DNA of 64,000 bases from Dillenia suffruticosa (Eukaryota > Streptophyta > Magnoliopsida > Dilleniales > Dilleniaceae), in contig JAVTVX010000001.1 in assembly GCA_033439265.1 (NCBI GenBank), forward strand, positions 20,044,608 to 20,108,607, written 5' to 3'. The translations under genes were made by a program, and so were the position numbers. The notes under the pieces were generated by a model. It saw only the letters and a list, made by a program, of their open reading frames with translations, had not been told where the DNA came from and ran no database searches. Below, piece by piece: positions 1-64,000 of the stretch (within the stretch, counting starts at the first letter, position 1; the number at the start of each line of letters is the position of its first letter).

Positions 1-336
1 TTTGATGGGATTAACTGCACCGTAGTCGAGGTAGTCAACACCAGAAAACATTCCTGGGGCATCCTGTCATGATGCTAATACTATGATACTTAGTTATTGA
101 AATCCAATTTTAAGTATTCCATAACTAAAACGCCATCTGTGATTAGGACCAGATACATAACAATTTGGTGAAATTAAATGCATTACGCTCCCAGTAGTTG
201 AGACCAGAGAACATTCCTGGGGCATTCAGTTATCAAGCTGATAGCCAATAAATGTGAAGGAAGATTGACCAATGCCAAGATATATCACAAAGATAAAATT
301 ATAAAAGAAAGGCAACCAGACGAGAATTTGTCATAC
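1..336. other. Intron of the CDK-like kinase gene
   Basis: A donor at 336-331 (GTATGA on the minus strand) follows the exon ending at 337. No further exon is visible down to position 1. The stretch holds two related short blocks, near 41-65 and 202-227, that share 'acattcctggggcat', which suggests a small local duplication. Confidence 0.6.
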
Positions 337-3300
337 TTCACTCTTCAAGGCAGCTGTGGCAGTTTGACGCTCAGCTGGGTCAATGGCAAGAAGAGTCTCA
401 ATTAGGGGTAGTGATGAAGGTGGAAAATCCTTAAATGTCTCTGCAATGCAGCGTCTATATGCTTGCTGAGGCTTAAAGATTGTCGCATGAGGCAACTTTG
501 ACTTTTTCCAATATTCCTCTGAAGGAGAGCCACAAAGCTTGAATATCTTGTGCAGTTGCTCAACCTAGTAAACAGGGAAAAGATAGGTTAGCAACAAAAT
601 ACCACAGTTAAGCAGTCATACAGCATCAGAGCTGCCAAAATATGTAATCCTATGTGAAAAAGCAAAGCTTCCATTTTGAAATAGTTAAATAAGGAGTCAG
701 AGATGTAGTGAACATCTACAAATGTTAATACAGCACTTATGTCAGCCTATGAAGAAGAGTCAATTAGGCCACAAAAAATAGGCCAAGGTCCTAAGAGGAG
801 TCAATTAGGCTACAAGGTTTGCATGCTCCTTCTCTGATGTCAAAATCAATGTTTCTGATTTATACAGCCAACTTCCACAGCCTCATTTGAAGATTAAAGG
901 AGTTGCTGTGAGACTCAAAACCAAGTGAGTTGGTTTTGGCATAGCAACCTAGAAGAAAACCTTTGGTGGCTGCAAGACAAGTTTTCTGACCTTTTCACTC
1001 ACCTCTCTTACACACACAGCAAACAAATGTGGTTCCAGTACCCACTGGTCAATGGATTTCATTTCATCAATTGGAAATGGTGTTCCACCCAATACTATCT
1101 TCACAATGATTGATAGATGTCCCTCCCTTTTATCAGTAACTCGAGCATAACTCCATAGGGCTTCTTTCAAAGACTAATATCAATTGTCCTCTACTCCTTG
1201 AACTCCACCTTGCCATCAAAACTCCGCACTGTGCTCTCTCTCTTATTGCTTCCACTTTCATCTGACGTCACCTTTTTCCTTTGTTGGAGATTTGAACCTT
1301 GTTTGATGCAACAATTTTATCTATTTCACTTTCTGAGATTTTCCATGGAAATCTATATGGTCAAATGGTCCTCCAATAAAGACGGTGCTTATATGGATGG
1401 TAGGACCAACTATTGGATAATATTCTCACCAACCGCCATTGATAATTTGGTGAAGAGAAATATAAGTTTGCCAGCATTGCGCATGAGGAAATTTCTCAAA
1501 ATTGTTGGACCACCAAATCTTCTGTTCATAAGTTGTGGTCTAACAAATGGTGGAATGACTGAATATACTTGAACATGTGGATGGTGTTTAGTCAGCCTCC
1601 AGAGACATAATAAGGAAACAAAGAGCAAAAAGTTTCATGCCAGTGTCTCACCCAATGTTGCATGGTGATTCAGGGAGATTCAATGATTGGAATCAATAAT
1701 TTGAATAGAGCTATCCTTATTTTTCGATGAGAGAATGTGAATGTGATTTTACTGTCAAGATTCTTACTAATAATTAGGCATTCCACACCCTAGGAGAGCA
1801 ATGGCAGGGTCACTCTAAGAACACTCTAGATATTGTCCATCTGCCTAGGGTTAATTACAAATATTACTGTTTGTATTTCCCTATTTATGCCACCCTATTT
1901 AGGCCACAACAATAATCATCTGCGCATTAACATTCAAACCAGGACCACTAAACAAAAACTAATTGCTGCAAGTGTGAGAAGGTACTTTTGCTTCTCGATT
2001 ACTAATTAATTTACAACATTTTATTGAAAAAGCAAAAAGAAAAAAAAAAGTCAAATATATAATCAATATTAGTGGCTGCGTTTTTATCAAAAGGTAAGTA
2101 CGAAAGAGAAAATATGACATAAGAAAGGGGACAAATACTATTTATGAATGAAGCACATAAATAATTCAAATCACAGAAATTCAAAAGACAGCCACACAAA
2201 GAAGAGAAACACAGAAATGGTCTTACAGACTTGACATTGAATGACAATAGCAACTAAAAGTACACTAGAAAGAAAATCTCATACATTGAAACCCCCACTG
2301 AAATGAGTTAGGTCACACATTCAACCCAGAAAGAGAAGAATGTCCCACTATAATTTCTGAAATGTTCCAAGCCTCCTCACCTTACTAATGTTTAAACGGT
2401 GAAGTCATCAACCAATTTGTCCAATAAAGGTCTTAAAACCCTTGATTCTTCACTTTTGTTAACTATCTCAACTACTAGGATGAAACCTAATCAAAAGGTT
2501 TAAATCGATTATACTGGTCATGGTCAAGTACGGAAAACATGGAATTTATCCTCTTCAATTTTAGCATCATACATACTAAATTATACTCTTCATATAACAA
2601 AAGGGTCCATAGCTCAGTGGTAGAGCATTTGACTGCAGATCAAGAGGTCACCGGTTCGAACCCGGTTGGGCCCTCTTTTTCCTAATTTTTTTTAGCCAAC
2701 CACAATTTGGATCAAAGGCTTGTTGAGCTGAGTTGTATCCAAGAGATATACACAAGATCCTAGTTTTTAAATCCAATTTGGCAAATGTTAATCTCTCCTC
2801 ACCAATCGCATGCCACTTTCCTACATGATTGCCTAAAGCTGTACACAAAAATTTTATGGGGCCCATATTATTGTTAATCTATTAGAACTTAGATATAAGA
2901 GAGCCAGCATTCATGATGGAAAAACATGTCAACTACTTGCTTTTCAACATGAAAAGCCTTCTCATATTTTTATTTGAAATGATGCCCTGCAGCTCCTAGT
3001 CTTATGTTTCAAAGTTTTGCATAACTCCTAATAACAACAACAACAAACTACACATGCCAATTTGGCAACTGTTAATCTCTCCTCACCAATCACATGCCAC
3101 TTTCCTACATGATTGCCTGAAGCTGTACGCAAAAATTTTATGGGGCCCATATTATTGTTAATCTATTAGAACTTAGATATAAGAGAGCCAACATTCATGA
3201 TGGAAAAACGTGTCAACTACTTGCTTTTCAACATGAAAAGCCTTCTCATATTTTTATTTTAAATGATGCCATGCAGCTCCTAGTCTTATGTTTCAAAGTT

Positions 3301-6300
3301 TTGCATAATTCCTAATAACAACAACAACAACAACAAACTGCGCCTTAATCCCAACATTTGGGGTCGGCCATTTGAGAAACAAATTTGAAAGTGAAAAAAA
3401 TAAATAAATATGTTGACTCAATTTGTGCAGATTCTTCTCTGCCACTCATTCCTATCGAAAACAATCTTCTAGTCTAAACATTTTACTATTATATTTTTAT
3501 GTATAACTTGTATCCAAATTTTCAGCGGTTTACCTTTACGTTTTATTAAATTTCCTATATTTAAGTTCTCAATTATCCTAACCGGTACGTTTTTGGGTTT
3601 TCTTTGCACATACCTAAATCAGCTCAGACGGCACTCTCGCATCTTATCCACAATTTATTCTTCAGTTTTGTTACGAATTTCTTCATTTCTAATTCTATTT
3701 CTTCTAGTTTTGCCATACATCCAACTAAGTATTTTCATTTCTGTTACGGTCATTTGTTTTTTTTGTTATTTAATAACTTAACACTCAGTACCATACATTA
3801 TTGCAGGTCTAACCGCGGTTCTATAGAACTTTCCCTTCAAATGCAATGGTATCATGCAATCACAAAAAAAAATCCAGATGCTCTTCTCCATTTCATCAAA
3901 CTCGCTTGAATTCTATGGTTTACATCTTTATCTATATTGTTATCATTTTGAATGACAGAACCTATATATCTAAATCGTTTACTTTTGGATACAGTTTGTC
4001 CATCTAATCTAATTGTTTCTTCATCATTCCAATGACTATCTTTAAACCCACATCTCATACACTCAGTTTTCGATCTACTCAACTTAAACTCTCTGGATTC
4101 CAGTGTGACCCTATATAACTCTAATTTAGCAGTAATACCCTTTTTAATTTCATCAACTAGTACTATATTATCTGCAAAAAACATATATCATGATATTTCA
4201 TCGTAAATATTTTTTGTGATTTCGTCTATTACTATTGCAAAGAGGATATGACTTAATGCTGAATCTTGATAAAGTCCAATATTAATGGGGAAGCTATCGC
4301 TCAAACTCCCACAAGTGCTTACATTAGTTACAGCTCTATCGTACATATCCCTAATGAGATTAATGTATTTCAAGAAAATCCATTTTTTCATCTGCACCGA
4401 CCACAATACATCTCTAGGAACCTAATCTATCAAACAAATAAACATTTGAAATTGTTGACTCGGGCTTCTGGCAAAATATAAGGTTGAATTCTAGAGACTG
4501 GAATCTAATGAGGTAAACAATTTGAGCTCAATGAGCTTTAAAAAGTGAAGAATCATAACAGCAGAAACCACAGCCAATATCGAATCCAATGTCATCAATA
4601 ACATTTAAGGTAGGGGCGGCAAGTTAAGACACGGTACATGAACATAAACACAAAAGTAAATACTTTCTGCCATTTTCACTTTAGTAGACAACTATATAAC
4701 AATGATACAACACAACCAAATTTTCAGAGTAGCTAACCAAGAATTATGTTGTCTACCGTGTGAGTAGCAGCTTGAACACATGCAATTGATTGCTCTGGAC
4801 AGTTTATTTATAACTAGACTCAATTTGCTTGTATAAATGGGTTAACACAACTCTGACATGCTTTGATATCCAGATCCCAAGATATCAACTTCTAAATTAT
4901 GCATCTTAGACAAATAGAATGACGGAATTGAAGAACTGCCAAATATGCCGAGAGAAAAAAGTAAAGAGAGGATACCTCTGTGCGACCGGGCATTATAGGT
5001 TTCCCAGCCAACAACTCTGCTAAAATGCAACCAGCACTCCAGAGGTCCACACCTACTCCATAATCGGTAGCACCAAGAAGCAGCTCTGGAGGTCTATACC
5101 ATAGAGTAACAACCCGACTAGTCATCGGCTGCTTGTGATTAGGATCAAAGAAGGATGCCAACCCAAAATCAGCGATCTTAAGAAGCCCATCATTGTCAAG
5201 AAGAAGATTCGACCCCTTTATGTCCCGGTGAAGAACATAGCGATTGTGACAATGTTCAAGCCCAGATAATAACTGGTGCATATAACATTTAACCTGCCAT
5301 AATCATTTAGAATTTTCAACTCAAAACCATCATCCATGAAGTAAAATTCAGTCATAAGTCATAACAACCGGAACTACATTACAACCAACCTGAGGCTCAG
5401 TGAACTTAATTCCTGGGCTAGCAGCAAGTCCAGCCAAATCATGTTCCATATACTCAAACACGAGATACAAACTGCATGACATCCTTGAAGTAACTAGACC
5501 TTCCAATTTCACAACATTGGGGTGATCCAATTGGCGCAAAATTAGAATCTCTCTAGCCATGAATTTCACACTCTCCGGTTCCAAATTGTCAAACCTCACT
5601 TTCTTCAATGCAACAATCTTTCCCGTTAATGTATCTCTAGCTTTGTAAACATTGCTATATGTACCTTGCCCAATCTAGCAAACCACCAACATAATATTTC
5701 CATCAAAGGGAAATTCCACACAAACGTAACTCAAAACTACTCAAATTTTTCCTTTTTTTTTTTCTTTTGATAGCAAAAGAAATTGTATTAGATGGAAAGT
5801 AGAATCTACAAAACTCCAACTACTCAACACAACTACTTAAATTAATTTCCATATTTAACAGTTCATCACCAACCAACCGGGTTTTAGATAACTGACTTCC
5901 TGATGACATTACCAAAATGGTCGAATTTTTCACCACTTTTCAAGAATAGGGTAACAAATTAAGTTCATTTTATAGTGAATCCATATGTTTATACTGTTAG
6001 CAACTTACTTTTCCATGTTTAAAATTCAGTGCTTGAATTTCTATTTATCGAATAGATCGTATGCATGTATATAAACTGAATTTTCAATGCTACCCACTCA
6101 ATCGAAACCCTAGCTTGGCAATCAGAAACACTTAAAATTAACTTCCAAATTCAAACAATCCCAACATGGAAAATTACAAGTTATACCTTATCAATCTTCT
6201 CAAAAGAGTCAGCTCTTCTAGGGGTCCAACCGTTGATGGCTTCACCAGCGACTGCAGAGAGCCAAGAAGGCCATCCAGCTGCTACCTGTTCGCCGTGCAA

Positions 6301-6573
6301 ATGCTTCGGCGGATTGCTGAGACGAGGATTCGGCTTCGATCGCCTTCTCTCTCCTCTCGGCTTGGTCGATTCTTCTCTCTCCTCTTTCTTGCTGTTGTTT
6401 CCACCATTTTGAGCCTCTACAGTAATTGAATCAGCTCTTGAAGCTATTGCAGATTCTGCTCTCCTTGAAGAGACCTTCCTCTCATCTATCTCCCTCTCCC
6501 TCTCCTTCTCGACGATTTCGGAACTCGGACCGGCTGAAGAAGAAGATATCTCTCTTCCGAACACACAGCCCAT
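337..6573 (-). CDS. CDK-like Ser/Thr kinase (At1g54610/IBS1 type), 5' part, cut by window edge
   Basis: Exons read on the minus strand: 6573-6187, 5674-5390, 5293-4976 and 564-337, all phase 0 at the joins. They give 406 residues, and the gene continues past position 1. Residues 1-129 are a charged N-terminal extension starting MGC, a likely N-myristoylation and palmitoylation signal, so membrane association is inferred. The kinase domain starts near residue 130. It shows the Gly loop IGQGTYSNV, the ATP lysine in VALKK, a PSTAIRE-position helix (ESVKFMARE), the catalytic loop HRDIKGSNLLL, DFGLA, and the activation segment TSRVVTLWYRPPELLLG. These place it in the plant CDK-like family with At1g54610 and IBS1. 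The substrate is unknown. The last visible intron is about 4.4 kb, holds a tRNA and a LINE, and has an unusual donor (GTATCCTCT). The upstream region is pyrimidine/purine-rich, as is common for 5' UTRs here. Confidence 0.93.
565..2602. other. Kinase intron, left part; no gene recognised
   Basis: This is intronic DNA of the kinase gene. Open frames of 60-124 codons occur on both strands around 925-1628 but resemble no family I know. A short repeat (gagtcaattaggc) occurs twice between 757 and 811. A remnant of an old mobile element is possible but cannot be shown. Confidence 0.4.
2603..2674 (+). tRNA. tRNA-Cys (anticodon GCA)
   Basis: This 72-nt cloverleaf can be folded by hand. The acceptor stem GGGTCCA pairs with TGGGCCC, with discriminator T. 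The D arm is GCTC-AGTGGTA-GAGC, the anticodon stem is TTTGA/TCAAG, and the 7-nt loop CTGCAGA gives anticodon GCA. The T arm is ACCGG-TTCGAAC-CCGGT. The internal A box (TAGCTCAGTGG) and B box (GGTTCGAACCC) are intact, and there is no intron. A T5 run follows directly. It lies inside the 4.4-kb intron of the kinase gene on the opposite strand. It looks functional. Confidence 0.96.
2676..2680 (+). terminator. Pol III terminator of tRNA-Cys
   Basis: Five Ts start two bases after the discriminator base, and a T8 run follows nearby as a backup. This is the usual RNA polymerase III stop. Confidence 0.75.
2773..3339. repeat. Direct tandem duplication, about 280-bp unit
   Basis: Unit 1 (2773 to about 3049) and unit 2 (3057 to about 3339) start at the same motif, ccaatttggcaa, and align throughout with about nine substitutions by eye. 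Both end in a CAA-rich stretch that is the 3' tail of the adjacent minus-strand RTE LINE. The left unit therefore carries a piece of LINE tail without the LINE. Confidence 0.9.
3320..4440 (-). mobile_element. RTE-type LINE, 5'-truncated and broken
   Basis: On the minus strand, 4406-3852 encodes the C-terminal part of an RTE reverse transcriptase. Visible motifs are KYINLIRDMYDRAVT, the FADN form of the catalytic FADD box at about 4180, and FRYIGSVIQND followed by HRIQASLMKWRRASG. The 3' end, read on the minus strand, has the RTE hallmark: gccgacccc, then gggattaaggcg, then (TTG)n at about 3338-3320. An in-frame TGA stands where the family has Trp just before the FADD box (codon 4190-4188), and upstream sequence near 4410-4440 is out of frame. 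It is a dead copy in the same orientation as the host gene. Confidence 0.9.
4441..4975. other. Kinase intron, right part
   Basis: No coding or RNA feature is seen. The minus-strand donor of this intron is GTATCCTCT at 4975-4967, close to the U12 consensus. Confidence 0.5.
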
Positions 6574-7350
6574 TGTTTATGGAAGCAGCTAGACTTCATT
6601 GCTCAACACATAATCAAGTAGTAATCTCCTTGGCTTCATCAACAAAACCCTAGCTCCCTCTCTCTCTCACTTTCTCTCTCTACAGTTCGATCTGATTGAT
6701 TAGATTGACAGAATCGAATGGAGTTGGAAACAAACCCTAGCTTTTATGCAGTGTATTGATTTTTGTAGGGACAAAGTTAAGGCAAGTAATGATTTGGAGT
6801 CAAAAATGAGCTAAAGAGAAAAAAAGCCAAAAAAAAGTTAGAGAGAGAAAGATCGAAGAGAGAGTTGAGACTTGCAAGAGAGTCTACCAGATTGACGATA
6901 GGAGAATGTACATAGAGAGAGAGAGTTTGGATCTCTCTTTCTTTGCTGCTTTCTGCTTTCTTTCTTTGCTTGTTTTTTTTTTTTTTTTTTCTTTTTTCCA
7001 CCCTCTTTCTCTCACTAACGTTGTTTTTGGTTGGGTGCGTGTGATTTTTCGTTCTCTTGACTCTCCCGGACTAGCGAGGAGAGAGAGAGAAGAGAGAGAG
7101 ACAAATACAAAAGAGGCATTGAAATTGTGAAAGAGAAAAAGGTTACCACATGGCACCGTTGTTGTGCAATAGTATTATTGTATTGCGCCCCGATCGCCGC
7201 AATTTAGTCAAATCTCTCCTCTCTCTCTCTCCCCCCTGCCGATCAGGCCTTGTATCCCTCGACGGTACGGTGATTTACCTCCGCCGGTGCAACTTTGGCC
7301 AGTCCTATTGCGACACTTGTGATCAGACTTATACAACATGAATCTAATCC
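6574..7350 (-). promoter_or_regulatory. Promoter and 5' UTR region of the kinase gene
   Basis: This is the upstream flank of the kinase ATG (6573). It has long CT and GA runs (6655-6690, 6840-6935, 7075-7105, 7205-7235) and a T18-like run near 6972. Such pyrimidine/purine runs are typical of plant 5' UTRs. No clear TATA box was found. Confidence 0.4.
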
Positions 7351-8184
7351 CCAAACCAAATCTTACGATATTTTTTTTCTTCGGCTCTTTCCTATTTATA
7401 TTTCAATTAATTCAATAAAATTTTCTTTCAAAAATAAATTCTTTTGATATAATTTTTTTATTTTTAAAATTTAAATTAAACATAAAACTATAAAAAAAAT
7501 TTAAAATATTTTTGTTATTTAATAATTTTAAGCTGATTAAAATGTTTTTAAATTTCTTTAAAAAATTTAATACATAACTTTTATTTTTTATTTATTAATA
7601 ATGCCATGAGATGTGACAATAATTCTCGCGGATAGTTGTTATTTTTTGCGTAATATTTTATATTTTGACGTCATATTTTCTTAAACTACTCCGAACTATT
7701 AAATTATTTTTCTAAAAGAAATGCTTTCTCTTGTGGCCGACCGGCAACGCTGCGCGCTCTTTTAGGCTTAATATTTTAATAAACCATATAGTTGAATAAA
7801 AAAACATTTGTTAATAGTGGAGTTAAGATATACAAACATACGTTGATTTTTATTTTATTTTATCATAAATATTAAAAATTTTGATTAATTCAATTTGAAT
7901 AAATATAAAATTTAATTTAGAAATTAATTCTTTAAATATTTGTTTTTTATTTTTAAAATTTAAATTTAAAATTTTAATTAAAAAATCTATCATTAATATA
8001 ATCGTTATATTCAATATGTTTTTATATAGTAAAGTCACAGTTCATCTAATGATCATGGAGATTATATATTTCTTTTTTTTAATTATAATGAGATTTAATA
8101 TAGAATAAAAATAAATATATCCTAGACAGAGAAGCCTTTATTTAAGAGAATAAATCATTTCTCAACTTTAATTTCTTTTTTAAA

Positions 8185-8345
8185 AGATATCGGTATTCAG
8201 TAATTATTTAAATTATACTAAATTCGATTTAATCCAAATAAAATTCTTAAAAGATAAAGTTCTCTCGATATCTATTTTTTTTATATATAAACTCGAATTC
8301 GAAACATTACTTAATCAATATAAGTGTTCCGTCACTGAACTACTA
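8185..8345 (-). repeat. SINE-like dispersed repeat, family B
   Basis: The copy shares its order of blocks with those at 9368, 24424 and 36095. Read on the minus strand these are an A-box-like start, a tcgaattcga B-box-like block, a variable AT-rich joint, and a body with Gaat-Cggatt-aatc. It is strongly diverged, so the ends are approximate. Confidence 0.45.
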
Positions 8346-9367
8346 ATATATAAATATATGTATGTACTAGCACATATGTATATCACAATATAATGTTAGA
8401 TTTTATTTAGATCTTAATCGGATTCAATAAAAAGAAAAAAGATCTATTAAAAGTTAGACGTCATTTTAAAAGAAAATATTATTTTATTTTGTTTTATTTA
8501 TAATATTATTCAAAGACAACAATATTAGGAAATAAACTGTTAAACTCAACAATTTTTATTCCTACCGATGTGCATGAACAAGTAATTTTAACCATTTGCA
8601 AGGTGCCTTTTTTTTAATATTAATTTCCAATGTACGATGATTTTTGGCCCTAAAATTTCACTCTCTAAAAAGCACGAGATGGGGTCCTAAATACCCACTA
8701 AATTCTTTTAATTAATATTTTCATTCTGAATTTTAAAAATAAAAAAACAGATAAGGGAAAAGTCATTTCTAAATTATATCCCACAACTATTCAAATCGAA
8801 TAAGTTGGGTTTTCAGATATCCGTAGTCAAATTAAAAAGAAAAAGAATAAAAAAAAGTAAATATCAGTATGAGTTCAAAAAGAGCTTTGATTGCAAATGC
8901 AAACAAAGAAATCTCTTTAACAATCAGCATGAGACAAATTGATGGTAAATTTCTAGTTAGAATTCTAGGGGTTTCATTTTATGGTTCTCTGGAATTTTTT
9001 TTTTTTTTTTGTGTTTTCTTTTTCAAGAAAAAGAGGGAGTTCCTCTTAATAAGGAAAAAGAGTGATTTACATCTTATGCAAATTTCTTATATATCTATAT
9101 TAATCTCCAAAAAAAAAAAAAAACTCATATAAAATCTTAATCATTTAAATTTGAATGACCCATCTTGACAAGTCCCATTCATACATGGCCATGTAATCAA
9201 ATTGCGAAGGACCAAACAATCCCCAACTTTCATGCAAGATTTTTGCAGGTGTTTTTTTTTAGATAAAATGAAATATAAATGATATTTTAATAAAATTATG
9301 ATAATAAATTCATTTAATATACAATAATTAATAATTCAGATCAAATCTTTATAGTAAACTAATTTTT

Positions 9368-9545
9368 GATATAAATTATCGGAATTCGATAATAATATTG
9401 AATCTGGTTAAATTCGATTGGAGTCGACTTAGATTTTTAAAATATAAAAATCTTTCGACATCTGTTTTCTTCGTATACAAAACTCAAGTCAAAGATTTTC
9501 TTTATAAAATATCGATGTTAGTTACTGAATATTAATATCTTAATA
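9368..9545 (-). repeat. SINE-like dispersed repeat, family B
   Basis: This is a diverged copy of the repeat at 8185-8345 and 36095-36232. It has the same succession 'cgataata..attgaatctggttaaattcg', then 'atctgttttcttcg', then 'gatgttagttactgaa'. Ends are approximate. Confidence 0.45.
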
Positions 9546-10583
9546 AAGTAAGCCGCTTTGGTCACATTGAATAATCATATCTTTTTAAATATTTCTTTTA
9601 AATAAATAAAAAGAGAAGAGCAATACAGTATTTTTTATTTTTTTTTATCGTGAGACTTGAAACTGAATTTATTATAAGGGAGAGAGGAATTGATATCACT
9701 TAAACTAAAGTTCAACGGCATAGCAATGCAGCATAACGGACTAAAGAAATAAGAAAACAGTTGCATGGCCCAAAGTTACACTGTCTTGATCTTATTATAA
9801 TAAATAATTATCACACACACTCCAAACTGTCACAAACAATAGGGTTAAAGAACCCATTTCAATTAAGAAAATAAACTTGGATAGAGATGTCTAAACAAAA
9901 GATATTGAGGTTGGTGAACATAACTTTGAATCCAAATAATTAAAAATCATCTATGTCAATGATGTTACATTTATTAATGAAGATTAGGTTATATAAGAAC
10001 AATATAATTAATTTCAATACAAGACACCAGTTGCCATAAATTAGGGAGGATAGCAAACAATGGGATGCAATGCATGACAAGACTGCTATGCACGTAATCT
10101 TTTTTATATTAACGTTTCTCCATTCTTTAAATACTTTTTATTTTCAAAATATTTTAATATGTTAAATTAACTTATATTTACACAAAATTACTTATATCTT
10201 ATATTTATGTAATTTTTAAATCTACATATTTGTTTGTATTTTGATTTTTTACATTCTCACAAAATATAATTTTCTTGTATCATTTCGTATCTATTTTTAT
10301 TTTTCTGTTTCTATTTTCATATAATTTAGGATATGATCACGTCCATTATATATATATATATATATATTTGTATAAATATTTGAATAGATAGTCAGGCATC
10401 AATTTTGTCTTAGATTTGGAACGTGTGACCTTATGAAGAAAAGGACCTTATGAAACCCAATCTCATTATTTGCACAATATTCCATTATTTGCACAATATT
10501 CCAACTATTGTTGATCAAAATAATTGTGTTGGATTGAAAATTTGAGGGTTATGTTTAAAATAGTGAATTTTAAGAGTTGTATC

Positions 10584-10832
10584 CTAGGTCAGTACGGGCC
10601 AGGCTGGGCCGGTTCTAAAAAGTTTTTTAGTAAACCGACCCGGCCCGTTGAACCGGAACTGACGGGTCGGTTCACACAGGATCGGGCCGGTTTGACTCAA
10701 AAAGGAGGGACAAGGAGGGATAAAATTGAAAAAAAATTCAAAAAAAAAGAGGAATAAGGAGTCTTTGGAACTGGCCGGGTTAGTTCCGGTTCCAAAATCT
10801 GTTGAACCGACCCGGACCGCTATAGTACCTGG
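10584..10832. mobile_element. GC-rich fold-back island, possible hAT-like MITE
   Basis: A 250-bp block rich in ccgg/ggcc motifs stands in very AT-rich DNA. Its two ends are imperfect inverted copies: C(t/c)AGGT at the outer edges, then gggccggttc on the left against the complement of gaaccgacccgg on the right. The inner motif gaaccggaact occurs at left and, inverted, at right. Subterminal repeats of this kind are known in Ac/hAT elements. No clear 8-bp target duplication was found, so the family is only inferred. Confidence 0.4.
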
Positions 10833-11771
10833 TTCAATTAAGATAAAAAAAGATATATTATTATTAATATTTTTTATTAATATTTTTTTATTAAAAATTT
10901 ACATAAAACTAATATCAAAATTTTCAAACAAATGGATCAATGAGCCAAACATTGCTAAACAAGGAGGCTTTTGTCTCTCCATAAGCCACCTAATCAGCAC
11001 TGATTGAGGTTGACTTAGCGTGAAATTAAAAGGTAATTGTTTTGGATGATAAATAACTCAAACAACTTAATTTGATAAAATAAAAGGATTTTATCATCTC
11101 CAAATAATTTTAAAATACCAAAACTACTCTTAAAAGCCACTCACTATCTATCTTTATTTTTAAAAATTTAAAATTTTTTATTAAATTTAATTGATTATAT
11201 ATCTTTACTTTTACTAGAAAAGATCATATACGCTTTTGATTATTTTAATAAATAAGGTATTTTTATTAATTTTGTCAAATACTTAAATTATTTTTTTTTA
11301 ATTTAACTTAACAATTTAAAACTTTATATAAGTCAAAAGTTAAAAATTGATAATCAAATCAGACAGTTTTAAATTAATGGATTTTTTTTCATACAATATT
11401 TAAATTCTGAATCACGAGATTGAAGGAAAATAGTATGATCATGTTTGAAAACTTTTAAATTAATAAATTATAATTTAACTATCATTATCTTCTTTTTTTT
11501 CTTCTTTAAAAATTTTAAATTTGAATCCGTTCTAAATGAAGCTGGTTCATCCTACGGTTATGCTAAACCAAGACGGCTAACAAAGGGTAGACTCGCAAGG
11601 AGGGAGCAATTTTAAGTGAGGGACGTACGCTTGAATTAGGGTGAGGAGAAACGACGTCGTATGAGTGTCAAACAAGGGAAGAGCGTGGGTTGGAAACCGA
11701 GGAAGGAGCGAAACCCAACAGGAAAGGCCCATGACGAGTAGAGGGGTCTCTCATCTCGATGCTTTCAATCC
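10833..11771. other. AT-rich flank and promoter of the Rossmann-protein gene
   Basis: No gene is seen. The last 200 bases become GC-richer and lead into the 5' UTR of the gene starting at 11772. An upstream ATG at 11759 is in another frame. Confidence 0.4.
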
Positions 11772-14700
11772 ATGGAAACCGTTGGTTGTTGCAGTTTCTG
11801 TCTTGCATCGTTCCACACACTCTCTTCTTCTCTTCCACGACTTGTCTTTACCCCCAATCTTCTTCCTCTCTCTCTCTCTTGTTCTTATCGCCTCAGTTTT
11901 CAATCCAAAATTTCATATCTCTCTCCTCCTCTCAGAAATCCCATCTCCAAAGTAGCCACTCTCTGTTCCTCATCAACGGAGACTTCTCATCAAGTTCACG
12001 CCTCCTCCACTCTGGGTACCTCTTCTCTCTCTTTCTCTCTATCTCTCTCCTCTTTTTCGTTTATGGGGTATTTTAAATCTTGCTTTTTTTTGGGTTAATT
12101 AAGGTTCGACGAGTAATGAATTGGAAGTTTCAGTTTCATCGTCTATTAAAGTTGGAGAGAATGATATGCTGATCGTTGGTCCAGGTGTTCTTGGTCGCTT
12201 GGTTGCTGAACAATGGCGTCAGGTATAACGTTTGACTAAGTAAATTACGTGTGAAATTTATGTTGCTCAAACTTGTCTACATTAATTCAATTACAACTTT
12301 TGACGTATTCCTCAGTTGTTTTTCATTCTAGTAACTTAGATTGCTTCTTTTTCTAGGCTACAAATAAACATTTGTTGTTTGGCTTTCTGGGTATCCAAAA
12401 TTTGGAGTAATCATCAAAAATTGTTCACATTCAAGTTTATTTTGAAGAAAGAAATGTTGAAAGTGTTTTGTTAATGGTATGATTAGGAGCACCCAGGTTG
12501 TCAAATTGTTGGGCAGACGGTGACGACTGATCATCATCATGAAGTGATTAAAATGGGGATTAGTCCATCATTGAAGGGGATGGGGATGGATCATAAGTTT
12601 CCTTATGTCATCTTCTGTGCCCCTCCATCTCGAACCTCGGACTATCCTGGGGATGTCAGGTAAGGATAGTTTACATCAATTGATTTTGGTTGCAGAAGTT
12701 CTGGATTTACCTTGGAAATCTTGATATATCTTGTGAAGGAGAATTATCTAGTCTAATTTACATTATGTGAAAAATGCTAGAAGCATTGACATTTTTTAAG
12801 TGAATTCTCCTTGTTTGAATTTTTAATATCAATGTACTGCCTTTCTACCCTTAAAATTATGACTACTAGACTATCAAGGTGGTTCCCCAGGTGGACGTGG
12901 GAAACACTCACTTCATATTCTCGAGGTCCTAGATTTGAATCTTGCTATTGCCGAAGACCTTCTGAGTTATGAAGGGCACCGTGGCTACGGGCTCATTCTT
13001 CCGCAGTACCTACCACTCAAATTAAGCGACCTCGTAGTAATTTTCAGAGGGGAAAGCGAAACTGCTTGCCCCGTCACCCTTTTTGTGAAGAAATAAAATT
13101 ATGACAGCAAGTTTCGTGCGATTATGACCAATACTGAGAGTAAACTGTGAACCTACTGCAGACTGGCTACGTCAAACTGGAGTGGTGCAGGTTCCTTCCT
13201 GTTCACATCAAGCTCTGCCCCATATGATTGCTGTGACAATGGATCATGTGATGAGGTGCTGCATTTACATCTTTTGTTTTTTGGGGGGGGGGGGGAGGGG
13301 GGTGTGTGTGCATGCATAGGTACTTGCATAGGTAATGATCGTTCACTTGACGTATCAACCACTTGGTCTACTTGTGTGTTGTGTTTATTGTCTCAATCTT
13401 TTATAAACATGGTGCTGTAGATTTTTGGGAGAAATCGATAAAACTATAGAGACTCCTGTTACCTTACAAGTGAAGGCTAAAACTGAGACCAACATCCTGC
13501 CTTTCGATTTTGCTAGTTGTGAGGCACATTCATTTGCCCTCTTGGATTTCTGGCTGCATTCAAATGCACAATCTAAGCTGCATTCTACATCAAATGGCTT
13601 AAAATGTCCCAAATTTTGAGCCATATTGGTATAATTGCGATGAAAATTAACATTGTTGTTCATCGCCATGCAGGATAGCCCTATTGTGCCAATAGGAAGG
13701 AGTCCAAGGATAGATGTTCTCCTAAAAGCTGAAAAAGTAGTAGTGGAGTCTGGCGGTTGTGTTCTTCGACTGGCAGGCCTTTATATATCCTTTTTATCCA
13801 GTTTCCTTAGGAAAATAAACCTGAGGGATTCCAAAGTAATGTACCAAACTTAACTGCTAACACAAAGAGGATAGAGGTGCTCACTCTTACTGGCTGGAGA
13901 GAGGGACTGTTGATATTCATCCAGATCATGTCCTAAATCTTATACATTATGAGGTAATAAGTTCATCTCCTCTTATTTCTATTTTATTTGCTCGAAAGCT
14001 CAATATATATTGGGTTCATATTTCCTACTTATCCCCTCATTGCTTTTCATGCTCATAGTTGAGAATTCAACCAAAGCTGGTAGCCAAAGGCTAGCAACTT
14101 GAAATGTTACGTATGCTCCTTTTTTTTTCAAAGAATTTAGACTTTTAAGTTCAGTTCTGCAAGCCAGTTTCAAATAGGCCAGGGTGTTGAGTGTTGCAAA
14201 GTAGTATATCAGCGCGGCTTACATGCAAACTTGTCAAATAAGTAGCTTTCCCTGTGGCAGTTGCCATAGAAATCCTTAGCTTATTGCTAGTGTTTGTTGC
14301 ATCCTGCATATTCTTATCCTTCATTATATCACAACAACTTTGACTTAAGTAAATTATGTTGAATACTGTGATTGATCTTTGTTCTGGTTCTCCGGAGCAG
14401 GATGCAGCTTCTCTCTCTATTGCAATATTGAAGAAAAAATTACAGGGTCGAATTTTCCTGGGTTGTGACAATCATCCCCTATCCAGGTCTCTCATTAGTC
14501 TTTACTTTGAATCGATGATGTGTAGTTATTTTCCAATATATATATTATAAAGACCCAATTTTCCGGAATATTATTCATTTAAATTAGTAAACTTACTGCC
14601 CTCCTGTAATGTCATGATTGCAGGCAAGAAGTGATGGACTTAGTTGATAGGAGTGGAAAATTCAGAAAAAAATTTCAGGCTTTCACAGGTTAGTATTATG

Positions 14701-14865
14701 TGGTTCATATTCTCTGTTGTTAGGTGGTTCTCAATTACGTTCAATCTTTGTGCAGGTACTAGTGATCCTTTAGGTAAGAGACTAAACAATTCAAAGACGC
14801 GGAAGGAAATAGGATGGCAACCAAAATACCCAAGCTTTGCTCAGTTTCTCGGATTATTGGAATAA
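11772..14865 (+). CDS. Plastid-targeted NAD(P)-binding Rossmann-fold protein (YeeZ-like/extended SDR)
   Basis: Nine exons: 11772-12015, 12104-12222, 12487-12659, 13162-13255, 13674-13784, 13864-13953, 14401-14486, 14624-14688 and 14756-14865. They total 1092 bp, or 363 residues, with all phases consistent. Residues 1 to about 80 are Ser/Leu-rich with few acids, a likely chloroplast transit peptide. Then MLIVGPGVLGRLVAEQW is the dinucleotide-binding GxGxxG-like turn. ATSNWSGAGSFLFTSSSA is the strand and Ser-rich segment of atypical SDRs. YWLERGTVDIHPDHVLNLIH and GWQPKYPSFAQFL near the C-terminus match the YeeZ-like family. The substrate is unknown. Intron 5 (13785-13863) has AT-AC ends and a U12-type donor; the other introns read as GT-AG. 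The start at 11772 was chosen because its frame gives the transit peptide and the correct phase. Intron 3 holds a possible SINE. Confidence 0.9.
12880..13090 (+). repeat. tRNA-like SINE candidate in intron 3
   Basis: The block has A-box-like (caggtggacgtgg) and B-box-like (gatttgaatc) motifs about 50 bases apart, followed by a GC-richer body. It lies wholly in an intron. There is no poly-A tail or clear target duplication, so this is a weak call. Confidence 0.35.
13785..13863 (+). other. U12-type AT-AC intron (79 bp)
   Basis: The intron starts ATATCCTTTTT, a full match to the U12 donor consensus ATATCCTT, and ends in AC (ctaacAC). A branch-site-like cTTAAC lies 10-11 bases before the end. 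Removing it joins GGC CTT TAT to AAA GAG GAT in frame (GLY-KED). No GT donor is available near the exon end, and reading through soon reaches a stop. Confidence 0.9.
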
Positions 14866-16639
14866 CAACTTAGGACATTGCTGTGACTACATACAATTGA
14901 GTTGGATGGCTGTCTCAAGAAGACCTTGAACAAAGATTATAGAGTGGTTAAACTTTGAGCCCTAGTGGGCCGATCTCTCTCTCTCTCTCTCTCTCTCATC
15001 CTTTTCTTTTAGGGTTTTAACCCTGAAATTGACTTGCTGGAGTATATGATGCTTATGAAAGTAAAAACAGGAAGGGGAAAAATTCCTTGGATCTTGAGTG
15101 CGTGTGGATTTGATGCCTTTGTGGTGTTATTCTCTCTCTCTCTCTCTCTCCCCCTCTCGGGGGGCGCGCGGGGCTAGTCCAAAGGGAGGTGGGACCAGTG
15201 TTGCGACCTCTTCGAGATGTGAATTCGTGAAGATTTTTTTCTGCTACTAATTGTTTGGTTCAAGTCATGACCCTGCCTTGACAGTGAACTCATAATCACA
15301 GCCCGACCAAGATGCCAAGGAGCTGCCTTTGTGGTGTGGTAGGCAAATGGCATAACAAATCAACTTAGATACTCTTTACTTTCAGTATGGTTGCGACTAT
15401 GCAAGCGCAACTGATGACGGCTTGATAACAATGTGCATGGAAGCCACACTATTTTTGGGTGCTGTCCTATTTTATCTGGCATGGTTGACAACGACAATGA
15501 CATGCCAATGCTCAATTTCGTCTCTCTCTATGCTCTTGTATGGACATTGGATTGATAGATGTACTGTCCTCTCTACTTAAACTCCGCGAGTATTCCTATT
15601 TAAACAATTGCATGAAAGTTTCCATCAATGGTGTTAGACCCATTTTGAGCATTGGGAAAAACTGATTGATTAAACTCCCACTCGTGCCATTTCGAGGTTT
15701 AAGTTAGACCATGTGAAACAAGAGCATGTGCAGGCCAAGACTGACTTCTCTTTCTTGGTTGCTTGTTGGTCACTCTTCGCTGTCACCCATATGGCTATAA
15801 TCATAACAGTCGTCATCACTCTCAACATCATTGAGATTAGCATTTGTGTGTATTCAACGCCCTGCTTCCTAAACCTAAGAATTAATATTGAAAAAAATTA
15901 TATTAGAAGATCCTTTTTAATAAAACTTTGGACAGCTCTCAAATATTCAAATTGGATTAATTAAAATATAATTTTAAATATCAATTATAAAAAAAGAAAA
16001 AAAATGCTCTTTCCAAATATGATCTGTTCAACCTCCCGCTGAGATGTCACCTTCGCTCGCCTTGGTTGATGATGATGATGATGATGATGATATATATTAA
16101 TTACAATCAAATTCAATAATCTTAAATTTTCTAAATTAACTGCAGTTTTATTGTCACTAAAGTAGCACCTTAGTGATATTAAATCATGGTTCTCAAGGAC
16201 ACGAACTCTAATATATATATTTTATAATCGATCGGTATTAAGAATTACGTTCCGACTAGTTCGATCCAAATATTGTTGGATCCAATTTAAAGGGGAGCTC
16301 TTTCAATTTCTATTCTCAAATTTTGAATCCAATATTTGATTAATGAATTTAATATTTTTATTTATTAAATCGATTATCAATTTTATTAATAAGTACGAAC
16401 GCTCGCAATAGCCGAGAGGATGATTGTGTTATACTCTTTGTGCCAACGAAGAAAAAAAATGGGTGATTAAAAACTTCCCACTGGATCCTTTTGTCGACTA
16501 TGTAATGACCAGCAATAGGGATCTGAAGCGGTAGATAAATTGATGCAGCCCACGCACTTCAAGAAACATATTTTAGCGATTCCTCCCAACTAAAGAAGAC
16601 TCAGTCAACTAGCACTGTAGGGAGCAACAAAATTCATTG
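14866..16639. other. 3' flank and intergenic DNA
   Basis: It includes the 3' UTR of the Rossmann gene, (CT)n tracts at about 14973-14997 and 15131-15150, a GC-rich patch (about 15155-15175), a (GAT)n tract at 16068-16090, and a probable family-B repeat at about 16225-16380. No gene was recognised. Confidence 0.45.
16068..16090. repeat. (GAT)n microsatellite
   Basis: Seven to eight perfect GAT units, directly followed by a short (AT)n stretch. Confidence 0.9.
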
Positions 16640-16647
16640 TATATAAC
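16640..16647 (+). promoter_or_regulatory. TATA box of the microprotein gene
   Basis: TATATAAC lies 66 bases before the ATG at 16713, which leaves room for a 5' UTR of about 40 bases. A W-box-like TTGACT (complement of agtcaa near 16601-16606) lies upstream. Confidence 0.5.
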
Positions 16648-16712
16648 ATCACAAATTTCGCTTTGAAATTGCCATTCTCTTCAACCTAAAGATCAAAGAA
16701 CCATAGTTGCTA

Positions 16713-16859
16713 ATGGGGAAGGTTTGCTGCTCAGAGTCTGACGATGACAGCTTCGACCTTACGAAGATCTTGCTTGTAGTTGTCATAGCTCTTGTGATCA
16801 TGGCTGTTTGCCAACCGCCTCCCAGAAGAAGAGTCGTTGCAGTGCACAGACCTTGTTGA
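16713..16859 (+). CDS. 48-residue Cys-rich single-pass membrane microprotein
   Basis: The frame is ATG to TGA with no intron. The N-terminus is MGKVCC followed by an acidic stretch (SESDDDSFD). A hydrophobic segment of about 15 residues spans 19-33 (ILLVVVIALVIMAVC), and the tail is short and basic (QPPPRRR..RPC). The layout suggests a membrane-anchored peptide with an acidic N-side and basic C-side; MGxxCC could be myristoylated or palmitoylated. Support for a real gene comes from the TATA box at 16640 and an AATAAA-like signal near 17024. Small plant genes of this layout exist, but I cannot name a function. Confidence 0.6.
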   Translation: MGKVCCSESDDDSFDLTKILLVVVIALVIMAVCQPPPRRRVVAVHRPC

Positions 16860-18103
16860 CAGGATGGTCTTAGGGTTATGTTCTATGTTTTCTCTTCTCT
16901 TGTTTTGCTTAAAAGGTTCTTCTTAGGACCTTGATTTGTGGGGATCCTGCATCACTATCATTTGATGTCATAAGGCAATTTATTTGCAACGTTTCTGTAA
17001 TTCCATTTTGTTTTTCTGTTCTTAATAAATTCTTATTTCTAGATACATTTGATTGGCTTTGCTACCTTTGTCTAGGACTTGGAAACCTAGTTTCACTTGG
17101 CAAAGATCTAGGAATATAGGCAACTCAAATGCTCTCCAAGTTTGATCAAGAAAGAGCAGGAGAGCTCGACATGACTGGGTAGATCCCTGATTTTCTACCT
17201 AATTCAAGGCACCAAACAAATAAAATAACCCATATTGTAAGCGCACAAGGGTTTTCTTTTTCTTTTTTGGTTCTCTTTTTCAACGAAAACACTGCCCTTA
17301 CGGGGAGGGGAGGAATTGCTTTAGTTCACCAAATGATTGTGTAGTGCATACAAGAATTTGCCAAGTCTACATCCTGGCTATGCTGGAATTCTCTGAATGT
17401 ACCAACTTGATAACACTCCGAAAGCTAATGGGAACTAATTAGTGCCTCCAGATCCAATCAAACAGTCACATAGTCACAAAAGGTGTTGTTTTCATGGGAT
17501 TCGTCATCCTGCAGCGTGTTCTAAGACAGACAAATTATAAATTTTTGGGATCAATGCAGAAAAGCACCTAAAAATTCAAGTTGCAAAATGCTTCAGCTGG
17601 AATGGTTGACCTATGTTCGTGAACAGATGCAGAGTCAAGAGAATATAGAGACAAAAAGGTGGGATTGTCAAATCTAAACTACATGAACACACGATGTGAT
17701 CTACGTTAAATTAACACCTGCAGCCAATCAAATGCAGATTAAACAATACCAGTTCTAAGCTTGATGAAAACTTAACACTAACAGAGTTGGTCTGAAACCA
17801 GTCCGTCTCCAAATGGAACTCTTCCATGATGTGTGCATGCTCACGTGTGTCTGAGAGAGGGGGAGGGGGAGAGAGAGAGCTAGTGCTTCACTCACTTCTC
17901 AGAACTCAGGATGATGCTGGAGATGGAGTATTATTGTGGTTAGTTTCCAATGGACCAGATGCATGGAGATGGGTCTCAATAAAATTAGACAATGATGTTT
18001 AGCTTTAGGTAGAGACCACATGATTTAGCAGGCTTCAGAAAAACAACACTTGGGGATTAAAAAATTTCAAAGATCGCTGGATGTTAAGGTTGATAAAGCT
18101 AAA
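16860..18103. other. 3' flank of the microprotein gene and intergenic DNA
   Basis: A likely 3' UTR runs to about 17050 (aataaattc at 17024). Beyond that there is a GA-rich run at 17860-17880 and no recognisable gene. Confidence 0.4.
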
Positions 18104-18117
18104 GGCACATGAACAAT

Positions 18118-18298
18118 ACCAACACTTGTTGGTCGGATGGGCACCATCGTCCCTTAAACAGGTCGAGAGTTCGACTCCCCCTGGACACGGAAAAAACAAT
18201 GTTGGGAGACCAGCCCCCACAAAGTAAACCCTGCAGCGGTCGATTCAAATTAGTCAGAGAGAAACTCTAGATATTGGGTGGTGGCCAAACCATAGTAC

Positions 18299-18330
<32 letters not shown>
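18118..18330 (+). mobile_element. tRNA-derived SINE, family A, full length
   Basis: The copy shows an A-box-like (ttggtcggatggg) and a B-box-like (gagttcgactcc) motif, then a body with ctgcagcggtcgattc and agatattgggtggtgg, then 'agtacc' and about 30 As. It is flanked by a near-perfect 14-bp target duplication, ggcacatgaacaat at 18104-18117 and ggccacatgaacaat at 18331-18345. Related copies lie at 23640, 38182 and 42705. Confidence 0.88.
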
Positions 18331-18333
<3 letters not shown>

Positions 18334-18849
18334 CACATGAACAATCTACGAGAAGCTAAGTTGACATGTTAACCATGCATCTGAAGATTCCAAAGCCAAC
18401 TTCAGGTTTAATCCTATTTATCGCACCCACATGGTGCATCATCGATCCAATCACAACCATGAAGAAGCCAGGAAAAATTAGAGAGCTTTGCATGCGTGAT
18501 GCATATGACATACATCAAATACATTATTTCATTGATATCAAAATATTTGTTTTCAGAGCACTGTACAATGGATCAGCCAGAAACTTCATTATTCTATCTA
18601 TTCTATCTATTCTATCTAGACTTGTACACTCATGCAGTGCACCGGCAACATGTTTATGGTGCAGGAGCCAATTCAAAGCAAATTTTAACTCATACAATAG
18701 AAGGCATGAAGTGTTATGCATGGTAAACACCTGATATTGGAAGTAATGTGCATATATACAGAATACATGCAAATACAGGACCTCATTTACATCCAAGAAT
18801 TAAGGAACTAGAGTGCACCGTACACTGGTATCATTGCTCAATAAATGTC

Positions 18850-21053
18850 TTAACCCTGTTTTTGGGTGCTTTCACATGACCATGGTGCAGACGCAGGATT
18901 AGCAGAAGAGATTTGAATTCTTAGTACCTCATGAATTGTGCCACGATGAATCACCCCTAAGACTTTGTCTTTGTTAGCTGCAAGATCCCCCAAAGATATC
19001 CATGAAGAATGAGACTCATCCCGCATGCGGAAGCCATAGAACCACCGACCAAGCTTCCACCACTTAACACATACATGCCTATCTGAAATCTTGCAGCTCT
19101 GAAGTGCTTTAATGACCTGTTCAGCCTGCCGAGTTATGCTACATTAAAGTCTGGAGTGTTTTTCAAAATTTGTAGCACTTGCAAAATTAAGATGCTGGAT
19201 ATTATCAGGTTGGTTGAGAATTGTAAATAATAGCAGTAGGTTCATCGTATTGCATGAGTAATAGATTACCCCAAACTGGTATATCCTTTTTAACAAGTAG
19301 TGCTCATGAAGGGTGAAAGAATGGCATAACATCAAAGACAGCAAGTTTAAAAGATCAGCAAATGGGATGTGTGACTGAAAAGGATTAGCCATCTTGAGGA
19401 TAATCCGTTGATTAGACCTACCATTTCGCATCTCTTACTTCTATCAGTTCTCCCCCCAAAAAAAATGAAAATAATGCATTAAATTTGTGTCCCATGTCTC
19501 TATACGTGCAACAAAGTCCAAAAGGAACCTTGCATATGAGAACTGAAGTCGAAACTACCATATTACATGGCTTGATTTGCATCAGATTCTGATATTTAGA
19601 AACGATTCCAAAAGAATAAAAATCCTAAGTTAAATGGTAGCAATAAAAGTACTTACCGGCACCTCAAGATAATTCTTGCAATAGCTTAATCCAATCAAAT
19701 TAACAAAAACATTAAGGTTTGGATTGAAAAGAAACATCTGCACATCTCCAAACTCAAGCTTCATGGACCACGAGTCATCAATTGCTCTTTGATAGTCTCT
19801 CAACTCAAGAAAGTTAGGGGAGGAAGAGGAACAAAATAATGAGGTGGAGCATAACTCCACATTCCTGATGATAGAAACAACTTTTCTTGCCATTTCATTG
19901 TGCCTCCGAATGTAAAATCCCTTCCATCCCTACATCAATTATGCACAATATGAAGAAAATTTCAACCTGAATTTACCCCCAAACTCATACCGGGGATACA
20001 TATATATATATAAGGAAAAAACTAACATTTTCTTTACATCATCAAGTGGGTACTAACTCCATGGAAAATATAAATATGGGTCACCAAAGAAACTAACAAA
20101 TAAGTGCATCACTCAAAATCATATTGCATAACACCCCCCAAAAAAAGTAAATAAATAAATAATAAAAAAGAACCACATCAATCCCATAAACAATACAGAA
20201 TGAAGAGATATCGCACATATACAATAAAAAAGAAATAAAAAATCGAAAAAATCGAAAAAAGGAAAGAAAGGATGAATAAGAATGAAATAGAACAATCATG
20301 ATAAACAAAATCCACTATTTTTATACCACCTTCAACTGTACTCACCCACCTACAAGAAAGGAGCAAGACACAGAGACCTACTTCATGTTTTAGTAAATCC
20401 CAAATACCCAAATAGAATTAACAAAATCTCTCAACATTTAAGTACTTAAATTTCCAATTCCAACACAAATTGCAGAGAGAAAGAGGAAAATGTTGGAATT
20501 GAGCGCAGAATTTTTATGGGTTTCGAGACCCAATTAAATTTTATAGTAAATCTCAAATGCCCCAGTAGAATTAATAACAACTCAACATCTAAGCATTTAA
20601 ATTTCCAATACCATCACAAACTGGAGGGAGGGAGAGAGAAAGAGAGAGAGAGAGAAAGAGAGAGAAGAGAGAGAAGAGAGAGAGGAAACCATTAAGTTGA
20701 GCTCAGAATTTTCATCGGTTTCTGTATGTTGAAGCTCAGGAATTGCGGATGCCAAAGATAAACCGAGAGAAGGCCATCTTTGAGTGCAGAGGCAGAGCCA
20801 TAAACACTCGGAAGAGCACAATTCTCGCCAAAACCGAGAACAGCATCCTAAAGCACACACCTCCGATACCTTAAAAAATTATCAGAAAATCAAACCCTCA
20901 AGTCAATTAGGAAAAAACCCAAACTAAATTGAACAAGTGAAAATAAAAGAGACAGAGCGAGATTAAGGAAACCTGAAGAAGAGAAGCGATTTTGAGAGAG
21001 ATGTCCTCAGGTAGAGAATTTTCAATCATTAGCTTGCTGTAGTTCATGTTCAT
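18850..21053 (-). CDS. F-box protein, 269 residues
   Basis: Four exons on the minus strand: 21053-20973, 20869-20690, 19929-19657 and 19125-18850 (stop TAA at 18852-18850), all phase 0. The N-terminus carries an F-box split by intron 1: LPEDISLKIASLLQ, then VSEVCALGCCSRFWRELC, then LWLCLCTQRWPSL. Downstream residues include GWKGFYIRRHNEMARKV and a C-terminal segment with WWKLGRWFYGFRMRDE, with no LRR or kelch repeats. F-box proteins join target proteins to SCF E3 ligases through SKP1; the target here is unknown. ATG 21053 was chosen because a GA repeat just upstream looks like 5' UTR and the frame further up has no ATG. The end of exon 2 (ATG/GTTTCC) is the least certain junction. Confidence 0.82.
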
Positions 21054-22557
<1,504 letters not shown>

Positions 22558-23639
22558 TGTATCCTTAAATTATTAATAAATAAATAAAGAGAAAGTAAAA
22601 AATAAAACTTTCTAAAAAATAATATTTTAAGAGATTTACATATTTAAAAATTCATTTTTCTAAATATTAGAAATGGAATAAAATTTTTCAAAATTTTTAA
22701 TATTTCAAATTCCACTATAATTTTCTTTTAAATAGACAATTGGAAAAAGAAATTTTTACTGTCGTAAATCTTCAAAATTTTGCATTGCCTCTTAAAATCC
22801 ATGTGCCCATATGCTAATAAAAGAGTATTACTATCCAAATTTTCATTTTTACATAATTGTTCCAATTTAACTTATTTTTCTTTTCTTTCCATAATAAGTC
22901 TCCTCCTAAATCAAATATTATAAAATATAAATATTAGTGCAATATTTATTCAAAAATAATACAAAATCAATTATAAATATTATACATATTTAAGCCCTAT
23001 CATGTACTGACCGATTTCTGAGTCTATATTCCAATTAATCTGATTCAAAATTTACAGTGATTCATTTAGGGGCTGTCCTCTAAATGTAGTTTATTTTATA
23101 CTCAAATCACGAGTCAAACTCAAGATTTTGATTAAGGGATGTAGCGTCACATCTCATTAAACCTACTGACTTATTGGTCACAACATTAACTAATCTATCG
23201 ATCTATAATTAATTTGGATATTAATATTTTTTAAATGAGATTTAAAATTTAAATTTTATATATAAAAAAATATCTAAAGAGATATATCCCTTAAAAATTC
23301 AATCCGTTTTAACTAAATTTAATCAATATGAGAATAAAAAAAAATCAAATTCATTTTAATTATTTATATTTATCTCTACCTCATATTTCGTCGTTATTTT
23401 CATTTGTTTAATTTATCTTTCTCTCAACTCCCCATCCCAGTCTTTTATTTTATCTGTCTGACACTTTTTTTTTTTTTTCTTCGGTTTTTTTTTAATTATC
23501 TCACACGCGTCATGTGTGATGCAAAAATTAATTTTAAATAATTACATTAATTTGTGCAGCGCCTAAATTTAAATCCAATCTTAAATTTGATTGGGTCTAG
23601 GTTCTAAACAATAACCCCAATCTCATTCCAAAGGTGGAT

Positions 23640-23757
23640 TTTTTTTTTTTTTTTTTTTTTGGTACCGTAGCTAGTCCACAAAACCAATATCTGGGGTTTT
23701 ACCCCAACTAATCTGGATCAACCGCTTGTAAGGACCAATTGAAATGGCAGGTCTTCT
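23640..23757 (-). mobile_element. tRNA-derived SINE, family A, 5'-truncated
   Basis: The T-rich tail is on the left. Read on the minus strand the body shows gcggttgatccagattag, agatattgg and ctacggtacc before the A tail, matching the 3' half of the copy at 18118. A perfect 10-bp target duplication, aaaggtggat, flanks it (23630-23639 and 23758-23767). Confidence 0.88.
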
Positions 23758-23814
23758 AAAGGTGGATGAGATTGATAGAGCCACCTAATTTACTTAAGAA
23801 TTTTTTTTATTAAT

Positions 23815-23990
23815 TAGTATCCGAATTTTATCCGATTAATTTTAACCGAACACTATAGGGCCCATTAAGGGATTCTCCAAGATTCCATTTCTCCATTTTC
23901 CTTACTCGAATTCAAAACTTATACTTAAAAAACCGTAACATCCTATCACTATCCATAAGAGTTTGATAATTTACTTAAGAGTTTATATTC
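23815..23990 (-). repeat. SINE-like dispersed repeat, family B
   Basis: It runs from 'gtatccgaattttatccgatt' through 'gggcccattaaggg' to 'ataagagtttgat'. The same order of blocks occurs twice at 41085-41455. Confidence 0.5.
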
Positions 23991-24423
23991 ATAAACTTGT
24001 AGCAAAATTAAATTTGCGATCTCAATCTAAGAAAAAGAAACTTAAACCTTATTTTCTATGTGATAATTTCAAATTTTTTCCCTTTACAATTCAAATTGAC
24101 TGATCTCTAAGGTTGCTTGTTTCATGTAAAGGTGCATCACATGACTGGGGTTGGAGCATCTCTTCTCAAGGAGGACATATTTTGGATGGGATGCTTGAAA
24201 GCCTGTCCTTCACAAAATAAAAAAACAAATATTTGAATTGACAAATGCATTTTTTTTCTTTGGTTATTACTATATGCTTCTCAAAAAATTTCAATGACAA
24301 TAAACAAATAAATAAATATATAAATCAATAAATTTAGTCATTTTGATTTTTGACTAAACAACATCATTCATTCTATTTTAATAAATATGTTTTATTACTT
24401 TCTTTTTATGAATCACGGGTCTC

Positions 24424-24575
24424 TGATAATCATTTTGATATGACTAATTTAATTTGAGTCAGATTAAATTTTTAAGAAATAAAATTTTTTGACAGTCTGT
24501 TTTCTCCGACTGAAACTCGAAATCTTATTTAAAGGACAGTGGTATCCAAATACTGAACCAATTGGGCATTGTTAA
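24424..24575 (-). repeat. SINE-like dispersed repeat, family B
   Basis: It has blocks 'gataatcattttga', 'gagtcagattaaat', 'gtctgttttctccga', 'actcgaaatctt' and 'ggtatccaaatactgaacc', in the order seen at 36095-36232. Confidence 0.5.
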
Positions 24576-25635
24576 TTTGCTTTACTGCTTAAGAAAGGGT
24601 CAAAGAGAATTAAATCAATTACTTTAAAGATTGCCTTAATTAATGGAAACCATAGTTATAATTGATTTATGAGAGTCGGATAAAGTGTTCACATAACTTG
24701 GCCCACTGCCATCCAATCGGCAGCTAAGTGTGTTGTTCACGAAACACATAACTTGGCCCACTGGCATCACTATTAAATTAAAAGTACCAAAGAGAAAGAG
24801 AATGTATTCTCTGGTCTCAATAATGCGTTTCAAAGTAATAAAAGAAGAAAAAGAGTGCCACAGAAGGTGAAGGGCTTCAAGGTGAAGGGCTTCATTCATT
24901 CAATTTCAATCAATGGAGGCCCCCTCCTTTGTTAAGATTCTTGACAATGAAAATTTCCTAACTTTTCAATAAGCCGTACCAATTTTTTCTTTAAAACAAT
25001 GTAAAACCCTAAAACTTGTAAATAAAACTTTTGAGTCTAATTGAATCGATCCAAATCTAAAAGATATGCTGGATCAAGTTGATTAAATTCGATTGTCACC
25101 TAACCCTTAAAAAAGGGTTCTACCTAAAACTATTTTTTAACCTTAATGAGAATCAATCGTGAATTGTCAATTGATTGACCATTAACTTGAACTGTTCAAG
25201 TAGTTCAAAGTTAGGGGACAAGGTTTTGAGGGTCCTAAGCAAATCGGCGAGCTGGGACAGTTCAAGGCCTAGTTAGCTCGTCGGACAGGTCTCATACCAT
25301 GCACCCCAAAGGACTCCATTTCATATTCTGGCAGTATGAATTATTTTGATGTATCTCATAGAGTTTGCTACAAAAAGATGTTGAGAAGCTTCGAGTTTGT
25401 CAAAGCTCAGGGACTCAAACCATGCATAACTACAGTACAAATCCCTGAACTCACGCAAAGCAACTGCACAAGCCATGCCTGTTCATGGAGAATAGACAAT
25501 TGATTCTTATGTACATGAGTTTATTTCATATTTGGATTTCTTTATGCAGTGAAACTGAAAGCACTAGAATTTGCTCACTGAGTTCTTGTAGTTTTATGAT
25601 GGGCCACGAGAAAAATTTAAGAACTCATTAGCCAA

Positions 25636-28448
25636 TTATATTTGAATCTTGCTAAGCTCCAAACTTGCATCTGAAACATCTCTATCGGGTTTTGCAATTC
25701 TCATCTTTTCACCTTGTGAAAGTAGTTCTTGCTGGCGAGGCCTTTGTCGTTGAGGAGGACGAGCAGCACTAACCGGCACAACTGACCGAATTTGAACAGC
25801 AGGAGCCATAAATCTAGCAGAAGGTATACCTCCAGTGTACCTCATTGAAGGAAATGCAAAACTTCTTGTTGGTGCAGTTGATGGAAGCCGGTTTGGACTT
25901 CTGGGTCTGCCAGTGCCAGTTGATATACTGTTGACATTGCAATTTCTAACCATCAATGGGGCTGCCAATGAAGTTGGTGTGAAAGATCTGATGAGTCGTG
26001 GAGAACTATCCCTCGGGTTAGTCACTGGAACACCTGAGCCATCTGTGGTTGTTGCTCTGGAAGTTAAGCAAGCGCCTAGGAGCTGAGGGTCAATACCATG
26101 ACAATCATTCTGCTCACGGGGCACTCTTTTCTTTGAATTGGTATTTCCAATAGTGGGTATAGACCCACTTTTGTTATTCTTTGAACCTTCATCCTTTTCT
26201 TGCGGCGATGCTTGTGTCCTGATTTCAGAATGGCTATTAGGAGAAATGGCATTGTTTGGATCCTCAGCAGGAGATGACCCAGATGGATTTGAAGGAAACT
26301 TGAATGTCCACCAGCTGGATTTTGAATCTCCGGGAGGCCACTTATCTTCTACTTGGAGCGTTTCCTCTATCTCTTGTATGGTGACTTGGGAAGTACTCTT
26401 AACCGGAGGTGGCATTGGATTCTTTGGAAAACAGAGAAATGGGGTAATGCTGGGTACGAGGGAGACAGATTCTTGAGCCCTTGGTAGGTATAGTTGATTG
26501 TGATAGGGTTGAATCATAGAGTCAATAAATGGTAAAATATGAGCACCTGCATGTGGAGTCATTGTGGATGGAAGAGCGAACACATGGCCTTGCTGATCCC
26601 AAGAGTGACAAATGGACAGTTCAGGGTTAAATTCCGCATATGCCCAATTCTGGCTCCAAGCAGACAAGCCCTCACTGTATAGAATCATATCCCCCTGGAC
26701 ATGAATTGATCCCCGTTGATCATATCTGCGATCTCTTTGTGCTAACTTAGATGTTTCTGGTGAGTGTAAGTGAGCTAAGTGACGGGCAACTATGACTTGT
26801 TCTTGCTCATCATTTCCTCCCAGCTCTGACAAAGAAGAGGAAGAGGAAGAACCTTGGTTTGACACTGTGCCAGCACCTTACGGAACCAATAGAAACAAGT
26901 TAGAATACAAAATCCAGATTCAAAAACATGTGCATGTGAGAGCATATGAGTTTTATTTATTTATTTTTTTTTATGTAAGCATTTTCATGAAGTGTGTGAC
27001 TTAGATAGCAATTCGCCTCCTAAAAAATAAATAAAATTCAATAAACAAGATCCTAAATGTCCATATGTTGCCATTGCAAACGTGCACACTCATGCTTGGC
27101 CTGCAGTAGCATCAAGGCCATTTTCTCTGAGTAATAGTCATGCTTTTTAAGAGGTTTAATAAGAAACTAATTTAGGGCTTAAGGAGGATATCTCATCAAA
27201 GCACAAGAGGACTGGACAAGCCCTTGAATTTAAGGGATTGCACTTGGAAAGGGTGGAGCAACAACAACCTAAGCATTCTAGTCGGCAAAGAGTGGAGCAA
27301 TAAAAAAAAAAAAAAAAGAACATGAAATTGCAGGAAGCAACTAGGTTTTCACGTTCATTCTGTTTCAATTAGACTTCTACTGCATTTTGCAATTGCAGGA
27401 CTAAGAATACTGAAGAGAGAGAAAGAAGAACACATACTCCTTTTTAAGGAAGACCAAGCAGCCATAGCCGCACTTTTCTGGGCTTGCTTCTTGGTTTTAG
27501 CTGGTTCTCCTTTAAAAACCATTCCTGCAAGCTCAACTGTGCAAGTGAAAACTGGTACATGGCCTGGCCCGGATCTGATTGTAGTATAAACTGGAAGTTT
27601 CAACCCAGCTCTGTGAGCAGTCTCTTGAAGCAAATTCTTGTAAACCCCAGTCTCATCCTGTTTTCAAGAAGATCCAAGATTCAGATGGCACGATCTTCTT
27701 GACCATAATTGTAGACATTGTAACAAATAATATAGTGAAGGTGACACTACAATACAGAAGTCTGACGTACTATTTTCAAAAGGCTTAAAAGACTCTCCTA
27801 GAGAACAGTAAATGAATTAAGCCATAGATCCTGCAAGGGAACTTCAAAGAACCACAGTTAACATCAATTGAAGCCCAAGGAAAAGAAGTGCAGGAAAATG
27901 TTAGCACGAAAGTCCCCAGATGACGTCTCGTCAAAGTACAAGAATGGTCAATCAACATCCAAATGAATATTAACTAAAGTAGTTGGTCAGGTAATATTAA
28001 GGCTTTTCAAGCAGACTTAATGGAGGAGGTCCAGAAGGGCATAAGAGCAAAGTCAATAAGCATTAAAAAGAGCTTGAGAAGGAAACCTTACCAACTACAT
28101 ATAAAATTTTATTAGTTTGTTAATAGACTCATTTCACGCTCGAATAGATAGTTCATGTATAGCATACAAAGTCAAAGTAAGGAAATTTGTACAAGATCAT
28201 ACCAAAACTTTAGCAGCAAGTGCCCTTGAAGGCCCTTTTTTAGAAAGTACATTAAGTGCAACCTTAGCTGCAGCATGCTCAGCTTGCCGAACAGTGCTGC
28301 AGAAAGTCGGGCTCTCGAAGGTTTCCCCATTGAAGTTGATGGTGGCCTTAAAACGTGGGGCATGATCTGGTCCTTCACGAATGCAGGCATATGCTGGCAA
28401 GTTGAAACAGCTTCTCTGGGCTAATTCTTGTAATTGATTCTTATACAT
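25636..28448 (-). CDS. DRB: Double-stranded-RNA-binding protein, DRB2/DRB3/DRB5 type, 568 residues
   Basis: Three coding exons on the minus strand: 28448-28203, 27657-27438 and 26876-25636, with consistent phases. Two dsRNA-binding motifs are visible. Motif 1, residues 1 to about 72, has MYKNQLQELAQRSCFNLP and GPDHAPRFKATI. Motif 2, about 87-155, has YKNLLQE, GPGHVPVFTCTVELAG and KKQAQKSAAMAAW. They are followed by NDEQEQVIVARHL, a conserved segment of the clade. The C-terminus (residues about 175-568) is Ser/Pro-rich, ends in a basic QRQRPRQQ stretch, and looks disordered. Arabidopsis DRB2, 3 and 5 act with Dicer-like proteins in small-RNA-guided repression and antiviral defence; that role is inferred here. 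The length is above the roughly 360-430 residues of the Arabidopsis members. ATG 28448 matches the universal family start MYKNQL. A 100-bp tandem duplication lies directly upstream. Confidence 0.94.
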
Positions 28449-28451
28449 GCC

Positions 28452-28650
28452 TCTGATGCCAAAGACCACACAAGGGGCGTCTACAAACAGATGATAAAAG
28501 AAAGCAAGCGCTTAGGACAAGATTCAATGGGGAAAAAAATGAACAACTGATTCTGATGCCAAAGACCACACGAAGGCCGTCTACAAACAGATGATAAAAG
28601 AAAGCAAGCACTTAGAACAAGATTAAATGGAGTTAAAAAAAAGGAACAAC
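28452..28650. repeat. 100-bp tandem duplication at the 5' end of the DRB gene
   Basis: Two copies of a 100-bp unit are offset by exactly 100 (tctgatgccaaagaccacac at 28452 and 28552). They differ at about seven positions by eye. The unit contains, on the minus strand, a TTTGTAG acceptor-like site that could end a 5' UTR intron, so both the acceptor and the leader sequence are doubled. Confidence 0.9.
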
Positions 28651-29684
28651 TAAAGCCAAAGAGATGCTAAAAACTATTCTACCATATGTTATTCTTGATC
28701 CTCTCAAGTTTGGCAACATCCTTTATAAGACTCAAGGAATAATCTACATTGTGAACTTAATAAGCACATATAGAGTTTCTGCCAAAAGCCTTACATAGTT
28801 GAAAGGATAAGACACTGTTTGAACACAAAATTTTCACTTTTGTCAATAGAACAGCAATGAATCAAATCCAACCCAATGTTGCTAGCATATCCAATAGTGA
28901 AGAACAGACTTAATAGAACTCATTACAGACCAATAAACAACTCTTACAATTAATTCTCTGAAATTCAACCTACCCTACAAATTATCAGTATGAACACAAA
29001 CACAAAAAGTAAACAGAACATTTAAATTTAGGGAAAGTAAATGTGCTCTTAAATACAAACCAAGTGATGGAGCTCCACATGCATTTACATAGAAGCCATT
29101 AAATTCAACCGACAGAGGAGTGTAATTTAATTTTTGAGATAACATTAAAGAAACCCCAACTTGTTTTTTTTAAAATATTCAAATATCCTACCTCGTGCAG
29201 ATCGTCATCTGTCCCAATACAATGCCAAAACTTCATTCAGATCAAGAAACCATCCTCTTTGCAATTACTACAAACCCCAGAATTTCAAAACTCAAAAATA
29301 AAAAGGAAAATGCCTAAAATTGGTTACCCAATCTAAAACCATTATAGCATTAATTAAACCTATTCGAGCAATATCCATTTGATCAAATATCAACATTTAT
29401 ACAAAAATGCAAAAAAAAAAAACTTTTATTTCCCAATTAGAAAGCATCATGACAAGATTCAAGAATACCTCCTCTTCGCAAAATCCATTTGATCAATTTT
29501 GGAGTTAAAGCTTGTTTGATAAGAGAATCAAAAACACTACTGACCTTAATGGGCCACTCTCAAACCATGGAATTAATCACCGGCTAGTGATGCCATAGTT
29601 GCCAGAAAGTGAAGAACAACAAAATGAACTTTTATTCACTTTTTATGATATTATAAATCTATCATCCCTGTTTCTTTCTTTCCT

Positions 29685-29716
<32 letters not shown>

Positions 29717-31508
29717 TTACCGATGCTACTCCAATTGTAATTGTAAATAAGCAGTGCAGGGAAAGACTGTTTTCACCTTTTTTGTTGAGGAGTATGAGTG
29801 AATCAATCTGTGATGTGTGATTACAAAAAAGGAGGGGGAGAGAGAGAGAGAGAGAGAGAGAGTGAGAGAGAGAGGTGTCATTAATGGAGTATTTAAGTTT
29901 GGGTTGGCTTTACTAATCTGCACCTACCACACTAAATTCAAAAGTGAATTTCTCCCATCCTTGGATATCTGCTGCTTCCACGCGCTCTGTTCTTTACTTC
30001 CACCACCTTCCCTCCTTTTTAGTTAAACAAGAAGTCAACCTAATTTTACATAATAATTTATATCAATAAATTAATTAATTAATTAATTTAAATTAATTAA
30101 AATAAATTTTAAGTTAAGCAATTTTGTTAAGTATGCTAAAATAAATATCATATGAAATTTAATATTTTTTTGACTTATTAAGTTTGATTTATTCTAGTCT
30201 TTCTCTTTCCCCTATTTTTTTTCTAATTTTATTTATTTTTTTGTTTTTTAAAATAGAGATATACCGTAAATTTGAATAGACAAACCAAAATTTACCTAGC
30301 TCAGTTGAGCATGGCTCATAATTAACAAAAACATGTGATTTTTTTGTTATACATGGATCAAAAAAATACACGTGTCCTCAAAAATTTAAATACTAAATTT
30401 CAGAAAAGATATTTACGATATGTTTGGGAGTTTTGGAAAGAAAATAAAAAATTAGTTAGGAGAGAAAAGAAAACAAAATAAGAGAAATTTGATTTATTGA
30501 AAATAAAAATTTTTACTTTCGGCATTTAAAGAATATTTTTGAAATATAAAAAATATTTAATACTAACTTTTTCTCTTCACTACATTTCTTTCCACTTTTG
30601 AGAGAAAAAAAATTTTATATTCGAAGAGATCTCAAATCTATCCAAATCTTTCTTTTCTCTTCTATTTAAACTTCCAAAGGAAAGAAAAGTCATAATTTTC
30701 TCTCTAATTATTTTTTTTCTCTCCTAATCTTTCCATCCAAACGATCTACTAGCAAGAACTCTTCATCACTCGGGTGTCCCTACAAAGATAAAAAATGTGT
30801 GATATTCAAATTGATTTAAGTTAAATAACAAATCAATATTATTTTTAAATTAGTTTTTTTTTATATTGAATTATATTTTGCTTATTAATTAAAAATTAAT
30901 GAAGGGTCTAAACTTAACCTCTTCAAAACTAGCTTTCAAGTGTAAGATATCTCAACTTGACAACAGAATTAAATCTATAGTCAAACTCCCAAAAAGTGAG
31001 TTTGATTGGTAGCTTTGCTTTATGTTTTAATTTAATTATATACAAATATATATATATATTAAATGGAATTTAATGCTGAAGTCTATTAATTTTGAATTAG
31101 TTGAAATATATATATATATATAAGAAATTTAAAATATACTAAAATTGAAACAAATTTAAAAAAATGTATTTAATTTTTTTAATTATTCCGTTTCCCTCGC
31201 ATTATTCATATATTTAACATTTATCCAGACCGACGGTCAAGGAGGCTAGGAAACAGAAATGAAAATTATCCAATTTAATCATTTTCCACACAGGCGAATC
31301 CCTGAAACTCCAACAAAGAAAAAGAGGAAATAATATATGAAAAGATATCCACCTGTCATTTAGATTTGCACTTGAAGATAGAACGGCTACCAAGAACTAA
31401 CCACAACCATGAACTCCATCCTCCCTCAAGATCCTCAGCCATCTAGAGCTTCAATTTTCTTATAATTCCCATTTCTGGTAAGCTCTTAACCTTGTTTGTC
31501 CACGAGAA
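28651..31508. other. Divergent intergenic region between DRB (-) and DVR (+)
   Basis: It holds the leader and promoter of DRB and the promoter of DVR. There is a (CT)n tract at about 29691-29715 and a (GA)n tract at about 29838-29873. From 30010 to 31200 it is very AT-rich, with (TA)n runs near 31047 and 31106. No extra gene is seen. DRB leader exons may lie between 28650 and 29600 but cannot be placed. Confidence 0.4.
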
Positions 31509-32762
31509 ATGTCTCTTGGTATCAATTTTCACACACTAAAAACACTACCTTTCAAAACCTGTGTTTATGGCTTCAACAATCAAATTCGGGGAAACCCATT
31601 TGTTCAGAGACTTAAAAATCATTCACTGAGTTCATTACAGAATTTTAGACTTCGCAGGAAAAGAATCAGAGCCTTTTCTGCATTGACTGTAACAACTGAG
31701 ACCGACCCAATTGTTAAGACAGATCCTTTTTCATTCAGAAGCAAAACCCCTAATGAAATCAATGTTCTTGTAGTTGGGTCAACTGGGTATATTGGAAAAT
31801 TTGTTGTTAAGGAGTTGGTGAAAAGGGGTTTTAATGTAATTGCTGTTGCAAGAGAGAGGAGTGGAATTAGAGGTAAAGATGGCAGAGAGGATACCTTAGC
31901 CGAGCTAAATGGGGCAAATGTGTGTTTTTCGGATGTGACTCATTTGGATTCTCTGCAGAAATCTTTGGAGAATTTAACGTTTCCTATTGATGTTGTCGTG
32001 TCTTGCCTAGCAAGCCGCACTGGTGGCGTTAAGGATTCATGGAAGATTGATTATGAGGCTACTAGGAATAGTCTCGTGGCTGGTAGAAAATCTGGTGCTA
32101 GTCATTTTGTTTTGTTGTCTGCAATATGTGTGCAGAAACCCCTTTTGGAATTTCAGCGTGCAAAGCTGAAATTCGAGGCTGAATTGATAAAAGAAGCCGA
32201 GGAGGATGATAGGTTCACTTATAGCATTGTGAGGCCAACTGCATTTTTTAAGAGCTTGGGCGGTCAAGTTGAGTTGGTGAAGGATGGGAAGCCCTATGTG
32301 ATGTTTGGGGATGGAAATTTGTGTGCTTGTAAGCCAATTAGCGAGCAAGATTTGGCTTCATTTATTGCAGATTGTGTGTTAAAAGAGGATAAGATTAATC
32401 AGGTTCTGCCAATTGGGGGACCCGGGAAGGCTCTAACACCATTAGAGCAAGGAGAGATGTTGTTTAGACTACTGGGTAAGGAGCCAAAGTTCATAAAAGT
32501 GCCTATCCAAATTATGGATTTTGCTATTGGGGTTCTCGATTTCCTCGTTAAGATATTTCCTTCAATGGAAGATGCTGCTGAGTTTGGGAAAATCGGGAGG
32601 TATTATGCAGCCGAGAGTATGTTGGTTTTGGACCCTGAGACTGGAGAATATAATGCTGATCAGACACCTAGTTATGGGAAAGACACATTAGAGGAGTTCT
32701 TTGCAAGAGTACTCAGGGAAGGAATGGCAGGACAGGAATTAGGTGAGCAGATGTTTCTATAG
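31509..32762 (+). CDS. DVR: Divinyl (proto)chlorophyllide 8-vinyl reductase, chloroplastic
   Basis: This single exon encodes 417 residues, the usual length for plant DVR (Arabidopsis PCB2, also intronless). Residues 1 to about 60 form a basic, Ser-rich chloroplast transit peptide. From residue 86, [11 protein letters not shown] gives the NADPH-binding Gly motif of atypical SDRs. It is followed by [13 protein letters not shown], the family segment [28 protein letters not shown] and [15 protein letters not shown]. The enzyme reduces the 8-vinyl group of divinyl chlorophyll precursors to ethyl with NADPH, inside the plastid, in chlorophyll biosynthesis. No defects are seen. The ATG follows a leader region that begins after AT-rich DNA; the next in-frame ATGs lie far inside the mature protein. 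Confidence 0.97.
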
Positions 32763-34345
32763 CTGATACTGTTATAAATTGAGTGTGTAAATTGAGAGGA
32801 TTTCTTTGCAGTCAACCAGTTTTGTAACACTATCTTCTTATGTATGCAGTTTCACTTCCCTAAAGCTGATCGGTATTGTGTATGAGTTGTATATTAGGTA
32901 CTGCGATGAAAATCATGGAGAAATGCATGTTTTGGAAGTCATATTGACTCTTCAATCAAGTGATTATATAATTTATCCTCTTTCACATTGATTAATGTTT
33001 CGTTTTTATTTTATTTGAAGAATTTGTTTACCTAAAGCTGGAATGACCATGAATAGAGGTTTGCAGTTAATGCTAAGTTTCTTTTGAAAAAGATGGAGAT
33101 TAGTCCTCTTCTGTTTGTCAATAAGAAGTTAAAGATTGCTGTCAGGTCTGAGAATTCAGATTTGACAAAAAATATATTAGAGTTACTCCTAAAGTTATTT
33201 AGGATTAGGAATGCAGTGATATGAGATTATGTAGGAACACTGCTGCAATAGGTCTATTACCATTATGTTTATGTTTTTCATACTCGTTGTTGCATACGTG
33301 ACCACACCCTGGTTGTTTGTCTGTGACATATATTGTCCCGATATCTCTTGGAAGAAGGGTCTGCTCATCCACTTCCTGGAATTGTTTTTATTTTTTTTCC
33401 TCACAAGTAGCTCTTGCACCTGCAAGTCTCGGTACATGGCGGGTGCCATAACTGTTGTCTTCAATCTTTGAACAGACTACTGTTGTTATATGTCCAGCAT
33501 TGCACGGGTATGCCCAAGACTATGTTTTCTTGAACAGTTATTCCAGCTTAAAAAAGACAAAAATAGTGGCTGAGGCATTAGCCATAGAGGCAAAGTAATG
33601 CTTGTTTCTTATCTATATGGTTCAAATCAAAACAAATTCTTCTGTCTAGTTTGGACACTCATTGCTTGTTGGTTTCTGTCATTCTGAAACTTCTAAAAGC
33701 TAAAGTAATATCAGTGTATTATATATCACAGAACTTGGAATTCTTGCAGAAGCAGCCAGTGCACTCGACAATAAATTGCCAGCGATATCTGCTACCAGGC
33801 ATTAGTAAGACTATGGAGAGGAGATCACTAACCTTGAGTTTCAGTAGTCTAAGAACAGAGGAAAAGTGTTGGTGCCCAGATAGAGTTTTAATACACTAGC
33901 GCTTGTGATTAACTTCTCCCCATTGTGAAGACTCGGGTTTAATCTGTTATGTTCATGGTGTAGGAGGTTTTCTACCATCTATCGCGCAAGTGTATGCATA
34001 GATCGCACATCCGTGATTGCCTAGTGAATACACTTTGTGGGTTATTGCATATTTTCTCATTGATATTCTCGTGTTCACAGTAGTGATTAAAATTCCCACC
34101 ATTGCTCAAAAAGAAAAATGCATATCTTCTGGTCAATTAGATCATCTACCCCAAGATTGAAGCTTCTTTACACACAAATGCAGGACAATTTATCTGTTTC
34201 CAAGCCACTACACAAGTAAGACTATGAAAGAACATTTACACACAATAGAACTCTAAAAGGAACTAAACAGAAGTCACAAACTGATCACGAAACAAATTTC
34301 AACACCAGACATGATTGAGATACATGTGAACTTTCAGAGACAGAC
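32763..34345. other. 3' flanks of DVR and CASPL1D; no gene seen
   Basis: Convergent intergenic DNA between DVR (+) and the CASP-like gene (-). Short frames at 33195-33471 and 33651-33899 resemble nothing known. Confidence 0.45.
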
Positions 34346-36835
34346 CTAGCTGATCTTAGAGTAGAGAGAGTGGCTTGATAGCATAATGAGAAAAATGAGC
34401 AGAACGGCAGCAAGCAATGACAACACAATTGAGCCACTAATGCGTAGGCAGAATGTGTCATATACATTGCAGATCTTGTTCCAATGTGTGTGGGAGTTGC
34501 CCTTCAGACCGATGTATGCAACACCACCTGCACTCCCTGTGGCAGCTACTACTATCGCCAATATCAACTGCATCATAGGTGGCATTGCAGATACATTAGC
34601 ATTCATACACATACATACATTTAGATCTGAGGATGAGCAAGGATCCGGCTCTGGCTAGGGTGGGTGTTTTTGACATTTTTCTTCAAATAAAACTGGCCCT
34701 AATTTGGCCGGGCTGAACTTTTTACGATCGGGGTCAAAATTTAGTCTCTGTTTAGAAGTTTTACAGGATCCTGTAGTAGGATCATACTCAGACCCAACTT
34801 TCATCTTTTAACATATAGGCTGAACAGTGTTCAGCCTATATTCAGATCCACATACATTTCATATATTCAAGTTTTTATATTCTTATTTTCTTACTCCGTA
34901 ATGCGAAGAAAGGGGTTTATTGAAGAGCTTACAGTGTCCATGAAGATGAAATGGAGAAGTGCCTTAGTGTGATGACCAGGGCTGGACATAGCAATGTAGG
35001 ATGCTAGTGCCGAAATGATGCCGTAGAGGCAAGCCACAGAGAGTGCAGCTACAAAGTACCTGCATGTAATTTAAAAACAAAAAATTAAACAAAAAAAAAA
35101 TTATATATCTCATGTGTAGTTGGAGGAATATGAGATCATTGAAGAAAAGTTGTCACAGTAAAAGCTGGATTAAAACAATTAATATTATTGTTTTCCTTTA
35201 AAACATTTGTGGAACCTAATTCAGGATTCTCAGCTTTTGATGATTTTATGATTAGCATGACATTAGAGATGGTCCTGCCAACTAATTACTTTTGAATAAA
35301 TCTTTTATTTTAATACATAGAAGAGACTCGAATTCGAAAACTTTTAGAGAAGTGAGATGATGCAGTTGAGTTATAACTCATCCACGAAAAAACCTTTTCT
35401 CATAATGAGCTCTTTTCTTATGTCCTTAGATAAAATAACTATCTATCTTTGAATACTATATAGTAACTTATTTATTTATATTAGGACTATTAATCATGCA
35501 TAAATTAATTGATTTCTTTAATTATTTAGCAATAAAAATTCAAGATTTAAGTTTTATCTCTCTTCTGCTACCAAGAAAAAAGATATTTCAATTAAAAAAT
35601 ATTATAATTAAAAATATGGTAATAATTTAAATCTTTTTTTTTTTCAAAATGTTTGACTTTTACTTGACAAATCTTATATTTCTTTAAAAAATATTTTAAT
35701 TAAATTAAAACAAAATAAAAATTAACTGAAATTTCCGAACACCACCAAAATAGAAATCAATTTATAAAACTATCCTTATAGTTGCTGAGTAGGGCGTATG
35801 GATTCAGAGAGATTTTGTAAGGAAATTTCTATGTTTTTGTAGTCAACATATAAAAGAATTTAAAAAAGGAGATGAGCAAAAGTCTATACAAGAATGATTC
35901 CAAACAACATAGGAGTAAAATTATGAACTTCTATACATAGAAAAACCCACCAATGTAATAACCCAACAAAGAGAGAAATTCCCATCTCCTACCATTATAT
36001 CAATAGAAGGGTCCAGAAACCAACTCAAGTTCCACAGACCAACCATTCTCAATCATGCACCACTTTTTTTTTAAAAATAAAAATAAAAAATTATCGATAT
36101 TTAGTAATCTGATTAAATCCGATTCAAACTGAATTGGATTCTTAAGAGATTTATTTTTTTCATATATAGAATTCGAATATGAAAGCTTATTTAAAGATAT
36201 CAGTATCCGACTACCAAACCAATTAAGCATGCACGGCTTCTTCATAGCAAAATCATCATTGTATTATTTTTTAGTGCTTTGAATAGCTCTCACGTACATA
36301 TATCTTTATATTCAAGTAAAATATAAAAAACAGAAATCTTTTTTTCTTATATATATATATATCTTGAATTTCAATTACTTGAAAAGAAAATTAAAGTGTT
36401 ACAGTTAATTTCAAAGATAAAAGGCAAATAATTCCCTTTTTTTTCAAAAAATAAATGTGATTCCGCCATCTATTCATGTATGTTAACATTAATCATAAAG
36501 CTTTATAATAATATAGTTTAATCATAATATACAAGTTGGTTCACTTCACAAAAATTACACATAACTAGTTTTACTCACACAAGGGCCGGTGACTGAGTAA
36601 ACTTGGCATCCATAGGCTGGGGGAGTGGCAACTGGGGCACCAGAACCAACACTGTTTGCTTGCTAGTCACCATAACCAAAACCGACACTAAGGTTGAGGC
36701 AAACAAACACAGCCTCAAAATAATGTCATACAAGAAGCACTCCGCCAGAGATTTTGGTGGCTGTGGTGGCGGCGGCGGCGGCGGCGGGGGTGGCGGCGCC
36801 ACTCCCTTCTCCGGTTCAGACACTGTGGACTCCAT
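34346..36835 (-). CDS. CASPL1D: CASP-like protein, subgroup 1D
   Basis: Three exons on the minus strand: 36835-36579, 35059-34933 and 34567-34346, with phases 2 and 0, give 201 residues. The N-terminus has a run of prolines (encoded by a GGC-type repeat at about 36766-36790) facing the cytosol. Four membrane segments follow: about [56 protein letters not shown] and [18 protein letters not shown]. Subgroup landmarks are [16 protein letters not shown] and [22 protein letters not shown]-like proteins are MARVEL-related plasma-membrane scaffolds. CASPs organise the Casparian strip, while the role of 1D members is not established. A TATA box lies 72 bases upstream. The symbol denotes subgroup, not a numbered ortholog. 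Confidence 0.92.
36095..36232 (-). repeat. SINE-like dispersed repeat, family B, in CASPL1D intron 1
   Basis: Read on the minus strand it has an A-box-like start (ttggtttggtagtcgg) and a B-box-like block (atattcgaattc), then a body with gaatcggatttaatcagatt and tatcgataat. This is the clearest copy for defining the family. Confidence 0.55.
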
Positions 36836-38181
36836 GAGCAACTAGTATAGTGTTTGTGAAAATGTTGTGGAGATAAGAATGAGGGATATGTATAAGTGTG
36901 TGTGGACTATATAGAGATTTTTTGGGCATTGTAGGACCAGTCCGCATGGAGTATCCACCACGTAATATGAATTGTGTAATTAATAATTAAATATTTTATC
37001 ATTTTAGGTTTTTATTATAAAATATATCTATTCTATTATTTTCTTAAAATAATTAATAATTAATATTTACATAAAAATTTTTATTTTTTTTTATATTAAC
37101 GTGTTTTCTTCCATTTCTTTTTTTGTACTTTTATAAAATATTATTTTTTTTATATCATTTCGTATCCATTTTTGTATCCGTGAAACCTAGCTTGTAGACT
37201 CTAGTTGTTTGGTCCGATTTTTTTTTTTATATTTTAAAAAAGTTTTAATTAAATTGAAAATTGTCATTTTTAGGCTTCTAGAAGTATTTTTAATAGCAAA
37301 GTAGGAACAAGATAGAAATAAATTTATGAATTTTTACAATTTTTGCTTGACTATTTTTTTCTTTTCTCTAATATTTAATTTAAATATACAATGAAAATTC
37401 TCTAATATCTGATATTATAACTCCATTACTTGTAGGAAAAATAAAAAATTGTGGTCTCTTTCGGCCATTAAATAACGATGCCACCTTTATCCTGCACAAA
37501 AGCCACCTTGTAATTTTTTTTTTTCTAAAAAAGATTTTTATATTATTAAATTTAAAAATAATAATCTTTTATCACTTTAAAACTTATAATTCTTATTCTT
37601 TTGTTTTTCATCTTATATTTTGCCCCTTTAATATAAATTTTTGGTTTTGTCTATTATTCAGTATATCATTTGGGGAAAAAGAAAACATAATATTATATAT
37701 ATATATATATATATGAAATTATAGTTTTTTGAACCAATCAAAGCCCAGGATGAAAACTTAAAAGGGATCCAATCTTTTTTTTTTTTTTTTTTTGCTTATC
37801 ACTAAAAGTAAACTCTGCCTATGGGGTTTTTTTTTTTTTTTTTTTTATTAACACTGTAAATCCTGAATTCAGATAAAAAAGGAGGGTTAAAGCAGGTGGC
37901 TTCAAGAATTAGATAAATTGGGTCCCCAAAAAATGGAAGATATGTTCATATTAATAGCTCAAAGATCGAACCCTAAAACGGAGGCAATTCATTGACTAGC
38001 TAGTTGTGAATGCTTGATTATTTGAATACAAAATTCAGAAGCTCAGACTAGTCATTGATTTCTGGAATCTTGTATAACACGTAGAGCGACCAAATGGGAC
38101 ATTCATCCCATTTTTTCATTGCTTAGAAAATAATTTTGGAGGAACAAACGAATAGTTGGTCCAATAAGATTAGATATTAGA
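36836..38181. other. CASPL1D promoter and AT-rich intergenic DNA
   Basis: Beyond the TATA box nothing coding is seen. It holds a (TA)n run near 37693-37714 and T-runs at about 37772-37792 and 37827-37847, possibly tails of decayed retroposons. Confidence 0.4.
36907..36914 (-). promoter_or_regulatory. TATA box of the CASPL1D gene
   Basis: CTATATAG (minus strand) lies 72 bases before the ATG at 36835, at the spacing expected for a short leader. Confidence 0.6.
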
Positions 38182-38379
38182 ATCAACGTATAATGACTCA
38201 GTTGGTTCAGGAATTGACGTCTTTTAATTATGGTCAGGAATTCGATTTCTCATGAGAATGAAAAAATCAGCACTGGGAGACCTACCCCTCAATTGAGCCC
38301 TGTAAACGATCGACCCAGATTAATCGGGATGAATCCCTAAATACTGGATTAGTGGTCTAGCCATAATACCAAAAAAAAA
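38182..38379 (+). mobile_element. tRNA-derived SINE, family A
   Basis: The copy has an A-box-like motif (actcagttggttcagg), a B-box-like motif (aggaattcgatttc), the body signature cgatcgacccagattaatc, and 'ccataatacc' followed by A9. A perfect 15-bp target duplication, agattagatattaga, flanks it at 38167-38181 and 38379-38393. Confidence 0.88.
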
Positions 38380-38384
38380 GATTA

Positions 38385-38520
38385 GATATTAGATATTTTA
38401 ATTAAATTTTAGATTTAAAATTTAAGAATAAAAAAAATTATACTAAAAGAATCATCCTTAAAATGAATCGTATAATATTTAAGTCGGATTTATCGAGTGA
38501 AATACAAATATCGGTTAAGA
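38385..38520 (+). repeat. SINE-like dispersed repeat, family B
   Basis: It has blocks 'tttagatttaaaatttaag', 'aattatactaaaaga', 'agtcggatttatcgag' and 'caaatatcgg', as at 41828, 62487 and 63685. Confidence 0.4.
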
Positions 38521-38669
38521 CTCTGTACAGGGGAAAAGAAAAAAGTTTTGGAAGATTATGAATATCTCAATAAAAAAATGTTCTAGAAAAATAAAATATA
38601 TTAAATATGCTGATTGACCGGTTCGCGATCCGACTTGAGTCTCCTGTCCCGTTCACAACAGTGGCCTCC

Positions 38670-39180
38670 TTGGATATGGGCCTCACATTTGAGATGTGCC
38701 CTTTCACATGCAACAAGGTTTTCATTTTGTTAGTTTTCGAAGATGCAGCATCAAACATTATTGTTGTGAAAAGGGTTGAATTGTTTTTGGTTGGCGCAAC
38801 ATTCCCCCCGGTGAAGGTTACATGTCTATGGCTTATTTGACTAACAACTCAACATTAAATCCAATTAATTAAAATTTTGAATTTAAATTTTAAAAATAAA
38901 AAAATATATATATTAAAAAAACCGATCACTAGATTGAACCCATAACTATTTAAATCGAATTAATCAGATTTTTAAATATAAATGATGTAGTAAAAAAAAA
39001 AAAAAAAAAAAAAATTGTGACGTGTATGGATATGGGCCTCATATTTGAGATGTGCCTTTTCATATGCAATGGAACAAGGTTTTCATTTTGTTGGTTTTCT
39101 AAGATGCAACATCAATGCTGTGGAAAGGGTTAAATTGTTCTTGGCAGGCGCAAGATTGCCCCGCGGTGAAGGTTGTGTGT
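38670..39180. repeat. Diverged direct duplication, about 150-bp arms
   Basis: Arms at about 38674-38825 and 39027-39178 share ggatatgggcctca, ttgagatgtgcc, acaaggttttcattttgtt, aagatgca and gtgaaggtt in order. They differ by many substitutions and small gaps. The spacer contains a family-B-like repeat and a poly-A run (about 38992-39014). No coding family was recognised. Confidence 0.8.
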
Positions 39181-40506
39181 TGGCATCAATAGCAATTGAG
39201 AATTAGTTTCCAAAGCAGATGTATGAAATGCTTTGGTTATGAAATTTTGGAGTCAAATCGGATTTGAAAAATCGTTTGTAAAAAGTATATCTAAGCTCTG
39301 AGATTTATAAATACTATTGTTGTTTCTTAATATTTTGATATATATATAGTTAATAAAGTTTTATTAAAATATTGATAATAATTAAATACGATTTATACCG
39401 ATTTATGAAATCAAACTGAATTGAATCATAATAAATGGTTCAAAAAATCGTTAAATTGTTTATAATTTTAGAATCAAAATCAGAGTCAGAATCAGAACTT
39501 TAACCGTGTCTATAAAATCTTATTCTGGTTCTATAAAAATTTATCCTATAAAATTAACCGTGTCTATAATTAAGGGTTTTGATGTTTCTTTCTAAATACC
39601 AAGCTTATTTATTATTTATCTTTAAATTTAAAAAAAAAAAAAAAAAAAAACTGAATAACATAAGATTATATTTTATCTCACTAATTAAGAGAAAAAGGGG
39701 TTAATCACTTTTCCTTAATCTTTGCTTATGCTTATCATTTTTGTTAAAGACAAAACTAGAAATTATATTTTTATTGTATGCCTAATTGTCATAATTAATT
39801 AACCCAAAATGAAAATGCAAAAAGGACCCATAAAGCTTAGGGTTCAAGAAACAATGGGAAACCTATGGAATATTTATTTTTGGTTATATAAAAATTCGAA
39901 TCCGAAATCACTAAATTGGGAGAAGGAGATTTATACTACTAGCATATCCCCTTGAGAACGAAACCTACGGAATATGATCGCATCAATTTGCAAGTCTTTC
40001 TTTATCATTACAATCTAGGTTTTATGAAAAATGAGAAAACAAAAACAGATATGAAATGATACGGAGAAACGATATTTTGTAAGAATAAACAAAACATAAA
40101 TATTAATAAAAATAATTATTTTAAAAAAAATATTAAAAATATAAAAATATTAATATCGAGAAATTTCTTATATCTTAGATTGAAATGATTGATTGCATAT
40201 TTGGGGTTCCCTAAAATTTTCAAAACAAAGGTATCATAACCTACCATTCAATGCCCAACAAGCCAGAATTATAAGATTTCACCTTCTTAATAGATATCAA
40301 ATGGCATCTTGAAAGCAAGCTTATCCATTATGTTCTGGAAGTTCAATCTTGAAGATGGGATTGCGTAGTGACATCAAAGAAGCTTCAAATTTCATCCTTG
40401 ACCGACTTATATTTTCTCTCCATCATGTTTGCCAATTTGGGAAATGTCTAATCACTTAGGATAACATTGGATAATTATGTATGATAATCACATTAGGCAG
40501 CTTGAT

Positions 40507-40612
40507 TAAGCCTAACGATATCTTTGGTTAAATAAAAGTAGTATTTAAGGAGTTTTGAGTAAGCCTAACGATATCTTTGGTTAAATAAAAGTAGTATTTA
40601 GGGGGTTTTGAT
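40507..40612. repeat. 53-bp tandem duplication
   Basis: Units 40507-40559 and 40560-40612 start with taagcctaacgatatctttg and differ at about three bases near their ends. Confidence 0.92.
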
Positions 40613-41084
40613 TAAAGTGAATCGAAATTAAAAATCAGATTGAAATTCATATATGATTTATTTAAATTAATAAAATGAAACCAGGGGTTTAAGAACGAAA
40701 CTCTCAAATTATTGAGTTTCTAAAATTCAAATGAAAACATATATTTCTAAAACTCGTTTCTAGAATTTTTTTATTCAAAATTTAATTTCGAGTGATATCA
40801 AGTATATGAGTAAAAGGTTAGAGAAGAAATTTTAAGCAGGTAATCTTGTACGTTTTTCCATCCTACCAAACATGTCCTAAGAAATAATCGAGAGGACAAG
40901 GTTTGCTCATGCAGAGGTTATATAGTTAGCAAAATAATCAAATCTTATATATATTACAATAGCAGAAATTTCTTGGTCGTTTGACTTATTGGTATCGAGA
41001 TTTTTTACACTCAGTCAAAGGGGTGGATAAGCTATTTTCCTTGGGCCAGCAAGAACGCCCTTTATTTTTTTTATTTATTTATTT

Positions 41085-41455
41085 TTCACCGATCAATATT
41101 CAAACTTGATCGACTAATCTGGTTCAAATACTGTGGAGTCCATTAAAATGATTGACTCTTCCAAATCTTATTTTTCTATTCACATGATTCGAAACTAAGA
41201 CTTATGATTAATAGAGAACAGATCGCTATTACTATACTCATAAGAGTTTGATCAAGAACACCCTTGATTTATGATTTTCATCACCGGTATCCAAGTTTTA
41301 TTCGATTAATCCGGTTCGAGCACAATGGGACCCATTAGAGGTTAGTTCTCCTAAATTATTTTTCATCATTTTCAAAACTCAAATTCGAGATCTCTAATTA
41401 AATGATAAATACCTGATCACTCAATTTAAAAGAATTTAGTCAAGAACACCTTTAT
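41085..41455 (-). repeat. Two adjacent family-B SINE-like repeats
   Basis: Copies at about 41085-41265 and 41274-41455 both run through 'caatattcaaacttgat' or 'ggtatccaagttttatt', then 'taatc(t/c)ggttc', 'gggacccatta' or 'ggagtccatta', and 'agagtttgatcaagaacacc' or its variant. Each ends in 'caagaacacc'. Confidence 0.6.
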
Positions 41456-41827
41456 GTGGGTTCGCATGACTTCCCCTTCCTAAACCCAACATATGTTCCT
41501 ATAGACATCTTCCTAAACAACAATATTCAATTCCATCCCAAGTTCAACCATCAGTTAATTTTTGGACCCAAATGGGGCGGTAGGCTTTAAGGCAAATCCT
41601 CCACATGGATCAAACTTGGGCCAACCTAACTAACCATACGTTTTCTATAAAAAAATCTTTTATCCTAATTGATAAACAAGACAAATGTAACACAAGAAAA
41701 AAAGATTTTTTAAGTCCAAACCTCCCCCCAAGACAAATGAATTCAAAGCACAAAGCAAATGAGACGCTATGAGATATTTATTAATTCTAAACCATCTCTA
41801 TTTCCCTGTGCACGAAGTGACAAGTGT

Positions 41828-41965
41828 ATTAGATTTTTTAAATCAAAATCTTAGATTCAATTTTTAAAAATAAAAAAAATATATATCAGGAGATTTCATC
41901 TTTTAATGAATCTAATAATTAATTTGAATCAAATTAATTAAAATTAACAAATTAGTTACTAAATA
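41828..41965 (+). repeat. SINE-like dispersed repeat, family B
   Basis: It has the same block order as 62487-62630: 'cttagattcaattttt', an A-rich stretch, 'ttttaatgaatct', 'aatcaaattaattaaaat'. It is diverged and its ends are approximate. Confidence 0.4.
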
Positions 41966-42329
41966 CCACTTAGGGAAAAAAAAGTATTGCTATTTTATAG
42001 TATAATTTTACTAATTTTGATTTAATATAGATTTTGTTATCATAATTAATGAGTCTTATTATGATTAATGCAAATATACTCTAATTAATTTGTTGGATGG
42101 ACTAATGCCCAAATAGAAACATAGTAAAATCATGCGCTAGTGAAAGAATTGAGTAGAAAATCTTGTCAGGGGAAGAGAAAAACGCCGGAGGGCGCGGCGG
42201 AGGAGAAGTCAATTTCCACACGGTGGGAGTGTAAACTCATGGCCATACCCAACTCCACACCAAATTTAAGGTTCCCGTCCTCTTCCCTAGCAACTTGGAC
42301 ACGTCCCCACTCTTTAATGTCTTTAACGC

Positions 42330-42334
<5 letters not shown>

Positions 42335-42426
<92 letters not shown>
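42335..42426. repeat. (CT)46 microsatellite
   Basis: A 92-bp perfect TC/CT tract about 620 bases upstream of the CASPL1E start. Open frames through it (Leu-Ser or Arg-Glu repeats) are artefacts. Confidence 0.98.
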
Positions 42427-42428
<2 letters not shown>

Positions 42429-42543
42429 CATTTATTCATTTCAACCCCCACACCGCAACCCCATCTATCTAAGAATGCCAAACAACACCCTTCTTTTCTG
42501 GTCACAATGTTCACACGCACACATCTCTCTCACTCCTTTTGGG

Positions 42544-42704
42544 TATTATATCAATCGATATTCAAAATTATACTCTAACTAATCTAATCCGACATATACA
42601 ATGACCTATTGAAGAGACTATTTTTTCAACATAATCTATTATATGCACAAATCACAAATCAAACTCAATATTTTAGTTGAAAGACCTAATACTACATCTC
42701 TCAC
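42544..42704 (-). repeat. Dispersed repeat related to family B
   Basis: It shares 'tattcaaaattatactctaactaatct', 'caaatcacaaatcaaactcaatattttagtt' and 'catctctcacc' with the copy at about 23010-23200. It abuts the SINE at 42705. Confidence 0.45.
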
Positions 42705-42920
42705 CAACGTGGGTTGGCTCAACTGGATATGAGGTTCAGTTCCCTTAAACATAATCGAGATTCAACTCCCGCCGGAAGTATCGAGCCCTCATGTGTATGG
42801 AGCGTTCCCCATTGGGAGACCCACTCTCCGAAAAGGAACCACTGCAGCGGTCGATCCGGATTAATCAGGACGAAATCTCAGATATCGGCCAGTGTTTAAG
42901 ACATGATACCAAAAAAAAAT
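42705..42920 (+). mobile_element. tRNA-derived SINE, family A, in the CASPL1E promoter
   Basis: It has an A-box-like motif (ttggctcaactgg), a B-box-like motif (gagattcaactcc), the body signature ctgcagcggtcgatccggat, agatatcgg and 'atgatacc' followed by A9. An imperfect target duplication, acatctctcac (42694-42704) and acatctcac (42924-42932), flanks it. Confidence 0.85.
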
Positions 42921-42969
42921 ATCACATCTCACTAAATCAATTGACCATTGATCCCACCTTCTCTCTCGG

Positions 42970-42978
42970 TATATATAT
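42970..42978 (+). promoter_or_regulatory. TATA box of the CASPL1E gene
   Basis: TATATATAT lies 64 bases before the ATG at 43042 and about 50 bases downstream of the SINE tail. Confidence 0.6.
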
Positions 42979-43041
42979 GGGGGCCAAACTGAGGCAATTT
43001 CTATAGAAATAAGTTGTATATTGAAGCTCGTTGCGAGGAAA

Positions 43042-43707
43042 ATGGAAACAGAAACGAAGGCATTGAGGGATGGAAAAGTTGTGGAAATGAGTAGAGGTGG
43101 GAGGAAAATGAGGTATTGTGAATTGGTGTTGCGCTTTCTCGGATTGGTACTCACGTTGGTAGCTGCTATAATACTTGGGCTTGATAAGGAGACTAAGATT
43201 GTCCCCATTACTATCACCTCTTCTTTGCCTTCCATTGATGTTCCTGCTACGGCTCAGTGGCATTACATGTCTGCCTTTGTGTAACGCTCGCTCTCTCTAT
43301 CTCTCTCTCTCTCTCAAGTTGAATATTTCTCGATTGCTAATTTTCTTTTCTTTTCTTTCTTCCATTCTAGATACTTTGTTGTGGCTAATGCTATAGCATG
43401 CACATATGCAGCACTATCTCTCATCCTCTGCCTCTTCAGCAAGAATGGACAGAGAGGCGTGAAATTACTCATCATCATCCTTGATCTTATAATGGTGGCA
43501 TTGCTCTTCTCCGGCAATGGGGCGGCCACAGCCATCGGAGTCATAGGCCACAATGGGAATTCGCACGTAAGGTGGAACAAGGTCTGCAATATCTTCACCA
43601 AATTTTGTCACCATGCCGCAATCTCCGTGGTTCTCTCTCTACTTGGATCTCTCTCTTTTCTCTCTGTCATTTTGCTTATTGCCTCAAGCATCACCAAATC
43701 TAACTAG
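43042..43707 (+). CDS. CASPL1E: CASP-like protein, subgroup 1E
   Basis: Two exons, 43042-43280 and 43371-43707, joined in phase 2, give 191 residues. The N-terminus is short, polar and cytosolic. Four membrane segments follow: about LVLRFLGLVLTLVAAIILG, YFVVANAIACTYAALSLIL, VKLLIIILDLIMVALLFSG and AISVVLSLLGSLSFLSVILL. Family landmarks are LDKETK in the first loop, GNSHVRWNKVCNIFTKFCHH before the last segment, and the SIT-like C-terminus. It is expected to be a plasma-membrane MARVEL-like scaffold protein; its specific role is unknown. It has one intron fewer than the 1D gene in this window. The start follows a TATA box at 64 bases; the frame upstream has no ATG. Confidence 0.92.
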
Positions 43708-44289
43708 AAACGAATCTATTTGTTTTGGCATTGAAGCCTGTACTTCTATTGTGTTATAAGTTTCATGTTACTTTTGTTTAGACTCTGTGTGTAATTTGTA
43801 ATGATGGTTAATAAATTTGCCCGACCATGTGTAAACATTCTTAAATTTTAATTGAAAATGTACTATGTCCTATGAATGTTCCTCGTTCTAGGGATAAAAG
43901 AGTCTTAGTAAAATATCTTTTCTAAAATCTCATGTTCAAACATTTTTAGGCAATATAAAAATAATATAAAAATATCAAATCCTAATAATTTATTATTTTA
44001 TTAAACTATCTCAAAAATTGTATTTATATAAAAAATTTATTATTACAAAATAGAAATAGAGAAATAAAAAATTTTAATATTTTAAAAATTAAATTAATTA
44101 ATGATTTATTTTAATGCATATTATTTTCTATATCTGAGATTGCATAAACCGGATGATTTGGATATAATATATTATGTATCAAAATTAAATCAATTATCTA
44201 TTTGAACAGACGTAAGGAACCTATGTACAATTGAATTTATTCCAATAACTCGACGATTTCCCTAAACTTTGTTTCAGACTTATTCTACT
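43708..44289. other. 3' flank of CASPL1E and AT-rich DNA
   Basis: A probable 3' UTR carries aataaatttg near 43810. After that the DNA is AT-rich with no recognisable feature up to the LINE. Confidence 0.45.
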
Positions 44290-46757
44290 TTGTGTTTGGA
44301 AACTATAAGACTTTCATTTAAACAAGTTAAAGCCTGTAAAGGCCATATGACATATAACATCCCCATTAACTTGGTGAGACTTATTGTGTTCACAATTTCT
44401 AATGGTGATACCTCTATTATCTGGAATTGAGAGATTCTCCCTGCTTTTAAACCCGGGCAGAGGTTAAGATAGGGAGACCCCCTCTCCCTGTATCTCTTTC
44501 TTTTGGTTATGGAGAGACTTGCATTGATGATTCAAGAGAAAATTAGGAAGGGGATATGGAAGCCTATCAAGGTAGTGAGAGGAGGCCCAACGATTTCTCA
44601 TCTCTTTTTGCTGACGATTTAATCCTTTTCGCGGAAGTGAAACACTTAAACCTTAGTAATATTCTTAACTGCCTGAAAGAATTCTCAGAGGAGAGTGGTC
44701 TCCAAATCAATCCGGCTAAATCCAAGATTTGGATATCTCTGAATGCTCCAAGACATCTGAGAGCCTCCCTCGTCACGTGCAGTAAGTTTGTGATTACTGA
44801 AAACTTGGGTAACTATCGGGGTGTGCCAACCATCCACGGGAGAGTTGGGAAGGACTTTTATCACAAGTTGGTGGAAAGAGTGCAGGATAAGCTTAGCAAT
44901 TGGAAGGCCAAGACCCTAAGCACCGCGGGTAGAAGAACACTTATTCAGTCAGTAACGGCTTCAATCCCGATTTATACCATGCAGACGGCTTAGTTATCAG
45001 AGAGCATTTGCAAAAAGTTAGATAAAATGAATAAGGATTTCTTTTGGGGTAGTAGCGAAGGAGCCAAGAAGACTCACCCAATGAGCTGGAAAGCAGTTTG
45101 CGACTGCAAGCAAGATGGCAAGGGAGTGCAATGTGGCAATAATAGCCAAATTGGATTGGAGAGTCTTGAAGAATAATGGGGCATTGTGAGTGAAGATTTT
45201 GAAGAGCAAATATCTTAGGGGAGACAGCTTGTTGGAGCATAAAAAGAGCAACAACTCTTCCGCTTTGTGGAGAGGCATTTGCTCTAGCAAAGATTGTATT
45301 AGGAGGGGCCTCAAATGGCGAATAGGGGATGGTAATTCCATTAGTTTCTGGGCTGGCCGTTGGCTTGGCAAGGATATGTTATTGAGGGCTGCTCTTATCT
45401 CGCAGGAGGCCTGCTCTTCAGGTATCAAAGTTAATCATTTTTGGGATGTGAAAGGTAAGTGGAAGATGGAGGAGTTAATGGTGGTCTTCCCAAGAGACAA
45501 AGTAGATCAAATAAGAGCGATGCCTATTCCTTGTGACAGATCCAACAGTGATTCTTTATTCCGGAGCGAGAGAGCAAACGGTGATTTTTTGGTTGCTTCG
45601 ACGTACCGACTCCAAAGAAGGTCCTACTCGATTCACCAGATGGTTGAGGAAGCTTGGAGGTGGATTTGGAGGGTGAAATGTCCTGAGAGGGAGAAGATTT
45701 TCTTGTGGCAGGCTGCTAAAGGAAAAATCCTCACTAAAGTGGAGCTCAAGAGAGGTATGATTAGTGTGGACCTCTGTGATATCTATGGGAAAGAGGAGGA
45801 ATCAGTGACTCATGCCTTAAGGGATTGCATTCATGCTAGTAACATCTAGAAGCATTTGTTAAAGGATAACTTCTAAACTGAATCCGGGTATACTTGGCTA
45901 AACTATGGGGTATGCAAAAAGTTTCAGCTCGGTTTGGTGAATGAAGTTGTGGGGTTTGCTTGGGTAGTATGGTCCATATGGAAGTTTAGATGCAGCTCTA
46001 TCTTCCGACGCAACGTGGATCAGCCTAAGCAAGTCGCTAATAGAATTTTATGTACGATCAAGACTTTCCACAATAGTCCTACTTTTGCTAAAGAGGATGA
46101 GGATGTGATCTTGGTGAAGTGGATGAAGCCGGCAATTGGAAGAGTGAAGCTTAATGTCGATGGTGGAACCAATCTCGAGGATGGTCATGCCGGTGATGAG
46201 GGCCTCTTTAGAAACTCTAGTGAGGAATGGCTCCATGGATTTTGGGCTAACGTGGGTGTTTCGAAAAATGACTGGGTAGAGTTATGAGGGCTAAGTGAAG
46301 GGTTAAGGATAGCGAAAGAAAAAGACTTTCAGAACTTAGAGATAGAATGTGACTCTTTGAAGGTAGTCTTGGTTGTGAACAAGGGTGTAGGCATTAATCA
46401 TCCATAGAGAAACGTTATTCTCGATTGTAGGATGTTAATGAAGGAGCTAAGCACTTCAACCATTTCCCATGTGTACAGGGAGGCAAACAAATGTGCGGAT
46501 AAATTAGTTGAGTTAGGTAAAGTTATCCATCATGGGATCATCGAGTTTGGCACCACTCCTGTGGTAGAGCCTTTTTGAAAGCTTGATGCAGAGGGAGTTT
46601 CTTGGTCTAGAAGGCGAAAGAAGTTAGCTTCCTCCCATGTCTAACCTCGTGTAGTTTTAGGTCCTGCCTTGCTGCTGCTTTGTTTCCCCCCTTTGTGTCT
46701 TCTGTGTTCCTTTTCACCGGAATAAAAAGTCTTGCCTAACCTTAAAAAGAAAAGTGA
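44290..46757 (+). mobile_element. L1-type plant LINE, 5'-truncated and broken
   Basis: The reverse transcriptase is recognisable from about 44430 (GDPLSLYLFLLVMERLA) through the catalytic FADDLILFAE at about 44605-44634, then GLQINPAKSK and WKAKTLSTAGRRTLIQSV. The zinc-knuckle region that follows the RT (WIWRVKCPEREKIFLWQAAKG, about 45660-45722) is present. A C-terminal RNase H domain is present too (VKLNVDGG at about 46144, EIECDSLKVV at 46340, SHVYREANKCADKL at 46470). The domains lie in several frames with internal stops, for example TAG after residue 145 of the RT frame. The 5' end with the endonuclease is missing. The 3' end is near 46757, with only a short A-rich tail. Age is moderate, and it is not autonomous. 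Confidence 0.92.
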
Positions 46758-47148
46758 TTGTGATAGAAAATGGACGGTCCACATTGTGGGCTTTTGACAC
46801 GTGTCAAGATAAAGTAATTTTGGACCCACACAATCGTCTATAACTCACCTCCAATAACTACATTCTCCGTAAAATCATCTTGCACTCATGCCGCATTGGG
46901 AGTGCAAATTCTAATCAGACGGTAGAGGTTTCGTGAGCCTTTCCTCCCATTTGACGAAAATGAGCGAAATCAAAATCTGTCAGTTGATTGATTCAACATA
47001 ATTGATCAGACGGTGCAAAAAAATTCAACCGAATTTCCAATTAAAAATAAAATAAAATCCAAAATCAGGAGAATCAAATCAACTATAATTGCCTTCTCGT
47101 TGTAATGCACATTCTCTCTGCAACTTCTTCCGCAGGTAATATTCTAAC

Positions 47149-47150
<2 letters not shown>

Positions 47151-47195
<45 letters not shown>

Positions 47196-47197
47196 TC
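47151..47197. repeat. (CT)n microsatellite
   Basis: A 47-bp CT tract with a single interruption (an A at about 47181). Confidence 0.95.
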
Positions 47198-47464
47198 CCC
47201 CCTAACGATTTTGGAGTGAAGTATGATGGAAAGCGAAGTAGAAAAAGAAGAGAGAGAAATAAGAGAATTATTCTACAGAGTCATGGAGAATTACAGTGAC
47301 TCCTAAATTCCACCATTATCATACCACGAGACAGCACCCATCATCAAGAAGAAAACAAAAGCCCCAGACACCGAACACAAGAGGATAAAGAACGTGAGAG
47401 GAGAGAGAAATTGACCCGCAATTTCCTCGAACTTCAGTCTCAACTCTCTCTTTTCCAAGGTCCA

Positions 47465-47469
<5 letters not shown>

Positions 47470-47526
<57 letters not shown>
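47470..47526. repeat. (CT)n microsatellite
   Basis: A 57-bp perfect CT tract. Confidence 0.95.
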
Positions 47527-47529
<3 letters not shown>

Positions 47530-47903
47530 ATAATTGATCACAAATTGGATTGAGATTTTAGAAATTATGATGGGGTTCCCCAATTTGTATTATATTATCT
47601 TCATAATTTAGCATAAATCGAACTTTCATTTGGAAAATTTCAATGGGTTTCTACTTTTTGAACTTAATAACTTTGTCTTCATTGTGTAGCACAGTATTTA
47701 GAAGTATTTAGAATATAATATAACTTAATAACTTTGAACTTAATAACTTTTTGAACTTACAAGTATTTAGAAGTTCAAATTCTGTATCTGTACAATGGGT
47801 AAATTCATTTCGGTTAGTAACTTGATAGAGTATTTTTCCATTAAAAAGTACTTGAAAGTGTAATTTTAAATACAATCTCTAACCATAGCAAGACAAAATC
47901 AGT

Positions 47904-47987
47904 CCCAAAGGAACAGCCTGGTGGTCACAATCCTCTTCTCCACCCCTTAGATCCAAGGTTTGAATCCTTGTGTAACCAAAAAAAAAA
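47904..47987 (+). repeat. Short tRNA-like SINE candidate
   Basis: An A-box-like motif (tggtggtcacaatcc) and a B-box-like motif (aggtttgaatcc) about 35 bases apart are followed within 12 bases by an A10 tail. At about 80 bp it may be a head-only retroposon. No clear target duplication was found. Confidence 0.4.
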
Positions 47988-48578
47988 CAAACAAGTCAAA
48001 AACAAAGTTTTTGGAAAATGTTATTCAAAATTTTCGAATTTCTTAATTATGAAAAATGTTTTAAGACTTGAGACTTTCCTCGTGTTGATAATTTGTTTAA
48101 ATTCAAGTTTTTCAATATATTTTCCTTATTAATTTTGGTTTGTATTTTCATTAAATACCTAGAATTTTGTTGGTTTAATCTTAACGGTCCTCTGTTTTAA
48201 CTAGTCATGTACAGATTTACTTTCATTAGATTTCTTAAGCTAAGGAAACTCCTTTGCAATATATGCCAACATCTATCGAAAAATAATTTGATATTATTTT
48301 AAGGATTTTGTATAAAATACAAGAACCAAAATTTTCTCTCACAATCTTTGTCCTTATTAATTAGGTGCAAGAACAAGCTTTGTGATGCAATTGCTATTTT
48401 TGAAACTATAAGACTAGTCTATACTATCTAGGTAGGTTTATCATAGTTTTTCTCCCCTTCTTTCATCCACCAATGCTCACAAATTTAATCAGCTTTTGAT
48501 CCTGAAACATTTTGCCTGATACCTCTTAAGACCATTTTGCCATTTCCATGCCATCTTTTGGACCTCTATTATATAGCC

Positions 48579-49850
48579 ATGGCTGCTACCTACCTTATTG
48601 TCTTCCTTTGTATGACCTTCACTATTCAATTTAGACCTTGCCATGCAAATGATGCTGGTGCTGGTTTTGTTATTCCTCTTATACACTGCGACTCACCATT
48701 ATCCCCATTCTACAATCCCCACCTAACCTCAACCGAGCGAGTTGGTTTGGCGATTAATCGCTCCATCTCTCGTCTCAATTACTTGCAATCCATTCAATCA
48801 ACATCCTCAAGCAAAGATATCTCCTCTATGTTTTTTGGAGAGAGAGGTGAGTTTGTCATGATGTACTACATAGGCACCCCTCCATCTCAAGTATATGGCA
48901 TCATGGATACAGGAAGTGATGTCATATGGCTTCAGTGTGATCCTTGTACATTATGTTACAAACAAACCATGCCATTTTTTGATCCATCTAAATCCTCTAG
49001 TTACACTAATGTGTCTTGTTTTTCCCTTCTCTGCAAGGGCTATGTTTGCGATGAGGCAACATTTGCTTGTCTAAGTCAACAAACATATGGCGATGGCACC
49101 CAAATGAAAGGAAATTTAGTAGAAGATGTTTTCACTTTCATTGATTCTGACCATAATAAGGTCGTGGCGGGTAGTCTGGCTTTCACTTGTGCTCATGAAC
49201 TTAGAGGAGGGTATTTTGAGGGTATGCAAGGAGGGGTTGTGGGACTTAACCCCCAAGAACTCTCATTGATCTCCCAACTCACCATAAAGAAGTTCTCATA
49301 CTGTATGGTTCTACATGAAGATGAGGGATCGATGAGTCGCTTATATGTCGGATCACAAGCCGTGATATCTGGTGGACAAACATCATTTGCAAACTCACCT
49401 TTCCCATCCCTCTATGCCATTCCTTTCAAGGGAGTAAGTGTTGGGGACATGAAGTTTTCATTTGGAGATGTTGAATTTATGGTCATTGATTCAGGCACAA
49501 CCTATACATATCTTCCTGGGGAACTCTTGGATAAACTAGCAGAAATATTAAGGGAAGCAATAGACTTACCCGAAAGTGACAGTCGAAGTGGGTTTCAGAT
49601 ATGCTTTGAGGGAAGCTTGGATGACTTGTCTTCAGCTCCTGATATAACCATTCATTTTAATGGCACAGATCTCATTCTGAGTAAGGAAACTACTTACGTT
49701 GAAGTAAATGAGAGACTGCAGTGCCTTGCATTTCTTCCCGCTAAATCACATGCAGTTCTTGGGAATTTTCACCAGAGGAACTATTTCGTTGGCTATGACC
49801 TTGAAAACCAACTTGTCTCTTTTGCTCCTGTCGACTGTTCCATGTTCTAA
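48579..49850 (+). CDS. Secreted aspartic protease, nepenthesin/CDR1-like (family A1B)
   Basis: This single exon encodes 423 residues. Residues 1-23 are a signal peptide (MAATYLIVFL core, likely cleavage after CHA). A propeptide follows to about residue 85, including IHCDSPLSPFYNP, typical of the CDR1 group. The catalytic aspartates are D110 in MDTGSDVIWLQC and D304 in IDSGTTYTYLP. The Cys-rich nepenthesin insert lies between (CDPCTLCYKQ, FFDPSKSSSY, C..LLCKGYVC). QTYGDGTQMKG carries the flap Tyr, and the C-terminus LGNFHQRNYFVGYDL is the family signature. It should be an apoplastic or vacuolar endopeptidase. Arabidopsis CDR1 acts in disease-resistance signalling, but a shared role is only inferred. 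No defects were seen. ATG 48579 is the first in frame; the frame upstream of it has no ATG. Confidence 0.95.
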   Translation: MAATYLIVFLCMTFTIQFRPCHANDAGAGFVIPLIHCDSPLSPFYNPHLTSTERVGLAINRSISRLNYLQSIQSTSSSKDISSMFFGERGEFVMMYYIGTPPSQVYGIMDTGSDVIWLQCDPCTLCYKQTMPFFDPSKSSSYTNVSCFSLLCKGYVCDEATFACLSQQTYGDGTQMKGNLVEDVFTFIDSDHNKVVAGSLAFTCAHELRGGYFEGMQGGVVGLNPQELSLISQLTIKKFSYCMVLHEDEGSMSRLYVGSQAVISGGQTSFANSPFPSLYAIPFKGVSVGDMKFSFGDVEFMVIDSGTTYTYLPGELLDKLAEILREAIDLPESDSRSGFQICFEGSLDDLSSAPDITIHFNGTDLILSKETTYVEVNERLQCLAFLPAKSHAVLGNFHQRNYFVGYDLENQLVSFAPVDCSMF

Positions 49851-50218
49851 CTAGCCTAGCTGCGCATGCTGCTCGAGCAAAAGGGAGTAGCCAGTGAATT
49901 GGACCTTTTCGAAGTGCATATGTTACAAATGGCCAATGATCATGATTTGTATCAATTTTCATTAGGTAAGAGAAGTCAAGATCCGACCACCTACATTATC
50001 ATGAAATAGTGAAACTTACTTGATTTGAAATAAACTTAAATTAGAAAGACCAGGGAGGGTTCCAACTAGATAATAATATTTTTTATGTAAAAAAAAAGAC
50101 ACTAGGGCCTCAAGATTCACACTCACCAGAAAACAAAAAGGGCATTAATCAAACTACACTTTCTCTGCAAGAAGAGCAAAAAGATTCGTTTAGCCAGTGT
50201 TCTTCCCGAGGCCCAACT

Positions 50219-53200
50219 TCAAGAAGGAACACTTTCTGCATTTAGGTCTTCCAGATTTACTCTCATCTGTAACCCCAACTCCATCAGGCCAGTGACCATG
50301 AGGGAGATATCAGTTGTCAAGGCAGTAGCTAAGACCTGGAAAACAAAAAGGAAAATAAATGAGCGTGACAGAGTATATCAAGGCTAGACTTTGTTACATT
50401 TCTCTGTCATTCTAAACTTGGCTCATGCTGGGTCATTACCGACAAAATTTTGATACATAATTCAATCTGAAACTCGCTGCTAAATATGGTGGGATTAAGA
50501 ACTTCCTTATTTATTTATTTTCTTTTACAGAAGAAACTAGTGCTGGCCATTAACAAGAGGTTTGCTGTCATACCTTCCTATCCTCCTTTTGACGCTGTAC
50601 AACCTCCAGGGGCCACTTACTTACAAGCTTCTGAAGTTCATCAGTAATGCCTTTCCTCTTTGCATCGGAGAGAGTCTGATGTACAAACCGGTATTCTTTC
50701 CTTAACAATCACTTGTCAGGGAATCCATAAAAGAAGATGTACTTAAAACTCTGAAAAAACACAGCATGCCTGGCTTTCCATGTGTCGTGTGCTCACTAGA
50801 GTCATATTACTAGGTTTAAGAAAAATGCCTAACAAAAGCTGCTTTGGTTTTTCTTTTCATTTTTTTTCTTGGTTTAAGAAAATAATAGAAAGATCAGATA
50901 ACTTAGCAAATCTTTGAACACGTGGACTGTGCACAAAATAGCCCATACCTGATAAAGAACTTGAATAATGGCAGCAGCACTCTCAGGCTTCCGCTCAAGT
51001 AAAAAACCCTGCAAAAATAATCATATGTGAGGAACTCAATTCTTTTATACATGTAGGCAACAAAGAGGCTATAATATCCTCTCATACTACCTCACTTAGC
51101 ATCCAATATATTACAAAAACAAAAAAAAAAAAGGTTCAACTCAAAATAAATGACATTTCAATAAAACAATCTAACAATGACTCTAGGTCTCCAATCAAAA
51201 AAATGATTCTAGGGTCACCCTAATGAAGTGGGATACAAGCATGGCCAGTATAGGCTTGAGAATACAATATGAATGTCCTTACTGTACCTAGGTTCAAAAA
51301 TATCAAATGCTTGCTGACATGCCAACGAGTACAGACTTCAAGTCCCGACAAAGACTACTATAGCAAGAAAAAGCCAAAATTATAGTCATGATCAATCATA
51401 AGCAGTTAGCTTTAAATGGCTTGCATGATTGACTAAATTGGTCAGGTGTGGTACCTGAGAAAATTAAGCACTTGATGAGACATGCAAAAGAACCTACACA
51501 GAATATGATATTCCCTTGCCAATGACCAAGCTTTTGACTAAGAACATGTGATGCACCTTCGTCATGACTACCTTCATATCACTAGTAGAGAAAGAACAAA
51601 GATGAATAAAGGTGGAAGTAGATTGCTTTAGCACATGAAAAGCCAGTAGCAAGAGTGTGGTGCTTCATTAACTCTGATCTCAACTTCTCAATTTTCCGTA
51701 GGGATTCAGTGTCACCTGTACACAACAAAATATTATCATACTACTAACAAGTAAGGTATTAACATTCCGGTATGATGGAAAAATAATATTAAAATAGTTA
51801 ACCAGTTTCTCATTTTTCAATAAATTTTCTATGTTCAAGATCTTGAGGGTCCCATTCCTAAATAGAAAGTGGCCTCTTACACAACAAAGTGAATAGCTAG
51901 CCTCTTTTTAGTCCCCTAAAATGTATCTCCCTCTTCAAATGGGAAAAACTTAATTAAAGATGTCTTCGTACGGTAAACAGGGGAGCAGAGACTTGATGGT
52001 TTCTCCATCAACGACAGGTTCATCATCACATCGATTAATGTTGATGCATAAGCTTCTTCATTGCCAAAGTCCCTTAGCCAGTGGAAGAAAAGGTTAAAAA
52101 CACTCAGTGTCAGTGATGAGCCCGCTTACGCAAAGTGCTTGAAAATATATGTAAGCTATTGTCCTCTTCTTTGGTGTTTTGCAGAAAGTTGCCACCAGAT
52201 GGAATGTGCGCACCCTCGGCTTTGCACTTATAAGCTGAAGGCATCTATAGCAACAATAAAATGAAGGCACAAAAGGTTGTAAAAAGGTGAAACATCAACT
52301 GGACTTTCTGCATTCTTATCTCCAAGGAACAATAATACCTCCACATATCCATTTTCAATCGCAAATGCACGTCTTCTAGTAGTGGCCTTAAGAGGGACTC
52401 GCTATCACAGTTAAAGTTATTAAGAGACGTACCATCTTGACTACACGGAAGATTCCACTAAATGATCATTCAACATTATCAGGAATCACAGGAAAATCCC
52501 AAGAACCATTATAAAGAGAAACGATAACCTTTGGTTCCATAACCAAAGAAGATATTTTTCATCATGACAAAGATCATGAAGATGGAACTTTCTTATCATG
52601 AAGATGGAACTTTCTCTCTCGAATTTCAGAATCAGAAAGCAGCAAAATCTACTACAGTAATTAACAATACATGTTCCTCCAAATGTTAGAAAGATATTGC
52701 AATCATCTACTTATATGGCACAAAATCATTCTAATACAGTTCAAATATACCTATTTTCACAGCAAAATCCATCCATAGTTCAATTGATGTCTGTCGAAGC
52801 CTTACTCCTGCCTTGACAAATTTTTTTGGAATACTTGGTCATCAATTCCCAGTTATCAGTATTGTAACAGATGCTGCAATTGTCCATTATTACAAAATCA
52901 AATAACATATTTGGAATGGGGAAAGCTGCATCTATGTTCTGAAATTTTGTATGTGAACAGGCAAAAATTTAATAAAAAACTTTGGTAGCCATATGTTCAA
53001 AACTAAAAGTATGGAAAGCTTAAATGCTGACAACTTGCCCTTTGCTATAAATAAGAGAGGGTCTACAAGTACAAATGCCTTTCCTGGGCCTTAAAATTTT
53101 TCATGCTTGACGATATAAATCTAAAGAAGTAAAAAGACTCAACATTACAATTGCACTTCTGTACCATTGAAAAATCGAGAGTTGGATAACTAAGAACTAT

Positions 53201-55936
53201 GAAACACAACACACAATATAGGACACAACACAACATGGGCACGATGGCATAGAAATTTCATAATTTTATAGTATGATAAGTTTCACTGTGTTATGTTGTG
53301 TTGTGTCTAACAACAATGTCTACCACAGACATGACATCTATATGGACAATTCTAGGAAGGCTGATGCAACTTAGTGTAAGAATAAACAACTGAGGAGCCA
53401 CTAGCCCATCAGAGAAAGGATTTGATTTCAGAGTTGTGTTCAGAAAAGGAAGGGAAGTGCTCAAGTCACGTGATCACTCTCCTACTTAAATCTATGGACC
53501 TTAAGACATGGGACCCACTAAGTAGATAGAGGACGTGTCAAGACTCAAAAGAATAAACTGGGACCGGCAATTTGATGTTTTTGACCAGCTTTATTCCACT
53601 CAACCACCACCACATCAGAGGCCAAAAAAAATGTATTGACTTGATTCAATTACACAATGCTGGAACTTAACTTCAAATTTGAGAAAGTTCCAGCCCTCCT
53701 AAAGATCAGTCTAACACAAAGAGGCCGAGCACCCTTAATCCTCAAAATTACGCAAGCTTTAAATTATAAATGAGAAAAATCAGTAAGCCCAAACCATCAA
53801 CCTGAGCTTGATCCTTAAAAGCATTATGAAATTTTTACAGCTTCATGCAATAGCATAACTATCCATATATACAGAAATACAAATATATGAAAACGACTTA
53901 CGCAAATGAAACTTTTACACTTCATGCAATAGAATTATATATGTTTTCCATAAGATACTAAAAACCTAAACTCCATCAATCCAGCACCAGTTTAAGATAA
54001 CTCACTTTTTAGAAACACAAGAAGCATGTGAATATGATGTGGTCAATTTCTGGGGATTGTTTTAGCATGAGGAAGTTCCAATAGAGAATGCTACCTGAAG
54101 ACAATATCTGCAGTACCAGGTTGTAATGGTAAATGATTCTTCTTTAAGAGCTTCATCACTTGCACCATAAGTTTAGAATCATTCTGCTCTTTGGCATGTA
54201 ACTGCATTCACAAAAGGATTGTGATCAACATGTGCCATCTTAAAATAATAATAATAAATTACACTTTCCATTCCATTTAGCTCTAAAATCATCTGTTACC
54301 AGCAAAAAGTGGGAAGATCCTACAGTTGGAGTCAATCCATACACATTATGCATCCACAATGCCTTCTTTCCTATACATATCAAACTTAATCAAATGATGA
54401 TTCCCTAAAAGAAGAAATTCCACAGAATTTTGTTCAAAAATGGAATAACCTAATTAGCAGATCATGGAACACTAGTAACAATTGACACTGAACACGGAAC
54501 CAAATCAGTTCCACAATAGTTACAGGCTTCCAGTTCTAAATTGGGTTTTCTTGGAAGCCCAAAGAATGGAGGTCACTTCTAACTCCATAAAAGACATGAA
54601 TTTGTAGAATCATCAAACAAACAACTACTTGTAAATAAACCCTACACGAGTTTGTGGGTCCTACATAATTGCTTCATGGTTAGCAGTAGATGAAAGTATT
54701 CAGGATTGAACTCATGTGTTAAAGGTTCAAGCAAAGAATAGAATTGAAGTTTACCCTTCGGTCTTTTGCTTCCAAGCAAAAAACTCATTCCAAAATTAAG
54801 TCAATCAAACACATTTTCAATTTAAATGCGCTATATTCTTTTCTCATTTGGTCCGAAAAAGAGTCTAACATTCTGCAATAACGTGCAAAATCATCTGAGA
54901 AAACTTTTTTCGCACCTAAGACAACATAACAGTCACATAAGACTGTGCAGAAATATTGACTTATCCCATCACCAAACCGTAATGCACTATCAACAACACT
55001 TGGATAAGACAAAATCCTCCGAGATAGTCTGTTCACAGCATTGACATAGCATTAAATTAGAGATGTGTACAAATCATAAGGACCCGGTAAGACGCAAAAA
55101 TCATTCAAGAAAACATGTTTACAACTATTGAAAATGAAATGGTCAAATGTACAAAATACCCACAAAAAACTTTGAGTGCCAAAAATCAAGTTTAACCCAA
55201 TTAGCTGAAGTTCCACACAATGGAGAAGACATACCATAGTCAAGAGCTCCAACACGAACACACGCGCGAGTGATCTCACGACAAAGATTGCAGTTAAAAT
55301 TGTCGTGAATTCGGAGATTCGACAGTCTCTGTCTTATCAAAAACTCAGTCAAGATAGGTCGGAAAAAGGGCAATATGCAATAGAGAAGTTTGTATGGAGA
55401 GAGTGATTAACAAATCTTCGGAGGTGCTGTAAGATGTCGAAGAGAAGCTTAATGTCTTCAGAATTCTAACACTTTTCAATAAGAGACCAAAGCCAAGCGT
55501 TTGGCGGCATTGATTGTGTTTCTTTTACTGACTTGAGCATTTTAGCATACACTTCCTTTACACTCTCTGCAACATTCAAACATTCAATTAGAAAAACACC
55601 TCAAAATGAATGTGTGTGTGAGAGAGAGAGAGAGAGACCTGAAGAAGTTGAAGAAGAAGACGAAGAGGATGAAAACGACCCCGTTTGGATGGGAGCTGAG
55701 AAGATTGAATGTTGAATCCATGTTCGTTGTTGCTGTTGCACATTGATGGGAGACAGAGATTTAAGGGAGTGAATGAGGAATTGGGAAGATAAAACCCTGG
55801 ATAGTTTTTGAGCTTTTGATATGACTTGCATTTCTATAGAGAGAGAGTATTCAATTTTGGAGAAAAATGGAGGGTCGAGCACACGGTTTGATGTTCGAGT
55901 TTTGAATCGATAGAGCGAAGAAAGACGAGACGGCAT
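50219..55936 (-). pseudogene. Mitochondrial-looking helical (PPR-like) protein gene, ten exons, probably decayed
   Basis: Exons on the minus strand: 55936-55639, 55566-55412, 55328-55235, 54370-54300, 54201-54095, 52873-52751, 51715-51627, 51008-50949, 50675-50574 and 50335-50219 (stop TGA). Splice phases fit throughout, for about 404 residues. The N-terminus is basic and Ser-rich, like a mitochondrial presequence; starts at 55936 or 55831 are possible. The body is helical with PPR-like spacing, for example WMHNVYGLTPTVGSSHFLL, DSKLMVQVMKLLKKN and ERKPESAAAIIQVL. I recognise a conserved plant family but know no function. Three lesions are seen. An in-frame TAG in exon 2 (55468-55466) is followed by sequence that still reads well in frame. 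Exon 6 has 123 bases where 122 are needed, with an A7 run at 52827-52821. Exon 7 ends in GC, not GT (51626-51625). Assembly errors are an alternative. Confidence 0.75.
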
Positions 55937-56249
55937 TAGTAAGCCCGTACGGGCCTCATGGGCTCAGCATTAGGTTCGGTTTTCATCAACTCCAGGCCCG
56001 AGTCTGTGGGTTCCCCGTTTTTTGTTTTGTTTTTTTTTTTTTTTCTTTTTATACATACTGAGACTCAAACTCGAATTTATATTATATAAGTAGGAGGAAT
56101 GTGCCATTTGAATCAAAACACATTAGCGTTTCCCATTTTTTGTTATATAACGAGATTTGAACTCAAACTCATTACAATAGAAAAAAAAGATACGTCAATT
56201 GAGATAAATCTTGTTAGCAATTTCCTTCTTTGCTCTCTTTCCAATTTTG
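55937..56249. other. Promoter side of the decayed gene; no feature seen
   Basis: This is the 5' flank of the minus-strand gene. A T-run lies near 56022-56044. Nothing else was recognised. Confidence 0.4.
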
Positions 56250-56740
56250 ATCAGAGAAAAAACTTGTATAATTCATAAATTTTACATGTAATTTATAATT
56301 AAATTTTTGAATTTCAAATATGCAATGTTGATTACTCAAATTTTGAAAAATATACCGATTTATTCCCCATGTGAATTCATAATTTAATTTTTGAATTTCA
56401 AACATGCAATCGACACTCATACATGCGACTGTAATAATATGCCAAGTGACATGTAAGCAATTCATCTAGGTGGTATATGTGAGTGTCGATTGTGATTGTC
56501 CTAACGTAACAAATGTCATATCATTAATTTAGTCAAAATGTAATGTCAAATCAACAAATGTCATTCCACCTTAGATGTCACGTCATTGACCACATTGACG
56601 TCGCTAGTGATGAAAGAGTTAAATTATTGTATTTTTCAAAATTTGAATACTTAATCATTATATTTTGAAGTTTAAGAATTTGATCGTGAATTTCTTACAA
56701 AATTCAAAAATTTGTCAAATAATTTTTTCTTTTATTGAAA
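56250..56740. mobile_element. Fold-back MITE with long terminal inverted repeats (Mutator-like type)
   Basis: The left arm (about 56253-56357) and right arm (about 56622-56736) are imperfect inverted copies over roughly 100 bases; the clearest shared block is caaattttgaaaaata against tatttttcaaaatttg. A second inverted pair, caatcgacactca and gtgagtgtcgattg, lies inside at about 56407-56420 and 56478-56492. The left half also has an internal direct repeat (aatttttgaatttcaaa at about 56302 and 56384). The centre has repeated acgtcatt/atgtcat motifs. No coding capacity is seen. Mutator-like MITEs of this type are common in plants; the exact family is inferred. Confidence 0.65.
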
Positions 56741-57564
56741 TTTCTTGAAGGTTTATTTATTATTTTTTTACATGTTCTCACGGCCTAAAATTTAATTTTT
56801 GCATTACTAAATAAAATTACGTCAAGTAAGAGTTGGCTCTATATAGATATTAATGTAGGGTTAGGTAACATAGATAGCCTTCTACCCTCTTTTCTTATGT
56901 TTTCAATGTAAATTTTAAATCGGGCATATTATAGTGTAAAAGCATTTCTAATTAGGGATAAAGTGTAATCATTTTTAAAAGGATTAAAAGCATTACTCCA
57001 TTTTAAAATAAATAATAAGTAAATTAATATATTTTAATTTAATAAGAAACAAACTAAATTTGTACTTTTAATAAGGAAAAAAAAAACTAGTGCGTTTAAA
57101 GATAAAAAAATATGAATGAAATTAATTCAGTGAGAAAACTTGAATTTAAATTATCTAGAGAAAAAATTTAAATCAATTGTATTTAGAGAGAGCAGGATGG
57201 AAACAAGGCAAACCAGAAACAAAGCGGAAGCAAAGGGTGTCACTAGCCAAGAGCAAGACTAGCGCAGCAAAACCAATAATGGGGATGGCACCTCAGATTG
57301 CCTCCAACAAACTGCCCATAAATGTGCACAATTTGCAGATGCAAAGAAGCAATTTTTATTACTAGGTTTATAATTTACAAAATTGGAGCAAGAATAACTT
57401 AAGCAATATAAATTTTTTGGGCACACAGAGTTAAGTTACAACATATGATTACATGTTTAAATCAAAATGTCAGCCCAAATTTTGATTGAATGGGCAATAC
57501 AAAATTTCTTGTGTATTGCAAAATCTATGCAAGCTTTGGCAATTTGGATGCGAGGGGGCATAGG
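56741..57564. other. AT-rich intergenic DNA and 3' flank of MIEL1
   Basis: No gene is seen. A short open frame at 57177-57365 has no recognisable content and overlaps the likely 3' flank. Confidence 0.4.
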
Positions 57565-60500
57565 TCATTGAGGAAGAACTGGAGGGGCTATCGCGCGGGT
57601 GTTGTATGAGTTGCAGTGGCTGCATTTCTGCCCAATAATGTGGAAGAAGACTTCAGTTGTGTCGTTGCAATCATTACACAGGATCCACACCTGAAAGAAG
57701 GGATAATTGCATCTTATGGTATGCTAAGTCTGATATAACGTATTCGAGAACAGCAAAGGCAAAGGTTATCTTCTTGTTAGAAGACCCTCAAAATGCAAAA
57801 ACATATTGCCGTACTATGAATTCTTGAGTTCTTAAGCTGGTGCTTTGACATTACATAAAACGAAGGAGATTACCTTCTTGTTTCGATAGTCCTCCGGCAT
57901 GAGTGTTGCTTCAATCTGAAAACACGACAAATCGTTAGAAGTAAATAAGTGCTGATTGCCTGATAAAATAAGAAACATTGTTAGCCCATGTACCACCTGT
58001 GAAGCACAAAGACAAAAAATAAACAATAATGCTAGATCTGGCCTTAGCAGGTGCATAAACCTATGTCTGACTTGGAACTTGCAGGTGATTTAACATATGG
58101 AACCTTCTTTGCTAGGTCAATGTAAGAATGGACATCGGACGACATGGAGACAACAATATGTCAAAGTTATGCAATTTTACAGTATTCTAAGTCACAAAAT
58201 GTTACATCATGTGTTCAAAGATGTGCATCACATGGACATGATATCACACGCTCATTTCTGTAGGTATAACCCCCACCTTTGCCAGTAGGGATAACAACTA
58301 GGAACCATGATGCCACCAAAATTTTCACACCTTAATCCCCTTCAAAAAAAAGGAAAAAAAATTGCAAAAAAAAAAAAAAAACAAAAAAACACAAAAACAA
58401 AACAAAACAAAAACCTTAATCCCCGACTCTGCAAACATGCAAGGCTAATGAACCCACATGTGCAACAAAACCATACACAGCAAGCTGCTTCCTGAGAGTT
58501 TCCTCAGAAGACTAATCACAGCACAAAGTCGGAATTTCTTAGCATCCCAAATAACCCACCTTTCCACAACAAAAAATAAAAGCACTATAACCACAACCGG
58601 TAAAAGGAAGAAATGATTTTAGACATTGCCAAATTTATAAAAGGTCAAGATTCCGAACATTACTTCTCATCCATAGCTTAAAATCAGTGCTGAATAATAA
58701 ATTCACTTATTTTGTGACGTAGGTAAGTGAAGACACAAGCACTTTCCGACATTAAAAAAAACTGATAAACAAGATCATAGTTACCAAATCGCATTTTATT
58801 GTGTCAATGGCACCAGATGTTACAACCTATGTCCAATAAAATTAGAACAGAGATTTCAGCCTTCCTCTTTCCAATGCTATAAAGTAAAAAAGAAATTCTA
58901 CTCTTAAGCATGACTCCATCTTCTTTTTATGGCTACAAGAATGCTTCTTTACACAGTACCAAAAGAACTAGAATGTGATTTCTCTAGTAATATATAGCAC
59001 AAGTACCAACCCAACCAAAAAAAAAATTATAGCAATTCAGGAATTCAGACATCGAATTGCCAAGTATGATCACAGGATAAAAACAGGTCGAGTCACCAGT
59101 TAACACCAATGTCAGGGATAACAATAAAAACCAACATACTATGTATACCTGAAGACAAAAATAAACAACAAAAAATTGATGTCCAAGCCAAACATCATAT
59201 GCCAAGAAGTTCACTAGAAGCTTGAAATGATCTCGAAGGATGCTCCCTAGCCTGCCTTGACTGCTAAATGATGTTCTATTAAGAGAAACAGTTCAAGCTT
59301 AAGGTCTCACAAAGAGCATTTAAGGCACAAGCGCATTCAGAACCAAATTATATAGAAATAGAAAAAAGAAAGAAAGAAAGTTCATTACATGTTTTAGAAT
59401 CAATAAAAATTTTAACACTGCAAGTTTGCAACCCAAACACTCTATAAAAAATTTAATCAGATTACCTCCTCATCAATTCTCTTCCAAGTTCTTGACATGT
59501 CAATCACTGACTTGAAGCAGATTGGACAACTATATCTAGTAACAAAAATCCCAAATAAGTAAGAACATGCAGATTGTTCAACTCATAAGAAAAGGAATTT
59601 AAAGTAATCGGGATGCTCACTTATCATGTTTGATCATCTCATTATAACATTCACGGTGCATTGTATGCCCACATTTCATAACAGTTGTGTCTTTCAATGA
59701 GTCGAAAAGATACTGTACAAATGTTTAGTAGAATTGTTAACACATCATTAGCTTATTGCATATTAAACACTACTAGAATAATTCTGAAACAAACCTCATA
59801 ACATATTGGACAGTGATGCCTCATGGAGTTCTCCACACACAAGTGATTGTCCTGCAGGCTAACTGAGTAGCAAGACCCTGCATTTGCATAATGCACCAAC
59901 AATTCAAAAAAAACCCTTGATAGTAACAAGATCGACCAACGGAGAGAGAGCTAGTATAGACTTGACAACCGTGACATAATTGAAACTCGCAGGAAGATCT
60001 GATTCAGTATGATGAGATTTCTTGACTTCATGAATTGAATGTACAATAAAGGCGGTCCCATTTACATAGAGGAATGGCGGAAATGCAATGTAAGATCCCA
60101 ACCATAAAACTTCCAACATGGCACATTTTATGTCAGTTCCAACATACTGACTTCTGATAGCACAAATATCAAAAGAAAAAGATGATAATGTAATTCCGTC
60201 ACCGGATTAACAAAAGCAAATAAAAATACAGAAACTGATGATTGATTTAAATGAGGATCAAAAAACTATGTTAGCTCTATATGCAAGGAGAACGTATAAA
60301 ATGATGTAGGTAAGTCTATACCACACTTCTTGCAGTGAAAGAAATTCTCGCGGCCGCCAACTCTGATCAAAACATAGTGGTCACATCAGAACAAGACTAT
60401 GAAAAATACAAGGAACAAAGAACTAACAATAATAATGTTCCATTCAGTAACCTGCATATCCCACAGTCATCACAGTGAAACTGCCCTTTATCTGTCTGCA

Positions 60501-61440
60501 AGAAGCATGGTAAATAAGTATGACAAACTCACATTAAGAACAACAGGAAAACCTGAAACACAAGATAAATTACAAACATCCAGTAAGAAAATTAATCAAA
60601 GATTACCCCACATACATCGTCATCATAAAACTTGCAAACTTCACAAAAGTATTCCCCCATGTTGACGCCACAGTTAGAACAGACCTGAGCTACCTGAGAG
60701 GGGAATAATCAAAGATGAAAAAATTGTGTAAGCGATTCAAAAATTATAGACAAGAGGAACAACAAAAGGCTTATAAGTCTACACACACGCACCGATTGCT
60801 CTGTATCACAAACTGAACAAATGACCTGAAACAATCAACAATATGAATTTCATGCCAATAAAATCATAAATTTGACGCGTTCAAAAGATCAATAAAAGCA
60901 TAAATCAGACAAGTAGATTAACATACTTGCTTAACATCGTGCCGAACTAGCTCGTGCCGATCAAAGGGGTTCTTTAGCGTGCTCTAATGAATCAAAACAA
61001 ACAAGATCTCCACTTATGCAAATGCAAAATTCATCGATTATAATTGATTGGGGAGAGAGAGAGGGGGGAGAGAGAATAGGAAATGAAATATCCATACCGT
61101 GAACTCATTGTGACAATGACGACAAGGAAAGATCTCATTACAACATGGTGCCCGAATCTTGCATCTTCTCCTATAATGCGGGCATCTATAACGAAACCAT
61201 GAACAACAAAATCAAAATTTCAAATTCCAACCATAACCCCGATCTTATAACTTCATAGAATGATCAGATTGAAACCCATGAATCAGATTTATGAATGGAT
61301 AAGGAACAGAGGACATCCAAGTGATTCTATCAGCACCAAATCCATAGGAAAATAAAAAATGAAGGGAGGGAGAGGAGAGAGAAAATTTACCCGTAACCCA
61401 TCTTCCCAAAATCAAGACGTTGATTAGCAAAGTCTTCCAT
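57565..61440 (-). CDS. MIEL1: RING and CHY zinc-finger E3 ubiquitin ligase (RCHY1/MIEL1 type)
   Basis: Twelve exons on the minus strand: 61440-61391, 61185-61098, 60983-60927, 60825-60793, 60693-60616, 60495-60452, 60362-60322, 59877-59795, 59712-59621, 59535-59466, 57915-57874 and 57690-57565. They total 804 bp, or 267 residues, the length of Arabidopsis MIEL1, with every phase consistent. Domains in order: a CHY zinc finger ([22 protein letters not shown]); CTCHY-type fingers ([34 protein letters not shown]); a RING-H2 ([26 protein letters not shown]); and a C-terminal zinc ribbon ([14 protein letters not shown]). MIEL1 ubiquitinates MYB30 and MYB96 in Arabidopsis and so tunes defence, wax and ABA responses. 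The same activity is inferred here. No defects are seen. Intron 10 is about 1.55 kb. Confidence 0.95.
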
Positions 61441-62486
61441 CGATTCAAATAGAGCAAATTAAGGAGTGAACCGAGGGGTGAGAAAGAGAGAGAGGTAACC
61501 GGTTTGATTTGAGAAGGTAGGCTTCAAAAAAGTATCCGGCATACGATAAAATGGTGCCACAAAGAAAACCCCGGTTCATGTCTTCACCTTTGTTATAAAA
61601 TAATGGCAAATATTATTGGTTATGTTACGTCAGATTTTTTTTTTTTTATATAGTCCTTGACTTTTGTTTTAGTCCTTATGTTATGTGAGATATTACGCAG
61701 AGAGAGAGAGAGAGAGGGATAAGGTATAGTTTAGGCAAGTAGTCTGGGTGGAGAGAGAGAGAGAGAGAGAGAAAGCTGTTTGGCGCCGTGTGGTGGACGA
61801 ATTGAATTGAATTATTTAAAAAGGACAGTTTGATGGAGGAAGCAATCCTTTTGCGGGCATTTTGACAAACAGCTTATATGCACAATAATGCCCCGCTCAA
61901 CGCAAAAGTCACATGCTCACCTATTATTCTTTTCAATCATACGAGAAAGAAGTGGGTGATGAAATTTCTATATGATAGTTTAAATATTTTAATTAATTTA
62001 TAATTCCTTTAAATTAACATATTTTATTATTTCTTAATGTAAACAATTATCTAAATTAATTAATTTAATCTTTGTATATAATTTATTTAATATTACACTA
62101 TTCTTTTGGTTACATTGACTCCTCCTCTCCCTTTTTTTCTTCTTCCACAAATAGTACGAAGAGAATCCATCATAATAGTAAATTACTAAATGCCATGTAG
62201 ATTCTTTTACTGCTGTACTGATATCGCTATTTGCAGAAACAGTCGGGAAAAGTTCTCATGTTATCTTTGTCCCCTAATGTGCACATTAAAGGCCATGGGG
62301 GGTTACTCTAAAATTGTTTTCGGATTCATACCAAGATGGAGATTACAAGCTTGGAACAACACATTTCACAGGAAAAAGAACAAAACAAATCTAGAAAAGA
62401 ATCCACCACCCTATAGCAAGTAAAGAAGTGAGAGAGACAATCCACGTAGAAATCTTTTTGGGTCCGATAGTTAATTGTTTAATAAG

Positions 62487-62630
62487 AAAAATATTAGATC
62501 TTTTAATTAAAATTTGAATTCGAATCTTAAAAATGAAAAAAATTATATTAAAAGATCTTTCCCTTATAAAGAATTCAATAGTAACTCGAGTCAGATTAGT
62601 AAAATTTAGTTTTGGATATCAATCGGTCAA
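62487..62630 (+). repeat. SINE-like dispersed repeat, family B
   Basis: Blocks run 'ttttaattaaaatttgaattcgaatctt' (B-box-like tgaattcgaatc), an A-rich stretch, 'attaaaagatctttcccttata', 'ctcgagtcagattagtaaaa' and 'ttggatatcaatcgg'. The same order occurs at 63685-63830 and 41828-41965. Confidence 0.5.
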
Positions 62631-63684
62631 AAAATCCTTTTTAGACATGGTTTCCATACATTTGTGGATTTTAACCTTATAATGTGTCAACTTTGGCTCG
62701 ATTTCCCAAGAAGTTTGTCATGCTTTTATTTCAGTAGGAGCTTAGTTTCGGCATTTTTCTCATTGTAGGTCAAGGATTGATGGTTGAAAAGGATCCTAAC
62801 TCAAAAGACAAACTTGAAGAAGGAATCAATGCAACTTGAAATGAAGAAAATGCCGCCATGAGTTGTGCCACAGCGGTGAAGAGCAGAAAAGGAAACACCA
62901 AGCTTTCTAAGCATTGCCATGGTGGTGGCAAAGTCATCGAAGCATCTGAGAGTAGCGCCAAGCCACCACCATGGTAATGAAGATTATCACATAAGAAGCT
63001 GTTATATACATGAATATATAGTTTCTAAATTTGTTTCTATCCAAATTTCTTGGGGTAATTTTTAGTATGGTATGACTTGTATCTAAACAAGCTTTGAGGC
63101 AAATAAGGGTGAGCGTCGGTTGGGATAGGTTGTGTGTGAATTTATAATGTGTTGATAATAAGTAACATACAAATAATTCGAGTCATCGTAATGAAATTAA
63201 GAAAGAAACAAGATTTTAATAATATAATATGTTGAAGATGTCCTTCAAAACTCAAATAATAGACATTTATACTCAAATAATACGTTCATGTATTCTTTTA
63301 ATCTTACGGTTTCTTTATCCTTTTTCACATATTTTTATATATATATAATTTTTATATATCGAATTGTTTTATAAACTTGTCGATAAATAACTATAAATTA
63401 GAATTCAAACTCGTAACTAACATTATCGATCTTATGCTATTAGCCTATCACGCGGCTAGTGGATTGGCCGTTCCCCTTGTAGCATGCACATTCGGAAAGG
63501 ATCTTGATTTATTATTTTTGTTTCAAAAAATAAATAAAGACACCATCTTTGGTGGGTGAAAGTATTGATGGAGTAATGGGAGCTATAAGGTGGCCTTGGG
63601 ACCATTCCCCGGCCCACACTGTGACGATATGCAGTTTGGGAGTGCTATTCAAGCCCACAAAGTAATGGGCAGCAGATAAAGAAA

Positions 63685-63830
63685 CTAAAAATACTATATT
63701 TTTTATTCAAATTTAAAATTTTAAAATAAAAAAAATTAAATTAGAAAAGTTTTTTATAAATTAAATCTTATTCAAATCGGATTAATTAAAATATAAATTT
63801 GAATAGGGATTGATTATTAAAAAAAAAAAA
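63685..63830 (+). repeat. SINE-like dispersed repeat, family B
   Basis: A diverged copy with 'caaatttaaaatttt', an A-rich stretch, 'ttcaaatcggattaattaaa' and 'gaatagggattgattatt'. It ends near an A10 run. Confidence 0.45.
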
Positions 63831-63923
63831 TTCAGCCTCCGGTTAACAATTAAAAGGTCTCAGGCAGGCATTACAGATTTCAATTGGTTGACTTCTAATT
63901 GGATTGGCCAATCAACTTCTCTG

Positions 63924-63927
<4 letters not shown>

Positions 63928-64000
<73 letters not shown>
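63928..64000. repeat. (CT)n microsatellite at the window end
   Basis: At least 73 bp of perfect CT repeat, running off the edge of the window. Confidence 0.97.

Follow-up and report, generated by a model that had tools for sequence, protein, structure and literature searches.

A very probable U12-type AT-AC intron in both copies of an epimerase-like gene of Dillenia suffruticosa

Within a 64-kb stretch of Dillenia suffruticosa DNA (here called the window; C1:20044608-20108607 of a 596-Mb genome in 37 contigs, with plant-like genes), a gene for a Rossmann-type protein contains eight introns, of which seven are GT-AG and one, intron 5, has AT and AC ends. Judging by its sequence, we consider it very probable that this segment, at 13785-13863 on the plus strand, is a real U12-type spliceosomal intron and an ordinary member of that known class. 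A second copy of the gene on another contig has an intron with the same AT-AC ends at the same place.

The intron and its host gene

The exon model was built from three-frame translation and splicing by hand, and the features to which the text refers are as follows.

11772..14865, plus strand: gene of nine exons coding for a Rossmann-type, epimerase-like protein of 363 aa, with an open spliced frame between start ATG and stop TAA
11772-12015, 12104-12222, 12487-12659, 13162-13255 and 13674-13784, plus strand: exons 1-5
13864-13953, 14401-14486, 14624-14688 and 14756-14865, plus strand: exons 6-9
13785..13795, plus strand: U12-type 5' splice site ATATCCTTTTT, with 9-bp pairing to the 5' end of the genome's own U11
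13846..13854, plus strand: branch site AAACTTAAC, matching TTCCTTRAY at 6/9 positions with the core CTTAAC whole
13862..13863, plus strand: 3' splice site AC (ACAC in the window, ATAC in the second copy)
13800..13810, plus strand: second U12-branch-site-like stretch AGTTTCCTTAG, with the best U12 pairing in the intron (-8.3)
13801..13867, plus strand: rival nested intron GTTTCCTTAG...ACACAAAG, from in-frame enumeration

By direct reading, intron 5 is 79 nt long, starts ATATCCTTTTT and ends CAAACTTAACTGCTAACAC. Its removal joins codon TAT to AAA; the junction is in phase 0, follows codon 247 and lies 68% of the way along the coding sequence. If intron 5 is retained, the frame stops after residue 269. 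An earlier sequence-only reading had proposed a 79-bp AT-AC intron with this join, and its placement proved exact to the base, with the frame open. The donor stretch ATATCCTTT matched the consensus RTATCCTTT at 9/9 positions in the window and in the second copy. CTTAAC lies at 13849-13854 with its As at 13852 and 13853, 11 and 10 nt before the intron end, just as had been described. The intron is 66% AT and shows no clear polypyrimidine tract, with pyrimidines at 10/18 positions before its end (0.556) and at 11/18 (0.611) in the second copy. The acceptor in the window is a tandem ACAC, so that pairing donor 13783 with the AC at 13861 would yield an identical protein; the second copy lacks that AC.

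The donor 8-mer ATATCCTT occurred three times on the two strands of the window against 4.4 expected, a count so near expectation that the donor alone proves little. The full signature was defined as ATATCCTT, CTTRAC within 200 nt, AC 8-17 nt past the second A, and a length of at least 60 nt. With both strands of the window searched, it was found at a single donor, that of intron 5, against 0.067 expected from 60 first-order Markov simulations, and this donor falls where the protein frame requires an intron.

The encoded protein matched PDB entries 3ius (E 3e-9) and 3gpi (E 0.005), which are the basis for linking it to NAD-dependent epimerase-like proteins, and a comparison with Pfam returned no family at E 10 or better. 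Residues 1-60 include 13 Ser, 3 Thr, 0 Asp and 1 Glu, a composition that fits a transit peptide. The earlier description of the protein as a plastid enzyme is only partly supported. An NCBIfam match to ribosomal protein L31 was rejected as chance (20.7 bits against a cut-off of 70). A literature search for At1g19690, presumably the locus name of the Arabidopsis relative, found nothing, and no printed report of intron 5 in the host gene was found by a search whose reach left out most subscription journals and supplementary tables.

The second copy and the choice among splice sites

A genome-wide DNA search with 13664-13960 identified two places, the window itself and a locus on contig C11 with 92% identity. 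The C11 copy likewise has an open frame across these nine exons and differs at 48 of 363 residues (87% protein identity). Its intron 5 is again AT-AC, with the same donor and a first 24 nt identical to the window, and is shorter through a 2-nt deletion inside the intron. Its branch site, AACCTTAAC, matches TTCCTTRAY at 7/9 positions, one more than in the window. Of the eight introns, intron 5 differs least between the two copies, with 92.2% identity without gaps against 80.6-90.5% for the others. That 13785-13863 is not translatable through in frame would suit a reading in which there is no intron and an assembly error or frameshift breaks the gene; we give this practically no credence, as the second locus, on its other contig, repeats this layout with an insert that differs in length (77 nt), and its frame is otherwise open. 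At the far end of the gene, intron 8 of the C11 copy (L003 4230-4296) is GC-AG, and its window counterpart at 14689-14755 is GT-AG.

The choice among splice sites was scored against relatives of the protein. A first scan of genomic contigs with the two plant proteins found no relative, and a second scan, led by PDB 3ius, gave 583 confirmed relatives, the best 80 of which were kept; by their titles, these 80 were nearly all from Rhodobacteraceae or related Alphaproteobacteria, and they are closely related among themselves, while sharing only about 28% identity with the plant protein. A profile from the best 80 was used to score all in-frame, stop-free products with at least 60 nt removed between GT-AG, GC-AG, AT-AC, AT-AG, GT-AC or AT-AA ends, which gave 125 choices for the window and 123 for the C11 copy. 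AT-AC 13785-13863 reached 38.4 bits, tied for first place with 13783-13861. The best GT-AG choice in the window, 13801-13867, stood at 30.3 bits. The AT-AC intron of the C11 copy was likewise first at 39.7 bits, followed by an AT-AA choice at 38.9, with the best GT-AG choice at 32.2.

Loop length gave a second measure. In 80/80 of the kept relatives, three residues separate an RxxG[IL][YF]-type motif from the next R[GSND], and the more distant PDB 3gpi sequence likewise reads GIYGPGR. Splicing as AT-AC leaves three residues (KED), the GT-AG choice at 13801-13867 seven, and AT-AG ending at 13869 one.

These scores bear on the alternative that the donor is the same and the acceptor another, either AT-AG 13785-13869 or a nearby AT-AA, with the loop slightly shorter or altered. 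Such choices are in frame: AT-AA 13787-13865 had 37.6 bits, 0.8 below AT-AC, a small margin that rests on one residue, and AT-AG 13785-13869, AT-AA 13785-13866 and AT-AA 13785-13860 had 33.8, 33.8 and 33.7. Among the non-canonical minor introns of plants, AT-AA is also reported to be the most frequent type (PMC10639083). Against this, AT-AC was top-scoring in both copies, the second copy has AA in place of the AG at 13869, the donor at 13787 starts ATCCTTTTT and is without the U12 consensus, and AT-AG is described as disfavoured (PMC3584512). We consider a shifted acceptor extremely unlikely.

Pairing with the genome's snRNAs and the nested GT-AG choice

The genome carries recognizable minor-spliceosome parts. 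Two U12 loci scored above the Rfam cut-off (94.7 and 93.8 bits), both with GUAAGGAA and both preceded by ATCCCACATCG, which we take to be the plant snRNA promoter element. U11 gave two matches above cut-off (71.7 and 42.4 bits), with a ATCCCACATCG-type element at the first only. For U6atac, 16 loci were above cut-off, and the top-scoring one, L095, carries AAAGGAGAGA and is preceded by an element of similar kind; among eight U6atac-like loci inspected by eye (L095-L102), a promoter-like element was noticed at L095 only. The remaining U6atac-like loci may be pseudogenes.

In calculated duplexes with the genome's own U11, the intron 5 donor reached -8.0, compared with -0.4 to -4.6 for the seven other donors of the gene. 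The order was reversed for U1, whose sequence was assumed: +2.4 for the intron 5 donor against -5.3 to -11.5 for the other seven. The branch site paired with U12 at -5.2 in the window and -5.7 in the second copy, compared with -8.6 for the consensus. The second branch-site-like stretch paired better; it contains TTCCTTAG within 13803-13810 (intron positions 19-26), reads TTCCTTGA in the second copy and is identical there through TTTCCTT. At about 20 nt from the donor it is probably too near to serve. The earlier assignment to the U12-type AT-AC class is supported by the signals, the second copy, the loop length of the relatives and pairing with the genome's own U11.

The main rival has the true intron as GT-AG 13801-13867, removed by the minor spliceosome from a GTTTCCTT donor with the same branch site, or both alternatives in use. 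The sequence-only reading had held that no usable GT lies near the exon end, and here it was mistaken, because the GT at 13801 and the AG at 13867 are in frame and stop-free. This holds in both copies (in the second at L003 3381-3445, 31.7 bits), and the donor and the AAAG acceptor are kept in both. Moreover, GTTTCCTT is one base off the U12 donor GTATCCTT and pairs with U6atac at -10.4, compared with -7.9 for the intron 5 donor, and moderately with U11 at -6.3. With the two copies sharing about 92% identity in this region, the fact that both keep the nested donor carries no significance of its own. Splicing at 13801-13867 would net four added residues, with GLYISFLSKDRG replacing GLYKEDRG, and its loop of seven residues stands against three in all the kept relatives. 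It also scored below AT-AC by 8.1 bits in the window and 8.0 in the copy, its donor pairs poorly with U1 (-1.4), and T instead of A at +3 is unusual in U12 donors. We regard it as very unlikely that GT-AG 13801-13867 is the true intron or shares its use, and the GT at 13801 marks a possible minor isoform. A related arrangement, in which nested U12-type donors share one branch site in both copies, AT-AC giving the usual loop and GT-AG 13801-13867 the loop with four more residues, seems to us quite unlikely; if it were true, the loop of the protein could be switched by factors specific to AT-AC introns, DROL1 for example.

We infer that in the plant the preferred AT-AC reading of 13785-13863 is the one spliced. 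U11 would pair with UAUCCUUUUU at the 5' end of intron 5 and U12 with CUUAAC; U6atac would then take the place of U11, and the minor spliceosome would join TAT to AAA, so that the product would retain the three-residue loop after the RLAGLY strand. A requirement for the minor spliceosome would follow from the intron's class. Splicing would probably also need a DROL1/TXNL4B-type factor. DROL1 is described as the plant orthologue of TXNL4B, and Arabidopsis AT-AC-type U12 introns are reported to require it (PMC11039992). A DIM1-family search of the genome gave matches on C24, C26 and C30, and two C30 pieces joined by eye gave 1.3e-28 against TXNL4B and 4e-8 against the U5 15-kDa protein, so that a TXNL4B/DROL1-type gene appears to be present on C30. 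If intron 5 is spliced as read, its gene is a candidate read-out of minor-spliceosome defects in D. suffruticosa.

Comparison with known introns and other features of the window

U12-type introns are reported to make up <0.5% of introns in any genome (PMC3584512), and AT-AC introns to make up 26% of them in Arabidopsis, 23% in soybean, 22% in rice and 13% in maize in IAOD (PMC7367187); another figure for AT-AC is 4.8% (PMC5932401), and values vary by data set. The earlier statement that AT-AC U12 introns are a tiny share of plant introns agrees with the first two of these sources. Like the plant U12-type AT-AC introns of U12DB, ERISdb and IAOD, intron 5 has a ATATCCTT donor and CTTAAC 10-11 nt from its AC end, and is short, AT-rich and lone among GT-AG introns. 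Its branch-to-end distance of 11 or 10 nt, depending on the A used, is short as in the U12 class, for which an optimum of 11-13 nt is given (PMC3584512). Unlike them, its branch site is less complete than TTCCTTRAY (consensus from PMC5932401) and it is in phase 0. Both its phase and its position in the coding sequence go against reported biases, as U12-type introns are said to be biased against phase 0 (PMC7367187) and to lie toward the 5' end in 112/290 streptophytes (PMC10639083). With U2-type AT-AC introns (AT-AC II) it shares the AT-AC ends; those of sodium-channel genes have G at +5 (PMC2831892), whereas intron 5 has C there and its U1 pairing is unfavourable (+2.4).

CBP20, reported with an AT-AC U12 intron in 10/10 plants compared (PMC5932401), served as a control. 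The D. suffruticosa genome has two copies, on C19 and C30, with AT-AC introns of 1002 and 1035 nt, donor ATATCCTTTTCG, branch site TTTCCTTAAT or GTTCCTTAAT, and an AC end with the branch A 10 nt before it; these ends were picked by flanking codons among three and five listed candidates. Intron 5 resembles this CBP20 intron 4 in its donor ATATCCTTTT, a branch A 10 nt from the end and AT-AC ends in both gene copies, whereas the CBP20 intron is about 1.0 kb rather than 77-79 nt, in phase 1 by its flanking codons, nearer the branch consensus and in another gene.

The picture of U12-type introns is unchanged by these data. What they add is one duplicated pair of genes whose two members have both retained an AT-AC intron, and they confirm a gene model that prediction limited to GT-AG introns would get wrong; non-canonical sites are described as hard for ab initio gene prediction (PMC5716242).

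Elsewhere in the window, all on the plus strand, we observed a tRNA gene at 2603-2674 (70.8 bits), the sole Rfam match above cut-off there, and an intronless 417-aa NAD(P)H-binding/NmrA-like frame at 31509-32762, which may resemble divinyl chlorophyllide reductase. A frame with a reverse-transcriptase-associated zinc-binding domain at 45190-45849 is probably a retroelement remnant, and 48537-49850 holds a 437-aa aspartic protease/xylanase-inhibitor-like frame.
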